Of a DNA stretch of 64,000 nucleotides, positions 1 to 64,000 are shown in pieces; position 1 is the first letter of the stretch; each line of letters starts with the position of its first letter. Source of the DNA: Demequina globuliformis (GTDB taxonomy: Bacteria; Actinomycetota; Actinomycetes; Actinomycetales; Demequinaceae). The stretch covers positions 1,336,024-1,400,023 of the forward strand of contig NZ_BBRG01000001.1 of assembly GCF_000975155.1 (NCBI RefSeq), read 5' to 3'. A model generated the notes under the pieces. It saw nothing but the letters and a program-made list of their open reading frames with translations, was not told the DNA's origin and searched no databases. The translations under genes and the position numbers were made by a program.

Positions 1-30
1 AACGCTGCCTGCCCCCGCCGTCGTCGAGCG

Positions 31-2826
31 TTATGCGCGGCCGCGGCTACCGTGGCGGCGGCGCACTGCCAGGACCATGACCGTTCCTAGCGAGATCAGC
101 AGTAGTGCCCCGGCGACCAGCCGTCCAGCTTCGGGTCCGGTGGTCGCCAGCGTGAGGGTGCCGCCGGAGTTGGCCTGTACGGTCACCCCGCCTCCTGTGG
201 TGACGGGCGTCGCGGTGCCCGCCTCGTTCACCGTGATGGCCGTCGAGCCCAGCACCGTGCCGTCGGCAGATTGCACCTCGATGGTGTGGTCGCCGGCGGG
301 AAGGTCCTCGGGAATCGTGACGGTCACGGTGCCGTCGGCCCCCACAGTGAACGTGCCCAACACCGTGGGCTCGGAGTACATCACGACCGTCACCGACAGG
401 TTCGCGCACTCGTCGCTCAGACGCAGCGTCAGGGACTCACCCTGGTCGCCCTCAGCGGGGGCGGACACGGTGCAGGCCGTGGGAGCGCCAGAGTCCGTGT
501 CGTCGCCGTCGGTCTGCCCGGCGTTGCCGCCGTCGCCGCCGTCGCCGCCGGGGGTCTCGGGGTCAACCGGCGTGGGGGCCTCCGGGCAGGTCGCGCTGAG
601 CGATCCCGTGCGCAAAGAGAAGCCGTCGGTGTCGGCATCGTCGGCGTAGAACGTCGGTACGGCACCGTCGACGCACAGGTCGCGCGCCACCGCGAAGCCT
701 TCGTTTGCGATGTTCGCCATCCCGGCCGGGCGCTCGTAGAGCTGGCCTGCCTCCCATGCGCCGCCGATCACGCTGAGCGTGCCAACGCGGCCATCGCAGG
801 CCTCATCGCACACCACCCACAGTTGGCCTCCGTCCCACTGGACGTCGGCAATCAGGTCAAAGCCGAAGACGTCGGTCGGTAGCGTCTCCACCAAGGTCAC
901 CTCGCCGGCGGAGCCCAGCTGCACCAGGTACGCGCTGGCCGTGCCCTCGACGGCCACGGCGAACGCGCCCTCTGACGTGCCCAGAGCATCGGCTGGAATC
1001 CAGGTGATGCCCTCGAGACCCCCATTGGCCGGTAGCGCCGCCAGCGCCTCGATCGAGGACAGGTTCCACTCGTGCGTGGCGATGAGCTCGCCCGTTCCAG
1101 CGACCTCGTAGCGAAGCACGGAGGGGCGGCTCACGGAGCCGGCGTCATTGTTGCGTTCGGAAGAGACGTAGACGACGCCGGGCTCACCGTCACGAACAGT
1201 GACGCCCTCGGAGTCCACGGTTCCCGTGCCGTCGGGGTACCGCAAGCGGCGCCCGTCTTCGTAGCCAGGAGCCAGTGACCACGTGCCCGCGGCATCGGCC
1301 GTCATCTTGTACAGCAGTCCGTCACCGTTGTGGACGGCCCACAGTGCGCCGGTCGAGGCGTCGTAGTCGAGGCCGCTCAGGTCTCCGTCGAACCAGTCCT
1401 CGCCGTCGACGGTCTCCACCGCCGAGGCGCCGGGCCAGGCAAGCGCCCGCACGTAGCCTTCGCAGTCGTTCAGTTCGCCAGGGGTGGCGGTCGCGGTGTT
1501 GGCGAACTCGCCGGTGCCGTCGGGGCAGCGACCCCACGTCACGCCGGCGTGCGCGGGCTGGGTGAACGAGTCAAGCAGGTCGCCCACAGCGTCGAACAAG
1601 CGGGCGGTGTCATCGCCGCCGAGCCCAAAGTCAAAGTCGGTGCCCTCTTCGAGGACCGCGAGTTCTCCGGGCGCGAGCACCGTGGTGGGGAACACGAACG
1701 CTTCGTCCCCGCGGTCCTTGTCATCCATGAATGTCACGCCCGCGAGGTCAACCTCGGTGGAGCCAATGTTGATGACCTCAACCCAGTCAGCACCGTCGCC
1801 AGGAGCGGATGACTCGATCTCGTTGAGGCGCACCGGCAGCGAGCAGTCGTTGGGCTCGCCCTTGGTGGACACGGTCGCGTCGCTCCACGGCCCAGTGCCG
1901 TCGGGGCAGCGCGCCCAGCTGACCGCGGCGTGCGCGTCCCAGGTGTACTTCGCGACCAAGTCGCCGTCCTGGTTGTAGAGGCGGGCCGCATCTCCATCTC
2001 CCAGGCCAAAGTCGAAGCCGTAGGGGTTGGTGGTGGTCAACTCATCGAGGACGAGGAGCCCGTGTGCGGGGACCACCGATCCGTTCGGAACCAGGTCAGG
2101 GCGCGAGTCATCGTTGTCCTTGATGGCGTAGCCGGAGATGTCGATGTCCTCATCGGTGAGGTTGGCGACCTCGATCCAGTCAGTGTCGTCACCGTTGGAC
2201 TCCACCTCGTTGATCGCGAGGGTGGTGCTGAGTTCGCTGGGCTCCTCGACGGGAACCTCGATCTCGCCCTCGATGCAGTCGTTCGCAGCGCCGGGCGTCG
2301 AGGATGCGGTCAGCCAATAGTCGCCAAGCTCGCTGGGGCACAGGCCCCACGAGGGAACGGGGTGCTCGCTCGGCAGGGTCGTCTGCGAGAACGGGACGCT
2401 CGCGGGCTCCACGAGGCCGCCCTGCTCGGTGAGGGCCGTGCCGGGCGCGAACAGGCGCACCATGTCAGCTTTGCCAAGGCCAAAGGGAAAATCGACCTCA
2501 TTGACGAGGACGAGGTAGCCGCCCGCTGCGATGGGCTGGTATCCCTCCAGGGTGATGCCCTCTTCATCCTTGGCGTCCATGACGACAACGCCATTGATGT
2601 CGAGCGGAGCATCCGAGGCGTTGTGCAGTTCGATCCAGTCGGCGCCGCCGAACTCCGTTTCCGGTGCTTTCGACTGCACCTCGGAAATCACGAGGGCCTC
2701 CTGGACGGCGACGCCCTGTGCAGGAGCCGGGAGCTCATCCGCCACTGCGGGTGCGGCAAAGGCCAGCGATGCTCCCGCCATTGTCAATGCGGACGCCCAG
2801 GCGCTCGCCGTGTACACACGCTTCAT
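31..2826 (-). CDS. Sortase-anchored surface protein with three lamin-tail domains
   Basis: About 931 residues starting at the ATG at 2826, preceded by AGGGAG; the open frame extends further upstream but the Sec signal peptide begins at MKRVYTASAWAS, so this start is preferred. After the signal come three lamin-tail (LTD) domains in tandem (roughly residues 45-185, 200-330, 335-465; each has an NE(V/I)ES or SEVQS start, a D-W-(I/V)-E-(L/V) motif and a CP..G..W/F ending in NDC). Residues 470-740 resemble an SdiA-regulated or phytase-like beta-propeller. A Gly/Asp-rich linker, an Ig-like segment and a C-terminal LATTG sorting motif, hydrophobic helix and Arg tail follow. LATTG is of the LAXTG type used by class E sortases. 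Ligand or substrate is unknown; it is probably displayed on the cell wall. Confidence 0.85.
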   Translation of the reverse strand: MKRVYTASAWASALTMAGASLAFAAPAVADELPAPAQGVAVQEALVISEVQSKAPETEFGGADWIELHNASDAPLDINGVVVMDAKDEEGITLEGYQPIAAGGYLVLVNEVDFPFGLGKADMVRLFAPGTALTEQGGLVEPASVPFSQTTLPSEHPVPSWGLCPSELGDYWLTASSTPGAANDCIEGEIEVPVEEPSELSTTLAINEVESNGDDTDWIEVANLTDEDIDISGYAIKDNDDSRPDLVPNGSVVPAHGLLVLDELTTTNPYGFDFGLGDGDAARLYNQDGDLVAKYTWDAHAAVSWARCPDGTGPWSDATVSTKGEPNDCSLPVRLNEIESSAPGDGADWVEVINIGSTEVDLAGVTFMDDKDRGDEAFVFPTTVLAPGELAVLEEGTDFDFGLGGDDTARLFDAVGDLLDSFTQPAHAGVTWGRCPDGTGEFANTATATPGELNDCEGYVRALAWPGASAVETVDGEDWFDGDLSGLDYDASTGALWAVHNGDGLLYKMTADAAGTWSLAPGYEDGRRLRYPDGTGTVDSEGVTVRDGEPGVVYVSSERNNDAGSVSRPSVLRYEVAGTGELIATHEWNLSSIEALAALPANGGLEGITWIPADALGTSEGAFAVAVEGTASAYLVQLGSAGEVTLVETLPTDVFGFDLIADVQWDGGQLWVVCDEACDGRVGTLSVIGGAWEAGQLYERPAGMANIANEGFAVARDLCVDGAVPTFYADDADTDGFSLRTGSLSATCPEAPTPVDPETPGGDGGDGGNAGQTDGDDTDSGAPTACTVSAPAEGDQGESLTLRLSDECANLSVTVVMYSEPTVLGTFTVGADGTVTVTIPEDLPAGDHTIEVQSADGTVLGSTAITVNEAGTATPVTTGGGVTVQANSGGTLTLATTGPEAGRLVAGALLLISLGTVMVLAVRRRHGSRGRA

Positions 2827-2988
2827 TGCTCTCCCTTGAGGGCTCAGTTTTCTCGATGCTGGGAGCAACGTATCCACGCAGGTAGAACGCGAGATGAACG
2901 ATGCGTGGACGGCAGGTGACGGTTGCAATGGGTACCGCGAGAGCCGCCGCCAGGCTACGTTCGTCAGTGACGTAAGAAAGGGGGGTGC

Positions 2989-3603
2989 ATGAAGAGGCAT
3001 GCGGGAGGGTTCGTTGTCGCGACCGCCGCCGTGGCGGCGGTGACGGGGTGCGCGAGCGCTGCAACGGCACCGGCCGGCGCGAGCGGGTCGCTCATTCCGG
3101 CCGATGCCCTGGTAGGGATCAGGGTGGAAGGTTCCGTCACGCTGGATGCTGTTGACGGGGCGCGGTGCTGGCAGGCTACCTACGACGGTGGCGCGGGATT
3201 CGTCGAGTCGCCGTTCCTGGTTCCCGAGGGCTACACGAAGCAGGACATCGTGATGGCGGATCCGATGAACCCCGGGTCCGACCTACCCAATCCCGCGCTG
3301 ATGAATGCCGACGGTGACCCCGTGGGCTTCTCCAGTACACGGTCGATCGTGAGCGCCCAGTATTGGGCCAGTGACGACCCCGCGATTGCGGATGCGGCAA
3401 CAGAGTGCGGCTTCACGGGGACGGTCTTGGTTGCGGACGCACCCCACGGGGTCACGATGGATCCGGACGGGATCGAGTCCGCGGTGCGCATCTGCGATGG
3501 GACCGATGGCACCGTCGGAATGGAGACCGACCCCGTCCCGCTTCCAGATCTGAGCTCCTGCACCACGTCGCCGCTCCCGCATCCAGTGGCGAGCGTCGGC
3601 TAA
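2989..3603 (+). CDS. Putative lipoprotein of unknown function
   Basis: A 204-residue protein with a signal peptide ending in the lipobox VTGC (about residues 18-21), so probably lipid-anchored on the outer face of the membrane. The ATG follows AAAGGGGGG closely. The mature part is acidic with few cysteines and no motif I recognise. It is divergent from the surface protein at 31-2826, with about 160 bp between them, and ends 4 bp before the end of the convergent rhodanese gene. Function cannot be assigned. Confidence 0.75.
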   Translation: MKRHAGGFVVATAAVAAVTGCASAATAPAGASGSLIPADALVGIRVEGSVTLDAVDGARCWQATYDGGAGFVESPFLVPEGYTKQDIVMADPMNPGSDLPNPALMNADGDPVGFSSTRSIVSAQYWASDDPAIADAATECGFTGTVLVADAPHGVTMDPDGIESAVRICDGTDGTVGMETDPVPLPDLSSCTTSPLPHPVASVG

Positions 3604-3607
3604 CCCG

Positions 3608-4024
3608 TTACCCCTGGCGCCAGGGCAGTCCGGCGGCCTTCCAGCCCTCGGCGCCACGGTGGCCGTTCTCGTCGAGCGCGCCTTCGAATCCTTCTGTGAT
3701 GTTGTAGCAGGGGCCAAAGCCGGCGGCAGTCGCGGCCGTGGCACTGCCGATGGACCGCTGCCCGGAGCGGCATAGGAACACGAGAGGCGCGTCGGTTGGC
3801 ACTCCCGACTCGCGGAGTTGGTCCACGAAGTCCACATTCCGCGACATCGACGGATAGGAGACCCACTCGATGAGGACGGGCTCGTGGCCGAGCGCGGACG
3901 TGTCTGGCAGGCCTACCCATTGCCATTCTGCGGCGGTGCGCACGTCGACGAGGCGCGCGTCAGGGTTGGCTTGGAGGAGGTCCCAGGCCTCGGTGGGCGT
4001 CAGGTGGCCAGCAAATTCCGACAT
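3608..4024 (-). CDS. Rhodanese-like domain protein
   Basis: A 138-residue single-domain rhodanese. The start at 4024 (MSEFAG) has GGAAGGA upstream; the longer open frame is not used because it would run through the promoter/operator. Features seen: the LVDVRTAAEW motif typical of CH2A, and the active-site loop CRSGQRS with the presumed catalytic cysteine after LVFL. Single-domain rhodaneses transfer sulfane sulfur. It is divergent from an ArsR-family regulator, and both promoters lie in one symmetric operator (4080-4123), so it is probably controlled by that regulator. Substrate not known. Confidence 0.9.
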   Translation of the reverse strand: MSEFAGHLTPTEAWDLLQANPDARLVDVRTAAEWQWVGLPDTSALGHEPVLIEWVSYPSMSRNVDFVDQLRESGVPTDAPLVFLCRSGQRSIGSATAATAAGFGPCYNITEGFEGALDENGHRGAEGWKAAGLPWRQG

Positions 4025-4079
4025 GGTGAGTCCTTCCGGCAGGCGTCGATCGTCAGTGTAGGGGCGTAGCCCTCGTCTC

Positions 4080-4123
4080 GATAGGCAAGAGATCACTTGC
4101 ATGCAAGCGACGACTTGCCTATC
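4080..4123. promoter_or_regulatory. Symmetric operator over divergent promoters (rhodanese / ArsR)
   Basis: A 44-bp dyad centred at 4101/4102. GATAGGCAAG (4080-4089) and CTTGCCTATC (4114-4123) lie 6 nt either side of the perfect palindrome CTTGCATGCAAG (4096-4107), giving four CTTGC/GCAAG half-sites. On the plus strand TTGCAT (4097-4102), 17 nt and TATCAT (4120-4125) form a good promoter whose start would fall on the GTG at 4132. The minus strand mirrors this with TTGCAT, 17 nt and TATCGA. Binding here would block both genes; autoregulation by the ArsR protein is inferred. Confidence 0.75.
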
Positions 4124-4131
4124 ATCGAAGG

Positions 4132-4416
4132 GTGACCGATGTGTACGAAGCGCTCGCGGCCCCCACCCGCCGCGCGATTCTCGATGCGCTCGCCGCGAGC
4201 AGTACCGAGCAGACGCTCTTTGAACTTCTCAACCGCCTGCGCTACGACCACCAGGTCACTCTGACGCGGCAGGCGATCTCCCAGCACCTCCAGGTGCTTG
4301 AGGAGGCCGGCCTGGTGCATCGGCGCCGTTCCGGCAGAACTGTCCTGCACCACTATGACCCCACGCCACTGGTGCAGATCGCGCGCCGCTGGCCCGTTTC
4401 CCAGGAGGAATCATGA
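4132..4416 (+). CDS. ArsR-family winged-helix transcriptional regulator
   Basis: A 94-residue winged-helix protein beginning VYEALAAPTRRAILDAL, the usual ArsR N-terminus; the recognition helix is around QAISQHLQVLEEAGLV and the wing around RRRSGRTVLHHY. No cysteine pair for metal sensing is visible, so it is more like the small SdpR/PadR-like ArsR members than a metal sensor. GTG at 4132 lies 6 nt after the -10 TATCAT and would be leaderless; GTG at 4141 (after GAAGGG) is the alternative. It overlaps the downstream VOC gene by 4 nt (ATGA), so the two are translationally coupled. Confidence 0.9.
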   Translation: MTDVYEALAAPTRRAILDALAASSTEQTLFELLNRLRYDHQVTLTRQAISQHLQVLEEAGLVHRRRSGRTVLHHYDPTPLVQIARRWPVSQEES

Positions 4417-4811
4417 TCCGCATTCACCTCGCATCCGTGTTCGTCACCGACCAACTGCGGGCCCGCGACTTCTACACGTCCGTGCTCGGCTTTGAGCTGC
4501 GTCAGGACGTGGACATGGGAGACGGCAGCCGCTGGCTCACTGTTGGCAACCCGGGCGACGAGCCATTCGAGCTGCTGCTCGAGCCTGCCGGGCACCCCGT
4601 TGTGGGCCCCTACCAGGCCGGCCTCGTCGCGGACGGCATCCCCGCGACGTCCTTCGCCGTGGATGACTGCCAGGCCGAGTATGAGCGGCTCGTGGGCTTG
4701 GGTGTGGAGTTCACCCAGCCGCCGACTGCGATGGGACCGGTGACGACGGCCGTACTCGACGACACGTGTGGCAACCTCATCCAGATCGCTCAGATGAACG
4801 CACCCGTGTAG
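4413..4811 (+). CDS. VOC-family (glyoxalase/bleomycin-resistance-like) protein
   Basis: A 132-residue protein with two beta-alpha-beta-beta-beta modules typical of the vicinal oxygen chelate fold: VFVTDQLRARDFYTSVLGF near the N-terminus and LDDTCGNLIQIAQ near the C-terminus, the latter containing the usual D-x-x-G-N-x-(I/L) motif. It is coupled by ATGA overlap to an ArsR regulator, an arrangement common for small ArsR/VOC pairs in Actinobacteria. Substrate cannot be read from the sequence; detoxification or antibiotic binding are possible. Confidence 0.88.
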   Translation: MIRIHLASVFVTDQLRARDFYTSVLGFELRQDVDMGDGSRWLTVGNPGDEPFELLLEPAGHPVVGPYQAGLVADGIPATSFAVDDCQAEYERLVGLGVEFTQPPTAMGPVTTAVLDDTCGNLIQIAQMNAPV

Positions 4812-4826
4812 ACGGGCGGCCCGGCG

Positions 4827-6956
4827 CTAACGCGGTTGCGTTTCCTTGGCGCGCGCGACGAACCTGTCGCGCTCCAGGCTTCGGTTGCTATCCCGTTTGC
4901 TCAAGAGCCACGGTGCGCTCGTCATCGCGATGATCGCCAGATTGGCCGCCGTCATGACTGCGACAATTCCGCCGCCCGTGAGCAGATAGACGCCTATTTG
5001 GCTTGGCTGCACCCACACGGACAGCCAGGTGTCTGCGACGAGGAAGATGGCACTGCCGGACAGAAGGCCGAATGCCGCGCCCACGACCGCTCCGAGCGCT
5101 TGCGGCAGTGCGACGCGCAGGGCTGTCGCGGCGCGCACCGACGTGCGGTCGAGGCCTAGGGCCTGGATTGTCGAGGAGTCCACACGCGACATGCGCTGGG
5201 TGCCCGCGAAGACTGTCGCGCATAGTGCCGCCGCGATCACGAGCACGACTGCGACGACCTCAATGTTGCGCCACAAGAAGATTCCCGCTTCGGTCGAGCC
5301 CGCGAACGTCAGGTAATTGGGGTCGGAGTTGGCCGCATAGATGGCGGTCACGGTGCTGGCTGCGCCAAAGCCCGCGACTCCGGTCATGGTGACCATCTGC
5401 ACCACCATGAGGGCGGCCGCCTGGCGCGGATGGCCCAGCATGTCCAGCCCCGCCCTGATCGCGGCAGGGGAGCGCCGCCCCAGCAAGCGCTGCCCGATCC
5501 AGCCCGTCAACCGGCGTGACCCCTCCACCATGAGGGAGAAGGTCAGGATGCCGAAAATGATCGCGGCGATCCAAAACGGCGTCAGTTGGTCCTGGGAGTA
5601 GTGGGAGAGAATCCACGCGACGGTCGCGCCCGCCGCCACCCAACCGACGGCGACTGGCCAGACGGGCACCCGCCGGCTGAACTCCGCTTCGTCCACACCT
5701 TTGGTGTCCTGTAGCGCGGCGGCGGGCGAAATGCGTGAGGCGAGCAGCGCGGGGAGGCCAGTGACGAACAGGCCCAGCACCACTGCAAGGGCTGTAATGG
5801 TCGCGACCTCGACCAGTGAGACGTTGAGCGCGACCGGTGGTGGCGCCGCCAGCGCGCTGTACACGTTATTGAGATGCACTTGGGCGGCGAAGATGCCTGC
5901 GATGATGCCGAGCCCCGCTGAGGCAAGTCCCATGACCGCGCCCTCAAGAATCGTCGCGACTGCGATAGTGCCGCGCGTGGCTCCCAGTGCCCGTGCGGTT
6001 GCCGTCCACTGTGCGCGTTGCTGGGCCTGCGAGCGCCCCGTCGCCGTTGCTGTAATGAGGACCCCGCCCACCATGATGATGCACAGCCACACCTGCAGCA
6101 GCGGAAGTGAACCCGCGATCGCTCCGCCGCCCGGCCCAACGGCCTCCGGGAAGGTGTTGGCCATGGTGGGCGTGGCGTGGTCCCATGTGACCGTTCCGAT
6201 CTCCGGATGGAGGAACATGGCGGCTGCGTCAGCCGCGTTCGGGTTGAAGCCGTCTGTGACATGCGGATCGTCCAGTGAGAAGTAGAACGCAGGCTCAAAC
6301 CACGCCGCGTGCGATCCCCATGTGGCGTCGTCAAATGTCAGTCCCACGAGCGTGACGCGCGCTCGCTCCGTAACGATCTCGACATCGTCGCCGTAGGGGT
6401 CGTTCGTCGTTGGCGTGTCGGGATGGAAGTAGATCGTCGTGCTGACAGCGACGGTATCTCCCAATCCAATGCCGTGGGTTCGCGCAAAGCTTGCTGGCAT
6501 CGCGACCTCACCTGACGCGGGTGCATCGCCCTCCGCGATGACCGGAGCCCACGCGTCTTCTCCTGTGAGCGCGAGACTCGTCACGGACCATGACTCGTTG
6601 TTCGAAGTTCCATTCGTGAGTTCTGCCGTGGCCGTACCCAATTGCACTACCGCCGCAGCGTGCGCACCCTCAGAGTTTCCTGAGTCGAGGACATCCGTGA
6701 GCTGCCGAAGGCTCATGGGGGTTGCTTCAAGGTCCATTGAGGGGCCTTGTGATCCCTCAGGCACGATCTCAACCGGGGCCGTGTACCCACGGGCATAGTG
6801 CTCTCCACCGGCGTGACGAGCGTAAAGATCACCATCCGTAGCCGCGGCGCTCCACGCATACGTCGCGAGTCCGCACGCGGCGGCAAGCAGCACCGTTGTC
6901 CAGGCCACATAGGCCCGCTGCGCCTTGAGTTGCTGCGCGAGGAGCGTGCGAATCAC
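4827..6956 (-). CDS. FtsX-type ABC transporter permease
   Basis: A 709-residue permease: an N-terminal transmembrane helix (about 15-35), a large extracytoplasmic domain (about 40-280), then groups of hydrophobic helices including a central set (about 285-430) and a C-terminal set (about 510-690), as in MacB/FtsX-like exporters with repeated FtsX domains. It overlaps the end of the next permease (6953) by 4 nt and belongs with the ATPase at 8953. Together they form an ABC exporter or envelope-sensing complex downstream of a two-component system. Cargo is unknown; antimicrobial peptide or lipid extrusion is the usual role of such modules. Confidence 0.85.
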   Translation of the reverse strand: MIRTLLAQQLKAQRAYVAWTTVLLAAACGLATYAWSAAATDGDLYARHAGGEHYARGYTAPVEIVPEGSQGPSMDLEATPMSLRQLTDVLDSGNSEGAHAAAVVQLGTATAELTNGTSNNESWSVTSLALTGEDAWAPVIAEGDAPASGEVAMPASFARTHGIGLGDTVAVSTTIYFHPDTPTTNDPYGDDVEIVTERARVTLVGLTFDDATWGSHAAWFEPAFYFSLDDPHVTDGFNPNAADAAAMFLHPEIGTVTWDHATPTMANTFPEAVGPGGGAIAGSLPLLQVWLCIIMVGGVLITATATGRSQAQQRAQWTATARALGATRGTIAVATILEGAVMGLASAGLGIIAGIFAAQVHLNNVYSALAAPPPVALNVSLVEVATITALAVVLGLFVTGLPALLASRISPAAALQDTKGVDEAEFSRRVPVWPVAVGWVAAGATVAWILSHYSQDQLTPFWIAAIIFGILTFSLMVEGSRRLTGWIGQRLLGRRSPAAIRAGLDMLGHPRQAAALMVVQMVTMTGVAGFGAASTVTAIYAANSDPNYLTFAGSTEAGIFLWRNIEVVAVVLVIAAALCATVFAGTQRMSRVDSSTIQALGLDRTSVRAATALRVALPQALGAVVGAAFGLLSGSAIFLVADTWLSVWVQPSQIGVYLLTGGGIVAVMTAANLAIIAMTSAPWLLSKRDSNRSLERDRFVARAKETQPR

Positions 6957-8952
6957 GAGACACCTGCCTTCTGCGCCTCAGCGAGCTGCTGTGCCGGGGA
7001 CAGCCGGTCCATGCGGATGCGAATGGTCAAGGCACCGAGCATCGCCAACGCCACCGCGGCCACAGCCAAGGCAGCCAACGTGAGCCACGGCACGTGAGCC
7101 AGGACAAAGCCCGCGTTCCACACCATGAGTGGGACCAGGGCGACGTTGAGTGGCGTCCCGAAGAGCAGGTCCAGGACGGTTGCCAGGATCGCACCGGTCG
7201 CGAGCCCGCTGAGGGTCGCCGCGGCGGTGGTGACGCCGGCCTCGATCGCGGCGGCCCCGCGCAGGGCCGATGCCTGGGCTCCGAGCGCGATCAGGGTGGC
7301 GTGGTCTTTGGCTCGGGTGCGTTGGGTAGCCCACGCGAGCGCGACCACCACACACACGGCGATCGCGAGGAACGGCGCGGTGATGCCCGCCAGGATTCGT
7401 GGATTGAGGGTGTCAAGGGTGACAGGTTGGAGGTCGTCGTGGGTCGTAAACAGGCCATCCGTGTCATAGTCGCTCATGACCCCCGCGACACTGACGCCTT
7501 CGCTCGCGGGGTACAGCAAGACGGCCGAGGTGGGCGTGGGGCCAAAGTGTTCCTCGGCCCAGTCGCGGTCGACTCCAGCGAAGGGCGTCATGTGCCACGA
7601 CTTGGTGACGTCGACAGACAGGCCATTGACGGTGACGGACGGTCGAGAACCTTCGGGTGTTTCTTGCGCGACGCCCACGCGGCCATCCCCTGACCACTCG
7701 ATGCCGGGCGCAAAGTACAGGGCATTCGCCGCTTCTGGAGCGGCGGCACGGAGGGCGTCGCGGGTCGGGGCGAGCAGCACGTCGAACGTCGTCACCGTAG
7801 AGCCAGTGTCATCCCACCTCGATTCAAAGGTGCGCTCGTCGGTGACGAGGACCCCGGCCCGCACCACTTCAAGCCGGTCGTCTGCCTCAAGTGCGTCGAG
7901 AAGGTTCGCAGGGAGTGCTTGCTGCCACCCAGGTGTGCCGGGGAGCGAGTCGTAGACCATGGAGATATCCACCGTGCTGATGGAGCCATAAGGCATGGCC
8001 GCATCACTCAGTTCAAAGCGTGCTTCCGATGTGGAGACCATCGACGCGAACAGCGTGCTGAGAGCGAGGACCGCCGCGACAGCCAGCAACGCGGCTGCGC
8101 GCATCGAGGTGTGGCGGAGTAGACCGTCGGAGGCGATCGAGCGCGCGCTTGCACCGTGTGCTCCGCGCCGCAGCAGCGTTGCCGCCCACGCGACCAGGTG
8201 CGCACCCCCAATGGCGCCGGCGTAGAGCAGCAGCGCGGGAAGGGCGAGGTAGATGCCGACTGCCACGAGGATGCCCAGGGCGAGGGCGCCAAACCCGGAC
8301 ACTGGCGCGCCGTCGACCAGGCGGACGCACGCGATGGCAGCGACCACGAGCCCGATCGCGCTCCACAACACCCACGGCCGCTTGCGCCGACTCTTCGGAG
8401 AAGGGCTTCCCTGTGCCGTCCGGTGGGCCCGCGCCGCGCGCGCGGCGGGCGCCTGTGCGCTCAACCCGGTGCTGACCTCGCGCACCGAGCCACGGGTCAT
8501 CCATGTGGCGGCGAGCCAATAGCCGGCGGTCGAGCACGCCACCGACAGCAGCAAGATGGCGCACCAGTCGGACAGCGCCCCCACGTCGAGGTACGTGCCC
8601 GTGAAGCCCGTGAGCCCCTGACGGACTCCCGCACCTACGGCCAGTCCAACGGCGCCTGCGATCGCGCCGTCACGCAGCCCCGTGAGGGCCTCGCTGGTCA
8701 GCAGGCTGCGCCGGGTGGCGCCCATGGCCATGCGCGAGGAGAGCTCCGCGCGCTGGGTCGACAGCCAGATGCCACGAAAGGCCGCGACTGCGCCGCCAAT
8801 GACGGTCAGCAAAAATGGACCGTAAATCGACATGGCGAAGAATCCCATGCCAATCGCCACCATGCCATCGGGGCCGTGGTCCGCCAATAACGACCTGCTC
8901 GCAAACCCCAGAGCTGCGGCTACCAGCCCAACGATGACCGCACCCAGCCTGC

Positions 8953-8956
<4 letters not shown>
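6953..8956 (-). CDS. FtsX-type ABC transporter permease
   Basis: About 667 residues from a GTG at 8956 that overlaps the ATPase stop as GTGA; the longer open frame upstream lies inside the ATPase gene. The N-terminus (MSRLGAVIVGLVAAALGFAS) is a membrane helix, followed by FtsX-like helices (SIYGPFLLTVIGGAVAAF), a soluble extracytoplasmic domain (about 350-520) and a final helix cluster. It is paired with the permease at 4827, so the exporter has two different permease subunits. Cargo not known. Confidence 0.85.
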
Positions 8957-9708
<752 letters not shown>

Positions 9709-9790
9709 GACAGGCACGCTACTCGCGGACCGGTTCCCGAGGCATCGTCCCCCAGTCCCCACTTATTGCCGGGGCGCTCATACCCAGGTA

Positions 9791-10444
9791 TTACGGCCTG
9801 ACTAGCCCGCACTCATAGGCGATCACAACAGCTTGTACGCGGTCGCGAGCGCCCAACTTCGCCAGCACGCGCCCCACGTGCGTCTTGACGGTGGGTTCCG
9901 CGAGGAACAGGTCGGCGCAGATTTCCTGGTTGGAGCGGCCCTTGGCCATCAGCACCAGCACCTCGCGCTCGCGGTCAGTGAGTCCGGATAGGGCCGATGC
10001 ATCGGCGGCTTCCGTATCCAGCTCAGCGACTTTGGCGAGCAGTCTGCGCGTGGATGAGGGGGCGATGACCGCGTCGCCCGCCGCGACGGTACGGATCGCC
10101 GCGAGGAGGTCCTCGGGTGGTGCGTCCTTGAGGAGGAAGCCACTCGCGCCCGCCTTGATCGCCGCAAGGACGTACTCATCGAGATCGAAGGTCGTCAGCA
10201 TCACGACTCGAGCGTCCGAACGCGCGGTGAGAGCCGCGCACGCCTCGATGCCGTCCATGCCCGGCATGCGCACGTCCATCAGCACCACGTCTGCGGCCGG
10301 TTCGAGCGCACCCAAGGTGACCAGGGCATCGGCCCCATCCCCGGCCTCCGCCACGACCGTCATGTCTTCTTGAGAGTCCACGACCATGCGAAAGCCCGCA
10401 CGGATGAGTTGCTGGTCGTCGACCAGCGCCACCCGGATGCTCAT
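9791..10444 (-). CDS. NarL/LuxR-type response regulator
   Basis: 217 residues. Receiver domain about 1-120: acidic pair DD near residue 8, phospho-acceptor Asp in [12 protein letters not shown], and the conserved Lys in [15 protein letters not shown]-terminal LuxR helix-turn-helix ([21 protein letters not shown] ... [15 protein letters not shown]) binds DNA. It overlaps the phosphoribosyltransferase gene by ATGA and is in one operon with the kinase at 10941. It precedes the ABC exporter genes, which are its likely targets, as in LiaR/VraR-type systems. Confidence 0.95.
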
Positions 10445-10941
10445 GCACCGAGTTCCGGGTGCGGCTTCCCGGCAGTGACAGGAGGCAGGGCCGACCACGG
10501 GAAGGTGATCCAGTCGTCGGTGTGCTTCCACACGTAGTCGGGGTTGATCACTGAGCGTGGCTTGGCGTACAGCACCACCGTGCGGACCTCCGCAGCATGC
10601 TGCTCCATCAACGCCTTCACGAGTGCGAGGGTCTCGCCCGTGTCTGCGACGTCATCCGCGACCAACACCTTGAGGCCGGACATGGCGTCGGTGTCCAGCA
10701 GGGGTGGGAGGAGGACGGGTTCGGGGAGGCGCTCGTCGATGCCCGTGTAGAACTCAACGTTGAGCGTGCCGACGCCCTTGGTGCCAAGCGCGTAGGACAG
10801 TGCACCGCCAATGGGGAGGCCGCCACGCGCGACCGCCACCACGGCATCCGGCTCGAACCCACTGTCCGCGACCGTCTGTGCCAACTCGCGGGAGGCGTCG
10901 CCGAAACCCTGCCAGGTCAGTACTTCTCGAGGGACCGTCAC
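10441..10941 (-). CDS. Phosphoribosyltransferase (purine PRTase-like)
   Basis: 166 residues with the type I phosphoribosyltransferase PRPP loop VLVADDVADTGET (about 93-105) and the N-terminal AVARGGLPIGGAL motif seen in xanthine/hypoxanthine PRTases. The C-terminal HTDDWITFPW is typical of actinobacterial members. It probably transfers ribose-5-phosphate from PRPP to a purine base; the exact base is uncertain. The GTG start overlaps the kinase stop by 1 nt and its own stop overlaps the response-regulator start (ATGA), so it is translated between two-component partners, an unusual position. Confidence 0.85.
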   Translation of the reverse strand: MTVPREVLTWQGFGDASRELAQTVADSGFEPDAVVAVARGGLPIGGALSYALGTKGVGTLNVEFYTGIDERLPEPVLLPPLLDTDAMSGLKVLVADDVADTGETLALVKALMEQHAAEVRTVVLYAKPRSVINPDYVWKHTDDWITFPWSALPPVTAGKPHPELGA

Positions 10942-11774
10942 TACTGTGCTCCTTGGTTGGTGGCGCTCGCGGGCGCCGGTGATGCGAGGTCAGTATCGAT
11001 ACGTGCCGCGCCCAGGCTGGACAGCGGTAGGTGGGCACGCACAGCAAAGCCGCCGCCTGCACGCGGCCCCGCCGTCAGCGTTCCGCCAAAGACCGTGGCG
11101 CGCTCCTTCATGCCGGCAATGCCGTGGCCGTCGCCGTCGTCGCGCGCACCCGCGCCGCGGCCGTCGTCCCAGATGTGAAGCTCCACGGCATCGGCCTTCC
11201 ATACCAACTGCACGTAGGCGATCGCTTTGGGGCCCGCGTGCTTGAGGACGTTGGTGAGGCCTTCTTGCGTGATGCGGTACAGCGCCAGTCCCGCGCCGAT
11301 GGGGAGGGTGCGTGGCGTACCGGTGGTGACGAAGCTGCACTCCAGGCCGCCGTCACGCGTCGCCGAGACAAGGGTGGGGATGTCGTCGAGGCTGGGCTGC
11401 GGGCCCAGCGCGGCGTCGTCGTCGCCAATGCGCAGCAAGCCCAACAGCGCGCGCATCTCCGTCAACGCGGCGCGGCTGACTTCAGCGATGGTCTCGAGGC
11501 TCTTGGCAGCCTGCTCGGGGCAAGATTTCGCGGCAAACCGCCCGCCGTCCGCCTGAGCAACCACCACTGAGAGCGTGTGGGCGACGACATCGTGCATCTC
11601 GCGGGCAATCCGAGCACGCTCCTCGGTGACGGCGAGTTGACGTTCTGCTTCCCGTTCGAGCCCTAGCTGGTGCTCGAGCCGGTAGACGCGGCGGCGACTC
11701 GCCTGAAGATTGATCGCGAGCACGGCTGCGCCCAGCAACGCTAGTCCCAGCGCGACGCTGACGAGCCACATCAT
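10941..11774 (-). CDS. Sensor histidine kinase (HisKA_3 / DesK-NarX type)
   Basis: 277 residues: one N-terminal transmembrane helix (about 3-22), a short coiled linker, the HisKA_3 dimerisation helix with phospho-accepting His in ARIAREMHDVVAHTLS (about 55-70), and an HATPase domain with N-box ITQEGLTNVLKHA and glycine-rich loops DDGRGAG and GHGIAGMKERA. With only one membrane helix and no input domain it may sense through partner membrane proteins, for example the 159-residue protein upstream or the FtsX exporter. Cognate regulator: the NarL-type protein at 9791. Confidence 0.93.
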   Translation of the reverse strand: MMWLVSVALGLALLGAAVLAINLQASRRRVYRLEHQLGLEREAERQLAVTEERARIAREMHDVVAHTLSVVVAQADGGRFAAKSCPEQAAKSLETIAEVSRAALTEMRALLGLLRIGDDDAALGPQPSLDDIPTLVSATRDGGLECSFVTTGTPRTLPIGAGLALYRITQEGLTNVLKHAGPKAIAYVQLVWKADAVELHIWDDGRGAGARDDGDGHGIAGMKERATVFGGTLTAGPRAGGGFAVRAHLPLSSLGAARIDTDLASPAPASATNQGAQ

Positions 11775-11783
11775 GGACTCACC

Positions 11784-12263
11784 TTACGGGCGCGCCACCG
11801 AGGTTCCGGTCCCGCGCAATGTGAGCCGGCGCGCAGACATCCCCGCCACGAGATATCCGGCGCCCTGGCCGAGCGCGACAATGATCGCGATCATCCCGTA
11901 TGCCATGAGCGTGCCGGGGTTGAGGTCTCCCGTCCATGAGCCGGACGCTATTTGCGCCACCAGCCCGCCTACAACGAAGCCAGCAGCGGCTGCGGCGAGG
12001 CCGTGGGCGGCGCCCAACCCACAGTCGCTCACGGCGGTGCTGGGCTGCGCTGGCGCCGGCTCGGTGACCAGGTACCAGCGCCGGAGCGAGCCCGCGATGA
12101 GCGCTGTGAGCAACACGCTCAGCGGCGTCGACAACATCACCATCAGCGTTGCCCAGGCGCCTGCCGTCAGGTCGCTGTCGTCGCCCACCAGTGGCGGCAG
12201 CAGTGCCGCGGCGAGTCCCACGATTGCTGCCGTCACGGCGACGGGTATCCATGCGCGCTTCAT
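11784..12263 (-). CDS. Small integral membrane protein
   Basis: 159 residues from ATG 12263 (MKRAWIPV), preceded by AGGGGGC. Four hydrophobic segments are visible (about 5-25, 38-60, 85-110, 125-145). It is the first gene of the operon that continues into the kinase, PRTase, regulator and ABC exporter, 9 nt before the kinase. No family recognised. Position suggests an accessory or sensing subunit of the two-component system, but that is inference from context only. Confidence 0.75.
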   Translation of the reverse strand: MKRAWIPVAVTAAIVGLAAALLPPLVGDDSDLTAGAWATLMVMLSTPLSVLLTALIAGSLRRWYLVTEPAPAQPSTAVSDCGLGAAHGLAAAAAGFVVGGLVAQIASGSWTGDLNPGTLMAYGMIAIIVALGQGAGYLVAGMSARRLTLRGTGTSVARP

Positions 12264-12397
12264 TGGTGCCCCCTCGTGTACGCGTTGGTGTCGCTCACTG
12301 TAGTGGGGAGGCGTGACACTCTTCCCATATCCGTGCATTTGCGATTCGATGGAACATACACCTTATGTAGTGAGGTGGATGCGTCGATGAGGCAGGT

Positions 12398-12790
12398 ATG
12401 GCAATGGTGCGAGAACGACACGAGAACCCCGAGGTACTCGGCCAGGTCGCCCGCGGCCTAGGCGAGGGACAGGAGTTCGCGCCCGACGTGCGCGCTGATG
12501 ACGACGGGCTGCCGGGCCGGCGTAGGCGCGGCGATACCGACACCCCACCAGCGCCGCCCATCGACGATGCCGGGGTGCTCGACTGCGGCACCTCTCGCAG
12601 GGATGGCTTCACGCATGTGCTGTGGATCGATCGAGGCTCCGTGCCCGAGTCGCTTGCGCAGGCCCTTGGTAATTCCGCGCTCGTGGCGCGTGCCGAGTGG
12701 GAGGGCACGGAACTGTTGCACCTCGAGGCGCCAGGGGCGTCGCACGCGGATCTCCTCACGGAAGCGCGCAGGCTCGCGCGGTCGATCTAG
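12398..12790 (+). CDS. Hypothetical protein
   Basis: 130 residues. The second half (WIDRGSVPESLAQALG ... EWEGTELLHLEAPGASHADLL) reads like a folded domain with ordinary composition; the first half is Arg/Asp/Pro-rich. GAGGCAGG precedes the ATG and TATGTA upstream could be a -10. An overlapping antisense frame of similar length has Ser/Arg/Pro-biased composition and is rejected. It sits alone between the divergent two-component operon and the lipoprotein gene at 12892. No function can be proposed. Confidence 0.5.
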   Translation: MAMVRERHENPEVLGQVARGLGEGQEFAPDVRADDDGLPGRRRRGDTDTPPAPPIDDAGVLDCGTSRRDGFTHVLWIDRGSVPESLAQALGNSALVARAEWEGTELLHLEAPGASHADLLTEARRLARSI

Positions 12791-12891
12791 CGCCCACGCC
12801 GCGCGGCGAACACTTGCCGCCTGATGGTTCGTCTCGCGCGGATATGCCATGGTGGAGGCCAGCGGCACGCAGCGACAAGGGGGTAGGGCCG

Positions 12892-13932
12892 ATGGTGGGA
12901 CGACCACGTGTGATGGGGGCAGTGGCCGCTTTGGGCCTCGCGACTGTGGTGGGGTGCGGCCAGTCTGCGGCCACCGGCGGCACAGGGCTGACAGACAGCA
13001 CAGCCCCTGAGGCCACTGCGGCCGCCACCGCAGCCTCAGCCGTTGACGACTCATCGGCCTCGCCGTCTCCGGTTCCTTCCGATGACGCCAACGCGGGCGT
13101 CGCGACTGACTGGGAGTCGTGGAACGGGGCCCTGACCACGGCCACGGTTGCCAACCCCGAGGGCCTCTGGTGGCCGGAGGGGCCGTACGAGGCTTCATGG
13201 GCGGGCGAGACCAGTGGCCTCCCGGTGCCGTTCGCGGCTCCCGGATGGGCGGGATACCAGGGAGAACTGCGCTGGCCGCTGATGGGTGATGAGGCGGAGT
13301 CTCCCGACGAGTTCGACCCGCTGGCGCTTGTCGCGACCGGCGTCGCGCCTCCGTACTTCGAAGAGATGCCACCCATCGACCTGGGAGGCGGTGACGTTCA
13401 GACGCTCGGCAGCGGCGGTACCCAACTCGACGTCCACCTCATCGAGGGCGGTGTGATGCCATTCGAGACGCAGGGCGGTGCGCTCGGCGCCTGGATAGTC
13501 GTGGCGGTCGAGTCTGATCAATACTCGGAAGTACCCGATTGGGCGTTGTGCCGGTTCCGCGTTTCTCCCGAGTCCCTGCCGCACGCGGAAGAGGTCTACT
13601 GCAATGCCGCGGACGATCCGTGGGTGATGCGCGATGGCGGGCGCATCCCCTACCGCTTCTTCTGGGACGTCGAAGATGACGGTTCGCTCGTTGAGGGTGC
13701 GGTGGAGCGCGATGCAGACTCTCCCGACGCTATTGCCGACCTCCCTGCCACGGAACTGGTCGCATACCCCGCGGTCGCGAGCCCGTATCGGTGGGACTCG
13801 ACCCCCATCGAGGCCGTGCCGCCTCGCTCCTCGATCCAGATTGAACTGTCGACCGATGAGCTCCTTGCGGAATTCGACAAATGGCCCGCCACCTGGGACC
13901 TGCCCGCTGACCCAGACTTCACCACCCCCTAG
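12892..13932 (+). CDS. Putative lipoprotein of unknown function
   Basis: 346 residues from ATG 12892 (MVGRPRVMGAV), with AAGGGGG about 10 nt upstream; the open frame extends upstream without signal-peptide character. Signal peptide with lipobox VVGC at about residues 19-22, then a 60-residue Ala/Thr/Ser/Asp-rich linker, then a Trp- and acid-rich domain. No known domain recognised. It is immediately upstream of purL but separated by about 110 bp with its own promoter-like TAGGAT at 14002, so not obviously co-transcribed. Confidence 0.75.
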   Translation: MVGRPRVMGAVAALGLATVVGCGQSAATGGTGLTDSTAPEATAAATAASAVDDSSASPSPVPSDDANAGVATDWESWNGALTTATVANPEGLWWPEGPYEASWAGETSGLPVPFAAPGWAGYQGELRWPLMGDEAESPDEFDPLALVATGVAPPYFEEMPPIDLGGGDVQTLGSGGTQLDVHLIEGGVMPFETQGGALGAWIVVAVESDQYSEVPDWALCRFRVSPESLPHAEEVYCNAADDPWVMRDGGRIPYRFFWDVEDDGSLVEGAVERDADSPDAIADLPATELVAYPAVASPYRWDSTPIEAVPPRSSIQIELSTDELLAEFDKWPATWDLPADPDFTTP

Positions 13933-14040
13933 CCGCGTGCTGGCCCGCGCGCAGCGGCGCAGGGTGATCGGGCATCGGCCCTCAGCGGCCCGGTGCGCCG
14001 GTAGGATTCGTGCGTACCGGCCACACACCCAAGGGATGAC

Positions 14041-16344
14041 ATGACCGACGCAGCCGCTCACCAGAACCTCGACACCGTTGAGGACGCCGCCGCCACGCCT
14101 GACCAGGAGATGCCCTACGCGGAACTGGGCCTGAAGCCCGACGAGTACGCGCGCATTGTCGACCTGCTGGGTCGCCGCCCCACGGCCGCCGAGCTCGCGA
14201 TGTACTCCGTGATGTGGTCGGAGCACTGCTCGTACAAGTCCTCCAAGGTGCACCTCAAGCAGTTCGGCGAGAAGACCACGCCGGAGATGAAGGAACGCCT
14301 GATGGTGGGCATGGGGGAGAACGCTGGTGTGGTCGACGTGGGCGACGGCTGGGCCGTGACGTTCAAGGTCGAGTCCCACAACCACCCGTCCTACGTGGAG
14401 CCGCACCAGGGCGCTGCTACCGGAGTGGGCGGCATTGTGCGCGACATCCTCGCCATGGGCGCGCGCCCCGTGGCCGGCATGGACGAGCTTCGCTTTGGCG
14501 ACATTGACCACCCCGACACCTCGCGCGTGGTGCACGGCGTGGTCAGCGGCGTCGGCAGTTACGGCAACTCGCTGGGCCTGCCCAACATTGGCGGCGGCTC
14601 GCTCTTTGACCCCTCGTACCAGGGCAACCCGCTCGTCAACGCGTTGTGTGTTGGCGTGATGAAGCACGAGGACATTCACTTGGCCTCCGCGCACGGCCCG
14701 GGCAACAAGGTCGTGCTCTTCGGTGCACGCACCGGCGGCGACGGTATTGGCGGCGCCTCGATCCTGGCCTCCGAGACGTTCGAGGACGGCGTGCCGGCCA
14801 AGCGCCCGTCGGTCCAGGTGGGCGACCCCTTCATGGAGAAGGTCCTCATCGAGTGCTGCTTGGAACTGTTCCGCGCGGACGTGGTGGAAGGCATCCAGGA
14901 CCTTGGAGCCGCAGGTATCTCCTGCGCAACGTCGGAGCTCGCCTCCAACGGCACCGGCGGCATGCACGTGTGGCTGGACGACGTGCTGCTGCGCGACCCG
15001 ACCCTGAACGCCGGCGAGATCCTGATGTCGGAGTCGCAGGAACGCATGATGGCGGTCGTGGCGCCTGAGAAGTTGGATGCCTTCATGGCGATCACCGGCA
15101 AGTGGGACGTCGAGTCCTCCGTGGTCGGTGAGGTCAACGACTCCGGCCGCCTCACGATCGACCACCACGGCGTCCGTATTGTCGATGTGGACCCGCGCAC
15201 CGTCGCGCACGAGGGCCCCACGTACGACCGCCCATACGCGCGCCCCACCTGGATGGACGAGCTGCAGGCGGATGCGTTCCCGGCAGACCTGCCGGCTGAC
15301 GGTGACGCGCTGCGCGCCGCGGTGCTCGAGCTGATGTCCTCGCCCAACATGGCTGACCGCTCGTGGATCACGAACCAGTACGACCGCTACGTCCAGGGCA
15401 ACACGGCGATGGCCCGCCCAGACACGGTGGGCGTGGTCCGCGTCGACGAGGAGACGGGCCGCGGCGTCGCGATCGCCACGCGCTCCAATGACCGCTTCAC
15501 CAAGCTGGACCCGTACGAGGGTGCGCGTCAGTCTGTGGTCGCCGCGTACCGCGCGGTCGCGGTCGCGGGCGCGACGCCGACCGCCATCACCGACGGCTTG
15601 AACTTTGGCTCGCCCGAGGACCCCGACGCGATGTGGCAGTTCGTGGAGGCCATTCGTGGCCTCGCGGACGTATGCCAGGAGCTCGGTGTGCCCGTCACTG
15701 GCGGCAACGTGTCGCTGTACAACGGCACGGGAGAGCCCGGACGCATCGACAGTTCGATTAACCCGAACGCCATTGTTGGCATGCTCGGCATCTTCGATGA
15801 CGTCGAGCGCGTGACCCCCGCCGGTTGGCGCCAGGACGGCCTCATTCTGTACGTCCTCGGAACCACAGGCGCCGACCTCAACGGCTCGCGCTACTCGCAG
15901 GTCCACGGCCACCTTGGGGGACTGCCCCCGGCGGTCGACGTCGAGGCGGAGAAGACGCTTGCCGAGGTCATGGTCGCCTCATCGCGTGACGGTCTGGCCG
16001 ATGCTGCGCGTGAGATCGGTGACGGCGGTCTTGCGGCCGCCCTCGCTCAGGCGTCGCTCCGCTACGGCGTGGGTGCGCGCGTGGTGCTCGACGAGCTGTG
16101 TGAGCGCGACGGCGTCACGCCTGCCCAAGCATTGTTCTCGGAGACGCAGGGCCGCGTGCTCGTGGGCATCATCCGCGAGGACGAGCCCCGCTTCACCGCC
16201 ATGCTTGAGGCGCGTGGAGTGCCTGCCGTGCGCATCGGCTACACGGTTCCGGAGGCCTCCATCGAGGTCCAGGGCCAGTTCGATCTGCCCCTCGCAGAGC
16301 TCAAGGAGGCGTGGGAAGCGCCGCTTCCCCAGCGCTTCGCGTAA
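14041..16344 (+). CDS. purL: Phosphoribosylformylglycinamidine synthase subunit PurL
   Basis: 767 residues, normal for the actinobacterial small PurL (the larger fused form is about 1300). It catalyses ATP-dependent amidation of FGAR to FGAM with PurS and PurQ, using ammonia from PurQ. Recognisable: [14 protein letters not shown] near the N-terminus, [26 protein letters not shown] and the second-half [11 protein letters not shown] and [20 protein letters not shown] precedes the ATG. purS and purQ are not in this window. Downstream lie a lipoprotein and the SCP_3 gene, while purF and purM are 12 kb further on. Confidence 0.98.
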
Positions 16345-16486
16345 CCGCCGCCTGGGGTGCGGTCGCGTATGCGGCTGTACCCAAGCATCGGCCCTGGTCG
16401 CGACCCTCTTGACGTGCGTGGAGGACGTCACTACGGTGACGCTCGGGTGCGCCGGAGGGGCCGATGCGCCGAGGGGGGTGAGGTGC

Positions 16487-17374
16487 ATGCGCACCTGGGT
16501 AGTGACGGTCGTGGCGTTGGCCGGCTTCGCGCTTGCGGGCTGCGAGTCTCCGGATCGCGACCCCGGGGAGCAGGCGGATCAGGCAGCAGCCGTCAGTGAG
16601 CCAAGCGTGTCCCCGGCTGTGCGCAGTTCGTTCGCGGGGGAGGCGCTGACGGAGGACTCCGACGGTGACGGTCTTCCGGACGCCCAGGAGGCGGACGTCG
16701 GCACCGATCCGCACCTCGCTGACACCGACGGCGACGGGCTCGAAGACCTGTTCGAAATCGTCGAGAGCGTCACCGATCCTCTCTTGCCCCAGACCTACGA
16801 CGGCGTTCCCGACGCGCAGTCTGATGTGGACGGCGACGGGTTGTCGCTGATGGACGAACGCGAGCGCGGCACCGACTGGATGAAAACTGACACCGACGCA
16901 GATGGCGTGAGCGACGGGGACGAGGTCTCCGACGGAACGGACCCCCTGGACGCCCAATCCGTCATGGCCGCGCCGGCTGCGGACGTGGTCCTGTACGACG
17001 GCGGCACCGCCCAGCCGACGGTGACGGTTCTCGACACGACCGCAACGGACCGTGACATCGACGGCGGCATCGCGGAGGGCAGCTATGCCTGGGCGGGCGT
17101 CCCGGCCGCCATTGGCCCGACGCTGAGCGCGTACACCCGCGTGGACCCGGTGACGGTCGAGCTTCGCTTCCCCGTGAGCATGGTCGACGGACGCACTGCG
17201 GACCTCCTGGTTGTGGGCGTCAGTGACTTCACCGCGGACGGTGGGAACGAATACCTCGACCTAGAGCTGGACGCGGCGTCGGACGCGTTTGTGGCGCGCC
17301 ACGAGGTCAAACCGGACGAGCAGCCGCAGTTCCAACTGCTCGATCGCGAGGTCTTCGCGGCGGCCTTCGAGTAG
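16487..17374 (+). CDS. Lipoprotein with thrombospondin type-3-like calcium-binding repeats
   Basis: 295 residues from ATG 16487 after GAGGGGGGTGAGG. Signal peptide ending in lipobox LAGC (about 16-19). Residues about 50-155 hold several D-x-D-G-D-G-L repeats (DSDGDGLPDAQE, DTDGDGLEDLFE, DVDGDGLSLMDE, DTDADGVSDGDE), each followed by GTDP or similar, as in bacterial calcium-binding TSP3 proteins. The C-terminal 130 residues are beta-rich and unrecognised. Probably an extracellular, calcium-stabilised lipid-anchored protein; its role beside purL is unknown. Confidence 0.8.
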   Translation: MRTWVVTVVALAGFALAGCESPDRDPGEQADQAAAVSEPSVSPAVRSSFAGEALTEDSDGDGLPDAQEADVGTDPHLADTDGDGLEDLFEIVESVTDPLLPQTYDGVPDAQSDVDGDGLSLMDERERGTDWMKTDTDADGVSDGDEVSDGTDPLDAQSVMAAPAADVVLYDGGTAQPTVTVLDTTATDRDIDGGIAEGSYAWAGVPAAIGPTLSAYTRVDPVTVELRFPVSMVDGRTADLLVVGVSDFTADGGNEYLDLELDAASDAFVARHEVKPDEQPQFQLLDREVFAAAFE

Positions 17375-17463
17375 CGGCGGCCTTCGAGGAAATTCCACGC
17401 GGAGCGTCCGCGCGACGCCGGCCCCAGCATCGGCCCGTCTGAGCCGCCTCGTACTCTGGTGCC

Positions 17464-17880
17464 ATGCCTTCTCGCCGCCGAATCAACCTCGACGCCGGCC
17501 GCGCCGCCGTGCGGGCGTGGACCGTGTCGAACCGCGAACCTGACCTTCATGCGCCCGCAGCCGCGACGGCGCCAGACGCCGCGCCCGCCGTGGACCGGGC
17601 GACCCTCGCCACCGCCGTCCGGTTCTCGCTTGAGGAGCTGGCCGCGCGTGCGCCAGGCAATGCCCTTGAGGTGCGCGTGCCGCCCTTTGGGGCGACGCAG
17701 TGCATCGAGGGACCGACGCACCGTCGAGGCACCCCACCTGCTGTGGTGGAGGTGCGCGCGGAGGTATGGCTGGGCCTGGTGACGGGCAGGGTGCAATGGG
17801 CCGATGCCGTGGCTGACGGGGACGTGGACGCTTCGGGGGAGCGCTCTGACCTGTCCGCGCTGTTGCCGCTGGTGCCGTAA
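17464..17880 (+). CDS. Sterol carrier family protein (SCP_3 type)
   Basis: 138 residues beginning MPSRRRINLDAGRAAVRAW, with a C-terminal VRFSLEELA..APGNALEVRVPPFG ... EVWLGLVTGRVQWADA, the pattern of the bacterial SCP_3 (sterol-carrier-like) family. Such genes commonly sit among purine genes in Actinobacteria; the ligand is unknown. TACTCT lies 6 nt before the ATG and no ribosome site is visible, so it is probably translated from a leaderless transcript. This is the last purine-neighbourhood gene before the inserted ABC-importer block. Confidence 0.85.
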   Translation: MPSRRRINLDAGRAAVRAWTVSNREPDLHAPAAATAPDAAPAVDRATLATAVRFSLEELAARAPGNALEVRVPPFGATQCIEGPTHRRGTPPAVVEVRAEVWLGLVTGRVQWADAVADGDVDASGERSDLSALLPLVP

Positions 17881-18003
17881 CCCGGGCCGCGTGCAGGCTG
17901 GCGACTTTTCCGACAGCTGTGCACGTCGGCCCTGCAATTGTCACGATTCGGTGACATCCGGGTGCAAATGTAGACACACCCGCGAAACTCTTCCTAGGTT
18001 GAA

Positions 18004-18017
18004 TGTAAGCGTTTGCG
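18004..18017. promoter_or_regulatory. LacI-family-type operator upstream of the CUT1 sugar importer
   Basis: TGTAAGCGTTTGCG matches the general LacI-family operator pattern TGNAANCGNTTNCA at 13 of the 14 positions, with the central CG. It lies about 90 bp before the binding-protein start at 18108. Probably binds a LacI-type sugar regulator encoded elsewhere; the LacI protein at 41583 is a less likely candidate. Confidence 0.55.
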
Positions 18018-18107
18018 CAACGAAGCGAACCGTGTGATGTGTAGACGCCGCCGTGACCCGGCTACGGTGTTACGGCCCAGCTCAATGAAGAGAAGGGGTG
18101 CTTCCAC

Positions 18108-19493
18108 ATGAAGCGAAAGATCATTGGCCCGGTGGCTGCCATTGCGGCCGCCGGACTCGTGTTGGCCGGGTGCTCGAGCGACGGCTCCGACGAGGAGCCC
18201 ACCTCCGGAGCCACCGGCGGCGAGACCTCGGAAGGCGGCGGCGAGATGGCCGCCGGTTGTGAGGACTTCGCCGACTACGGCACCTTCGATGGCGCCGCGG
18301 TCGAGCTGTACGGCACCATCTCCGGCGTCGAGGCAGAGCAACTGACCGAGTCGATTGTCCCGTTCGAGGAGTGCACGGGCGTCGACGTCACCTACAACGG
18401 CTCGGACGAATTCGAGACGGAGATCAATGTGCGCGTGGAGGGCGGCAACCCGCCGGACCTCGCGATCATTCCTCAGCCCGGTCTGCTCCAGCGCGTCGTG
18501 GGTACCGGAGCCGTCGTTGCTGCCCCCGAGGCGGTCGCGGCGAACGTCGACGAGTTCTGGTCCGAGGACTGGAAGAACTACGGCACCGTCGGCACCACGT
18601 TCTACGCGGCACCGCTGATGGCCTCCGTCAAGGGCTGGGTCTGGTACTCACCGGCCGAGTTCATGGACAACGGCTACGAGGTTCCGACCACCTGGGATGA
18701 GCTCATGACGCTCACCCAGACCATGGCGGACAACGGCGGCGCAGGCGACGCCTACGAGCCGTGGTGCATTGGCTTCGAGTCCGGCACCGCGACAGGCTGG
18801 CCGGGCACTGACTGGATCGAGGACCTGGTCCTGCGCCAGCAGGGTCCCGAGGCCTACGACCAGTGGGTCGCCGGTGAACTCACGTTCCAGTCGGACGAGA
18901 TCACGCAGGCCTTTGAGTCCTTTGGCGAGATCGCGACCAACCCTGACTACATCAACGGTGGTCTGGGCGATGCCGCGTCCATCGTGGACACCTCCTTCCA
19001 GGAGGCCGGCCTGCAGATCCTCGAGGGCAACTGCTCGCTGCACCACCAGGCTTCGTTCTACGAGGCACAGTGGCCAGAGGGCACGACCGTTGCCGAGGAC
19101 GGCGACATCTGGGCGTTCCTGACGCCCAACGTCAACGCGGATGACGGCGCAGCCGTGACCGGCGGTGGTGAGTTCGTGGCCGCGTTCAACGAGAACCCCG
19201 AGACTGCGGCGCTGCAGGCGTACCTGTCGTCTGACACGTGGGCAAACGAGCGCGTGTCGATCGGTGGTGTGATCTCCGCCAACAAGGGCCTCGACCCCGC
19301 CAACGCGTCCAGCCCCATTGGACAGGCGTCGATCGAGATCCTCCAGGGCGAGGACACGATCTTCCGCTTCGACGCCTCTGACCTCATGCCAGCCGAGGTC
19401 GGAGCCTCCGCCTTCTGGACGGGGATGAACGATTACGTCAGTGGGACCGACTTGTCGACGGTTCTGTCGAACATCGACAACGCTTGGCCGTAA
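18108..19493 (+). CDS. Carbohydrate ABC transporter substrate-binding lipoprotein (CUT1, AglE-like)
   Basis: 461 residues. Signal peptide with lipobox LAGC (about residues 19-22), followed by an acidic Ser/Gly linker and a family-1 extracellular solute-binding domain (YNGSDEFETEINVRVEGGNPPDLAIIPQPG is the usual N-lobe motif, here described in part). Overall pattern is closest to alpha-glucoside binding proteins of the AglE type. AGAAGGGG precedes the ATG. It captures a sugar outside the membrane and delivers it to the two permeases downstream. No ATPase is encoded here, so the shared MsiK-type ATPase of Actinobacteria probably serves it. Confidence 0.9.
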   Translation: MKRKIIGPVAAIAAAGLVLAGCSSDGSDEEPTSGATGGETSEGGGEMAAGCEDFADYGTFDGAAVELYGTISGVEAEQLTESIVPFEECTGVDVTYNGSDEFETEINVRVEGGNPPDLAIIPQPGLLQRVVGTGAVVAAPEAVAANVDEFWSEDWKNYGTVGTTFYAAPLMASVKGWVWYSPAEFMDNGYEVPTTWDELMTLTQTMADNGGAGDAYEPWCIGFESGTATGWPGTDWIEDLVLRQQGPEAYDQWVAGELTFQSDEITQAFESFGEIATNPDYINGGLGDAASIVDTSFQEAGLQILEGNCSLHHQASFYEAQWPEGTTVAEDGDIWAFLTPNVNADDGAAVTGGGEFVAAFNENPETAALQAYLSSDTWANERVSIGGVISANKGLDPANASSPIGQASIEILQGEDTIFRFDASDLMPAEVGASAFWTGMNDYVSGTDLSTVLSNIDNAWP

Positions 19494-19510
19494 TCTCGCA
19501 GTAGCTGAAC

Positions 19511-19549
19511 CCTGGCGGGGCCGCACGCTCACGGTGTGGCCCCGCCAGG
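19511..19549 (+). terminator. Intercistronic hairpin after the binding-protein gene
   Basis: CCTGGCGGGGCC (19511-19522) pairs perfectly with GGCCCCGCCAGG (19538-19549); four further pairs inside (one G-U) leave a 7-nt loop. No T-tract follows. Position between the binding-protein and permease genes suggests partial termination or mRNA 3' protection, which would keep the binding protein in excess over the permeases. Confidence 0.65.
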
Positions 19550-19585
19550 CTCACCTCCCACTCCTGAGGGTGAAAGGAGTCGACG

Positions 19586-20656
19586 ATGGGGTCGACGGAA
19601 GTACTGCCTGAGTCCGCGTTGCGGAGCGCGACGGACTTGGGCCCGGATTTTTGGGCCTCGCAAGGCCAGAACCTGCTGTTCGGGGCGATCGCGATTGTGG
19701 CCTTCATCGCGATCATCGCGATCGTCATGTTCGGCGCAGACCTGATCAAGGGGCGTGCTCGCGACAAGGTGCAGCTCGTGGTCCTGGTGGCGCCTGTCCT
19801 GGTGCTGTTGGGTGTGGGCCTGGTGTACCCGGCCATCGACACCACGTGGTTGTCGTTCAACGAGATCACCAACGAGCCCGACCCTGACACCGGCATCTTC
19901 ACCACGACCATGCAGTTCGTGGGCCTCGACAATTACCGGTTCGCGTTCTCCGACCCCTCTACCTTGCGCACCATCCTCAACACCTTTGTGTGGATGATCC
20001 TGGTGCCGCTGCTGTCGACTGGATTTGGCCTCGCCTACGCGGTCTTCATTGACCGTGCGAAGGGCGAGAAGGCCCTGAAGTCCCTGGTGTTCATGCCCAT
20101 GGCGATCTCCCTCGTCGGCGCCTCGGTGATCTGGGGCAACATCATGTACGACTACAACCAGGTGGGCGAGCAGACCGGCATGCTGAATGCTCTGCGAGAG
20201 CTCGTGGGGCTGGACCCCTACAACTTCCTGCGTGACGACCCCTGGAACACCTTCTGGCTCATCGTCATCCTGGTGTGGATTCAGACAGGATTCGCCATGG
20301 TGATCCTGTCCGCCGCCATCAAGGGCGTGCCGGCGGAGATGAACGAGGCCGCCTCGCTCGACGGCGCGAACGCGTGGCAGCGCTTCTGGCGCATCACGGT
20401 TCCGTCCATTCGCAGCACCATCGTGGTGGTGCTGACGACGATCACGATCATGGCGCTGAAGGTGTACGACATTGTGCGCACGGTGACCCAGGGACGTGAC
20501 AACACTGACGTGGTCGCGAACCGCATGTACGTCCTGAGCTTCGTGGAGGGCCGCGAGGCGCTCGGCGCTGCGCTGGCGGTGATCTTGTTCGTGTTTGTGA
20601 TTCCGGTGGTCATCTACAACGTCAGATCCCTCAACAAGGTGAAGGAGGCCCGCTGA
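19586..20656 (+). CDS. Carbohydrate ABC transporter permease (AglF-like)
   Basis: 356 residues, with an extra N-terminal helix (about 30-52) ahead of the usual six-helix core. The EAA loop is present around NEAASLDGANAWQRFWRITVP, confirming an importer permease that contacts the ATPase. The long N-terminus and the FNEITNEPDPD segment are typical of the alpha-glucoside (AglF) subgroup. AAAGGAG precedes the ATG; the stop overlaps the next start (TGATG). Forms the membrane channel with the protein at 20656. Confidence 0.92.
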   Translation: MGSTEVLPESALRSATDLGPDFWASQGQNLLFGAIAIVAFIAIIAIVMFGADLIKGRARDKVQLVVLVAPVLVLLGVGLVYPAIDTTWLSFNEITNEPDPDTGIFTTTMQFVGLDNYRFAFSDPSTLRTILNTFVWMILVPLLSTGFGLAYAVFIDRAKGEKALKSLVFMPMAISLVGASVIWGNIMYDYNQVGEQTGMLNALRELVGLDPYNFLRDDPWNTFWLIVILVWIQTGFAMVILSAAIKGVPAEMNEAASLDGANAWQRFWRITVPSIRSTIVVVLTTITIMALKVYDIVRTVTQGRDNTDVVANRMYVLSFVEGREALGAALAVILFVFVIPVVIYNVRSLNKVKEAR

Positions 20657-21597
20657 TGAGTGTCACCATGCCTCCCCAGCATCCCGTCGACGACACGACG
20701 CCCACCGAGGGCAAGAACCTCACGGCCGCGAGCCGCGCCAAGAAGTCCCTCACCAGTCCGTGGGCGACGGCGGCGGCAATCATCATCGCGGTCGCGTGGA
20801 CCATCCCCACCGTCGCGCTCTTCATGACCTCGTTGATCCCTGGCGACCGGTACCGCACCGACGCTTGGTGGACCGTCTTGATGGACGGCGGCCTCACCTT
20901 CGAGAACTTCAACCAGGTGCTCTTCGACTCCTTCGGGGACAACTCCACCGCGCCGCCCCTGATCGAGTACGTGTTCAACTCGATTGTGGTCACCGTGCCT
21001 GCGGTGGTGTTCCCGGTGGTGTTGGGCCTCATGGCGGCGTACGCGTTCGCCTGGATCCCGTTCCGTGGCTCCAACTTCTTGTTCGTGTTGATCTTCGCGC
21101 TGCAGGTGGTGCCGCTGCAGTTGGCCCTGATCCCGTTGCTGCGGCTCTTGGGCCCGGAAAACCTGGGCCTCGCCGGGGAGTTCTCTGGCGTGTGGATAGC
21201 GCACACTATCTTCGCGCTGCCGCTGTCGGTGTTCCTGTTGCACAACTTCGTGTCCAACATCCCGCGAGAGGTGCTGGAGGCGGCTCGCGTCGACGGCGCC
21301 AGCCACACGCAGATGTTCTTCCGCATCATCATCCCGCTGTCATTGCCGGCAGTCGCTTCGCTGGCGATCTTCCAGTTCTTGTGGGTGTGGAACGACCTGC
21401 TGGTCTCCGCGGTATTCGGTAGTGCAAACACGTACCCGTTGACCTACCCGATCTCCAACCTCGCGGGCGATTACGGTCAGTACGCGTATTTGGTGCCTCC
21501 GGCCGCATTCATCTCGATGATCATCCCGCTGATCGTGTTCTTCTCCCTGCAACGGTACTTTGTGCGGGGCCTGCTCGCGGGCTCGACCAAGGGCTAG
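20656..21597 (+). CDS. Carbohydrate ABC transporter permease (AglG-like)
   Basis: 313 residues, six predicted membrane helices, EAA loop around EVLEAARVDGASHTQMFFRI. Start ATG overlaps the previous stop by 1 nt with GAAGGAGG upstream, so it is translationally coupled. It is the second permease of the CUT1 importer. No sugar hydrolase lies next to the transporter, so the imported sugar cannot be deduced from neighbours; alpha-glucosides are suggested by subgroup resemblance only. Confidence 0.92.
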   Translation: MSVTMPPQHPVDDTTPTEGKNLTAASRAKKSLTSPWATAAAIIIAVAWTIPTVALFMTSLIPGDRYRTDAWWTVLMDGGLTFENFNQVLFDSFGDNSTAPPLIEYVFNSIVVTVPAVVFPVVLGLMAAYAFAWIPFRGSNFLFVLIFALQVVPLQLALIPLLRLLGPENLGLAGEFSGVWIAHTIFALPLSVFLLHNFVSNIPREVLEAARVDGASHTQMFFRIIIPLSLPAVASLAIFQFLWVWNDLLVSAVFGSANTYPLTYPISNLAGDYGQYAYLVPPAAFISMIIPLIVFFSLQRYFVRGLLAGSTKG

Positions 21598-21619
21598 GGC
21601 GGGCTCGTACACTGGGACC

Positions 21620-21973
21620 GTGACCGAACACACCAGCCCCGAGAACGACCGCGTGCCTGAGTCCGCTCGTGAGGACGCGGTGCCCGCGCAATTCCGGCTA
21701 GCGCCGCGCTTTGGACGAGTGGTCGGCACCGGCGTGGTGCTGGGGTTCATCGCGGGAGCGCTCGCGTCACTGATCCTGCCCAACACCACGGGCGTGGGCA
21801 CCTTCACGGTCGCGCTCCTGGTGGGAGCGGGTTTCGCGTTGCTGGGCGCCGTCATCGCTGGACTCATTGCGGTGAGCTTGGATCGTGGGACGGCCTCGCG
21901 CCACAAGGCCGCGAAGCAGGCGCACGGTACCGAGGGCTCCTCCGGGGCCGATGCCGCCACGGGCGACGCCTAA
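21620..21973 (+). CDS. Small membrane protein of unknown function
   Basis: 117 residues from GTG 21620 (MTEHTSPEND); TACACT ends exactly 6 nt upstream, so a leaderless mRNA is likely. Charged N-terminus of about 30 residues, two membrane helices (about 35-57 and 62-85), and a hydrophilic tail. It starts 22 nt after the sugar permease and has its own promoter-like box. No family recognised, though this size and topology are common among actinobacterial hypothetical proteins. Confidence 0.7.
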   Translation: MTEHTSPENDRVPESAREDAVPAQFRLAPRFGRVVGTGVVLGFIAGALASLILPNTTGVGTFTVALLVGAGFALLGAVIAGLIAVSLDRGTASRHKAAKQAHGTEGSSGADAATGDA

Positions 21974-22090
21974 CCGCACCACTTCGTGGGGCCGGGTCTG
22001 CACCCGCCTGCCGGTGTGGTGGGTGTCGCGCGTCGATGCTGGCCCGCACCCCTCGCTGGCCCGCACCCCCCCGCTAGCTCGCACCGCCGC

Positions 22091-22312
22091 TGGCCCGCAC
22101 CCCCGCTGGCCCACACCGCCCGCAGGCCCTCATCTCGCCGTTCGGCGTGCGAAAGTGACTGAGCTTTGAAGACTGCCCCGTGTCGTTGTGCTGCGCGGCG
22201 CGGGGGCATGCGGGAATCTCAGTCACTTCGGTACACCCGCGCGTGCCTGTGTGCCGGTGTGCGCTTGAGAGCACCAGCGCCTCCCGGCTGAACCCGGGCA
22301 TCGGCCCTCGCC
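22091..22312. repeat. Large direct repeat, copy 1
   Basis: First copy of a block repeated at 22440-22690. It begins TGGCCCGCACCCCCGCTGGC, contains a 78-bp element (22152-22229), and ends in a shared stretch through GAGAGCACCAGCGCC and GCATCGGCCCTCGCC. The copies differ by substitutions in the element's left arm and by an extra segment of roughly 25 bp in copy 2 after the element. Confidence 0.8.
22152..22229. repeat. 78-bp inverted-repeat element, copy A
   Basis: AAGTGACTGAG (22153-22163) and CTCAGTCACTT (22218-22228) are perfect inverted repeats at the ends. Inside is CGTGTCGTTGTGC. Total length matches the five other copies exactly. No coding capacity. See copies B-F. Confidence 0.85.
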
Positions 22313-22439
22313 CTTCGACGGTGAACTATCTCGGCCCACCCGTCCCGTGCCCCCGTGCCTACTGCCGGAGCGACCCCGCGGCTGGCGCTCATCGCGCCGC
22401 CGGCGCCCTCCGTGCCCCCTGCCGGAGCGACCCCGCGGC

Positions 22440-22690
22440 TGGCCCGCACCCCCGCTGGCCCTCACCGCCCGCCCGTCGGCCCTCATCTCGCCGTTCGGCG
22501 TGCGAAAGTGACTGAGGTTCCGACACTGCCCCGTGTCGTTGTGCTGCGCGGCGCGGAGGAGTGCGGGAATCTCAGTCACTTCGGTGCACCCGCGCGTGCC
22601 TGTGTCCCTGCGTGCTTTTGTGCCCGCGTGCCGGTGTGCGCTTGAGAGCACCAGCGCCTCCCGGCTGAACCCGGGCATCGGCCCTCGCCG
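22440..22690. repeat. Large direct repeat, copy 2
   Basis: Second copy of the block at 22091-22312, with an inserted stretch (TGTCCCTGCGTGCTTTTGTG region, about 22602-22628) made of further short TGCCTGTG/TGCCCGCGTG repeats. Suggests recent duplication, followed by slippage. Confidence 0.8.
22505..22582. repeat. 78-bp inverted-repeat element, copy B
   Basis: AAGTGACTGAG (22506-22516) and CTCAGTCACTT (22571-22581) form perfect ends, with CGTGTCGTTGTGC inside. It is nearly identical to copy A over its right two-thirds, as expected if the surrounding block was duplicated. Confidence 0.85.
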
Positions 22691-23038
22691 CCCACCCCGA
22701 AGGTGGCGCTGCGGCCCGCCATTTCTGCGCGAAACGCGGCAGTAAAGGCCGCTCGCGACGCGCGGATTGCATTTCGCGAAAAGTCCAACAAATCAACCAC
22801 GGTGCCATTGTGAGGCGTGGTCAATTTGTGGCATTGCCCAACGAATACCAGGCGGGACTACTCTCAGGCGTGAGATTGCTGCAGTCGAAACGTCACGATG
22901 TCTCAGTTTTATTACGGACCTTGCGTGGCTCTCAGAATGGGTGCGTAAAGTCACGCCCAGTGCCTGACCACTCGGGCTGGCGCTAGCACACACAGTCGTG
23001 TGACGGAGTTGTCACTCGGCGACCTTCCGAAAGGACCA

Positions 23039-24772
23039 ATGATGATCCGAACCATGGGACGCAAGCGTGCGATCGCTGCTGCCTCGATGGTGGCGGGCCT
23101 CTCGCTGATTGTGGCGGGTTGCTCCGACTCCGACGAGACGGGTGACGAGACCAGCGCAGACCCCACGACCGAAGCCACGTCATCGAGCGGTGACTCGGCT
23201 ACCGGCACCGCGACCGACCGTGAGCTTGTGGTCTGGGCGGGTGCTACCACCCCCATCAACCAGACCTTCAACCCCTACGTTCCCGAAGTCCAGCACCTGG
23301 CGCTGGGCGGCGTGTACGAGCCGCTGTTCTACTACAACAAGGCCGGGTCGGGGGACCCGATGCCCCTGTTGGGTGAGTCGTTCGAGTGGAACGAGGACGG
23401 CACGCAGCTGACCATCACCCTCCGCGAAGGCGTGACGTGGAACGACGGTGAGGCGTTCACGGCTGACGACGTGATCTACACGTTCACGGAGGCCCCTTCG
23501 GCTCCTGGCTACATCACCAGCGCCGAGGCCACGGATGACACCACCGTGGTGCTGACCTTCGACGAGCCGCAGTACACCAACGAACTGTCGCTGCTGGGCC
23601 TGTCGTGGATGGTGCCCGAGCACGTGTGGACCTCCCTCGACGAGGACCCGCTGACGTTCCCCAACCTGGAGCCCGTCGGCACCGGCCCCTACGTGATCAC
23701 CGGCATCTCCGACGCGAACTACACCGCAGAGGCCAACCCCAGCTACTGGGGCGGCGAGGCGAACGTCAAGAACGTCCGCTACATCGGTGTCGACAACAAC
23801 CAGGCTGCACAGGACCTGCTGCAGACCGGTCAGATCGACTGGGTCGGCATGTTCATCCCGGAGCCGCAGCCCATCCTGGACGCGGGCCTCGGCTACATCA
23901 ACACCCCGCAGGACCCCACGGTGCTGTACACCTGCTCGAACGCCGACCTCGGCTGTGAGGGTGACCAGACTGACGTCGCAGTGCGTCAGGCGTTGAACCT
24001 GGCGATCGACCGCACCGCGATCAAGGACAAGGCGTTCGTCGGGCTCACCGGCACGTCTTCCCCGACCTTCGCGCTCCTGGGCCGTGACGACAAGTGGATC
24101 TCGCCCGACGTCGAGGCGGAGTCCCCCCAGTCGCCCAACGTCGAAGAGGCTCAGGCCATCCTCGAGGAGGCCGGCTACACCCAGGGTGACGACGGCTTCT
24201 ACGGCAAGGACGGCGACCCGATCGAAATGTCGCTGACCTCCGTGGACGGCTGGACGGACTACAACAACGCCGCTCAGCTCATCCAGGAGCAGGCTGCTGA
24301 GGCTGGCATCAAGGTCACCGCAGCCACCGTGTCGTGGAACGAGTTCGCCGATGGCCGCACCAACGGTGACTTCGAGCTGATCATGGGTGGTGTCATCGGC
24401 ACCTCCGTCCCCGACCCGTTCCAGATCTACAAGGACTGGTTCGGCGGCGACTCGACGACCCCGGCTGGCACCGCGCTTGAGCCTGGCCAGTGGAACTTCT
24501 CGCGCTACGACAACGACATCGTTGACGAGCAGATCCAGGTGGCAGCGTCCACCGTCGACGAGGCGACCAAGATGGACGCCTACGCCACGATTCAGGAAGA
24601 AATCACCCGGGACCTGCCGTACATCCCGATCGTGATCAACGCCACGCAGACCTTCTACAACCAGACCGACTACACCGGCTGGCCCACGGAAGACGACCTG
24701 TACGCGTTCCCGCCGTCATGGGGCGCGGGCGCCGCGGGCGTGGTGCTGCACAGCCTCGGCGGCACCGAGTAA
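23039..24772 (+). CDS. Family-5 ABC substrate-binding lipoprotein (Dpp/Opp type)
   Basis: About 577 residues. CGAAAGGACC precedes two adjacent ATGs (23039 and 23042); either fits. Signal peptide with lipobox VAGC, then a Ser/Thr/Asp-rich linker and an SBP family 5 domain: PLLGESFEWNEDGTQLTITL, REGVTWNDGEAFTADDV and VRQALNLAIDR are the characteristic stretches. Family 5 proteins bind peptides, nickel or, in several thermophiles and Actinobacteria, oligosaccharides. The neighbouring sugar importer and absence of peptidase genes leave both peptide and sugar possible. Confidence 0.93.
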   Translation: MMIRTMGRKRAIAAASMVAGLSLIVAGCSDSDETGDETSADPTTEATSSSGDSATGTATDRELVVWAGATTPINQTFNPYVPEVQHLALGGVYEPLFYYNKAGSGDPMPLLGESFEWNEDGTQLTITLREGVTWNDGEAFTADDVIYTFTEAPSAPGYITSAEATDDTTVVLTFDEPQYTNELSLLGLSWMVPEHVWTSLDEDPLTFPNLEPVGTGPYVITGISDANYTAEANPSYWGGEANVKNVRYIGVDNNQAAQDLLQTGQIDWVGMFIPEPQPILDAGLGYINTPQDPTVLYTCSNADLGCEGDQTDVAVRQALNLAIDRTAIKDKAFVGLTGTSSPTFALLGRDDKWISPDVEAESPQSPNVEEAQAILEEAGYTQGDDGFYGKDGDPIEMSLTSVDGWTDYNNAAQLIQEQAAEAGIKVTAATVSWNEFADGRTNGDFELIMGGVIGTSVPDPFQIYKDWFGGDSTTPAGTALEPGQWNFSRYDNDIVDEQIQVAASTVDEATKMDAYATIQEEITRDLPYIPIVINATQTFYNQTDYTGWPTEDDLYAFPPSWGAGAAGVVLHSLGGTE

Positions 24773-24849
24773 TTAACGGTTGACATGGAGAGGCGCCTGA
24801 TGGAACGAACGCGCACCTGTGCGTGGCCGCAAGCTAAGGAGACTGGACG

Positions 24850-25839
24850 ATGAGGTATGTCGGCCGTCGACTAGTGATCTACGCAGTCACACTCTGGGCG
24901 GCGATATCACTGAACTTCCTGCTACCGCGCATGTTGCCTGGCGATCCCGCCAGCATCATGATCGCGAAGATGAGCAGGAACGGTGATGTCACCGAAGCGC
25001 AGTTGGAATCCATCAGGCGCCTCTTCGGCAACCCTGACACTTCCCTGTGGGACCAGTACCTGCAGTACTGGCAGCAGCTGTTTAAAGGAGACCTTGGTGT
25101 CTCCGTGTCGTTCTACCCCACGCCGGTGGTGGAACTGATCGGTTCCGCACTGCCGTGGTCCATTGGCCTGGTGGGAATGGCAACCATCATTTCCTTCACG
25201 GTCGGCGTAGGCGCCGGAATGTTCGCCGGGTGGAAGCGCGGCACGTGGGTGGACCACATTGTCCCCTCGACGACGCTGCTGCAGTCGCTGCCGTACTTCT
25301 GGGTCGCGATGGTGCTGATCTACTTCTTCGCTGTTCAGAACCAGTGGTTCCCGATCATCGGCGGATACAACGTCTTTATGTTTGGCGGCCCCGAGTGGAG
25401 CTGGGCGTTCGTTGGGTCCGTGCTCTACCACGCGATCCTGCCCGCGACCACGATCGTGATCTCCTCGGTCGGTGGATGGCTGCTCGGCATGCGCAACATG
25501 ATGGTCTCCACCATGGGCGAGGACTACGTCACCACGGCCGAGGCCAAGGGCCTCAAGAAGCGCCGGATCATGACAACCTACGCGGCTCGCAACGCGGTGC
25601 TTCCCTCCGTCGCCGGCTTTGGCGTCGCGCTCGGCTTTGTCGTGGGTGGGTTCGTCGTGATGGAGACCGTCTTCAGCTATCCCGGGATCGGCAAACTCAT
25701 GATTACCGCCGTGCGAGGCAACGACTACGCACTCATGCAGGGCGTGTTCCTCGTCATCACCCTGACGGTGCTGGTGGCGATGTTCATCACCGACATGATC
25801 TACGGACTCATCGACCCGAGGGCGCGCCAGAATGTCTAA
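24850..25839 (+). CDS. ABC transporter permease, DppB/OppB type
   Basis: 329 residues with the N-terminal MRYVGRRLVIYAVTLWAAISLNF helix typical of DppB, six membrane helices in all, and the EAA loop around TAEAKGLKKRRIMTTYAARN. TAAGGAGACTGGACG precedes the ATG. The last 8 nt overlap the next permease gene. Inner-membrane channel half of the Dpp/Opp-type importer whose binding protein is at 23039. Confidence 0.94.
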   Translation: MRYVGRRLVIYAVTLWAAISLNFLLPRMLPGDPASIMIAKMSRNGDVTEAQLESIRRLFGNPDTSLWDQYLQYWQQLFKGDLGVSVSFYPTPVVELIGSALPWSIGLVGMATIISFTVGVGAGMFAGWKRGTWVDHIVPSTTLLQSLPYFWVAMVLIYFFAVQNQWFPIIGGYNVFMFGGPEWSWAFVGSVLYHAILPATTIVISSVGGWLLGMRNMMVSTMGEDYVTTAEAKGLKKRRIMTTYAARNAVLPSVAGFGVALGFVVGGFVVMETVFSYPGIGKLMITAVRGNDYALMQGVFLVITLTVLVAMFITDMIYGLIDPRARQNV

Positions 25840-26818
25840 TCCCGCAACCGAGGCGCCCGTCGAGGACGCCGCACCCGTCCAGACGCACAAGGTCTTCAAG
25901 CACAAGCGGCATGTGAACGGCAAGTTCGTCATCGGCGCCACCATGCTGTCGCTGATCATCCTGTTTGCGATCTTTGGCCCCATGATCGCCGAGTTTGAAC
26001 CTCGCGATTCCGATAACCCCGTGCTCATCCCGCCGGACTCCACGTACTGGCTCGGCACCACCTCGCTGGGCTACGACATGTTCTCCCAGCTGGCCACCGG
26101 CGCACGCACCTCCCTCATGGTGGGAGCGGTCGCTGGACTGATTGCGGTCGTGCTGTCAATCATGTTCGGTGTTGTCGCCGGCTACGTGGGTGGCGTCACC
26201 GACGAGCTCTTGACGCTGGCCATTGGTGTGATGCTCGTCATCCCCGGACTGCCCCTGACGATCGTGATCTCGTCGCTGGTTCCCGGACGTTCCGGCCTCC
26301 TCGTGGCGGTGATCCTGGGCATCACCGGATGGGCGGGCTCCGCCGTGGTGCTGAGAGCCCAGGCGCAATCGCTGCGCAACCGCGATTACGTGTCCGCGTC
26401 TCGCATCGCGGGCGAGAACCCGTTCCGCGTCATCGGCGTCGAGATCTTGCCGAACCTCCTTCCCCTCCTGACCGGCCAGTTCCTGTTTGGCGTGATCCTC
26501 GCGATCCTGGGCGAGGCCGGCCTGTCCTACCTGGGCCTTGGCCCCACCGGCTCTATCTCGTGGGGCACCATCTTGAACGAGGCGCAAGCCGGCGGCGCGC
26601 TCACCCGAGGCGCCTGGTGGTGGTTTGTGCCGCCTGGCTTGATGGTCGCGTTGGTGGGCTGTTCTCTGGCCCTCATCAACTTCGCGGTTGACGAGATCAT
26701 TAACCCCAAGCTCCGTTCGGCACCGCTCGAAGCGCGCCGGCTGCGCAAGGCCAAGAAGGCCGCGAAGGCGGAGAAGAAGGCAGCCAAGGCTCACAAGAAG
26801 ACGGAGGTCAACGCATGA
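25832..26818 (+). CDS. ABC transporter permease, DppC/OppC type
   Basis: 328 residues: a hydrophilic N-terminus, an OppC_N-like first helix (about 30-55), the periplasmic segment with [20 protein letters not shown], and five further helices with the EAA loop at [21 protein letters not shown] Lys/Ala-rich C-terminal tail of about 30 residues ([18 protein letters not shown]) is unusual and may contact lipid or partner ATPases. Coupled by ATGA to the first ATPase gene. Confidence 0.94.
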
Positions 26819-27732
26819 GCGAGACCACCACAGACACCGCTTCCGCGGTGACGGCCGATGCCACGGTGACCACGGACTCGGCTCTCCCCGAGCCCGTGGT
26901 CACCGCCCGCAACGTCCACATCGAGTACGAGGTCGAACCCGTCGTGAAGGCGGTACGTGGCGTGGACCTCACCGTGTATCGCGGCGAGATCCTGGGCCTG
27001 GCGGGCGAGTCCGGCTGTGGCAAGACCACTCTTGCCTACGGCCTGAACCGGCTGTTGAAGGCGCCCGCGCTCATGACCGAGGGCTCCGTAACGTTCCACG
27101 ATCGCCAAGGCGACACCGTGACGGACATCAACGTGCTCGCGCTCGACGGCGACGGGCTCCGTGCGTTCCGGTGGGACAAGATCTCCATGGTGTTCCAGGG
27201 CGCGATGAACTCGCTCAACCCTGTCATCAAGATCCGCAAGCAGCTGTTCGACGTCTTCACGACTCACCGGCCGGGGATGTCTAAGGATGACATGGAGGCG
27301 CGCGCCCGGGAGCTCCTCGAGTTGGTCGGGGTCGACGCGGATCGCGTGAACTCCTACCCGCACGAACTGTCGGGCGGTATGCGTCAACGTGTGATGATCG
27401 CGATGGCTCTCGCGCTCGAACCACAGCTGATGATCATGGATGAGCCAACGACCGCGCTCGACGTTGTGGTTCAGCGCGACATCATCCGCGAGATCATGCG
27501 CCTGCGAGAGATCTTCGGATTCGCCGTCATCTTCATCACTCACGACCTTCCCATGCTCCTCGAGATCTCCGACCGCGTCGCAGTGATGCTCGAGGGTCAG
27601 ATTGTGGAGCGTGGCACCGCGAGTGAGATTTACGAGAACGCCCAACACGAGTACACCAAGCGACTCCTCAGCTCCTTCCCGAGCCTGACGGGCGAGCGCG
27701 GTGCATTCCTGCGCGGCGGGGAGGACCAGTAA
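26815..27732 (+). CDS. ABC transporter ATP-binding protein, DppD/OppD type
   Basis: 305 residues. Walker [11 protein letters not shown]-loop [12 protein letters not shown], signature [10 protein letters not shown], Walker [13 protein letters not shown] and H-loop FITHD are present. The C-terminus has the oligopeptide-transporter extension ([13 protein letters not shown]). Unusually the linker [10 protein letters not shown] lacks the cysteine cluster found in iron-sulfur-bearing DppD proteins. Works with the ATPase at 27732; the two genes overlap by one nucleotide (TAATG). Confidence 0.95.
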
Positions 27733-28616
27733 TGTCCCACGCAAGCACGAGCGCCCAGTCTCCCGAGCATCGGCCCCAAAGCGGTGGCGGCAGCCTTGAG
27801 TTCCGCAACGTCGTGAAGGAATACAAGGTCCGCGGCGCGCAGCGCACCATCAGAGCCGTCAACGACGTGTCCTTCACACTCTCGCCGGGCAAGACCATCG
27901 CGCTCGTGGGGGAGTCGGGTTCGGGAAAGTCCACGATTGCGAAGACGATCCTCCAACTCGAACGACCCACGTCCGGGGAGGTGCTGATCGACGGCAAGGC
28001 CGTCCCGCGGCGCGGCAGCGCCCTGAAGCGCTACCGCAAGGACGTGCAGATGGTGTTCCAGGACCCCTTCGCGTCACTCAATCCGTTCCACACCATCGAG
28101 CACCACCTCGAGCGACCCATCAGGCTCCACGGCGCCACGTCACCCGGACAGAGCGTCCATGAGCGCGTCCTCGAACTGCTCGAACGCGTCAACCTCAAGC
28201 CAGCGGAGGACATCGTTGGCCGGCGCCCCCACGAACTCTCCGGTGGTCAGCGCCAACGCGTCGCCATCGCGCGAGCCTTGGCGCCCGGCAGCCGCTTCCT
28301 CATCGCGGATGAGCCAGTGTCCATGCTCGACGTGTCCATTCGACTCGGCGTGCTTAACCTCCTCGCACGGCTACAGCGCGAGGAGAACCTGGGCGTGCTG
28401 TACATCACCCACGACCTCGCGACCGCGCGCCACTTCTCCGACGAAATCATGGTGATGTACCGCGGAGACGTCGTGGAGCGCGGGCCCTCCGACGAGGTCA
28501 TTTTGAACCCCCAGCACGAGTACACCAAGACGCTGCTGGCGGCCGCGCCGGATCCCGACAAGTTGGGCTCCATGCGCGACGAGGTCAGGGCCTCGCTGGC
28601 GGCCTCTGACAGTTAA
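27732..28616 (+). CDS. ABC transporter ATP-binding protein, DppF/OppF type
   Basis: 294 residues with Walker A GESGSGKST, Q-loop VFQDPFASLNPF, signature ELSGGQRQRV, Walker B LIADEPVSMLD (Val for the usual Thr) and H-loop YITHD. The C-terminal HEYTKTLLAAAPDP segment is typical. It completes a full five-gene importer. A long hairpin follows at 28622, separating this operon from purF. Confidence 0.95.
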   Translation: MSHASTSAQSPEHRPQSGGGSLEFRNVVKEYKVRGAQRTIRAVNDVSFTLSPGKTIALVGESGSGKSTIAKTILQLERPTSGEVLIDGKAVPRRGSALKRYRKDVQMVFQDPFASLNPFHTIEHHLERPIRLHGATSPGQSVHERVLELLERVNLKPAEDIVGRRPHELSGGQRQRVAIARALAPGSRFLIADEPVSMLDVSIRLGVLNLLARLQREENLGVLYITHDLATARHFSDEIMVMYRGDVVERGPSDEVILNPQHEYTKTLLAAAPDPDKLGSMRDEVRASLAASDS

Positions 28617-28621
28617 GACTT

Positions 28622-28674
28622 CCACATGGCCGATGCCCGCCGTAGAGAAGGGCGGCGCGGCATCGGCCGTGTGG
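28622..28674 (+). terminator. Hairpin terminator between the importer operon and purF
   Basis: CCACATGGCCGATGCC (28622-28637) pairs over 16 bp, with one G-U, with GGCATCGGCCGTGTGG (28659-28674); an inner CGCC/GGCG extends it. No T-run follows, usual in high-GC Actinobacteria. Both arms contain the over-represented GGCCGATGC motif. Confidence 0.75.
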
Positions 28675-28718
28675 GACACTAGTCGCGTGACACCCCCTTC
28701 ATCCCAGGAGGATCGCTG

Positions 28719-30194
28719 ATGCCCCGCGGCGACGGCAGGCTGACCCACGAACTTGACCCCCACGATCGGGGACCGCAGGATGCCTGCGGCGTCTTCGGCA
28801 TCTTCGCTCCCCAGGAAGAGGTCGCCAAGCTGACCTACTTTGGTCTCTACGCGCTGCAGCACCGCGGCCAGGAGTCCGCAGGAATCGCCACCTCAAACGG
28901 CGACAAGATCCTGGTGTACAAGGACATGGGGCTCGTCTCACAGGTCTTTGACGAGGGCGCGTTGTCCGCATTGCAGGGCCACATTGCCGTGGGTCACGCA
29001 CGCTACTCGACCACCGGAGCTTCCACCTGGGCGAATGCCCAGCCCACCCTTGGTCCCACTAAGCACGGAACGGTTGCGCTGGGGCACAACGGCAACCTCA
29101 CCAACACTCACCGCCTGCTCGAACTCGTCGCGGAGCGCCTCGGAACGGAGCGCCGCGACGCGATGCACGGCGGCGGCTGCACCGACACCGCAATTCTCAC
29201 GGCGCTGCTCGGATGGGACCGCTACGAGACCCTTACCGAGACCGCGCTGGAACTTCTGCCGCACGTGGAAGGCGCATTCTGCCTCGCCTTCATGGACGAG
29301 GACACCTTGTACGCCGCGCGCGACCCCCAGGGCGTGAGGCCGCTCGTGCTCGGCCGCGTGCCATCCGGTGGCTGGGTCGTCGCCTCGGAGACCGCCGCAC
29401 TCGACATCGTTGGTGCGGTCTTGGAGCGCGAGGTCGAGCCCGGCGAGTTCCTCACCATCAACGCCGACGGCGTGCACTCGCAGCACTTCGCCAAGGCCGA
29501 TCCCAAGGGGTGCGTGTTCGAGTACGTGTACCTTGCTCGACCTGACACCACCATCAACGGACGGTCGCTGCAGGCCGCTCGCGTCGAGATGGGCCGCCAA
29601 CTTGCGCGCGAAGCTCCCGTCGAGGCAGACATGGTGATGCCGACCCCGGAATCCGGTACCCCCGCCGCGGTAGGCTACGCGCAAGGTTCCGGGATCCCGT
29701 TTGGGCAGGGCCTCGTGAAGAACGCCTATGTTGGCCGTACCTTTATCCAGCCGTCGCAGACGCTGCGCCAACTCGGCATTCGCCTCAAACTCAACCCCCT
29801 GCGCGAGCAGATCGAAGGCAAGCGCCTGGTGGTTGTCGACGACTCGATCGTGCGCGGAAACACCCAGCGCGCGGTGGTCGCGATGCTGCGCGAGGCCGGC
29901 GCCGCGGAGGTCCACCTGCGCATCTCCTCGCCACCCATCCAGTGGCCGTGCTTCTACGGAATCGACTTTCCCACGCGCGAGGAACTCATCGGCGTGAAGA
30001 TGTCCGTCGACGAGATCCGTGACCACCTGGGCGCGGACTCGCTGGCCTACATTTCCGTCGAGGGCATGATCGACGCGACGCAGCAGTCCCAGGACCGCCT
30101 GTGCACTGCGTGCTTTACCGGCGAGTACCCCATCGAGCCACCCATCAACGCCAAGCACCTACTGGTCAGCCAGCCCGTGGAGGTCTCTTCGTGA
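28719..30194 (+). CDS. purF: Amidophosphoribosyltransferase
   Basis: 491 residues. First committed step of purine synthesis: glutamine plus PRPP gives 5-phosphoribosylamine. A short propeptide precedes Cys23 in DACGVFGIF, the glutaminase nucleophile exposed after cleavage. The glutaminase motif HRGQESAGI, GHNGNLTN and the PRPP loop VVVDDSIVRGNTQ are all present, plus cysteines near the C-terminus (CFYGIDFPTREEL, LCTACF) as in the B. subtilis-type iron-sulfur enzyme. AGGAGG precedes the ATG. Overlaps purM by 4 nt. Confidence 0.98.
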   Translation: MPRGDGRLTHELDPHDRGPQDACGVFGIFAPQEEVAKLTYFGLYALQHRGQESAGIATSNGDKILVYKDMGLVSQVFDEGALSALQGHIAVGHARYSTTGASTWANAQPTLGPTKHGTVALGHNGNLTNTHRLLELVAERLGTERRDAMHGGGCTDTAILTALLGWDRYETLTETALELLPHVEGAFCLAFMDEDTLYAARDPQGVRPLVLGRVPSGGWVVASETAALDIVGAVLEREVEPGEFLTINADGVHSQHFAKADPKGCVFEYVYLARPDTTINGRSLQAARVEMGRQLAREAPVEADMVMPTPESGTPAAVGYAQGSGIPFGQGLVKNAYVGRTFIQPSQTLRQLGIRLKLNPLREQIEGKRLVVVDDSIVRGNTQRAVVAMLREAGAAEVHLRISSPPIQWPCFYGIDFPTREELIGVKMSVDEIRDHLGADSLAYISVEGMIDATQQSQDRLCTACFTGEYPIEPPINAKHLLVSQPVEVSS

Positions 30195-31303
30195 CGCAGC
30201 CCAGCGAGCCCATCACCTACGCCGGAGCGGGCGTCGACACCGAAGCGGGCGACCGTGCGGTTGAGTTGATGAAGGACGCCGTGGCGCGTACCCATGGGCC
30301 TGAGGTGCTCGGGGGAGTGGGCGCGTTCGCTGGGCTCTTCGACGCATCTGCGTTGAAGGCCTTCAACCGCCCCCTGCTGGCGTCCTCCACCGATGGCGTG
30401 GGCACCAAGATCGTCATCGCGCGCGCAATGGACATTCACGACACCATTGGCCAGGACCTGGTCGCCATGGTCGTCGACGACATCGTGGTGTGCGGCGCTA
30501 AGCCCCTGGTCATGACGGACTACATCGCGTGTGGCAAGGTCGTGCCCGAGCGAATCGCGGACATTGTGCGCGGTATCGCCGAAGGGTGCGAGATGGCCGG
30601 GACTGCCCTCGTTGGCGGCGAAACGGCCGAGCATCCAGGCGTGATGGACGCCGACGACTATGACGTGGCCGGCGCAGCCGTGGGCGTCGTCGAGGCGGAC
30701 GCCGTGTTGGGCGCCGAGCGCGTTCAGTCCGGTGACGTGGTGGTCGCCATGGCATCCTCCGGGTTGCACTCCAACGGCTACTCGCTGGTGCGTCGCGTGG
30801 TGTCTCACGCGGGCTGGTCGCTCAACTCCACCGTCGAAGAGTTGGGCCGCACTGTCGGCGAAGAACTCCTTGAACCCACCCGCATCTACGCTCAGCTGTG
30901 CGTGGCACTTGCCGAGAAGACCGCCGGATTGCGCGCCTTCTCGCACGTTACAGGCGGGGGGCTGGCGGCCAACGTGGCGCGCGTCCTGCCGCAGGGTCTG
31001 GCCGCGACCGTCGCGCGCGACGCGTGGGACCTGCCCGCGGTCTTCTCGACCGTGCAGGCCGCCGGCTCTGTGCCGTGGAACGACCTCGAGTCCACGCTCA
31101 ACATGGGCGTGGGCATGGTCGCAGTGGTGTCGCCCGACGACGCCGACTCGCTGATCGCCGCCTCCACGGCCGCAGGTGTACCCGCGTGGACGCTCGGCGA
31201 GATTGTGAGCGACGACGGTCGCGCGACCAGCGCCGACGTGGTGCGCGGGTCCAAGGGCGTCGACGGCGGGGCCGTCTACCTGTCGGGCGCCTACCGGGCC
31301 TGA
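30191..31303 (+). CDS. purM: Phosphoribosylformylglycinamidine cyclo-ligase
   Basis: 370 residues from GTG 30191 that overlaps the purF stop (GTGA). Converts FGAM to AIR with ATP. Family motifs seen: TYAGAGVDTEAGDRAVELMK at the N-terminus, SSTDGVGTK, GETAEHPGVM, SSGLHSNGYSLVR and FSHVTGGGLAANV. The longer frame upstream lies within purF and is not used. In many Actinobacteria DUF3073 and bldC genes follow directly; here a DUF559 gene and two 78-bp elements intervene. Confidence 0.97.
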   Translation: MTQPSEPITYAGAGVDTEAGDRAVELMKDAVARTHGPEVLGGVGAFAGLFDASALKAFNRPLLASSTDGVGTKIVIARAMDIHDTIGQDLVAMVVDDIVVCGAKPLVMTDYIACGKVVPERIADIVRGIAEGCEMAGTALVGGETAEHPGVMDADDYDVAGAAVGVVEADAVLGAERVQSGDVVVAMASSGLHSNGYSLVRRVVSHAGWSLNSTVEELGRTVGEELLEPTRIYAQLCVALAEKTAGLRAFSHVTGGGLAANVARVLPQGLAATVARDAWDLPAVFSTVQAAGSVPWNDLESTLNMGVGMVAVVSPDDADSLIAASTAAGVPAWTLGEIVSDDGRATSADVVRGSKGVDGGAVYLSGAYRA

Positions 31304-31339
31304 CTGGGGCTGGGCTCTCCGCGGTCGTCGTCCCGGCCC

Positions 31340-31490
31340 AGCCCGGCTCAGCCCGGCCCGGCCCGCGCATCGTCCCGGCTCGCGCCGGCCCGGCCCGCGC
31401 ATCGTCCCGGCTCACTCCGGCTCACCACCGCTCAAGTCAGCCGCCGCGCCGGGCCGCCCCGCGCATCGTCCCGACTCACCGCCACTCAGC
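31340..31490. repeat. GC-rich imperfect tandem repeats downstream of purM
   Basis: Three copies of a unit close to CCCGCGCATCGTCCCGGCTC (about 31360, 31397 and 31458) mixed with GGCTCA and CCGGCCCGG variants. The stretch ends directly at the left edge of 78-bp element C. No gene seen. Confidence 0.7.
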
Positions 31491-31495
31491 GTGCG

Positions 31496-31573
31496 AAAGT
31501 GACGGCGGATTCCGTGTGCCACCGTATCGGCCTGCGGCGCGACACGCACCTGAGCGCGAATGTCAGTCACTTT
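31496..31573. repeat. 78-bp inverted-repeat element, copy C (downstream flank of the DUF559 gene)
   Basis: AAGTGAC (31497-31503) and GTCACTT (31566-31572) mark the ends; the arms are more diverged than in A and B (GACGGCG against TGTCAGTCAC) and the inner part has GCGCGACACGCAC. Same 78-bp length. Its right end is about 40 bp from the stop codon of the DUF559 gene. Confidence 0.8.
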
Positions 31574-31612
31574 GCGACACGGATCCGCGGCCACCACGTG
31601 AGCGCGAGGTCT

Positions 31613-32452
31613 CTACAACGGACGAGCGAGATGGCGACGCAGCGCCGCGACCACCTGCTGCACCATCATCTCCCGGCGCAGCTCAACGTCGTAGCGGGTA
31701 AAACGCATGGTGCGGAGGCCCCATTCGGCGAGAGCAACGCGGTCGCGATCACGGTCGCCCTGGAATGAGCGTTCGTCCATGTGGTACGTCTGACCGTCTA
31801 CCTCGACGATGAGTGCATCGTTGACGACCATGTCTACCCGACCGACGCCAGGGAGCAAGACCTGTGTCGAGACGCGCAGGCCGGCCCTCACGAGCGCGAG
31901 CCGCGCCAGCGTTTCAGGTGGGGACTGCGCGCCGGAGTCACAGTAGCGCCGCAACCAATCCAGGCGCCGGCCCTCTGTGTAGCAAAAGGTCTCGAGGGCG
32001 CCGCGGGCGATGAGGTCGCGGTTGAGCGCAGCGTCGATCGCCACCAGTTGCCGCAAGGGAGACAGGCACCTTGATGACGTGTCGATCGCGTCGATGACTG
32101 ACAACTCAGGCACACGAGTGAAGTAGTGCGGGTGCGTTCCCGGCGGCAATGGCCGATGCCCGTGACCTGTCGATTGAGATCTGGAGACCGCAACATGCGC
32201 GCCCCTGGCGACATGCTGTTGGGGGAGTTCGAAGTGGCGCAATGCGGTGACACAGGTGGGCACCACGTGCCAGGCATGCTGGAGTTCATGGAGGTAGGAC
32301 GTGCCGGGCAGTACATAGGTGCCGCGCCGCACGCGCCGGACGCGCCCGTGCTGCACGGCCTTGCTCAGTGCGCGGTGCTTCACGCCCACCGCGACAAGTT
32401 GCCCTGCGCTTGCCACCCCACCGAGTTGCCTCAACGCACTCACGGGGTCCAC
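31613..32452 (-). CDS. AbiEi-like winged-helix / DUF559 (Vsr-like) nuclease-fold protein
   Basis: 279 residues from GTG 32452. Residues about 5-50 (ALRQLGGVASAGQLVAVGV, then RVRRVRRGTYVLPG) match the winged helix at the N-terminus of AbiEi-type proteins. The C-terminal 100 residues form a DUF559 domain related to Vsr/PD-(D/E)XK nucleases: VDMVVNDALIVEVDGQTYH supplies Asp and Glu of the likely metal site, followed by FQGDRDRDRVALAEWGLRTMRFT. The frame is intact. It is flanked on both sides by 78-bp elements (C and D) and lies between purM and the DUF3073 gene. Biological role unknown; such genes are often multicopy in Actinobacteria and are usually annotated only by domain. Confidence 0.85.
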   Translation of the reverse strand: MDPVSALRQLGGVASAGQLVAVGVKHRALSKAVQHGRVRRVRRGTYVLPGTSYLHELQHAWHVVPTCVTALRHFELPQQHVARGAHVAVSRSQSTGHGHRPLPPGTHPHYFTRVPELSVIDAIDTSSRCLSPLRQLVAIDAALNRDLIARGALETFCYTEGRRLDWLRRYCDSGAQSPPETLARLALVRAGLRVSTQVLLPGVGRVDMVVNDALIVEVDGQTYHMDERSFQGDRDRDRVALAEWGLRTMRFTRYDVELRREMMVQQVVAALRRHLARPL

Positions 32453-32844
32453 ATCTCCACAATTCCGCCTTTGGGTGTGGCGTAGGGCTTTTCCACAAGG
32501 GAAGTTGGGGCGGCGCTCGGCGGTGAGGGCGGTGCGGCCCGCTGTCCGATGGCGCTCCGCGGTGTGGGCCTTCCGGATGACGCCGCGCGCCGCGACGCCC
32601 GCCGTCGTTGGAGTCCCTCAGTGGAGCAGGTCGGTGCCGAAGTGACTGAGAATCGTGCGCCGTGCCGTGTCGCCGTGTGGCGCGACACGCACGCGTGCGC
32701 AAATCTCAGTCAGTTGAAGACGCTGCCGACCGAAGTGACGCGCACGACCACTCGCCAGGCTACGCCTGCGACCACTCGCGAGAAAGCGGACACGTGAGCA
32801 CGCGCGCCGGTCCCCACAGCCCCCACAGAGCACCCAGGCACGCA
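32453..32844. other. Gene-free region upstream of the DUF559 gene
   Basis: About 390 bp. It contains 78-bp element D (32639-32716) and no credible gene; the open frames on either strand are short and Arg/Ala/Ser-biased. The promoter of the DUF559 gene should lie in 32453-32640, where TTTTCCAC and TGTGG-containing segments are slightly AT-richer, but I cannot define boxes. Confidence 0.55.
32639..32716. repeat. 78-bp inverted-repeat element, copy D (upstream flank of the DUF559 gene)
   Basis: AAGTGACTGAG (32640-32650) and CTCAGTCAGTT (32705-32715) are the ends, with one mismatch. The inner dyad is clear: CGTGTCGC and GCGACACG. It lies about 190 bp upstream of the GTG start of the DUF559 gene. 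Confidence 0.82.
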
Positions 32845-32865
32845 GAAAAGGGCCCCATCGGGGCC
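32845..32865 (-). terminator. Intrinsic terminator of the DUF3073 gene
   Basis: On the minus strand GGCCCC, a 3-nt loop and GGGGCC are followed directly by CTTTTCT. It lies about 30 bp after the stop codon of the gene at 32893. Confidence 0.8.
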
Positions 32866-32892
32866 ACTCACATCTGGAAGCGTGCGACCGGT

Positions 32893-33087
32893 TTAGCGGT
32901 CGTCGTCGGACCAGCGGTCGACGTACTCTTCGGTCTCCTCGGAGGCGGCGGAGTCCGGCGTGCGCTGACGGGATTCAGAGCCACCGATCAACTCACGCTC
33001 AAGGTCGCGCAGATCTGCGCCGTGGTTCGAGTACTTCAGCTGACGCGCGATCTTCGCGTCCTTAGCCTTCTGACGGCCACGCCCCAT
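32893..33087 (-). CDS. DUF3073 domain-containing protein
   Basis: 64 residues from ATG 33087 (MGRGRQKAKDAKIARQLKYS), which is the hallmark N-terminus of the DUF3073 family; the tail is acidic (EETEEYVDRWSDDDR). AAGGGACGG precedes the ATG. The family is small, actinobacterial and of unknown function, and usually lies beside purM and bldC. Here purM is separated from it by the DUF559 cassette. Very basic N-terminus and acidic C-terminus suggest a nucleic-acid-associated or disordered protein. Confidence 0.93.
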   Translation of the reverse strand: MGRGRQKAKDAKIARQLKYSNHGADLRDLERELIGGSESRQRTPDSAASEETEEYVDRWSDDDR

Positions 33088-33310
33088 GAACGCCGTCCCT
33101 TCTACTCGTCGCGGGCACACGCCTAAGCGGGCCCGGCGTGCTGAGTCTTAAGCGGTACTTTACAACGCGGGAGCACCATCTCGCGACCCCCGCTCAGCGG
33201 AGAAAATCGGAAAGTTCACCTGAAACCGCGTCATAGCTTGAATAAGTGTCCCTCTCAACCATCGTAGGGAGGCCCAACGCCGGGCCTGGGAGAGACCTAA
33301 AGGACAGACG

Positions 33311-33517
33311 ATGACCGCAAATGTTGTGCACGAACCCGAGAAGCTGCTGACCCCTAGCGAGGTGGCGGCGATTTTCCGGGTTGACCCCAAGACTGTGACG
33401 CGCTGGGCCAAGGTGGGCAAGCTGTCTTCGATCCGGACGCTTGGCGGCCACCGACGTTTCCGCGAGGCGGAGGTGCAGGCGCTCCTGGCTGAGGCCGAGG
33501 AGCAGCCCACTCCGTAG
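33311..33517 (+). CDS. bldC: BldC-family MerR-like DNA-binding protein
   Basis: 68 residues: LLTPSEVAAIFRVDPKTVTRWAKVGKLSSIRTLGGHRRFRE is the full BldC/MerR-type winged helix with no effector domain. In Streptomyces BldC binds direct repeats cooperatively and delays sporulation; in non-sporulating relatives its role is unclear. GGGAGAGACCTAAAGGACAGACG precedes the ATG (AAAGGA as ribosome site). It converges with the FKBP gene, with 8 bp between stops. Confidence 0.95.
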   Translation: MTANVVHEPEKLLTPSEVAAIFRVDPKTVTRWAKVGKLSSIRTLGGHRRFREAEVQALLAEAEEQPTP

Positions 33518-33525
33518 TCGCGAGG

Positions 33526-33927
33526 CTAGTTGGCCTCGAGGACGTCCACGACAAAGACGAGCGTGGATCCGGCGGGGATGGGGCCCATGTCCTGGAACCC
33601 GTACCCGGATTCCGGGGGCACCACGAGCAGCAACTTCGAGCCCACGGGCTGACCGACGATGCCGTCGACCCAGCCGTCAATGAGCATGCCGTGGGCGATG
33701 GGGAATGAGATGGGTTCGCCGCGGTCCCACGAGGAGTCAAACTGGGCGCCGTCCCATAGCCATCCGGTGTAGTGGACGGAGATGTTCTGACCCTCGGCAA
33801 CGGGCGCTCCGGTTCCGGCGTCGAGGACCTCGACGACGAGGCCTTCACCCTGCTGTGCTCCGGTGAAGTCCACGGACGGCGCGCCGGTGGCGTCGCGGGT
33901 GACGGTGGGGTTTTGAACGGTGCTCAC
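33526..33927 (-). CDS. FKBP-type peptidyl-prolyl cis-trans isomerase
   Basis: 133 residues, one FKBP domain without signal peptide, so cytoplasmic. Recognisable: VHYTGWLWDGAQFDSSWDRG, ISFPIAHGMLIDGWVDGIVG, KLLLVVPPESGYG and LVFVVDVLEA at the end. Active-site aromatic residues Y, F, D and W of the FKBP pocket are in place. AAGGAGCAC is upstream of the ATG. Accelerates Xaa-Pro isomerisation during folding. Confidence 0.95.
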   Translation of the reverse strand: MSTVQNPTVTRDATGAPSVDFTGAQQGEGLVVEVLDAGTGAPVAEGQNISVHYTGWLWDGAQFDSSWDRGEPISFPIAHGMLIDGWVDGIVGQPVGSKLLLVVPPESGYGFQDMGPIPAGSTLVFVVDVLEAN

Positions 33928-34028
33928 GGGTGCTCCTTGGGTTGGTGGTGTGTGTCCAGCGTAGGGGACTGCCCGGACACAGGGCCGATGCCGCCGTGCG
34001 TCACAGAGCGGCCCTACGCTTGGGTGCC

Positions 34029-34592
34029 ATGAGCGTTGAGCCTTGGGTGGCAGCCACGTACGAGAGCCCGGTGGGCGACCTCGCGGTCCTGACGGACCTT
34101 GAGGGGACGGTGTGGGCTGCGGGCATGGGCTCCGTCGCGGATGTGGCGCGACAGCTACCGGCCGATGCTGGGGATCGGGGCTGGGAGAAGGGCTCTCAGC
34201 CGGAGGTGGCGCTGGCCGTTGCCGCCTGGCTGGAAGGCGACGCCGACGCGATCACCGCAGTACCTGTGCACCTGGAAGGTTCGTCGTTCACTGTGGATGT
34301 CTGGACGTACATGCGTGAGATTCCTGGCGGCGCCGTCGCGTCGTATGCGGAACTCGCGGAGATGGCTGGCCGGCCCCGTGCGTCGCGCGCGGTCGGGACC
34401 GCCTGCGCCCGCAACAGGGTGGGCATCTTTGTCCCCTGTCACCGGGTGGTGCAGGCGGGTGGACGGCTGGGCTCATACGGCTTTGGCGGCACCGGAATCA
34501 AGGCACAACTGTTGCGGCTGGAGGGCGTCACGGTGGACGGCGTGGGGACGACCGCGCGGCTGACGGAGACTGACCGGTGGAGGCGCCCATGA
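34029..34592 (+). CDS. ogt: Methylated-DNA-[protein]-cysteine S-methyltransferase
   Basis: 187 residues from ATG 34029 (MSVEPWVAATYESPVGDL). Active-site motif IFVPCHRVV with the alkyl-accepting cysteine, preceded by VGTACARNRVGI and the helix-turn-helix segment ASYAELAEMAGRPRASRAVG. Directly removes alkyl groups from O6 of guanine in a suicide reaction. TACGCT lies 8 nt before the ATG and no clear ribosome site is present. Overlaps the next gene by ATGA. Confidence 0.94.
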   Translation: MSVEPWVAATYESPVGDLAVLTDLEGTVWAAGMGSVADVARQLPADAGDRGWEKGSQPEVALAVAAWLEGDADAITAVPVHLEGSSFTVDVWTYMREIPGGAVASYAELAEMAGRPRASRAVGTACARNRVGIFVPCHRVVQAGGRLGSYGFGGTGIKAQLLRLEGVTVDGVGTTARLTETDRWRRP

Positions 34593-35530
34593 CGACGATC
34601 GCCGACGCCCCGCTGCGCAGTTGGTTGCCTTATTTCCTGGGGGTATCCGCTGCGTGGGGATGCAGCTTTCTGTTCATCGAGGTTGCGCTGCGTGAGTTCG
34701 CTCCGACTCAGGTGGCGTTTGGTCGCGTGTTCTTTGGCGCGATCACGCTCGTCGTGATGGTGCTCGTGACGGGCAATCGTCCGGCGCTGACGTGGCGGAA
34801 AGTCGGCGCCGTAGCTGTTGTCGCGGCATTCATGTCGGCCGTTCCCCTGGTGCTGATTCCCGCGGCTCAGCAGCACATCTCCTCCATCCTCGCGAGCCTG
34901 CTCAACGCCACCACGCCGCTGTGGACGGCGCTGTTCGTTGCGCTGCTGATTCCGACTGAGCGGGTGAGTCGCATTCAGCTCGCAGGTCTGGTCCTGGGTG
35001 CGGGAGGCATCGCGATCCTGTTGGGCGCCTGGCGGGTGGATGATTTCCCGCTCCTGGGCGCCGTCCTCATGCTGGGGGCGACGGCCTGCTACGGAATCGG
35101 GTCAACGTTGTCGCGGGTAATGCTGAGCCGGGTGAAGGATTCACCCATGGCACTGTCGAGCCTTCAGATCACTGTGTCGGCCTTCATGCTCGCTCCCGTC
35201 GCACTTGCTGCTCCGCAGCCGCAGGAGGGCGCTCTGGCGCTTGATTCCGTGCCGCTGTGGGCGGTGATCGCATTGGGAGTGACGGGCACGTCGTTCGCCT
35301 ACGTGTGGTTTTGGAAGGTGGTGCAGGCGGCCGGCGCCACGACGGCTGCCTCCGTGACGTACTGCGTTCCGGTGGTGGCGACTGCGCTGGGCGTACTCGT
35401 CTTGGGGGAGAAGCTTGCGTGGTACGAACTTGTGGGTGCCGCCGTGGTGTTCGCGGGGGTGTGGCTCGCGCAACGCAAACCTAAGCCTAGGCCCGAGCGA
35501 CTTCCCGAAATCAAGGGCTCCGCCGCCTAA
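34589..35530 (+). CDS. EamA/DMT-superfamily transporter
   Basis: 313 residues from ATG 34589 (GTG at 34577 would be 4 residues longer but the GGTGGAGG fits the ATG). Ten predicted helices in two EamA repeats: WLPYFLGVSAAWGCSFLFIEVAL opens the first and CYGIGSTLSRVML the second. These carriers export metabolites or amino acids, or take up small solutes. Coupled to ogt by ATGA overlap. The 62-bp palindrome at 35545 follows its stop. Confidence 0.88.
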   Translation: MTTIADAPLRSWLPYFLGVSAAWGCSFLFIEVALREFAPTQVAFGRVFFGAITLVVMVLVTGNRPALTWRKVGAVAVVAAFMSAVPLVLIPAAQQHISSILASLLNATTPLWTALFVALLIPTERVSRIQLAGLVLGAGGIAILLGAWRVDDFPLLGAVLMLGATACYGIGSTLSRVMLSRVKDSPMALSSLQITVSAFMLAPVALAAPQPQEGALALDSVPLWAVIALGVTGTSFAYVWFWKVVQAAGATTAASVTYCVPVVATALGVLVLGEKLAWYELVGAAVVFAGVWLAQRKPKPRPERLPEIKGSAA

Positions 35531-35544
35531 CCCACCCCCCTCTA

Positions 35545-35606
35545 CGCCAAATGGCTCCATTTCGCTGTTATGGGAACCCATAACAGCGAAATGGAGCCAT
35601 TTGGCG
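35545..35606. repeat. 62-bp perfect palindrome
   Basis: Two 30-nt arms are perfectly complementary with a 2-nt AA loop: the left arm begins CGCCAAATGGCTCC and ends TGTTATGGG, the right arm mirrors it. It is AT-richer than its surroundings and sits between two convergent genes, so it could act as a bidirectional terminator, but it has no T-run and resembles a REP/MITE-type element. GCATCGGCCC follows at 35621. Confidence 0.9.
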
Positions 35607-35633
35607 GGATGGTGAGTCCCGCATCGGCCCGTT

Positions 35634-36008
35634 CTAGAACGAGTTCTTGATGCGCTCAATCGACGCGGTGGGAACAAGGTCCTTGTTCTTCTTGATCTTG
35701 CGGATGCCAACAAGGGCGAAGATCAGCATGAAGAACAGCATCACGCCCGCCACGACCAGCGCCGACAGCCACACGGGCCACACCACGGACAGGCCAGCGA
35801 TCGCTGCGACCAAGAGAACGAAGGTGAGGAAGAAGGCGAGCACGGCGGTCACGGCCAGGAAGGCCGCACCCTTGCCAAGTTCGCGGGTCTTGACCTTCAG
35901 CTCGACCTTGATGACCTCGGTCTCGGCCTTGATGGTGGCGATCCACTGGCCGGCGATCGCGCCGAGCAGAGTGTTGATCAGCGTCTTGGCGAAACCTGAG
36001 CTGGACAT
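35634..36008 (-). CDS. Holin-X-like (superfamily III) membrane protein
   Basis: 124 residues: amphipathic N-terminal helix region with TLLGAIAGQWIATIKAETEVIKVELK, then two membrane helices (about 50-72 and 80-102) and a basic tail GIRKIKKNK. Matches the actinobacterial phage-holin-like family that is chromosomal and not phage-borne. No other phage gene nearby. AAGGAGGCCCC precedes the ATG. Role unknown; possibly membrane organisation. Confidence 0.85.
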   Translation of the reverse strand: MSSSGFAKTLINTLLGAIAGQWIATIKAETEVIKVELKVKTRELGKGAAFLAVTAVLAFFLTFVLLVAAIAGLSVVWPVWLSALVVAGVMLFFMLIFALVGIRKIKKNKDLVPTASIERIKNSF

Positions 36009-36158
36009 GGGGCCTCCTTAAGCCGTTTCCCCTAGTGAACCGTTTATCGGCATCCGCGCGCAAACGCTTGACGGTGGTGTGGGGCCAGCGCACGAGGTGC
36101 GGGGGCGGCAGACGGCGCCAGACGGGCGCGGAAGGAGCGGCCGGGCTGGCCCAGAAAT

Positions 36159-36185
36159 GACGAAAGCCCCCGGTTTCCCGAGGGC
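36159..36185 (-). terminator. Intrinsic terminator after tRNA-Phe
   Basis: On the minus strand GCCCTCGG, GAAA loop and CCGGGGGC (one U-G pair), followed by TTTCGTC. Ends the tRNA transcript about 10 bp downstream of tRNA-Phe. Confidence 0.8.
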
Positions 36186-36195
36186 CTCGTGGCAG

Positions 36196-36268
36196 TGGCT
36201 CCGACCGGCGTCGATCCGGTGACCTTTCGATTTTCAGTCGAACGCTCTACCAACTGAGCTACAGAGCC
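36196..36268 (-). tRNA. tRNA-Phe (GAA)
   Basis: 73 nt, acceptor GGCTCTG paired with CGGAGCC, D-arm AGCTCAGTTGGTAGAGC, anticodon loop CTGAAAA with GAA, T-arm GGTCACCGGATCGACGCCGG region. The 3' CCA is not encoded. Confidence 0.95.
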
Positions 36269-36291
36269 GTGCGAGCCTGAGCCCGCTAGCG

Positions 36292-36317
36292 AGAAAGCCC
36301 CTCCAGAAAGAAGGGGC
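36292..36317 (-). terminator. Small hairpin between tRNA-Asp and tRNA-Phe
   Basis: On the minus strand GCCCCT, a 9-nt loop and AGGGGC are followed by TTTCTC. It may separate the tRNA-Glu/Asp transcript from tRNA-Phe, or serve as a processing site. Confidence 0.55.
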
Positions 36318-36327
36318 AGTCGCACCG

Positions 36328-36401
36328 CGACCCTGACGGGACTTGAACCCGCGACCTCCGCCGTGACAGGGCGGCGCGCTAACCAACTGCGCTACAGGGC
36401 C
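36328..36401 (-). tRNA. tRNA-Asp (GTC)
   Basis: 74 nt; acceptor GGCCCTG pairs with CAGGGTC (one G-U), D-arm AGCGCAGTTGGTTAGCGC, anticodon stem GCCGCC... loop with GTC, T-loop GTTCAAGTC. The 3' CCA is not encoded. Confidence 0.95.
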
Positions 36402-36463
36402 TTGCTGTGTCCCTCTCGTAAGAGGGCCGAGTAGTAGTGTAGACCATTTTCTGGCCTACCCAG

Positions 36464-36536
36464 TACCCCCAACGGGATTCGAACCCGTGCTACCGCCGTG
36501 AAAGGGCGGCGTCCTAGGCCGCTAGACGATGAGGGC
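36464..36536 (-). tRNA. tRNA-Glu (TTC)
   Basis: 73 nt; acceptor GCCCTCA with TGGGGGT (U-G pairs as usual in actinobacterial tRNA-Glu), anticodon loop CCTTTCAC with TTC, T-loop GTTCGAATC. The 3' CCA is not encoded. First gene of the Glu-Asp-Phe cluster on this strand. Confidence 0.95.
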
Positions 36537-36656
36537 GCCGTCCGCGACCCTCACGAGAGCCGTTGACGCGACTATCTTACGGGGTGTTTGGGGGTGCTCC
36601 AACCGCGCGGCTCGATTGGTCCCAGATTCCGGCTGCGGTGGGACACAATGGCGCCC

Positions 36657-37007
36657 ATGGTTGAGATGAGCGATGAGGACTTCGAGGCAGCCGTTGACGA
36701 CGCGCTCGACGCGATCCCGGAGGACCTGCTGGCGATGGTGGACAACGTCGTGGTGCTGATCGAAGACGAGCCCGAGAACGGCGAGGACCTGCTGGGTCTC
36801 TACGACGGCGTCGCTCTCACCGACCGGGGCACTGACTGGGGCATGGCAGATCTACCCGACCGCATCTTCATCTTCCGCGGTCCCACGCTCCGCCATTGTG
36901 ACGACGCGGACCACGTGCGCGAGGAGGTCGCGATCACCGTGGTGCACGAGATCGCGCATCACTTCGGCATCGACGATGAGCGCCTGCATGCCCTCGGGTG
37001 GGGCTAG
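36657..37007 (+). CDS. Metallopeptidase family protein (DUF1025-type minigluzincin-like)
   Basis: 116 residues from ATG 36657 (MVEMSDEDFEAAVDDALDAI). Zinc-binding motif VVHEIAHHFGIDD has HExxH and a downstream Asp as third ligand candidate. Matches the short actinobacterial metallopeptidase family that begins with the MSDEEFE-like stretch. CACAAT lies 7 nt before this ATG, fitting a leaderless start; ATG 36648 is the alternative. Natural substrate unknown. Confidence 0.88.
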   Translation: MVEMSDEDFEAAVDDALDAIPEDLLAMVDNVVVLIEDEPENGEDLLGLYDGVALTDRGTDWGMADLPDRIFIFRGPTLRHCDDADHVREEVAITVVHEIAHHFGIDDERLHALGWG

Positions 37008-37021
37008 ACGGCCGCGACGCG

Positions 37022-37246
37022 TTACGCGGGGGCCTCGTCGAGCTCCCAGCCCTGGCGCTGCAGGTCAAACACGAACTTGTTGAGCACCGCGGTCGACTCT
37101 TCCTCGTTCTCGCACTGCTCGTAGGCGACCTGTGCGGGGCGCTCGGGGTAGGCGGTGTCCGTCGTGGTGACGACGACGGTGCTGCCGTTGTCCTCGACGT
37201 GGAAGACCTTGACTTCGGTGGCACGGGACATGCTGAACGGCTCCAT
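37022..37246 (-). CDS. Conserved hypothetical protein
   Basis: 74 residues, or 69 if the second ATG (MSRATEVKVFHVEDNGS) is used. Composition is ordinary with beta-strand-like alternation (STVVVTTTDT) and a C-terminal helix (LNKFVFDLQRQGWELDEAP) ending in the QGWEL motif seen in small cytosolic proteins. Converges with the metallopeptidase gene, 14 bp apart, and is divergent from the RidA-like gene. Function unknown. Confidence 0.7.
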   Translation of the reverse strand: MEPFSMSRATEVKVFHVEDNGSTVVVTTTDTAYPERPAQVAYEQCENEEESTAVLNKFVFDLQRQGWELDEAPA

Positions 37247-37272
37247 GGCTCCAGCCTAGGTAACGTGAGGGC

Positions 37273-37644
37273 ATGCGACAGAACATCGACTCAGGCGGCC
37301 AGTGGGAGGACTCTCACGGATACTCGCGTGCGGTGCGCGTGGGGTCGATGGTGTGGGTGGCGGGCACCATCGCCGGTCCCGCCGCCCTAGAGGAGGGGCC
37401 GGAGGGGCAGACGGCCGATGCTTTGGCTCGGATCGAGCGCGCCCTTGAGGAGGCGGGTGCGAGTCTGCACCACGTGGTGCGCACCGTCGTCTACGTCGTA
37501 GACATCGAGGAGACGCCCGCGATCTCGCGCGCGCATCGACGCGCGTTTGGCGGTATCCGGCCGGTGTCGACGCTTGTCGAGGTGTCTGCGCTCGCCGACC
37601 CGCGGGCCGTGGTGGAGATTCAGGCGGACGCCGTCATCGCCTGA
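37273..37644 (+). CDS. RidA/YjgF-family protein
   Basis: 123 residues; VRVGSMVWVAGTIAG, a central ALARIERALEEAGASLHHVVRTVVYV and ending VEVSALADPRAVVEIQADAV, as in the Rid superfamily. The catalytic Arg of true RidA (usually in NP-x-R-x-x) is replaced here by the VEVSALADPRAVVEI form, where Arg precedes the Val-Glu-Ile strand. Deaminates reactive enamine/imine intermediates in most members. TAACGT lies 6 nt before the ATG, so leaderless. Confidence 0.88.
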   Translation: MRQNIDSGGQWEDSHGYSRAVRVGSMVWVAGTIAGPAALEEGPEGQTADALARIERALEEAGASLHHVVRTVVYVVDIEETPAISRAHRRAFGGIRPVSTLVEVSALADPRAVVEIQADAVIA

Positions 37645-37723
37645 GTTGGCCTGCGCCAGTGGACCCTGCGCCCTCCTTGGGGCGCGGGGAAGAAGCCCGT
37701 ACGCCGGCCGTGGCACGGGTCTC

Positions 37724-37801
37724 AAAGTGACTGCGATTTCCGCGTGGTCTCGTGTCGTTGTGCTCGGTGACACGGGCCGATGCCGGAATTTCAGTCACTT
37801 T
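37724..37801. repeat. 78-bp inverted-repeat element, copy E
   Basis: AAAGTGACTGCGATTTC (37724-37740) and GGAATTTCAGTCACTTT (37785-37801) are near-perfect inverted ends; the inner dyad is CGTGTC ... GACACG. GGGCCGATGC lies inside at 37774. Confidence 0.88.
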
Positions 37802-37890
37802 CATACGCGGCAGTAGAGCGTGGGCTTGGGGCGCGGGGAAGAAGCCTGTACGCCGCCCGGAGCCCGCAGGCCGCCCTTGGTCCGTGTCTC

Positions 37891-37968
37891 AAAGTGACTG
37901 CGATTTCCGCGTGGTCTCGTGTCGTTGTGCTGGGTGACACGGGCCGATGCCGGAATTTCAGTCACTTT
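37891..37968. repeat. 78-bp inverted-repeat element, copy F
   Basis: AAAGTGACTGCGATTTC (from 37891) and GGAATTTCAGTCACTTT (37952-37968). It differs from copy E by a single visible base (CTGGGTGAC for CTCGGTGAC). GGGCCGATGC lies at 37941. Confidence 0.88.
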
Positions 37969-38060
37969 CACACGCGGCAGTCACGCGCAGGGCATGGGGC
38001 AGAGAAAAACGGGCAGCGAGAAGCGGGGAAACGGGCAGCACGAGCCCTGCGAGCGCGGGG

Positions 38061-39035
<975 letters not shown>

Positions 39036-39113
39036 CGTTGCCTCTTTTCGGTCAAGGGCATCGATGAGGGCCGATGCCGGGTTCAGGTGGTCGAGTTGCT
39101 CGCCCCAGGAGGG

Positions 39114-40262
39114 TTAGCTGTCGCGTCGCGCGCCTTCCGAGGGCACCACGGGGAAGATCGTGGGCTCGCGCAGCCCGGCCTGAGCCAGCGCGGCCCGCAC
39201 GGCATCGGCGATGGCGTCGGCCTTATCCAGCGGCACGAGCGCGATGGACGAACCTCCAAAGCCGCCCCCTGTCATGCGGGCGCCAATGGCTCCCCCGGCG
39301 ACAGCCGCCTCGCAGGCCAGGTCGATCTCCCGCACCGTGATTTCGAAGTCGTCGCGCATGGATTCCTGCGAGGCATCGAGCAGCGGGCCCAGCGCACGGG
39401 GGCCGTGTTCCTCGAGCGTGTCGACGGTGGCCAGCACCCGCTCGTTCTCCGTGACGACGTGGCGCACGCGCCGCAGGGTCTCCGCGTCGAGGACCTCAAG
39501 CGCGCGCTCCAGGCCGTCGCGGTCGACCTCTCGCAGTGATTCCACGCCCAGTTCTTTGGCGCCACGTTCGCAGGAGCGGAACCGGTCGCCGTAGCCGCCG
39601 GTCGCGTGCTCGTGCTCCACGTTCGAGTTCATGACGAGGATGCCCAGGCCCTCTTCGCGCAGGTGGAGCGGGACCGGGCGGGCCTCCTCGGTCAGGCAAT
39701 CGAGGAACACGACGTGGTCCTCCTTGCCCAGCATCGAGGCGGCCTGGTCCAGCAGTCCGGTAGGTGCGCCAACGGCGGTGTTTTCCGCGACTCGGCCCAG
39801 CCGGGCGATCGCGAGCTTGTCCAGGTCCCAGCCCCACAGGTCGTTAAAGGCCACACCAGCGGCGCACTCCAGCGCCGCTGACGAACTCAAGCCCGCGCCC
39901 ACGGGAACCCGCGAGTCAATCAGAATGTCCAGGCCGAACGCGCCTTCCATGCTGACCCCGGCATCGGCCGCAGCCCAGGCCACGCCGAGCACATACGCAG
40001 ACCAGCCGTCCATCGTCGCCGGGTCCAGCGCGTCCAGCGAGGCGACAACCTCGCCGTCGGCAAAGGTGGACCGGAGGTGAATTTCGCGGTCCTCACGCCG
40101 GGCGATCGCGGCCTGCGTCCGGTAGTCGATCGCGAACGGCAGCACAAAGCCGTTGTTGTAATCGGTGTGTTCGCCGATGAGGTTCACCCGGCCTGGCGCG
40201 GACCACACGCCCTCAGGGGCGCGGCCATAGGCGGCGGCAAATGCGTCAGCGATGGTGGTCAT
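39114..40262 (-). CDS. galK: Galactokinase
   Basis: 382 residues from ATG 40262 (MTTIADAFAAAYG); the ATG overlaps the galT stop. GHMP kinase motifs: APGRVNLIGEHTDYNNGFV (galactokinase signature), ATP loop PVGAGLSSSAALECA, and C-terminal ARMTGGGFGGSSIAL. Phosphorylates alpha-D-galactose at C1. Coupled to galT; the preceding TTG-started extension inside galT is not used. Confidence 0.96.
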   Translation of the reverse strand: MTTIADAFAAAYGRAPEGVWSAPGRVNLIGEHTDYNNGFVLPFAIDYRTQAAIARREDREIHLRSTFADGEVVASLDALDPATMDGWSAYVLGVAWAAADAGVSMEGAFGLDILIDSRVPVGAGLSSSAALECAAGVAFNDLWGWDLDKLAIARLGRVAENTAVGAPTGLLDQAASMLGKEDHVVFLDCLTEEARPVPLHLREEGLGILVMNSNVEHEHATGGYGDRFRSCERGAKELGVESLREVDRDGLERALEVLDAETLRRVRHVVTENERVLATVDTLEEHGPRALGPLLDASQESMRDDFEITVREIDLACEAAVAGGAIGARMTGGGFGGSSIALVPLDKADAIADAVRAALAQAGLREPTIFPVVPSEGARRDS

Positions 40263-41425
40263 CGGTTGCTCCAATTCTCGTCAGCGAGCGTGAGCGCGTC
40301 GCGCAGCGCGGCGGCCGAGTTCTCCGGTACCAGGTCGCCTACCCAGGCTCCCATGGCGGCCTCGGATCCGGCCAAGAACTTCATTTTGTCAGCCCCGCGG
40401 CGCGGGCTGGTGATCTGTAGCATCAGGCGAATCCCCTCGCGGGCTTGCACGGGCGCCTGGTGCCACGCAGAAATGTACGGGGTGGGTGTGCTGTACAGCG
40501 AATCCAGCATGCGGAGCAAGCGCGGGTGAATCTGCGCCAGCTCGTCGCGCTCCGCCAATGTCGTATGCGCCAGATCCGGGATGTCACGGTGGGGCAGCAG
40601 GTGTACCTCGATGGGCCAGCGTGCGGCGTAGGGCACAAATGCCGTCCAGTGCTCGCCGGCGATCAGGACGCGGGGGCCAGAGCGTTCGCGGTCAAGAATG
40701 TCTGCCATGAGCGATGGCCCGTACGCGGCGACCGATGCTTGCAGGCGCTGCGTGCGCGGCGTCACGTAGGGGTACGAGTAGATCTGCCCATGCGGGTGGT
40801 GCAGCGTGACGCCAATGGCCTCGCCGCGGTTCTCGAAGGGAAACACCTGTTGCACGCCGGGTATCTGACTCAGTTCGTGGGTGCGGTGAGCCCAGGCTTC
40901 GATGACCGTCCGGGCGCGTGCGTCGCCCAGTGTCGCGTACGAGCCGTCGTGGTGGGGCGAGAAGCAGACCACTTCGCAGCGGCCCACTGACACCTGGGCG
41001 CGTTCGAGGCCGATTCCCGTCGCGGGTCCGTCTCCCGGCTCGCCAATGGCGGGCCCGAAGGAGGGCGAGCGGTTCTCGAACACTGCCACGTCGTAGGTGT
41101 CCGGGACCTCCGACGGGTTGGTGGGGGTTTGCGGTGCTAGCGGGTCGAGGTGGGCCGGCGGGAGCATCACGCGGTTCTGGCGCGACTTCGCGATGGTGAT
41201 CCACTCGCCGGTCAGGGGGTCCTGGCGCAGCTCCGCGGTATCGGGGCGCGGGTCGAGGATGCGTTCGTCCGCTTTTCGCTGCGCGGGGAGGGTGGTGGCG
41301 GCGTCGTCGAAATAGATCAGCTCGCGACCGTCTGCGAGCTGGTCGCGGATGACCCGGATGGAGGGGTCGGCGACGGGGGACGACGGCGACGGTGCCGGCG
41401 TTGGTACAGGGGCTGGCGAACTCAC
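40259..41425 (-). CDS. galT: Galactose-1-phosphate uridylyltransferase
   Basis: 388 residues. The active-site motif LHHPHGQIYSYP contains the HPH nucleophile; VCFSPHHDGS and MKFLAGSE are also typical of GalT. The N-terminal 20 residues are Pro/Ser-rich and may be disordered. Transfers UMP between UDP-glucose and galactose-1-phosphate. First gene of the galTKE operon, divergent from a LacI regulator; the 16-bp palindrome at 41480 lies 55 bp upstream of the start. Confidence 0.96.
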   Translation of the reverse strand: MSSPAPVPTPAPSPSSPVADPSIRVIRDQLADGRELIYFDDAATTLPAQRKADERILDPRPDTAELRQDPLTGEWITIAKSRQNRVMLPPAHLDPLAPQTPTNPSEVPDTYDVAVFENRSPSFGPAIGEPGDGPATGIGLERAQVSVGRCEVVCFSPHHDGSYATLGDARARTVIEAWAHRTHELSQIPGVQQVFPFENRGEAIGVTLHHPHGQIYSYPYVTPRTQRLQASVAAYGPSLMADILDRERSGPRVLIAGEHWTAFVPYAARWPIEVHLLPHRDIPDLAHTTLAERDELAQIHPRLLRMLDSLYSTPTPYISAWHQAPVQAREGIRLMLQITSPRRGADKMKFLAGSEAAMGAWVGDLVPENSAAALRDALTLADENWSNR

Positions 41426-41479
41426 GGGGAGCCTCTCTCGTGGGGATGCGGGCAGCCATCAGTGGCGCCGCTTTCCGGA

Positions 41480-41495
41480 CTGGGACCGGTCCCAG
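41480..41495. promoter_or_regulatory. 16-bp perfect palindrome between galT and lacI-type gene
   Basis: CTGGGACCGGTCCCAG is its own reverse complement with a central CG, as in LacI-family sites. It lies 55 bp upstream of galT and 88 bp upstream of the regulator, so it is a candidate operator for either. Assignment is by position only. Confidence 0.5.
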
Positions 41496-41582
41496 GCTAG
41501 CAGTCTGGAGTGCGTGCTGGTGGGGTTCACGGTGCTCCCGCACCGCGCCCGCTACAGTGTGAGGCGCGAGAGGGGGCAGGTC

Positions 41583-42581
41583 ATGCCAAAGCAGGTTCGT
41601 GGGCCGAGTATGCACGACGTCGCTGCGCGCGCAGGGGTGTCGCACCAGACGGTCTCTCGTGTGCTCAACCACCACCCGAGCCTGCGCCCTGAGACCCGCG
41701 ACCGTGTCCTCGCGGCCATTACCGAGCTCGGCTACCGGCGCAACCTTGCGGCGCGCGCTCTCGTCACCGGCCGCACGCAGACCATCGGCATGGTGGGCCC
41801 TGACACCGCGGACATTGGGCCATTGTCGACCTTGCATGCGATCGAGAAGGCTGCCCGGGAGGCGGGCATGTCCACCCTCATGACCAGCGCGGAACCGGCC
41901 CGCGCACAGGTCCTGGAGACCGTCGAGTTCTTGCTGGGCCGCGGCGTGGACGCGCTCGCGGTCGCCGCTCAGCAGTCTGAAATCACGATGGCGATCGACC
42001 AGCTCAACCTCGATGTGCCCGTGGTGCACCTCTTGGCGGGCGACCAGGATGTGACGCTGGCCGCTTCCGTTGATCAGCAGGCCGGCGTGCGGATGGCGCT
42101 CGGCCACCTGCGTGACCTGGGGCACGAGCGCATCCAGCACATTTCTGGTCCGCTGACCTTTGGCGAGGCGCGCTCGCGTCGCGCGACCTTTGAGGCGTTC
42201 ATCGCGAGCGAAGGACTGGAGCTGTTGCCCATCCTCGAGGGCGACTGGACGGCGGACTCCGGATACGCCGCTGGCCGCGATGTAGCGGCAGAGGCGACCG
42301 CGGTGTTGTGCGGCAACGATCAGATGGCCTTTGGCCTCATCCATGCCCTACATGACCGGGGTGTGTCCGTGCCCCGAGAGGTGTCCGTCGTGGGATTCGA
42401 CGACACCGCGGAGGCGCGCCACAGCCTGCCTCCGCTCACCACCGTCAGTCAGGACTTTGCGGCGGTGGGGCGCGCGGCTGTGGGCCTCATCGTCGCTCGC
42501 CTTGCGGGGAGCGATGACGCGGCGCCGCTGATCCAACCCGAGTTGCTCGTCCGGGAGTCGACAGCGCCCGCCCGGGGGTAG
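41583..42581 (+). CDS. LacI-family transcriptional regulator
   Basis: 332 residues from ATG 41583 after AGAGGGGGC; the open frame upstream is antisense to galT. Residues about 9-60 carry the LacI helix-turn-helix and hinge (MHDVAARAGVSHQTVSRVLN, then LGYRRNLAARALVTGRTQTIG), followed by a sugar-binding-protein-like effector domain (GFDDTAEARHSLPPLTTV near the C-terminus). Lies between galTKE and araDA, so arabinose, galactose or both are plausible effectors. Confidence 0.93.
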   Translation: MPKQVRGPSMHDVAARAGVSHQTVSRVLNHHPSLRPETRDRVLAAITELGYRRNLAARALVTGRTQTIGMVGPDTADIGPLSTLHAIEKAAREAGMSTLMTSAEPARAQVLETVEFLLGRGVDALAVAAQQSEITMAIDQLNLDVPVVHLLAGDQDVTLAASVDQQAGVRMALGHLRDLGHERIQHISGPLTFGEARSRRATFEAFIASEGLELLPILEGDWTADSGYAAGRDVAAEATAVLCGNDQMAFGLIHALHDRGVSVPREVSVVGFDDTAEARHSLPPLTTVSQDFAAVGRAAVGLIVARLAGSDDAAPLIQPELLVRESTAPARG

Positions 42582-42670
42582 GCCCAGCCCCTCGCGAGAC
42601 CCTCCCGGCGCGTGCTCCCGCGGCGCTCAGTCGCGCGCACAGCACGGCCCACCACGCGCACCACGTGGTA

Positions 42671-42702
42671 GCGTTAACGCAGCATGTGAACGTGAACAAG
42701 AC
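42671..42702. promoter_or_regulatory. Putative operator upstream of araD
   Basis: GCGTTAACGC (42671-42680) is a perfect palindrome; about 5 bp later TGTGAACGTGAACA (42686-42699) is a degenerate dyad with the same AACG core. Both are about 100 bp before araD and are candidate sites for the adjacent LacI protein. TAGCGT overlaps the first as a possible -10. Confidence 0.5.
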
Positions 42703-42791
42703 GGGGCAAAGACACCGACGTCGCCCCGTGTTCCCGCCCACTGGCTGCCGACGAGATGGAGCGCCCAGGCGCGTCGCAAGGAGACTCACCG

Positions 42792-43520
42792 ATGACCGAC
42801 CACGACATCGAAGCCATTGAGGAAGCAGTCCTGCACCTGCGCCAGCAGGTCAGCGACCTCCACGGAGAGCTGACCCGCAACAACCTGGTGGCGTGGACCG
42901 CCGGCAACGTCTCCGGACGCGTCCCCGGCCACGACCTGTTTGTCATCAAGCCCTCCGGAGTGGGCTACGACGACCTCACCGCTGACGCCATGGTGGTGTG
43001 CGACCTCGAAGGCAACGTGATTCCCGGCACGTGCGGCTCGGAGCGCTCGCCGAGTTCCGACACCGCCGCCCACGCCTACGTGTACCGGCACATGGCCCAC
43101 GTAGGGGGAGTGGTCCACACTCATTCGACGTATGCGACGGCGTGGGCCGCCCGCAACGAGCCCATCCCGTGCGTGATCACGGCCATGGCAGACGAGTTTG
43201 GCGGCGACATCCCCGTCGGGCCGTTCGCGATCATTGGCGACGACTCGATTGGGCGCGGCATTGTCGCGACCCTGGACGGGCACCGGTCGCGCGCCGTGCT
43301 GATGGCCAACCACGGCGTGTTCACCATCGGCTCCGACGCGAAGGACGCCGTGAAGGCCGCGGTCATGTGTGAGGACGTGGCGCGCACCGTCCACATTGCC
43401 CGCGCAGGCGGCGACCTGGTGCCCATCGCTCCTGACGCCATCGACGCGCTGTTTGACCGCTACCAACATGTCTACGGCCAGCCCGGCAACGACGCCTCAG
43501 CCCAAGGAGAGACCGCATGA
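42792..43520 (+). CDS. araD: L-ribulose-5-phosphate 4-epimerase
   Basis: 242 residues from ATG 42792 after CAAGGAGA. Class II aldolase/adducin fold: [16 protein letters not shown] and [11 protein letters not shown] for substrate binding, metal-binding [10 protein letters not shown] and ANHGVFTIG. Converts L-ribulose-5-phosphate to D-xylulose-5-phosphate. Overlaps araA by ATGA. The ribulokinase (araB) that should make its substrate is not in this window. Confidence 0.93.
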
Positions 43521-45028
43521 CCACCTCGATCGTTCCCGACCTCGCCACCTATGAGGTGTGGTTCCTCACGGGAAGTCAGGACCTCTATGGCGAGGAGGTG
43601 CTCGCTCAGGTAGCGCAGCAGTCCCAGCAGGTGGTCGCCCACCTGGACGGTGCGGACGCGGTGCCAGTGACCGTCACGTGGAAGCCGGTGCTCAAGGACC
43701 GCGCCAGCATTGAGCAGGTGATGCTCGAGGCGAATGCCGCGCCCCACGTCGTGGGCGTCATCACCTGGATGCACACCTTTAGCCCGGCCAAGATGTGGAT
43801 CGCGGGCCTGCAGGCGCTGACCAAGCCGCTGCTGCACCTGCACACGCAGGCCAACGTGGAACTGCCGTGGGACAGAATCGACTTCGACTTCATGAACCTC
43901 AACCAGGCCGCCCACGGCGACCGCGAGTACGCGTACATCGAGACCCGGCTCGACGTCCCCCGCACCACCGTGGTGGGCCACGCTTCCCATGCCGCCGTTC
44001 AGGAACGCATTGGTGAGTGGTCGCGTGCTGCCGCCGGCCGTTTGGCGGCCAAGACCATGAAGGTGGCTCGCTTTGGCGACAACATGCGCTTTGTGGCGGT
44101 GACCGAGGGCGACAAGACGGAGGCGGAAGCGGTCTTTGGCGCTCAAGTCAACACCTGGGGCATCAACGAGCTCGTAGCGAAGGTCGACGAGGTGACCGAG
44201 TCCCAGGTGGACGCCCTGATCGAGGAGTACATCGACCTCTACGACGTCTCCTCGGATCTGCTTCCCGACGGGCAGCGGCACCAGAGCCTGCGCGACGCTG
44301 CTGCCATCGAGGCGGGATTGCGCGCCTTCTTGGTCGAGGGCGGCTTCCATGCGTTTACCGACAGCTTTGAGGACCTCGGCGGACTTAAGCAGCTTCCTGG
44401 ACTCGCGGTGCAGCGCCTCATGGCCGACGGCTACGGTTTTGGGGCTGAGGGTGACTGGAAGACCGCGATGCTGGTGCGCATTGCCGCTGTGATGGGCGCC
44501 GGGCGCGATGGTGGTGCCAGCCTCATGGAGGACTACACGTACCACCTGGTGGAAGGCGAGGAGCTCTCACTCGGAGCGCACATGCTGGAGGTCAGCCCCT
44601 CGCTGACGACCTCGCGGCCCCGGCTTGAGGTGCACCCGCTCGGCATTGGCGGCAAGGATGACCCGGCTCGCCTGGTCTTCACGGCCGATGCCGGACCAGC
44701 CGTCGTTGTCGCGCTGTCCGACATGCGTGACCGGTTCCGCATGGTTGCGGCGGACGTGGAACGAGTCGGCCTGCCAGCCCCCATGCCGAAGTTGCCTGTC
44801 GGCCACGCCGTGTGGCGCTCCAAGCCGGACTTCCGTACCGCGACGACGGCGTGGATGGCTGCGGGCGGCGCACACCACACCGTGATGTCGTCGCAAACCT
44901 CCCTGACGACCTGGCGCGATTTCGCGCGCATGACCGGGGTGGAACTGGTGTCCATTGACGACTCGACCACCATCGAGGGCGTGGAGCGCGACCTCGCGTT
45001 GGGTGGGGCGTTCTGGCGCGGCCGCTAG
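43517..45028 (+). CDS. araA: L-arabinose isomerase
   Basis: 503 residues, the family length. [18 protein letters not shown] at the N-terminus, [39 protein letters not shown] with catalytic Glu, and [10 protein letters not shown] near the metal site. Isomerises L-arabinose to L-ribulose using manganese. Translationally coupled to araD; a double hairpin follows the stop. Confidence 0.97.
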
Positions 45029-45036
45029 CCGCGTCC

Positions 45037-45094
45037 GGCGCTGCAGCAGCGCCCTAGTGAGGGCCGATGCCAGGGTTACCCAGGCATCGGCCCT
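45037..45094 (+). terminator. Two hairpins after araA
   Basis: GGCGCTG-CAG-CAGCGCC (45037-45053), then AGGGCCGATGCC (45060-45071) pairing perfectly with GGCATCGGCCCT (45083-45094), with GGG/CCC inside. The second stem is built from two facing copies of the over-represented 10-mer. No long T-run. Confidence 0.8.
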
Positions 45095-45261
45095 TGGGCT
45101 GTGTGGCGCAAGCCGGGGTGCCACCCACGCCGAAGCCGCACAGCACCAGGACGGCACACATCGTCTGGAGCTGCACGGCTTCGGACATCAAAACCGTACC
45201 GTGGCTCTAGCATTGGGGGCCAGGGCAAAGGCCCTGATAGTCGAAACGTTGTGGGAGGAAC

Positions 45262-45750
45262 ATGTCTATCGCCGACGAGTTGATCGAGAACAACAAGGGG
45301 TACGCCGAGCAGTACACGCCTGACCGCCCCCTGCCTCCGCGCCGCAAGCTTGCCGTCGTGGCATGCATGGACTCACGCCTGGACGTGTTTGCGCTCCTGG
45401 GACTTGAGGTCGGAGACGCGCACATCATGCGCAACGCCGGCGGAGTCATCACGGACGACATGATCCGCTCGCTCGTGATCTCGCAGCGCAAGCTCGGCAC
45501 GCGCGAGATCATCCTGATCCACCACACCGACTGCGGCGCTCTGACCTTCACGGATGACGAGCTGCGCAACCAACTCCTTGACGAGACTGGCCTCAAGCCG
45601 GCGTGGTCGCCCGAGTCCTTCCGCGACCTCGACGCCGACCTGCGCCAGTCAATGGAGCGCCTGCGTCGCTCGCCCTTCCTTGTCGAGACCGAGCAGGTGC
45701 GCGGGTTCGTGTTCGACGTGCACTCGGGACTGCTGCGCGAGGTCGTCTAA
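45262..45750 (+). CDS. Beta-carbonic anhydrase
   Basis: 162 residues. Zinc ligands: Cys and Asp-Arg dyad in VVACMDSRLDV, His and Cys in IHHTDCGAL. Hydrates CO2 to bicarbonate in the cytoplasm. Size fits the short class of beta-carbonic anhydrase common in Actinobacteria. GTGGGAGGAAC precedes the ATG. Stands alone in its own transcription unit after the ara terminator. Confidence 0.95.
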   Translation: MSIADELIENNKGYAEQYTPDRPLPPRRKLAVVACMDSRLDVFALLGLEVGDAHIMRNAGGVITDDMIRSLVISQRKLGTREIILIHHTDCGALTFTDDELRNQLLDETGLKPAWSPESFRDLDADLRQSMERLRRSPFLVETEQVRGFVFDVHSGLLREVV

Positions 45751-45849
45751 CCTACGCTGGCGTCGGCCGGAATGAGACCGGCCGATGCCAGTGTTACTTC
45801 ACGTGAGAGAAGGCGCCGCCCCGGGGGCGGCCTAGGGGAGGTGGCCGAG

Positions 45850-46104
45850 ATGTCCTGGTGGAAGTTCTTCCAAGCGGTCCGTTGGGGCGAGCACAAGGTG
45901 AGCCCCATGACCTGGTTCACGGCGATCGCGACCGTGATTTACACGATCTCCCCCATTGATCTGTTTCCCGAACTGCTCTTCCCGATCATCGGCTTCGCCG
46001 ACGACCTCGGACTGTGGGGCGTGACCTACATGCTTCTGGGGCGCGAGAAGGCCGCCTGGGAGGCCTCGCGTATGCGCGCTCCAGGCGTCGTGGACGTCGA
46101 CTAG
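45850..46104 (+). CDS. DUF1232 domain-containing (YkvA-like) membrane protein
   Basis: 84 residues from ATG 45850 (MSWWKFFQAVRWGEHKVSP) preceded by AGGGGAGG. Contains the DUF1232 core YTISPIDLFPELLFPIIGFADDLG between two short hydrophobic helices. Family function unknown; members are small membrane proteins. The longer upstream frame has no coding character. Confidence 0.87.
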   Translation: MSWWKFFQAVRWGEHKVSPMTWFTAIATVIYTISPIDLFPELLFPIIGFADDLGLWGVTYMLLGREKAAWEASRMRAPGVVDVD

Positions 46105-46193
46105 CCGCTGAGCTGTCCCGGGCCGGGGTCGTAGCCGCTGCGGGAATACATTCACGCCGGTGCGTGTCCTCCTGACCACAGGAGGTATCACCG

Positions 46194-46922
46194 ATGACCG
46201 CACCACAGCACGACTTTTCCGGCCTCACGGCTGCCTACGTGAACTGCACGCTGAAGCCTTCCCCGGAGACCAGCCACACCCAGGGTCTGATGGATAACTC
46301 CATCTCCATCATGGAATCTCAGGGCGTCACCGTTGATCGCATTCGGGCGGTGGACCACGTGATCGCGCCGGGCGTGTACCCCGACATGACCCAGGACGTC
46401 CCTGGCGGAAACCAGGAGCGCGACGACTGGCCCGCGCTGGCCGAGCGCATCCTCGCCGCCGACATCCTGGTGCTCGGCACGCCGGTGTGGTTGGGCGAGC
46501 GCTCCTCCGTTGCCTCACGAGTGATTGAGCGGCTCTACGGCCTGAGCGGCGAGCAGAACGACCGCGGGCAGTACCTGTACTACGGGCGGGCTGCCGGAGT
46601 GATCGTGACGGGTAACGAGGACGGCGCCAAGCACATCGCGATGAACACGTTGTATTCACTGCAGCACCTGGGCTATGTGATCCCGCCGCAGGCGGACGCC
46701 GCGTGGCTAGGCGCGATTGGGCCCGGTCCTTCCTACCTCGATGAGGGCTCGGGCGGCCAAGAGAGCGACTTCACCCGGCGCAACACGACCTTTATGGCGT
46801 GGAACCTGATGCACACGGCCGCGTGGCTCAAGAGCGGCGGGGGTTTCCCTGAGGGCGGCAACTCCACCAAGGAATGGAACGACGGAGCGACATTCGACCA
46901 TCCCAACCCCGAGTACCGCTAA
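46194..46922 (+). CDS. Flavodoxin-like NAD(P)H-dependent oxidoreductase family protein
   Basis: 242 residues. Flavodoxin fold with LTAAYVNCTLKPSPETSHT in the phosphate-binding position and ADILVLGTPVWLGERSSV followed by VTGNEDGAKHIA, the usual FMN-reductase-like motifs. Length is larger than simple FMN reductases. CAGGAGGTATCACCG precedes the ATG. Electron donor and substrate unknown; quinone or flavin reduction would be typical. Confidence 0.88.
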   Translation: MTAPQHDFSGLTAAYVNCTLKPSPETSHTQGLMDNSISIMESQGVTVDRIRAVDHVIAPGVYPDMTQDVPGGNQERDDWPALAERILAADILVLGTPVWLGERSSVASRVIERLYGLSGEQNDRGQYLYYGRAAGVIVTGNEDGAKHIAMNTLYSLQHLGYVIPPQADAAWLGAIGPGPSYLDEGSGGQESDFTRRNTTFMAWNLMHTAAWLKSGGGFPEGGNSTKEWNDGATFDHPNPEYR

Positions 46923-47000
46923 CCCCGGCGATTGCGCGCACCTGCACTGCCTCAGGTGTCTCCCCAGGCGAGGCTGAGCGCCCGTCACTAAGTTGGGGTT

Positions 47001-47495
47001 GTGGCTGAGTTTCATGTCGAACAGCGGGAGCCGTTGCGGGTGATCGGCGCGTCCGTCGAGGTCACCCTGGACACCATTGGGGAGCGAGTCGGCGAAGTCT
47101 TCGACGACGTTGAGGCGCGCCTGCGGGATGCCCACGTTGACGTCACGGGTGCAGGCCTCCTTCGCTACACGACGGTGTCGCGACATGAGACGTTCGTCGT
47201 TGACGTGGCATTCGAGGTCCCCGTGGAGACGGCCGTCCCGCCGGGCCTGCGTGCCCACACCTTGCCGGGAGGGTTGTACGCGGTCGCGCGGCAGTATGGC
47301 GCCTACTCGTGGATTGGTGGGCTCACCAAGGAATTGATGGATTGGGGTGACCACCAGGGCCTCGACTACGCCATGGTGCCGAGCCCAGCAGGCGATGCGT
47401 GGGAGTCATGGTTTGAGGCTTACCCCGACCCTCCCATCATGGGACCCGAGGGACTCGAGGGCCCTGTGGAGATTGGCCTCAAGCTCGCGGACTAA
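47001..47495 (+). CDS. GyrI-like small-molecule-binding domain protein
   Basis: 164 residues. Begins MAEFHVEQREPLRVIGASVEV, then FVVDVAFEVPVETAVP and LPGGLYAVARQYGAYSWIG, the SHS2-type pattern of GyrI/AraC effector-binding domains, with no DNA-binding domain. Such stand-alone proteins bind or hydrolyse small molecules. TAAGTT lies 6 nt before the GTG, so leaderless. It ends 9 nt before pxpA. Confidence 0.87.
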   Translation: MAEFHVEQREPLRVIGASVEVTLDTIGERVGEVFDDVEARLRDAHVDVTGAGLLRYTTVSRHETFVVDVAFEVPVETAVPPGLRAHTLPGGLYAVARQYGAYSWIGGLTKELMDWGDHQGLDYAMVPSPAGDAWESWFEAYPDPPIMGPEGLEGPVEIGLKLAD

Positions 47496-47504
47496 GTTGG
47501 GCGT

Positions 47505-48269
47505 ATGAGCACCGTCGCCATTGACCTGAACGCGGACCTCGGCGAGGGGTTCGGTCGCTGGAGCCTGACTGACGACTCTGGCCTGCTCGACGTCGTGACC
47601 AGCGCGAACGTTGCCTGCGGCTTCCATGCGGGGGACCCCGAGACCATGCGCAGGGTGTGCGAGATTGCCGCCGAACGCGACGTCGCGATTGGCGCGCACG
47701 TCGCTTACCGGGACCTCGCTGGCTTTGGGCGCCGGGCCATGGACGTTCCGGCTCGGCAACTCGCAGGGGAGGTCGCCTACCAAGTAGGAGCTCTCGAGGC
47801 CTTCGCGCGCGCGGCCGGCACCGTGGTGTCCTATGTGAAGCCGCACGGCGCGCTGTACAACCGCACCGTTCACGATCAGGAACAGGCGCAGGCGGTGGTG
47901 GATGGTGTGGTGCTCGCAGGAGCGCGTCCCATTCTTGGCTTGCCTGGCTCGCGGTTGTTGGCGGCAGCGGAGGCCGCGGGTTGCGAGCCCGTGCCAGAGG
48001 CGTTTGCGGACCGCGCATACCTCGCGGACGGCACACTTGCGCCACGTGGGCGTGAGGGTGCCGTGGTGGAGGAGGCCGATGCCGTGGTGTCGCGGTCCGT
48101 GCAGATCGCGCACGGGCGACCGCTCGCCACCCTCGATGGTGATCCCCTCACGGTGAGCGCGCGTTCACTATGTGTGCATGGCGACACTGCCGGCGCCGTC
48201 GATCTCGCGGTGCGGGTGCGCGCTGCGCTCGAGGAGGCGGATGTGGACGTGCGGAGCTTCCTGTCATGA
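47505..48269 (+). CDS. pxpA: 5-oxoprolinase subunit A (LamB/YcsF family)
   Basis: 254 residues, starting STVAIDLNADLGEGFG, the LamB/YcsF hallmark, with CGFHAGDPETM, GAHVAYRDLAGFGRR and VKPHGALYN for metal binding and catalysis. With PxpB and PxpC it opens 5-oxoproline (pyroglutamate) to glutamate with ATP, a housekeeping salvage step. TAAGTT 6 nt before the ATG overlaps the previous stop, giving a leaderless start. Overlaps pxpB (ATGA). Confidence 0.95.
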   Translation: MSTVAIDLNADLGEGFGRWSLTDDSGLLDVVTSANVACGFHAGDPETMRRVCEIAAERDVAIGAHVAYRDLAGFGRRAMDVPARQLAGEVAYQVGALEAFARAAGTVVSYVKPHGALYNRTVHDQEQAQAVVDGVVLAGARPILGLPGSRLLAAAEAAGCEPVPEAFADRAYLADGTLAPRGREGAVVEEADAVVSRSVQIAHGRPLATLDGDPLTVSARSLCVHGDTAGAVDLAVRVRAALEEADVDVRSFLS

Positions 48270-48886
48270 CCACGCGGGTGCTGCCGCTCGGGGCACACGC
48301 CGTGGTGATCGAGGTAGACGACCCGCGCCAGGTGGCGGACCTTGCCGCGCGGCTCAGGGCCGCGAGGGAGGAAGGTGAGCTGGCATGCGAGGAGGTAGTC
48401 CCGGCCGCACGCACCGTCATGGTCAGCGGCCTCAGTGCCGTTGACCTCTCGCAGTTGATGCAGGACGCCCCCGCATGGGACCTCGCTCACACGGATCCCG
48501 AGCCGGGGCCGCTCGTGGAGATCCCCGTCACGTTTGACGGTCCCGACCTGAGCGCGGTCGCCGCGCAGTGGGCGGTGAGCGTCCCCCACGTCATCGACAC
48601 GGTCATCGCCACGGAGTTCACTGCGGCCTTCAGTGGCTTCGCACCCGGATTCGCCTATCTCACTGGCTTGCCGGAGTCGCGGACCGTCGCCAGGCGACCC
48701 CAGCCCCGGCCCTCCGTCCCGGCGGGCGCGCTGGCGCTGGCGGGCCCCTATGCCGGTGTGTACCCGCGATCGTCGCCGGGTGGCTGGCAAATCATTGGTG
48801 TCGCGCGCGAGGCCGTCCTGTGGGACCCCGCGCGCCGGCCGCCTGCACTCCTGGAGCCCGGGGCGAGGGTGAGGTTTGTCCAGTGA
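48266..48886 (+). CDS. pxpB: 5-oxoprolinase subunit B (KipI family)
   Basis: 206 residues from ATG 48266 (MTTRVLPLGAHAVVIEV); the longer frame upstream is inside pxpA. FSGFAPGFAYLTGLP and RPSVPAGALALAGPYAGVYP are the KipI/allophanate hydrolase C-subunit-1 signatures. Forms the PxpBC amidolyase with the next gene; its stop overlaps pxpC (GTGA). Confidence 0.95.
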   Translation: MTTRVLPLGAHAVVIEVDDPRQVADLAARLRAAREEGELACEEVVPAARTVMVSGLSAVDLSQLMQDAPAWDLAHTDPEPGPLVEIPVTFDGPDLSAVAAQWAVSVPHVIDTVIATEFTAAFSGFAPGFAYLTGLPESRTVARRPQPRPSVPAGALALAGPYAGVYPRSSPGGWQIIGVAREAVLWDPARRPPALLEPGARVRFVQ

Positions 48887-49743
48887 TCGAGGTCGTGGAC
48901 CCGGGCGCGCTCCTGACCGTGCAGGACAACGGGCGGCGCGGCTACGCCCATGTGGGCGTGTCCCCATCGGGCTGGTGTGATCCGCTAGCGGCGCGAGCCG
49001 CCAACGCGGCCGTCGGCAATCCACGCGGATCAGCGGTGTTGGAAGCGACGCTCACCGGCACCGTACTCCGGACCCGCGAGCCTGCCGTCGTCGCAGTCAC
49101 CGGAGCGCGCGCCGGAGTGTATGTGGGCGACGTGCCGGCACCTCTGGGCCGCCCCTTGCGCCTGCGATCAGGCCAGACGCTCGAGGTGACGCCTGCAGAG
49201 GCGGGCCTTCGCAGTTACATTGCCGTCCGCGGCGGCATTGCGGTGCCTCCCGTGCTCGGCAGTCGCTCGACCGATGTGCTGTCGGGACTAGGGCCTGCGC
49301 CTCTCAAAGCGGGGGACCGCGTGCCAGTAGGGGAGGCGTCGCCAGCCCCCGCAGATCTCTTTGGCGCCGGCGAGACGCCTCCGCATGTCGCGGGCCCGCA
49401 CGAGCAGGTGACGCTCGTGCTGGACCCCGGACCGCGCCCAGACTGGGTGCGTGAGTGGGGCGAGTGGGCCGCTCAGGTCTTCACGGCATCGGCCCATTCC
49501 AACCGGATAGGCCTGCGCCTGGAAGGCGCCACCGTCCCATGGGCGCGCGAGGGCGAACTGGCTAGCGAAGGGCTCGTCGCCGGAGCAGTTCAGGTGCCGC
49601 CGTCAGGCGAGCCCGTCGTCTTCCTCGCCGACCACCCCACGACGGGCGGGTACCCCGTCATCGGCGTGCTCGACGCTGCCTCGTTGTCACTCGCCGCGCA
49701 GGTGCGTCCCGGGCAGCCGGTCATTCTGCGTCGCTCGCACTGA
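48883..49743 (+). CDS. pxpC: 5-oxoprolinase subunit C (KipA family)
   Basis: 286 residues from GTG 48883 (MIEVVDPGALLTVQDNGRRG). YAHVGVSPSGWCDPLAARAAN, AVRGGIAVPPVLGSRSTD and SNRIGLRLEGATVP and the final LADHPTTGGYPVIGV are KipA/allophanate hydrolase C-subunit-2 signatures. Last gene of the pxpABC operon. It converges with the ROK repressor gene, about 40 bp away. Confidence 0.95.
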   Translation: MIEVVDPGALLTVQDNGRRGYAHVGVSPSGWCDPLAARAANAAVGNPRGSAVLEATLTGTVLRTREPAVVAVTGARAGVYVGDVPAPLGRPLRLRSGQTLEVTPAEAGLRSYIAVRGGIAVPPVLGSRSTDVLSGLGPAPLKAGDRVPVGEASPAPADLFGAGETPPHVAGPHEQVTLVLDPGPRPDWVREWGEWAAQVFTASAHSNRIGLRLEGATVPWAREGELASEGLVAGAVQVPPSGEPVVFLADHPTTGGYPVIGVLDAASLSLAAQVRPGQPVILRRSH

Positions 49744-49784
49744 GACGACGCGCGCTCCGGACAACCTGCGCAGGCGAGCGTCGC

Positions 49785-50948
49785 TCAGTGGCTGACGGCG
49801 GCGAGCGAAGACGCCGTCAGCGTTCCGGCGGCCGGAAGGTGGGCCAGACTCGCCGGCTCCACGCCAAGGTCCGCGTACGCCAGGTGTAGAGCCGCGACGA
49901 CCGCGCCAGACGCGCCGGCAAAATCCCCCAGCACTGTGTAGGCGAGGTGTGGCGCCACATGCAGGGTTTCGCGCAGTCGTCGCTGGTATGTGGGCAGCGC
50001 GTCACGCAGGGACTTGGCGATACCGCCACCAATCACGATCACGTCAGGGTCGCACGCGACTGATACAGACGCCAGCGCCATCAGCAGCGCTTGGTCGAAC
50101 CGCGCGCGCACTCGATCCGCCGCAGCGTTCCCGTGGAGCGAGAACAGTGCGGCGGGGCCATCGAGCTCCAGGCCAAACTCGGCCGCACGCTCGACGATTG
50201 CAGGGCCCGTGACCATAGTCTCGAGCCGGGCGCCGTGCGGGCCCGTAGGGAGTTGGCCGAACTCTCCCACGAGGCCCCGCCGCCCCTGCAAGATGCGGCC
50301 GTTGACCGCCAGCCCTACGCCCAGCCCGGCGCCGAGCGTGACCATCGCCGCACTCGCCAGGCCTGCGGCCGCGCCAAAGCGCTGCTCGCCAAGGAGCGCC
50401 GCATTCGCGTCATTGTCGATCGCCAGCGGGCGTCCAAGCGCTTCCTCGCACGCGGTGACGAAACCGGGGTGCTCGACCTGGGGCAGGTTGGGGGCATTGG
50501 AGATGGTCCGGTCATGGCCGACCGCTCCTGGGAGGCCGATGGCTACCGCTCTGACGTGGGGCCAGCGGTGCGCGGTGGCGGTGCGGGCGAGGTCGGCCAC
50601 CCAGTGCGCGAGTTCGGGTGCGGTGAGGTCAGTCGGCGTCGCGACGTCCATGGTGGCAAGGGGGCTGGCAGTCATGTCCGCCACGACGCAGCGGGTGCGA
50701 GACGCGCCCAGGTCGAGGCCCACCACCACACGGTCGTCCGTCGCGATGTCGAGCAGCACCTGGCGGCGGCCACGCCGTTCCTCCACAATGGCGGGGCCCT
50801 CGTGGACCAGCCCTTCGGCGATGAGATTGTCGACAGTGCGCGAGACGGTCGCGGCGGAGATGCCTGTCGCCTCAGCGAGTTGCTTACGGCTTGCAGGACG
50901 GGAGCGCAGCAGCGCAGCCAGCACGGTTCCGCGGGTGTTTTCTCGCAT
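49785..50948 (-). CDS. ROK-family transcriptional repressor
   Basis: 387 residues from ATG 50948 (MRENTRGTVLAALLRS) after GAGGAGG. N-terminal winged helix (ASRKQLAEATGISAATVSRTV, then NLIAEGLVHEG) joined to an ROK domain with GLDLGASRTRCVVADM, a long GLPGAVG phosphate motif and IGGGIAKSLRDA. The zinc-binding CxCGxxGC motif of many ROK proteins is absent (GRRGLVGEFGQLPTGPHG instead). Divergent from the importer/YhfX operon, which it very probably represses in response to an imported sugar. Confidence 0.93.
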   Translation of the reverse strand: MRENTRGTVLAALLRSRPASRKQLAEATGISAATVSRTVDNLIAEGLVHEGPAIVEERRGRRQVLLDIATDDRVVVGLDLGASRTRCVVADMTASPLATMDVATPTDLTAPELAHWVADLARTATAHRWPHVRAVAIGLPGAVGHDRTISNAPNLPQVEHPGFVTACEEALGRPLAIDNDANAALLGEQRFGAAAGLASAAMVTLGAGLGVGLAVNGRILQGRRGLVGEFGQLPTGPHGARLETMVTGPAIVERAAEFGLELDGPAALFSLHGNAAADRVRARFDQALLMALASVSVACDPDVIVIGGGIAKSLRDALPTYQRRLRETLHVAPHLAYTVLGDFAGASGAVVAALHLAYADLGVEPASLAHLPAAGTLTASSLAAVSH

Positions 50949-51166
50949 GAGGCCCTCCTCGAGGTGTCCGCAGTGGTGCGTGCACCTTCCAACATCAAGC
51001 ACGGCGCTGCGGGGCATGAACCTGAGCGCACCCGATGAGCATGAGCCCTGAGGGCGTCCTCGGACCAGCCTTTTGAGTTCACCGTGCCATCAAAGTCTAG
51101 CCCGCGGGCGTCGGTTCGGGCGTATTTGTGGGAGAAAAGGTCACAAAACCGTGATCAAAGCATCCC

Positions 51167-51196
51167 TTGACTTTTATTGCACCGTGAAAGCAAACT
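51167..51196 (+). promoter_or_regulatory. Candidate promoter and ROK operator of the importer operon
   Basis: TTGACT (51167-51172) is a consensus-like -35; 18 nt later CAAACT (51191-51196) may be the -10. In between lies TTGC-n9-GCAA, an AT-rich dyad unlike the surrounding GC-rich DNA, reminiscent of NagC/Mlc-type ROK sites. It lies between the divergent repressor and the binding-protein gene. Confidence 0.5.
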
Positions 51197-51250
51197 ATTC
51201 CCGACATCGCAGTCCCGCGGATCCCCCGCACCGCAGAGAAGAGGTCCCCC

Positions 51251-52417
51251 ATGTACTCTCCGTTCACCCGCCGCGGCACCGCAGCCGCTGGCCTGCTGGC
51301 GCTCACACTCGCTGTCGCGGGCTGTAGTGCCGACTCGGCCGACGATGAGGCGGAGTCCGCCCCGTCCGCAGACGCCACCTCCGCCGCCGCTCAGGCCGAC
51401 TCTGGCGCGAGCGAGGGCACGCAGCCGAGCCTCGAGTTCGCGGGGCCCAACGGTGAGGTGCCCGGGACCCTTGACGAGTTGACCCTCACGGACGACGAAG
51501 CCGCGACGATCGCGGACGGAGGCCACACCGCGGCCTTTGTGTGGCACACCTCCTCCGAGTTCGTCTCTGCAGTAGAGCAGGGCGCAGTGGCGTCCTTCGA
51601 AGAGCTCGGCATTGACGTGGTGGCCTCAACCGAGGCCGGCTTCGACGCCGCCACGCAAGCCAACAACGTGGAATCCGTCATGGCCCTCGACCCCGACATT
51701 GTGGTGGGGATCGCCGTTGACCCCACGTCTGCGGCGCAGTCCTTCCAGCCCATCGTTGACGCGGGCAAGACACTCGTCATCATGACCACGCCACCGGCTG
51801 GCTACGAGGCAGGCGACCAGTTCGTCTCGATCGTGACCGAGTCGCTCACCGACGCTGGTCGCGCCAACGCTGAGTTGCTTGGCGACGCCCTGGGTGGCAC
51901 GGGCCAGGTTGCCTACCTCTACCACGACGCCGATTTCTGGTTCACGAACCAGCGTGACGAGGCCTTCAAGGCGTGGCTCGAGTACGAGTACCCGGACATG
52001 GACATTGTCGCTGAGCAGGGCTTCACCGATGAGGCACGCACGGAAGAGATCGCGGCTGCAACACTCCTCCAGAACCCCGACGTCACCGGAATCTATGTGC
52101 CCTGGGCAACCGCTGCGCAGGGCGTGCTGGCTGCGGTGAAGGCGGCAGGGCGCACCGACGTCGCGATCGTCACGAACGACCTCGACACCACCCTCGCGGC
52201 GGACATGGCGGCAGAGGGCAACGTCGTGGGGCTCGTCGGCAACGGTTCGCTCGACATTGGCCACGGGCTCGCCGTCGCGGGAGCCTACGGGCTCCTCGGG
52301 AAGGAAGCGCCGGCCCTGGTCGCTTCGCCTCCCGTCAAGGTCACCCCCGACAACCTCGTCGACGGGTGGATGGCGGACTACGGAACCGAGCCGCCCGCTT
52401 CTGTCACTGGCAACTGA
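51251..52417 (+). CDS. Ribose-type sugar ABC transporter substrate-binding lipoprotein
   Basis: 388 residues. Signal peptide with lipobox VAGC (about 22-25), acidic Ala/Ser linker, then a Peripla_BP_4 (RbsB-type) domain: AAFVWHTSSEFVSAVEQGA, ALDPDIVVGIAVDPTSAAQ, VTNDLDTTLAADMAAEGNVVG. Captures a monosaccharide-like ligand for the permease at 54456 and ATPase at 56675. Ribosome site GAAGAGGTCCCCC is weak. Sugar identity unknown. Confidence 0.93.
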   Translation: MYSPFTRRGTAAAGLLALTLAVAGCSADSADDEAESAPSADATSAAAQADSGASEGTQPSLEFAGPNGEVPGTLDELTLTDDEAATIADGGHTAAFVWHTSSEFVSAVEQGAVASFEELGIDVVASTEAGFDAATQANNVESVMALDPDIVVGIAVDPTSAAQSFQPIVDAGKTLVIMTTPPAGYEAGDQFVSIVTESLTDAGRANAELLGDALGGTGQVAYLYHDADFWFTNQRDEAFKAWLEYEYPDMDIVAEQGFTDEARTEEIAAATLLQNPDVTGIYVPWATAAQGVLAAVKAAGRTDVAIVTNDLDTTLAADMAAEGNVVGLVGNGSLDIGHGLAVAGAYGLLGKEAPALVASPPVKVTPDNLVDGWMADYGTEPPASVTGN

Positions 52418-52504
52418 CACGGCACCGTCCGTCCCGCCCGTGCCGTCGCGGGACGGACGGCGCCGCGTCCCCATCTCCACCCCCACACCAGGAAGGATCA
52501 GGCC

Positions 52505-53527
52505 ATGAGTTCCATGCACACCGTTCACGGGCCAATCGACATCGCCGACGCAGGCAAGGTGATGATGCATGAGCACCCGCTGTCGCTGACGCCGGGTCCG
52601 TGGATGACGGCGGGCCAGAACCGTGATGCTGACCAGGTGTCGCTGGCCGTGCGCGCCCTCGCGCCTTTGCGCGACCTCGGCTATGGCACCGTGGTTGACC
52701 TGAGCCCATACGGCGTCGTGGGGCGCTCAGACGATGGTGCCAACGTGGCCCTGCTGCGTGAAATCTCCGAACGCTCAGGCCTCCACATTGTCGCCGGAAC
52801 GTCCGTGTACCTGGAGGCCTACAGTCCGGAGTGGGCGCGCGACGCGTCGCTCGATCAACTGACAGCCACCTTGATCGCGGACCTGACCCGCGGCATCGGC
52901 GACAGCGGAGTGCGCGCAGGGATCCTCGGCGAGCAAGCGACGGGTTTTGACGAGATTACTGCCCACGAGGAAAAGGCGCTTCGTGCGGCCGCGCGCGCTC
53001 AGCGTGCCACCGGCGTAGCGCTCATGACCCACACCACCCATGCGACCATGGCGATGGAACAACTGGCAGTCCTCCAGGACGAGGGAGTCGATCCTTCTCG
53101 CGTGGTGGTGGGTCACATGGACATTCACCCCGACCCCGGGGCGGTCTTCGCAGTCCTCGACGCCGGTGCAGCGATCGCGATCGACACCATCGGCAAACAG
53201 CATTGGGATTTCTTCCTGGCGCCCCCGCCGGCAGAACGCGTGGAAGGCGAGTACGCGAAGCGCGCGTACTTCCGCTCTGACCGCTCACGCGCTCAACTCC
53301 TCGTCGACATCGCCGCGCGGGGCCAGATCGACCAGGTGGTACTCGCGCAGGACCTCACCGGCGCAGAGGTATACATGAACCCCCACACCCACGGACAGGC
53401 GGGATACGCCTACCTCAGTGAGGTGTTTATCCCCATGGCGTGCGAGCTTGGCCTCGATCCCCACCACGTCGACACCCTCCTGCGTGCTAACCCCGCACGC
53501 CTGCTGACCCCGGCGGCCGCGGCATGA
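52505..53527 (+). CDS. Phosphotriesterase-homology (PHP/amidohydrolase) protein
   Basis: 340 residues, phosphotriesterase family TIM barrel. Predicted metal ligands: His22 and His24 in VMMHEHPLS, Glu143 in GILGEQATG in place of the carboxylated Lys of true phosphotriesterases, His176 in LMTHT, His204 in VVVGHMD, and Asp283 in LAQDLTG. The Glu form matches PHP/YhfV-like members, which are probably lactonases or esterases. It belongs to an importer operon with an ROK kinase and a YhfX-like protein, so it likely opens a sugar lactone or ester. AGGAAGGATCAGGCC precedes the ATG. Confidence 0.9.
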   Translation: MSSMHTVHGPIDIADAGKVMMHEHPLSLTPGPWMTAGQNRDADQVSLAVRALAPLRDLGYGTVVDLSPYGVVGRSDDGANVALLREISERSGLHIVAGTSVYLEAYSPEWARDASLDQLTATLIADLTRGIGDSGVRAGILGEQATGFDEITAHEEKALRAAARAQRATGVALMTHTTHATMAMEQLAVLQDEGVDPSRVVVGHMDIHPDPGAVFAVLDAGAAIAIDTIGKQHWDFFLAPPPAERVEGEYAKRAYFRSDRSRAQLLVDIAARGQIDQVVLAQDLTGAEVYMNPHTHGQAGYAYLSEVFIPMACELGLDPHHVDTLLRANPARLLTPAAAA

Positions 53528-54459
53528 CGGCGACCGTGAATCGCGCCGTCTCCGTGGGGCTGCTGCTAGGAGTGGATCTGGGCGGGACCAAGATCCGCGC
53601 CGGGCTCGCTGATCAGTTTGGCAATCTTCTGGCGGAGCGCGAGGAACCCACGCAATCCGCGGGCGGCGGCCTCGGCGCGCAGATCAGCCACCTCGCCGAG
53701 GAGCTCCGCGGCGCATGCGAGATCGACAACGTCGGATTTGATGCCATCGCCGTGGGCGGGGCGGGAGTCGCGTTGTCCGACGGATCCCTGGGACTTGCGC
53801 CGAACTTGAGCGAGCTGGCCGGCGTCGACGTGGTCGGCGAATTGTCGCGCGCCCTAGGAGCCCCCGTGATCCTCGACAACGACGTGAATTTGGCGGCGCT
53901 TGGCGAAGTTCACGCCGGCACCGCCGGTGACACGTTCTGCTTTGTCTCCTTCGGCACTGGCGTGGGCATGGGCATCGTGGTCGAGGGCGAGCTTCTCACA
54001 GGTGCGCGCGGCGCGGCCGGCGAGATTGGTTACTTGCCCGTCGGTGCCGATCCGTGGGACCCCAGCCACCAGGTCAACGGCGCTTTCGAAGAGGTCGTCG
54101 CAGGCCAGAGCGTCAGTGCTCGGTACGCGCGGGAGACGGGCCGGGCAGCCACAGTTCCAGAGATCTTCGACGCTGCTGCCAGCGGCGACTCGAGCGCTTG
54201 CCGCGTCATCGACGACTTCGCACGCTGGGCTGCGGTGGGACTCGCATCTGTCATCGCGGTGCTGGACCCGCCCCGCATCATTCTGGGAGGCGGGATTGGC
54301 CGCCGCCCTGAGCTCGCACCCCGCATCTGCGACCAGCTCACGCTCTTGGGCCACGGCGACGTGGCCGTTGCCCCTAGTTCCCTCGGCCCCACAGGACCCG
54401 TGTTGGGTGCCATCCGGCGTGCACAGCAGCACGTCGTGCAGAAAGGACAACGTCCATGA
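53524..54459 (+). CDS. ROK-family sugar kinase
   Basis: 311 residues, no DNA-binding domain. Phosphate-1 motif GVDLGGTKIRAGL, catalytic Asp in VILDNDVNLAALGEVHAG, and GTGVGMGIVVEGELLTGARGA. The zinc-binding C-x-C-G-x-x-G-C-x-E motif of classical glucokinases is missing (GEIGYLPVGADPWDPSH instead). Overlaps the upstream phosphotriesterase gene and downstream permease gene by 4 nt each (ATGA), so all are co-translated. Probably phosphorylates the sugar brought in by this operon. Confidence 0.9.
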   Translation: MTATVNRAVSVGLLLGVDLGGTKIRAGLADQFGNLLAEREEPTQSAGGGLGAQISHLAEELRGACEIDNVGFDAIAVGGAGVALSDGSLGLAPNLSELAGVDVVGELSRALGAPVILDNDVNLAALGEVHAGTAGDTFCFVSFGTGVGMGIVVEGELLTGARGAAGEIGYLPVGADPWDPSHQVNGAFEEVVAGQSVSARYARETGRAATVPEIFDAAASGDSSACRVIDDFARWAAVGLASVIAVLDPPRIILGGGIGRRPELAPRICDQLTLLGHGDVAVAPSSLGPTGPVLGAIRRAQQHVVQKGQRP

Positions 54460-55439
54460 CGGACACCGCAGTGCGCCACGAGGCGCCCACCATTCTTGAC
54501 ACAGTGCGACGCGTGCCATGGCGCGCGGCCGTGGTGTACATCGGTTTCGCGCTCGTCTTCGCCTTCTTTGCCATCACCCAAGGCGAGTACTTCCTCACCG
54601 CGACCAACCTCACCAACATCGTGGTCCAAGCGGCGCCCATCACAGTGATGGCGATGGGCGCCGTCCTGGTACTTGCGATTGGCGCTATAGACCTGTCCAT
54701 TGGCTCAACGGTCGCGCTGGCCGCATTGGCCACAGCGGTGGCGCTCGAGTCCACCGGGTCGTGGTGGATCGCAGCCCTGGTGGGCCTGGCCGTTGGAGCC
54801 CTCGTGGGCGCCATGAATGGCTTCTTCATCACCGCCCTGAGGCTGCCGTCGTTTCTCGTGACACTTGCCTCGATGGGCCTGATCGCGGGGCTCGCCCGGC
54901 AGCTCACCGACCTGCAGTCCGTCCCCGTCCTCGACTCGACCTTCACCTGGTTGTTCGGCTCAGGGACGCTACTGGGCTTGCCCATCCTGATCTGGTGGAC
55001 GGCCGTCGTGGTTCTGGTCGGCTGGCACGTGTTGCGCCAGCGCAAGTTCGGTGCCCACGTCCTGGCCGTCGGCAACAACGAGCGAGCTGCCCGGGTGTCG
55101 GGAATCAAGGTCAACCGGGTGAAGATGGCGGTGTTTACCGTGTCAGGGATGACGGCGGCGCTCGCGGGAATCCTCTACGACGGGCGGCTCGGCGGTGCAC
55201 GCTACACGCTGGGTGAAGCGGATCTCATGACGGTACTGGCGGCGGTCATCGTCGGTGGAACCGCGCTGACGGGCGGCAAGGCATCGATCGCCGGGGCCCT
55301 CGTCGGCTCACTCCTCATGTCCATGATCAACAACGGTCTGATCCTCGCGGGACTGAGTGTGTCGCAGCAAATGATCGTCCGAGGAGCCATCATTCTCCTC
55401 GCCGTCTCCTTGTCCCTACGGGGCAAGAAGAGCCAGTAA
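54456..55439 (+). CDS. Ribose-type ABC transporter permease (RbsC-like)
   Basis: 327 residues, about eight to ten hydrophobic helices, with IVVQAAPITVMAMGAVLVLAIGAIDLSIGS, ALRLPSFLVTLASMG and VGNNERAARVSGIKVNRVK, all RbsC/XylH hallmarks (branched-chain-like BPD_transp_2 family). Coupled by ATGA to the ROK kinase. The only permease in the operon, so it probably homodimerises. Confidence 0.94.
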   Translation: MTDTAVRHEAPTILDTVRRVPWRAAVVYIGFALVFAFFAITQGEYFLTATNLTNIVVQAAPITVMAMGAVLVLAIGAIDLSIGSTVALAALATAVALESTGSWWIAALVGLAVGALVGAMNGFFITALRLPSFLVTLASMGLIAGLARQLTDLQSVPVLDSTFTWLFGSGTLLGLPILIWWTAVVVLVGWHVLRQRKFGAHVLAVGNNERAARVSGIKVNRVKMAVFTVSGMTAALAGILYDGRLGGARYTLGEADLMTVLAAVIVGGTALTGGKASIAGALVGSLLMSMINNGLILAGLSVSQQMIVRGAIILLAVSLSLRGKKSQ

Positions 55440-55451
55440 GGAGGCACAACG

Positions 55452-56678
55452 ATGTTTCTTGACCTGACCCGTCGTCGCAACCCCGCTCTCATTGCGGATG
55501 CCGTCGCGCTCCACCGCAGTGGTGCCATTCCACCGAACACTTCCGTGATCGACCTCGATGCGGTGCGCCGCAATGCCGCTGCGTTTGTCGCCGTGGCGCG
55601 GGCACACGGGCTCGTGCCGTTCGCGATGACCAAGCAGATTGGCCGCAATCCCGATGTGTCCGGCGCGCTCGTTGCCGAGGGCATCACTCACGCCGTCGGA
55701 GTGGACTTGGAGTGCGCCATCGCCGCACGGGCTGGAGGCCTCAAGACCGGCCACCTTGGCCACCTGGTTCAGATACCCCGCCACAGCGCAGGAACGGCCG
55801 CGAGCCTCGAGCCCCTCTTCTGGACAGTGTTCAGCGAAGCCAAAGCTCGTGAGGCGGCAGCCGCGGCGCGGGCACGCGGACGCGAGCAGCCGGTGCTCCT
55901 GCGCATCGCAGGTACAGGGGACCGCTTTTACCGCGGCCATGAAGGCGGCTTTGACGCCGACGCCATCGTGGAGACGGCGGCGGCCATCGACGCCATTGAG
56001 GGGCTCCGGTTCGCAGGCGTCACATCGTTCCCCGCCACGCTCTTCGACGCGCACACCGGAACCGCGAAGTCGACTCCGAACCTCGCGACGTTGGCGCGAG
56101 CCAAGGAGGCCCTGCTCGCAGCTGGCTGGGACCACGTCGAGCTCAACGCGCCCGGCACCACCTCGGCGTCAGTTCTGCCCACGCTTGCTGCCGCGGGTGC
56201 GACCCAAGTCGAGCCCGGCCACGGACTCACGGGGACGACGCCCCTGCATGCAGTGCAGGACCTCGTGGAGGAGCCTGCCATCGTGTATGTGTCCGAGGTC
56301 TCGCACCTGCACCAGGGAGAAGCGTTTGTCTTTGGAGGCGGGCTCTACGTCGATCCGGTCCTCGGCGACACCCCCACCGCCGCCCTTGTCGTCGGCGATG
56401 GCATAGATCCCGCCGAGGTGAACCCCACACCCGTCGACATGCCCGCAGCAAACGCCATCGATTACTACGCGACCGTCAACGCCAATGACTGCGCAGCCGC
56501 GCCGGGGGACACCGTGGTGTTTGGGTTCCGGCCCCAGGTCTTCGTCACCCGCGGGCTGACCGCGGCCGTGAGCGGGATCGGCACGGGGTCGCCCCGCGTC
56601 CACGGAATCTGGTCCGCGGACGGCTCCGCCCCCATCACCGTCGAGCTCGCGCTCGCCAACGGAAGGTCGCACGCATGA
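55452..56678 (+). CDS. YhfX-like PLP-dependent alanine-racemase-fold enzyme
   Basis: 408 residues. An alanine-racemase-type barrel: the likely PLP lysine is Lys61 in PFAMTKQIGRNP, followed by GVDLECAIAA, LLRIAGTGDRFYRGHEGG and GTTSASVLP, and a C-terminal beta domain with HLHQGEAFVFGGGLYVDP. Matches the YhfX family more than standard alanine racemases, whose substrates are unknown to me. AAGGAGGCACAACG precedes the ATG. It shares an operon with a phosphotriesterase homologue and sugar importer, as yhfX shares a cluster with the php gene in E. coli. Predicted to act on an amino-group-bearing sugar or hydroxy amino acid. Confidence 0.85.
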   Translation: MFLDLTRRRNPALIADAVALHRSGAIPPNTSVIDLDAVRRNAAAFVAVARAHGLVPFAMTKQIGRNPDVSGALVAEGITHAVGVDLECAIAARAGGLKTGHLGHLVQIPRHSAGTAASLEPLFWTVFSEAKAREAAAAARARGREQPVLLRIAGTGDRFYRGHEGGFDADAIVETAAAIDAIEGLRFAGVTSFPATLFDAHTGTAKSTPNLATLARAKEALLAAGWDHVELNAPGTTSASVLPTLAAAGATQVEPGHGLTGTTPLHAVQDLVEEPAIVYVSEVSHLHQGEAFVFGGGLYVDPVLGDTPTAALVVGDGIDPAEVNPTPVDMPAANAIDYYATVNANDCAAAPGDTVVFGFRPQVFVTRGLTAAVSGIGTGSPRVHGIWSADGSAPITVELALANGRSHA

Positions 56679-57427
56679 GCACCGCAACATCGACCCGCAC
56701 GCCGCTCAAACTCGACGGCATCGTCAAACGCTTCGGAGCGGTCACCGCGATCCAGCGGTTCGACCTCGAGATTGCACCAGGAGAGATCGTCGCGCTCGTG
56801 GGCGACAACGGCGCCGGGAAGTCGACGCTCGTGAAGATCATCTCGGGTCTGTACCAGCCAACCGAGGGTGAGATTTGGATCAACGGCGACCGCGCCGAGT
56901 TCTCCGACCCCTCGGACGCCAGAGCGCGCGGCGTCGAGGTGGTCTATCAGGACCTGGCGCTCGCGGACCTGCAGCCCGTCTACATGAACCTCTTCCTCGG
57001 ACGGGAACTGACGCGTGGGCCGCTGCGCATCTTGGATCGCTCCAGGATGGCGCGGGAGACCCAACAACTCGTCGACGACCTCGACATCCGCATCCCGTCC
57101 GCCAAGGCGCAACTGTCTGACCTCTCCGGCGGTCAGCGCCAGGGCATCGCGATTGCTCGCGCTACCCACTGGGCGTCCGGCCTGGTGTTGATGGATGAGC
57201 CGACGGCTGCGCTGGGCGTCGCCGAGACCGCGAAGGTCGAGGAAACCATCCTCAAGCTGAAGGAGCGTGGCGCGGCTGTGCTCATCGTGAGCCACAACAT
57301 GGAGCAGGTGTTCCGTGTCGCTGACCGCGTGACTGTGCTCAGGCGCGGAACCCAAGTCGGGACGCGGTCCGTCGCGGAGACCACGCACAACGAACTGGTC
57401 GCGATGATCACGGGTCTGGCCTCGTAG
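56675..57427 (+). CDS. Single-domain sugar ABC ATPase (FrcA-like)
   Basis: 250 residues with one ABC domain: Walker A GDNGAGKSTLVK, Q-loop VVYQDLALAD, signature DLSGGQRQGIAIAR, Walker B LVLMDEPTAALG and H-loop IVSHN. Ribose/xylose importers usually carry a double-length ATPase of about 500 residues; this single-domain form resembles FrcA/YtfR-like short types and should act as a dimer. Coupled by ATGA to the YhfX-like gene; followed by a strong bidirectional terminator. Confidence 0.92.
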   Translation: MSTATSTRTPLKLDGIVKRFGAVTAIQRFDLEIAPGEIVALVGDNGAGKSTLVKIISGLYQPTEGEIWINGDRAEFSDPSDARARGVEVVYQDLALADLQPVYMNLFLGRELTRGPLRILDRSRMARETQQLVDDLDIRIPSAKAQLSDLSGGQRQGIAIARATHWASGLVLMDEPTAALGVAETAKVEETILKLKERGAAVLIVSHNMEQVFRVADRVTVLRRGTQVGTRSVAETTHNELVAMITGLAS

Positions 57428-57434
57428 CCGCCAT

Positions 57435-57477
57435 CACGAAAGCCCCCGGCCTCTCGCAGTGGCCGGGGGCTTTCGTG
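57435..57477. terminator. Bidirectional intrinsic terminator
   Basis: Perfect 17-bp arms CACGAAAGCCCCCGGCC and GGCCGGGGGCTTTCGTG with a 9-nt loop. The AAAG/CTTT segments make it usable on both strands, ending both the importer operon and the convergent BCCT gene. Confidence 0.92.
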
Positions 57478-57482
57478 TCGGG

Positions 57483-59384
57483 CTACTTCTTCGGGTCCGG
57501 GCTGTCCCCGGTCGCCTCGCCCTGGGGGTCGATCTCTTCGAGCGGCAGGATTAACTCATCGGTGTGATGCTGCTCGAAGTCCGGCGCCTCGTCGTCGGCG
57601 GCTGTCGCTACCGGTGCAAAGCTCGGCGGGGTGTCGTGGCGCTTGTGGCGACGCGTTCCCCTCACCGGCTTGTCGGTGTACCGATGCTCGGGGCCCATGC
57701 GGGTCCACTTGGGCCAGCGGGTGCGTGCACCTTCGATGTCCACCTCAGCGTCCGTGGGCTCAAGCCCGTACTCACCGGAGATGGTGTCACGGACGTGGTC
57801 CATGAACTCGGCCCGGTTATTCGCCAAGTACAGCCGGTGCTCGCGGCGGAACGCCTTGATGGTGGACAAACAGATCCCGATCATGACGATCGAGAACGGC
57901 AAGGCCGTAATGATCGCGGCCGTCTGAAGGGCGGACAAGCCGCCAGACAGCAGCAGCGCGATCGCGACCAGGGCCGTGGTGCACGCCCAGAAAATGCGGA
58001 TCCACCGCTTGGGGGACTCGTCGCCGCCGGTCGTGATCATGGACAGCACCAACGATCCGGAGTCGGAACTAGTGACGAAGAACACCGCGATCAGGACCAC
58101 AGCGCCCAGGACCAACGCGGTGGAGCCGGGCAGGGTTTCCAGCATCGAGAACAGCGAGCCGTTGTAGTCGACCTCGCCGTTGGGCCCCACAAGACCGCCG
58201 CCGCCATAGAGCTCCTGGTACAGCGCCGTGCCGCCCATGACGGAGAACCACAGGAAGGTGATGACGGTCGGCACCAGCAGGACGCCCCACACGAACTCGC
58301 GCACCGTGCGGCCCTTGGACACGCGGGCGATGAACACGCCAACGAACGGCGCCCACGAGATCCACCAGCCCCAATAGAACGTGGTCCACGCGGCCTGCCA
58401 CTCTTCGCCGGCCGTGCCTTGGAAGGCGGAGACGTTGAAACTGAGCCCAATGAACTGCTGGATGTAGACGCCGATGGACTGCACGAACTCGCGCATCAGG
58501 AACTCGGTGGGCCCGGCGAACAGGACAAAGAGGAGGAGGAAGAGCGCGATGCCCAGGTTGATGTTGGACAGCCACTTCATGCCGCGCTGCAGCCCGGTGA
58601 CGAGCGAGAAGATGGTGACGATGGTGATTGCGACAATCAGCCAAATCTGAGTGCTGGTGGACGGCTCCGCGATGTCAACCGAGGCCAGGCCGGAGGAGAT
58701 CTGCATCACGCCTAGGCCCAGCGACGTCGCGACACCAAACAGGGTGCCGACCACGGCGGTGACGTCGATGAGGTTGCCCCAGAAGCCGTTGACGCGCTTG
58801 CCGAGCAGCGGCTCGAGCGCGTAGCGGATGGACACCGGCCGGTTGCGGCGGTGGACGGCGTACGCGATGCCCAGCCCCACGACGATGTAGATGGCCCACG
58901 CGTGGATGCCCCAGTGCAGGAACGTTTGCGCCATGGATTGTTGTGCCAGCTGTTCCGGGGTGCCGGTCACGCCGGGTCGCGGTTCAGCGAAGTGAGCGAG
59001 CGGCTCCGCGACGCCGTAGAAAACCAAGCCAATGCCCATGCCCGCGGCAAACAACAGCGCGAACCAGGAGAACATCGAGAACTGCGGTTTGTCGGAGTCT
59101 TTGCCGAGCACGATGTTGCCGAACCGGCTAAATCCCATGACAAGCGCGAAGCCCACGAACACGGCGGCGATCAGCACGTAGTACCAGCCGAACGCGTTGA
59201 TGATGGTCGACTGGATCGCGTCAAAGACGTTTTCCGCGACGGTAGGCCAGATGATGGCGAACACCACGAAGGCCAAGATCAATATGGCGGAGGGCCAGAA
59301 CACCCAGGTTGCGAGGGCCTGGCGGGACATACGGTGGGGTTGCTCGTCCGTTTGCGGATGAGCGATGACTTCGTCAGACATCAC
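57483..59384 (-). CDS. BCCT-family betaine/carnitine/choline transporter
   Basis: 633 residues with 12 membrane helices and long charged termini. The N-terminal domain has AGMGIGLVFYGVAEPLAHF, a BetP-type motif, and the substrate-binding region contains WGWWISWAPFVGVFIARVSKGRTVREF. C-terminal 120 residues are acidic/basic and probably sense osmotic stress, as in BetP. Sodium-coupled uptake of glycine betaine or related solutes is expected. Start could be either of the two adjacent ATGs at 59384/59381. Confidence 0.93.
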   Translation of the reverse strand: MMSDEVIAHPQTDEQPHRMSRQALATWVFWPSAILILAFVVFAIIWPTVAENVFDAIQSTIINAFGWYYVLIAAVFVGFALVMGFSRFGNIVLGKDSDKPQFSMFSWFALLFAAGMGIGLVFYGVAEPLAHFAEPRPGVTGTPEQLAQQSMAQTFLHWGIHAWAIYIVVGLGIAYAVHRRNRPVSIRYALEPLLGKRVNGFWGNLIDVTAVVGTLFGVATSLGLGVMQISSGLASVDIAEPSTSTQIWLIVAITIVTIFSLVTGLQRGMKWLSNINLGIALFLLLFVLFAGPTEFLMREFVQSIGVYIQQFIGLSFNVSAFQGTAGEEWQAAWTTFYWGWWISWAPFVGVFIARVSKGRTVREFVWGVLLVPTVITFLWFSVMGGTALYQELYGGGGLVGPNGEVDYNGSLFSMLETLPGSTALVLGAVVLIAVFFVTSSDSGSLVLSMITTGGDESPKRWIRIFWACTTALVAIALLLSGGLSALQTAAIITALPFSIVMIGICLSTIKAFRREHRLYLANNRAEFMDHVRDTISGEYGLEPTDAEVDIEGARTRWPKWTRMGPEHRYTDKPVRGTRRHKRHDTPPSFAPVATAADDEAPDFEQHHTDELILPLEEIDPQGEATGDSPDPKK

Positions 59385-59422
59385 ACGCGCTGCGGGGGTT
59401 GGGCCGCGACGCTCGCCTCCTC

Positions 59423-60079
59423 TTAGGGGTTAACGCTAGTGGACGCGGGCGCCACAGGGGCTGCGTTGCGCGACGGCGACACGGCGCGCCATCGCGTGAG
59501 GCGCGACAGCAGGACCCCCAACGCGAGTCCGGCGAGCAAAATGGTGCCGGTGGTGACGGCGACGGGGCCGTATCCGCGCGCCGGGTCTAGGAAGAAATAC
59601 GGCACCCAGCCGTCGGTTGCGCCGCGCACCACGGTGACTGCGATCCACACAGCGGGGTACACCAGTGGAATCCACATGGAGCGCAGCCTCAAGGTCGATC
59701 GCGGTCCCTCCAGCACCCAGTCGATCACGATCGTGACGCATGCCAGGCCGTGCAATGTGTAGTCCGCGAGCGGGTTGGCCGGCGGCCCCGACTGGGGAAA
59801 CAGCAGGCCCCAGTACACGATCCCGACAATGACCAGGTAGGTCGTTGCGGACAGTCGCGCCCATTCAAGCCACGCTGGTCGGTCGGCTCCGGTCCAGCGT
59901 GCGGCAGCCACCAGAACGGCCGCCCCGATGAGGTTGCTTTGGATCGTGAAGTAGCCAAAGAAGTCCACCGGCACAAAATCGCCTGCGCGCACTCCGTCGC
60001 GCACGAGGGCCCCGACGGCGAGCACCATCGCGATCGCCAGAACCACGCGGATTCCTATGGCCACGCTGACTCGATTCAC
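59423..60079 (-). CDS. Pr6Pr-family membrane protein
   Basis: 218 residues from GTG 60079, where TAGATT lies 7 nt upstream, giving a leaderless start; an ATG at 60118 would overlap the upstream gene by 29 nt. Six hydrophobic helices and the motifs FFGYFTIQSNLIGAAVLV and YTLHGLACVTIVIDWVLEGP, typical of the Pr6Pr (FAR-17a/AIG1-like) family in Actinobacteria. Function unknown; may be a membrane hydrolase. It lies 10 nt after the APC transporter gene. Confidence 0.85.
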   Translation of the reverse strand: MNRVSVAIGIRVVLAIAMVLAVGALVRDGVRAGDFVPVDFFGYFTIQSNLIGAAVLVAAARWTGADRPAWLEWARLSATTYLVIVGIVYWGLLFPQSGPPANPLADYTLHGLACVTIVIDWVLEGPRSTLRLRSMWIPLVYPAVWIAVTVVRGATDGWVPYFFLDPARGYGPVAVTTGTILLAGLALGVLLSRLTRWRAVSPSRNAAPVAPASTSVNP

Positions 60080-60089
60080 AGGCGCCAAT

Positions 60090-61433
60090 CTAGTGCGATG
60101 GCGAATCGACGTCCGCATCCTTCTCGTCAGTCTCGTCGGTCTCGTCGCCGGGATGGCGCCTCAGATATGCGCGCTGCGCTGCGAAAACTGCCACGACGGC
60201 TCCCACCGCACCCGCGATGAGCCACGGCGAGTCCTGACCACGCAAGGCAACGAAGGCGGTCAGCACCACGGCATCGGCCGCCATTGCTGCCCACACCACC
60301 CACACCCGTGCCTGGACCTCAGTACGCAACCGGCGCGCGACGCCCCACTGCACAACGAGATCCATGACGAGGTAGAAGATGATTCCGACGGCGGCGATTT
60401 GCGACATATCCAGCGCTACCGCCAGCACCGCAGCGATGACCCCGATGTACACGAGGAGGTGGTGACGCACGGTGCCCGGCATTGCGAAGTGCCGGTGCGG
60501 AATCATGTCCATGTCCGTCACCATCGCGAGCATGCGCGACACGGCGAACATCGAGCTCACAAGGCCGGTCAGGCAGGCCACGACGGCGACGACGACTGTG
60601 GCGCCCACGCCCCATGCGCCGAGTGCGGGCCTTGCAGCCTCCGCCAGTGCGTAGTCCTGGGCGGCAACGATGTCCTCGACGCTGAGTGAGGAGCCAGCAG
60701 CAAACGCCACGGTGGTGTAGATAACCGCGCAGATGGCTAGGGAGATCACGATTGCTCGCCCCACATTTCGCTTGGGGTTGACGAGTTCAGCCCCGTCGTT
60801 GGTGATCGTCGTGAACCCCTTGTAGGCCAACACGCCAAGGCCAGTGGCGGCGATAAACCCGGCCAGCGAGGTGCCCGCGGTCAGCCCTTCCTCGCCGGCG
60901 GTATACGTGCCTCCACCGACGGCAATTGCGGCGACGGCCAGGAGGCCGAGCCCTCCGACTTTGATGATCGCTCCCGCAGTCTGAACCCAACTGAGGCTCT
61001 CATTGCGCATCAGGTTGATGCCCACCGCGGCTGCCACGGACCCGACCGCCAGTACGGGGACGAGCCACGTGGGCCAGCCCAGTGGCTCGCTGAGGTACGT
61101 GCCAAACGTGCGGGCTACCAATGCCTGGTTGAGCACCATGGACAGTGCCATCAGCATGGAGGATCCGGCCGCCACCGTTGAGCGCCCATAGGCCTGAGTC
61201 AGAATCATCGCGATTCCGCCGGAGGACGGGTGTGTGCGAGTGACACGGATGTACGAATACGAGCCCAGGCCCGCGACGCCGGCCGCCGCAAGCAGGGCGA
61301 GGGGGAAGAGCGGGCCAGCGAGCCCCGCGACTTGCCCGGTCAGCGCGAAAATGCCGGCCCCGACCATGACGCCGGTGCCCATGGCCACCGCACCGCGCAA
61401 GGACAGCGAACCGTCTCGGAGATCGTTTGCCAT
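60090..61433 (-). CDS. APC-family amino acid/polyamine transporter
   Basis: 447 residues from ATG 61433 (MANDLRDGSLSLRGAVAMG); the longer frame is not coding-like. Twelve predicted helices, including VMVGAGIFALTGQVAG (helix 1 with the unwound GAGIF motif) and YKGFTTITNDGAELVNPKRNV (helix 6 region). Cytoplasmic tail acidic. Imports amino acids or polyamines; specificity unclear. Divergent from the thiamine operon. Confidence 0.9.
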   Translation of the reverse strand: MANDLRDGSLSLRGAVAMGTGVMVGAGIFALTGQVAGLAGPLFPLALLAAAGVAGLGSYSYIRVTRTHPSSGGIAMILTQAYGRSTVAAGSSMLMALSMVLNQALVARTFGTYLSEPLGWPTWLVPVLAVGSVAAAVGINLMRNESLSWVQTAGAIIKVGGLGLLAVAAIAVGGGTYTAGEEGLTAGTSLAGFIAATGLGVLAYKGFTTITNDGAELVNPKRNVGRAIVISLAICAVIYTTVAFAAGSSLSVEDIVAAQDYALAEAARPALGAWGVGATVVVAVVACLTGLVSSMFAVSRMLAMVTDMDMIPHRHFAMPGTVRHHLLVYIGVIAAVLAVALDMSQIAAVGIIFYLVMDLVVQWGVARRLRTEVQARVWVVWAAMAADAVVLTAFVALRGQDSPWLIAGAVGAVVAVFAAQRAYLRRHPGDETDETDEKDADVDSPSH

Positions 61434-61537
61434 ACGTCTACTCTCACACCTTCTGCGTGGGCCCTCATCCCAGGCGCGGGCGGCAGCGCGCAGCGGCTTC
61501 ACACCGACCGCGCAACACGCTACGGTGAGTAGACCGC

Positions 61538-61612
61538 ATGACACGGGGTGCCCCTTGGGGCTGAGAACACACCCGTTGAACCTGATCTAGCTCGTACTAG
61601 CGAAGGGATGTC
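61538..61612 (+). ncRNA. TPP riboswitch (THI element)
   Basis: Conserved blocks: ACACGGGGTGCCC, CTGAGA at 61561-61566, ACACCCGTTGAACCTGATCTAG and the closing CGAAGGGATG. The ribosome site GAAGGGA for thiM lies in the 3' strand of stem P1, so ligand binding would hide it. Represses thiM-thiE-thiD translation when thiamine pyrophosphate is high. Confidence 0.93.
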
Positions 61613-61616
61613 GCGC

Positions 61617-62426
61617 ATGACGCGTACGCCTATTGACCTGCCCATTCCGTCCGCGGACGTCCTGGAAGCCGTGCGCTCCCAGGTCCCGCTGATTCAGTCG
61701 ATCACCAATGCCGTCACGGTTGAGTTGGTCGCGAACGTCACCATTGCATTGGGCGCGACGCCCGCCATGGTGGACATTGTCGGTGAGGCGGGGCCGTTCG
61801 CGTCCGTCGCCTCCGCCGTGCATATCAACATTGGCACCCCGCACGCTGAGCAGCGCCAGGCCATGGTGGAGGCGGCCGATGCCGCAGTCGCCTCGGCAAC
61901 GCCATGGGTCTTGGACCCGGTGGCGGTGGGCATGCTGCCGGTGCGAACGGCCTTGGCCCAGGACCTTTTGTCGCGGCGCCCGTCCATCATTCGGGGCAAC
62001 GCCTCGGAGATCATTGCGCTCGCGGGTGTGGGGGCCGGGGGTCGCGGGGTCGATTCAGAGGACGCCGTTGAGGATGCGGAGGCCGCCGCGCGCGCGTTGG
62101 CGCGGGCGACCGGCGGCGCAGTAGCGGTGTCGGGCCCTGTGGACCTCATCGTGGACGCTGATCGCACCGCAAGGATCGCGGGCGGACACATCCTGCTGAC
62201 CCGCATCACGGGCGGCGGCTGCGCGTTGGGCGCGGTCATGGCGGCGTGTGTCGCCGTGCACCCAGAGCCGTTTGAGGCGGCCGCGGCTGCGAGCGACATT
62301 TACGGCCAGGCGGCCGAACGTGCGGCGGTTGTGGCGGCCGGTCCCGGGGATTTCCGGACGCGGTTGCTCGACTCGCTGGCGTCCATCCCGGCCGCCCAGC
62401 TGCGCGCGCAGGAGGCGGCCGCATGA
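61617..62426 (+). CDS. thiM: Hydroxyethylthiazole kinase
   Basis: 269 residues from ATG 61617 (MTRTPIDLPIPS). PLIQSITNAVTVELVANVTIALGATPAM and NASEIIALAG plus the C-terminal RITGGGCALGAVMAA, typical ThiM ribokinase-like motifs. Phosphorylates 4-methyl-5-(2-hydroxyethyl)thiazole for thiamine salvage. ATG 61608 lies within the riboswitch and is less likely. Overlaps thiE (ATGA). Confidence 0.95.
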   Translation: MTRTPIDLPIPSADVLEAVRSQVPLIQSITNAVTVELVANVTIALGATPAMVDIVGEAGPFASVASAVHINIGTPHAEQRQAMVEAADAAVASATPWVLDPVAVGMLPVRTALAQDLLSRRPSIIRGNASEIIALAGVGAGGRGVDSEDAVEDAEAAARALARATGGAVAVSGPVDLIVDADRTARIAGGHILLTRITGGGCALGAVMAACVAVHPEPFEAAAAASDIYGQAAERAAVVAAGPGDFRTRLLDSLASIPAAQLRAQEAAA

Positions 62427-63070
62427 GCCTCGACCTGTCCGTCTACCTGGTGACCGACGTGGCCCAGTCCGCTGGCTGCGGGCGGGACATCGTCACGACG
62501 GTGCGCGAGGCGGTCGACGGGGGAGTCACGACAGTCCAGATCCGCCGCAAGGACGCCCCCGCGCGCGCCATGCTGGGACTGACCCGATCCGTGGCAGACG
62601 CCCTCCCTGATCACGTTGCGCTGGTGATCAACGACCGCGTCGACGTGGCGCTGGCCGCCCGGCGCAGCGGGATCAGGGTGGACGGTGTGCACCTGGGGCA
62701 GCAAGACATTCCGGTGGCCATTGCCCGCACACTGCTGGGGGATGACTGCGTGATCGGGGTCTCCGCCTCCACCGAAGCACAGATCGCTGCCGCTGGCGCG
62801 GACGGCGCGGATTACATCGGCATTGGCGCGGTGCGGGCCACCCAGTCCAAGGTGGATGCTCCGCCGCCGCTGGGCATCGCGCGGGCATGCGAGTTGGCGC
62901 GTCTGTGCACAGTGCCGGCCGTTGCGATTGGGGGAGTGCGCGCGGACGACGTGGGGGACCTCCGCCGGGGTGGGTTCGCGGGTGCCGCGGTGGTGTCGTG
63001 GATTTGCGCGGCGCCAGATCCCCGCGCGGCTGCGTCAATGCTGTCGCGGGTGTGGGAGGCGGCAGCATGA
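62423..63070 (+). CDS. thiE: Thiamine phosphate synthase
   Basis: 215 residues. LSVYLVTDVAQ, VQIRRKDAPARAM, NDRVDVALA and VDGVHLGQQDIP and GVSASTEAQIAAA are ThiE motifs. Joins HMP-pyrophosphate and thiazole phosphate to thiamine monophosphate. Coupled at both ends by ATGA overlaps to thiM and thiD. Confidence 0.96.
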   Translation: MSLDLSVYLVTDVAQSAGCGRDIVTTVREAVDGGVTTVQIRRKDAPARAMLGLTRSVADALPDHVALVINDRVDVALAARRSGIRVDGVHLGQQDIPVAIARTLLGDDCVIGVSASTEAQIAAAGADGADYIGIGAVRATQSKVDAPPPLGIARACELARLCTVPAVAIGGVRADDVGDLRRGGFAGAAVVSWICAAPDPRAAASMLSRVWEAAA

Positions 63071-64000
63071 CGGCCGGGCGCACGCGCATCCCGCGAGTGC
63101 TGTCCATCGCCGGTACCGACCCCACCGGGGGCGCGGGGATCCAGGCGGATCTGAAGTCGATTGCCGCGAACGGCGGCTATGGAATGGCTGCGGTCACGGC
63201 GCTTGTGGCGCAGAACACCCAGGGCGTGCGCGCCGTTCACGCACCGCCAGCGTCGTTTCTTGCCGCGCAGCTCGACGCGGTCAGCGATGACGTGGACATT
63301 GATGCCGTCAAGATCGGGATGTTGTTCGACACCGACGTCATTGACGTGGTCAGGGCCTGGCTCGAGCGCACCCGCCCTCCCGTGGTGGTGCTGGACCCCG
63401 TCATGGTCGCCACGAGTGGGGACCGCCTGTTGACGGCCGATGCCGAGGATGCCCTGCGTGCGCTGCTCCCACTTGCGGACCTGGTCACCCCGAACGTGCC
63501 GGAGCTCGCCGTGCTGGCGGGCGAGCCGCCCGCGCGCACGTGGGAGGCGCTGCTGGACCAGGCGGCGCGGCTTGCCTGTGACGCCGGCGTGAGCGTGCTT
63601 GCCAAGGGTGGCCATCTCGCGGGCGACGTGGTGCGCGATGCCCTGGTCCCGCCGTGTGAGCTTGAGCCCATCGTGTTCTCCTCTCCCCGGGTCGACACCA
63701 CCGCCACTCACGGCACGGGCTGTTCGCTGTCCTCGGCCGTGGCAACGCTGCGTGCCCGCACGGGCCGGTGGGATACGGCTGTAGCAGAGGCCAAGGAGTG
63801 GCTGACGCGGTCCTTGACCCAGGCATCGGCCCTCAAGGTGGGGCGCGGTCACGGACCTATCTCCCACTTTGCCGACCTGTGGGAGCGGGCCGATGCTCGC
63901 GTCAGTGACGCTCCGGCGCTCGCTCAGCAATGGTGGGACAGCACGCGGGATGTGCGCGAGGAGACCGACCGGTTGGACTTTGTGGTGCAGCTGGGCTCGG
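63067..64000 (+). CDS. thiD: Hydroxymethylpyrimidine (phosphate) kinase, apparent ThiD-TenA fusion (partial)
   Basis: The first 311 codons are in the window; the gene runs off the right edge. RVLSIAGTDPTGGAGIQADL, VTALVAQNTQGV, VLDPVMVATSG and ATHGTGCSLSSAVAT are ThiD ribokinase-type motifs. After the ThiD domain ends (about residue 265) the sequence continues AQQWWDSTRDVREETDRLDF, like the start of a TenA domain, so a bifunctional ThiD-TenA protein is likely, phosphorylating HMP and salvaging degraded pyrimidine. Overlaps thiE by ATGA. Confidence 0.9.
   Translation, partial: MTAGRTRIPRVLSIAGTDPTGGAGIQADLKSIAANGGYGMAAVTALVAQNTQGVRAVHAPPASFLAAQLDAVSDDVDIDAVKIGMLFDTDVIDVVRAWLERTRPPVVVLDPVMVATSGDRLLTADAEDALRALLPLADLVTPNVPELAVLAGEPPARTWEALLDQAARLACDAGVSVLAKGGHLAGDVVRDALVPPCELEPIVFSSPRVDTTATHGTGCSLSSAVATLRARTGRWDTAVAEAKEWLTRSLTQASALKVGRGHGPISHFADLWERADARVSDAPALAQQWWDSTRDVREETDRLDFVVQLGS

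Follow-up and report, generated by a model that had tools for sequence, protein, structure and literature searches.

Nuclease genes bracketed by their own palindromes in Demequina and other actinobacteria: a probable REPtron-like two-part system

A 64,000-nt stretch of the Demequina globuliformis genome (hereafter the window; genome G000) raises the question of why a single nuclease-type gene stands between two palindromes at the purM–DUF3073 junction, and whether gene and palindromes belong together. The gene (31613..32452, minus strand) encodes a 279-aa protein with an AbiEi_4 winged helix (residues 7–49) and a Vsr-like MTES_1575/DUF559 nuclease domain (about residues 186–271); its left neighbour is purM (30191..31303, plus strand) and its right neighbour the DUF3073 gene (32893..33120, minus strand). 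A first-pass annotation had described the gene as bracketed by two 78-bp hairpin elements. The bracketing is confirmed, with element C (31497..31572) lying 40 nt downstream of the stop codon and element D (32640..32715) 187 nt upstream of the start codon; the hairpins are present as well, with a length of 76 nt rather than 78. These palindromes end in AAGTGACTGA..TCAGTCACTT, and the left arm of element C is decayed (AAGTGACGGCGG). Four solitary copies bring the 76-nt palindromes in the window to six. Copy A (22153..22228) is missing from the syntenic interval of G005, and copy B (22506..22581) is a local duplication of A together with its flanks; copy E (37725..37800) and its local duplicate F (37892..37967), which likewise includes the flanks, are both missing in G005.

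The window protein was matched in Pfam by AbiEi_4 (E 1.9e-9), by the MTES_1575 REase at E 1.3e-7, under the family cut-off, and more weakly by DUF559 (E 7e-4). Among 40 family members, MTES_1575 was found in 39, AbiEi_4 in 36 and DUF559 in 34, with zero matches to Y1 transposases; a Pfam search of the window gene and these 40 members matched no known transposase family. Within the nuclease domain, D207, E217xD219, H224, D233 and R236 are invariant or nearly so in an alignment of 81 homologues. The same alignment displays C67, H109 and C129 of the middle domain as invariant or nearly so and H86 as 98% conserved, and these four residues may possibly constitute a metal site or a second DNA-binding part. 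Among PDB structures, the C-terminal domain matched 3hrl, a DUF559-type endonuclease-like protein (E 4e-7) for which we know of no link with repeats. The structure 3r3p, the homing endonuclease I-Bth0305I of the EDxHD/Vsr-like kind, gave a weak match only (E 0.74), and the AbiEi antitoxin (6y8q) and AbiGI (9hlo) gave weak N-terminal profile matches (E 0.25); PADLOC AbiEi profiles also matched the N-terminus. AbiEi/DUF559 nuclease genes are common in actinobacteria; to our knowledge, they have no assigned function and are usually annotated as antitoxin or unknown. Beside the window gene, an AbiEii nucleotidyltransferase gene is absent, the flanking genes being purM and DUF3073. MTES_1575 is the REase of giant HEPN proteins (PMC3710099).

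Palindromes of the window type were then counted by two approaches. In the genome of 2.62 Mb, a covariance model recovered 10 distinct copies, at E values from 2e-20 to 4e-4, and an exact palindrome pattern matched 5 genomic places, against 0 for the reversed-pattern control; in relatives, the covariance model (R1) reaches close copies only. Of the 44 Demequina genomes, three (G000, G028 and G038) have a 73–74-nt form, and in all three it brackets the gene at purM–DUF3073. The 74-nt AGTGACTG palindromes are also found elsewhere in all 3 of the genomes with the cognate bracketed gene and in 0 of the 41 others, a genome-wide co-occurrence that agrees with the link between gene and repeats supposed in the first-pass annotation. 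Genome G012 carries four copies of a 63-nt palindrome with AGTGACTG ends and shorter spacing (L104, L108, L112); a bracketed gene of this type was not found in G012. Between the genes flanking E and F, G021 and G038 carry a different palindrome type, and the site may thus have undergone an exchange of palindrome type, as at other solitary sites.

How general the bracketing is was examined with 81 homologous genes, most of them from Demequina (44 genomes), by asking whether the upstream and downstream flanks of one gene are more alike than the flanks of different loci. By simple local alignment of flanks, 52 of 67 scored higher than the 95th percentile of mismatched pairs, and 38 of 67 higher than the 99th. 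A strict detector, which requires a palindrome with matching arms on each side of the gene, returned a matched pair above the 95th percentile in 43 of 81 genes (4 expected) and above the 99th in 35; in 785 random Demequina windows of the same geometry, 3.6% reached the 95th percentile and 0% the 99th (Fisher 2e-31). Sub-threshold genes, about half of the sample, may still possess palindromes, several showing decayed pairs by eye, and at the window gene the decay of element C makes the detector settle on a different pair that matches by chance. In other actinobacterial genera, 14 of 28 genes exceeded the 95th percentile (1.4 expected) and 13 the 99th, one locus outside Demequina (L198) bearing two identical 61-nt palindrome copies. 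A second DUF559 family, whose proteins of about 305 aa combine a winged helix with DUF559, reached 20 of 24 (1.2 expected) and 18 of 24, respectively. The rule is therefore not confined to the window gene or its genus. These comparisons establish, at the level of sequence, the anatomy and recurrence of the palindrome–gene–palindrome arrangement, and with them the proposed gene–repeat link gains ground. A third DUF559 gene of the window genome (L008, G000:C7:212111-215464) has its own bracketing palindromes, which are of the GTGCATCTGAGTGCCGG type and measure about 50 nt.

Palindrome arms begin with AAGTGACTGA, CTCCGCACGG or other sequences according to type. Each gene has outer arms of its own, which the two copies around it have in common. 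Arm similarity climbs with protein identity, from about 7 of 14 matches below 45% to 11.4 above 60%. It correlates with the winged-helix part of the protein (rho 0.26, 0/1000 permutations), modestly and in part through shared ancestry; for the nuclease part, rho is −0.01. At the level of sequence, the arms are gene-specific and follow the winged helix.

The insertion supposed between purM and DUF3073 has its empty-site counterpart: among 30 Demequina junctions read, the window included, the two genes are adjacent in 17 and carry a homologous gene between them in 13. The genes occupy few sites (purM–DUF3073, beside tRNA-Trp, hpt–ftsH and minor ones), and a freely transposing unit was rejected because the gene tree clusters by site. 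Where both neighbours of a same-site pair are at least 85% identical, the genes themselves have a median identity of 42% in the 19 pairs beside tRNA-Trp and of 52% in the 32 pairs at hpt–ftsH. The clearest case is L048/L149, where the gene is 33% identical between neighbours of 98 and 92% identity. On the upstream side, DNA homology of 96–97% runs out 0 and 30 nt before the palindromes, the stop codon of the upstream neighbour being just 10–50 nt from the palindrome; on the downstream side it picks up again 10 and 39 nt past the palindromes, and the intergenic DNA downstream of L048 is conserved to within 10 nt of its palindrome. Judged from these alignments, palindrome–gene–palindrome is exchanged as a block at conserved sites (purM–DUF3073, hpt–ftsH), the edges lying close to the palindromes. 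G013 lacks the gene and one palindrome, and its empty site retains a single decayed palindrome. Gene-free purM–DUF3073 sites, at 75–85% identity, do not define where an insertion begins and ends, since homology does not extend past the coding sequences. Of the unit that the first-pass annotation had considered mobile, free mobility is thus not borne out, as the genes keep to few fixed sites; exchange of the block at those sites remains, and what spreads is the solitary palindromes. At the purM–DUF3073 junction of G019 (L132), two decayed CAACCGGCGTAC palindromes enclose what appears to be the remnant of a gene, and the gene-free junctions of G027 and G030 (L114, L117) carry a single palindrome of another type (GCGGTTGATTCTG).

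Solitary copies are intergenic and number up to about 40 per genome. Forward matches of the CTCCGCACGG type amount to 27 in G017, 15 in G008, 11 in G035 and 9 in G020, while its reversed pattern has none in G017 and almost none across the genus. With regard to abundance, genomes that have the cognate gene contain more CTCCGCACGG copies than the rest (p = 6e-5), as a functional link would have it; orphan copies where a cognate gene was not detected (strand means of 11 in G028, 8 in G037, 5.5 in G026 and 5 in G014) speak against such a link. G028, which is related to G020 and has orphan copies, carries a different block at hpt–ftsH. Of 28 places read in G017, 27 match the full element, and all 27 measure 87 nt, or 97 nt with conserved ends. 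The layout runs GGACACTCCGCACGGA, an 8-nt variable unpaired spacer, CGACACGCCG, a variable centre of 28–29 nt, and the mirror image. Pairing of the outer spacers is at or below chance, with no T run after the last box. With this layout, the 87-nt element resembles a row of boxes for protein binding, spaced at constant distances, more than a simple RNA hairpin. Spacer identity among the G017 copies is mostly near background (median 0.44); the boxes being fixed and most spacers diverged, most copies would be old. L315 and L321, however old the remainder, are 91% identical inside the element with unrelated flanks on both sides, which marks them as one case of recent copying with exact ends. A second close pair (L323/L325) shares one flank, and four further pairs, 76–82% identical, have unrelated flanks; copying with exact ends rests mainly on the one pair. 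A target-site duplication was not seen around one recent copy pair; the empty sites are too diverged to show one. At two intergenic spots, G028 has CTCCGCACGG and G020 GAACCAAT palindromes, and at another, G042 and G006 differ in both arms together; independent events could also account for such differences of type at the same spot.

The window genome contains a second hairpin family (AAATGGCTCCATTT..AAATGGAGCCATTT), one solitary member of which lies in the window at 35545..35606; G021 and G038 have this hairpin between the genes that flank E and F. The family has 14 exact copies in G000, 13 forward matches in G021, and 11 forward and 13 reverse matches in G038, with none in the 41 other genomes. 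Its stem shows paired changes, 35 cells being altered on both sides versus 21.7 expected. Elsewhere in G000, a DUF559 gene (L009, G000:C8:1263737-1266934) stands between near-perfect inverted repeats whose outer ends are common to the second-family hairpin. This gene is likely the cognate of the family, and the two are apparently related as parent element and derivatives.

The closest known counterpart is REP/RAYT, a parallel already drawn in the first-pass annotation and well borne out by palindromes of the gene's own on its flanks and dispersed intergenic copies. A REP is marked by a foot, the tetranucleotide GT[AG]G next to the stem, and RAYTs are thought to copy REPs to other places. REPtrons comprise one stable nuclease gene per palindrome family, spreading palindromes, and coevolution of the two (PMC3116915, PMC6006769). 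The likeness extends to a single-copy nuclease gene flanked by its own palindromes, to the presence of more than one type in a genome, every type having a family of its own, to dispersed intergenic copies, and to a stable gene, spreading palindromes and coevolution. RAYTs, in contrast, are HUH Y1 transposases acting on single strands, whereas here an AbiEi-type winged helix is joined to a Vsr-like nuclease; the palindromes are about 50–112 nt, one family having two box pairs at fixed spacing, and block exchange takes place at conserved sites. With an enzyme that has no relation to RAYTs, the system does not belong to the REPtrons, although the analogy holds. EDxHD homing endonucleases such as I-Bth0305I share the nuclease superfamily fold with invariant acidic and His residues, as well as exchange at allelic sites, but the present genes have no intron host and do have palindromic edges and solitary palindromes, and the similarity is very weak. 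With AbiEi, which binds inverted repeats, and AbiGI the likeness lies in the N-terminal winged helix, the differences being the missing toxin partner, the fused nuclease domain, and palindromes on both sides and elsewhere in the genome; with 3hrl it concerns the C-terminal domain. Inverted-repeat transposons with MITEs resemble L009 and its matching solitary hairpins, but here a known transposase is missing and the gene is not multiplied. A search of the open-access literature found no precedent for a DUF559/AbiEi nuclease–palindrome system, whose protein and DNA parts are unrelated to those of REP/RAYT.

We consider a REPtron-like two-part system, selfish or domesticated, in which a winged-helix/Vsr-like nuclease is paired with its own palindromes, the best explanation, with a probability of roughly two in three. 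The winged helix would most likely read the gene-specific outer arms, and the nuclease would nick or cut at the palindrome; repair or rejoining would then copy the palindrome to other intergenic places, often onto existing palindromes. The gene would stay at few sites (purM–DUF3073, hpt–ftsH, next to tRNA-Trp) bracketed by two palindromes, which would serve as the edges of a block that can be replaced by a foreign allele, or can disappear and leave one palindrome behind. Binding, cutting, and the protein as the cause of copying and exchange are what we infer from this pattern. A bolder version, that these nucleases form an independent, actinobacteria-wide counterpart of REP/RAYT that cuts and copies its own multi-box palindromes at existing palindromes and swaps the gene block between strains at conserved sites, is tentative, its chances falling somewhat short of even. 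The two-part system would give AbiEi/DUF559 nuclease genes a candidate natural substrate, account for one kind of palindrome found between genes in GC-rich genomes, and add a second, non-homologous example of how RAYT/REP systems live, so that general rules could be compared. Its many natural protein–palindrome pairs could directly serve to work out the DNA specificity of winged helices.

Among the alternatives, a homing-type element, whose nuclease cuts the palindrome at an allelic site so that repair copies in the gene block, has the best prospects, although we regard it as doubtful. Block exchange at orthologous sites and the solo palindrome at the empty G013 site are what homing would produce, and the Vsr-like fold is common to I-Bth0305I, weak as the 3r3p match is; against it, the gene rarely fills solitary palindromes, G017 having one gene of the type among tens of copies. 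Homing may be one step of the two-part system rather than a true rival. The dispersed boxes might instead form a domesticated network, bound for a host purpose such as chromosome organisation or regulation and with no movement left. Retention of the genes at conserved sites, together with fixed boxes and the age of most copies, fits such a network, but invariant nuclease residues, at least one recent exact-end copy, same-spot type differences and block exchange point to continuing turnover and make it unlikely. A classical inverted-repeat transposon with the nuclease as transposase and MITE derivatives would account for L009 and the 14 exact solitary hairpins sharing its outer ends; most genes, however, have two separate palindromes instead of one inverted repeat, each palindrome type in the genomes read has one gene, the sites are fixed, no target duplication was seen around the recent pair, and the protein matches no transposase family, so that this reading, too, is hard to favour.

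The palindromes could also be terminators or insulators that surround small genes by chance, with no functional link to the protein. Single strands of the palindrome fold stably, and in eight cases read in G017 most solitary copies lie 16–34 nt past a coding-like frame, several of them between convergent genes. This reading would not anticipate gene-specific arms that are common to both copies and follow the winged helix, nor block exchange ending near palindromes; we give it little credence, and terminators as the main cause were rejected on the non-complementary outer spacers and missing T run of the 87-nt G017 family. Most improbable is a role as an anti-phage system or AbiE toxin–antitoxin component, the first-pass annotation having considered a defence unit. 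The PADLOC matches at the N-terminus speak for it, but the genes are long retained at fixed sites and purM and DUF3073 adjoin where an AbiEii partner gene would be expected; it was rejected for want of that partner, and nothing else supports it. Apart from these elements, the window contains an ordinary TPP riboswitch (Rfam RF00059) at 61534–61625.
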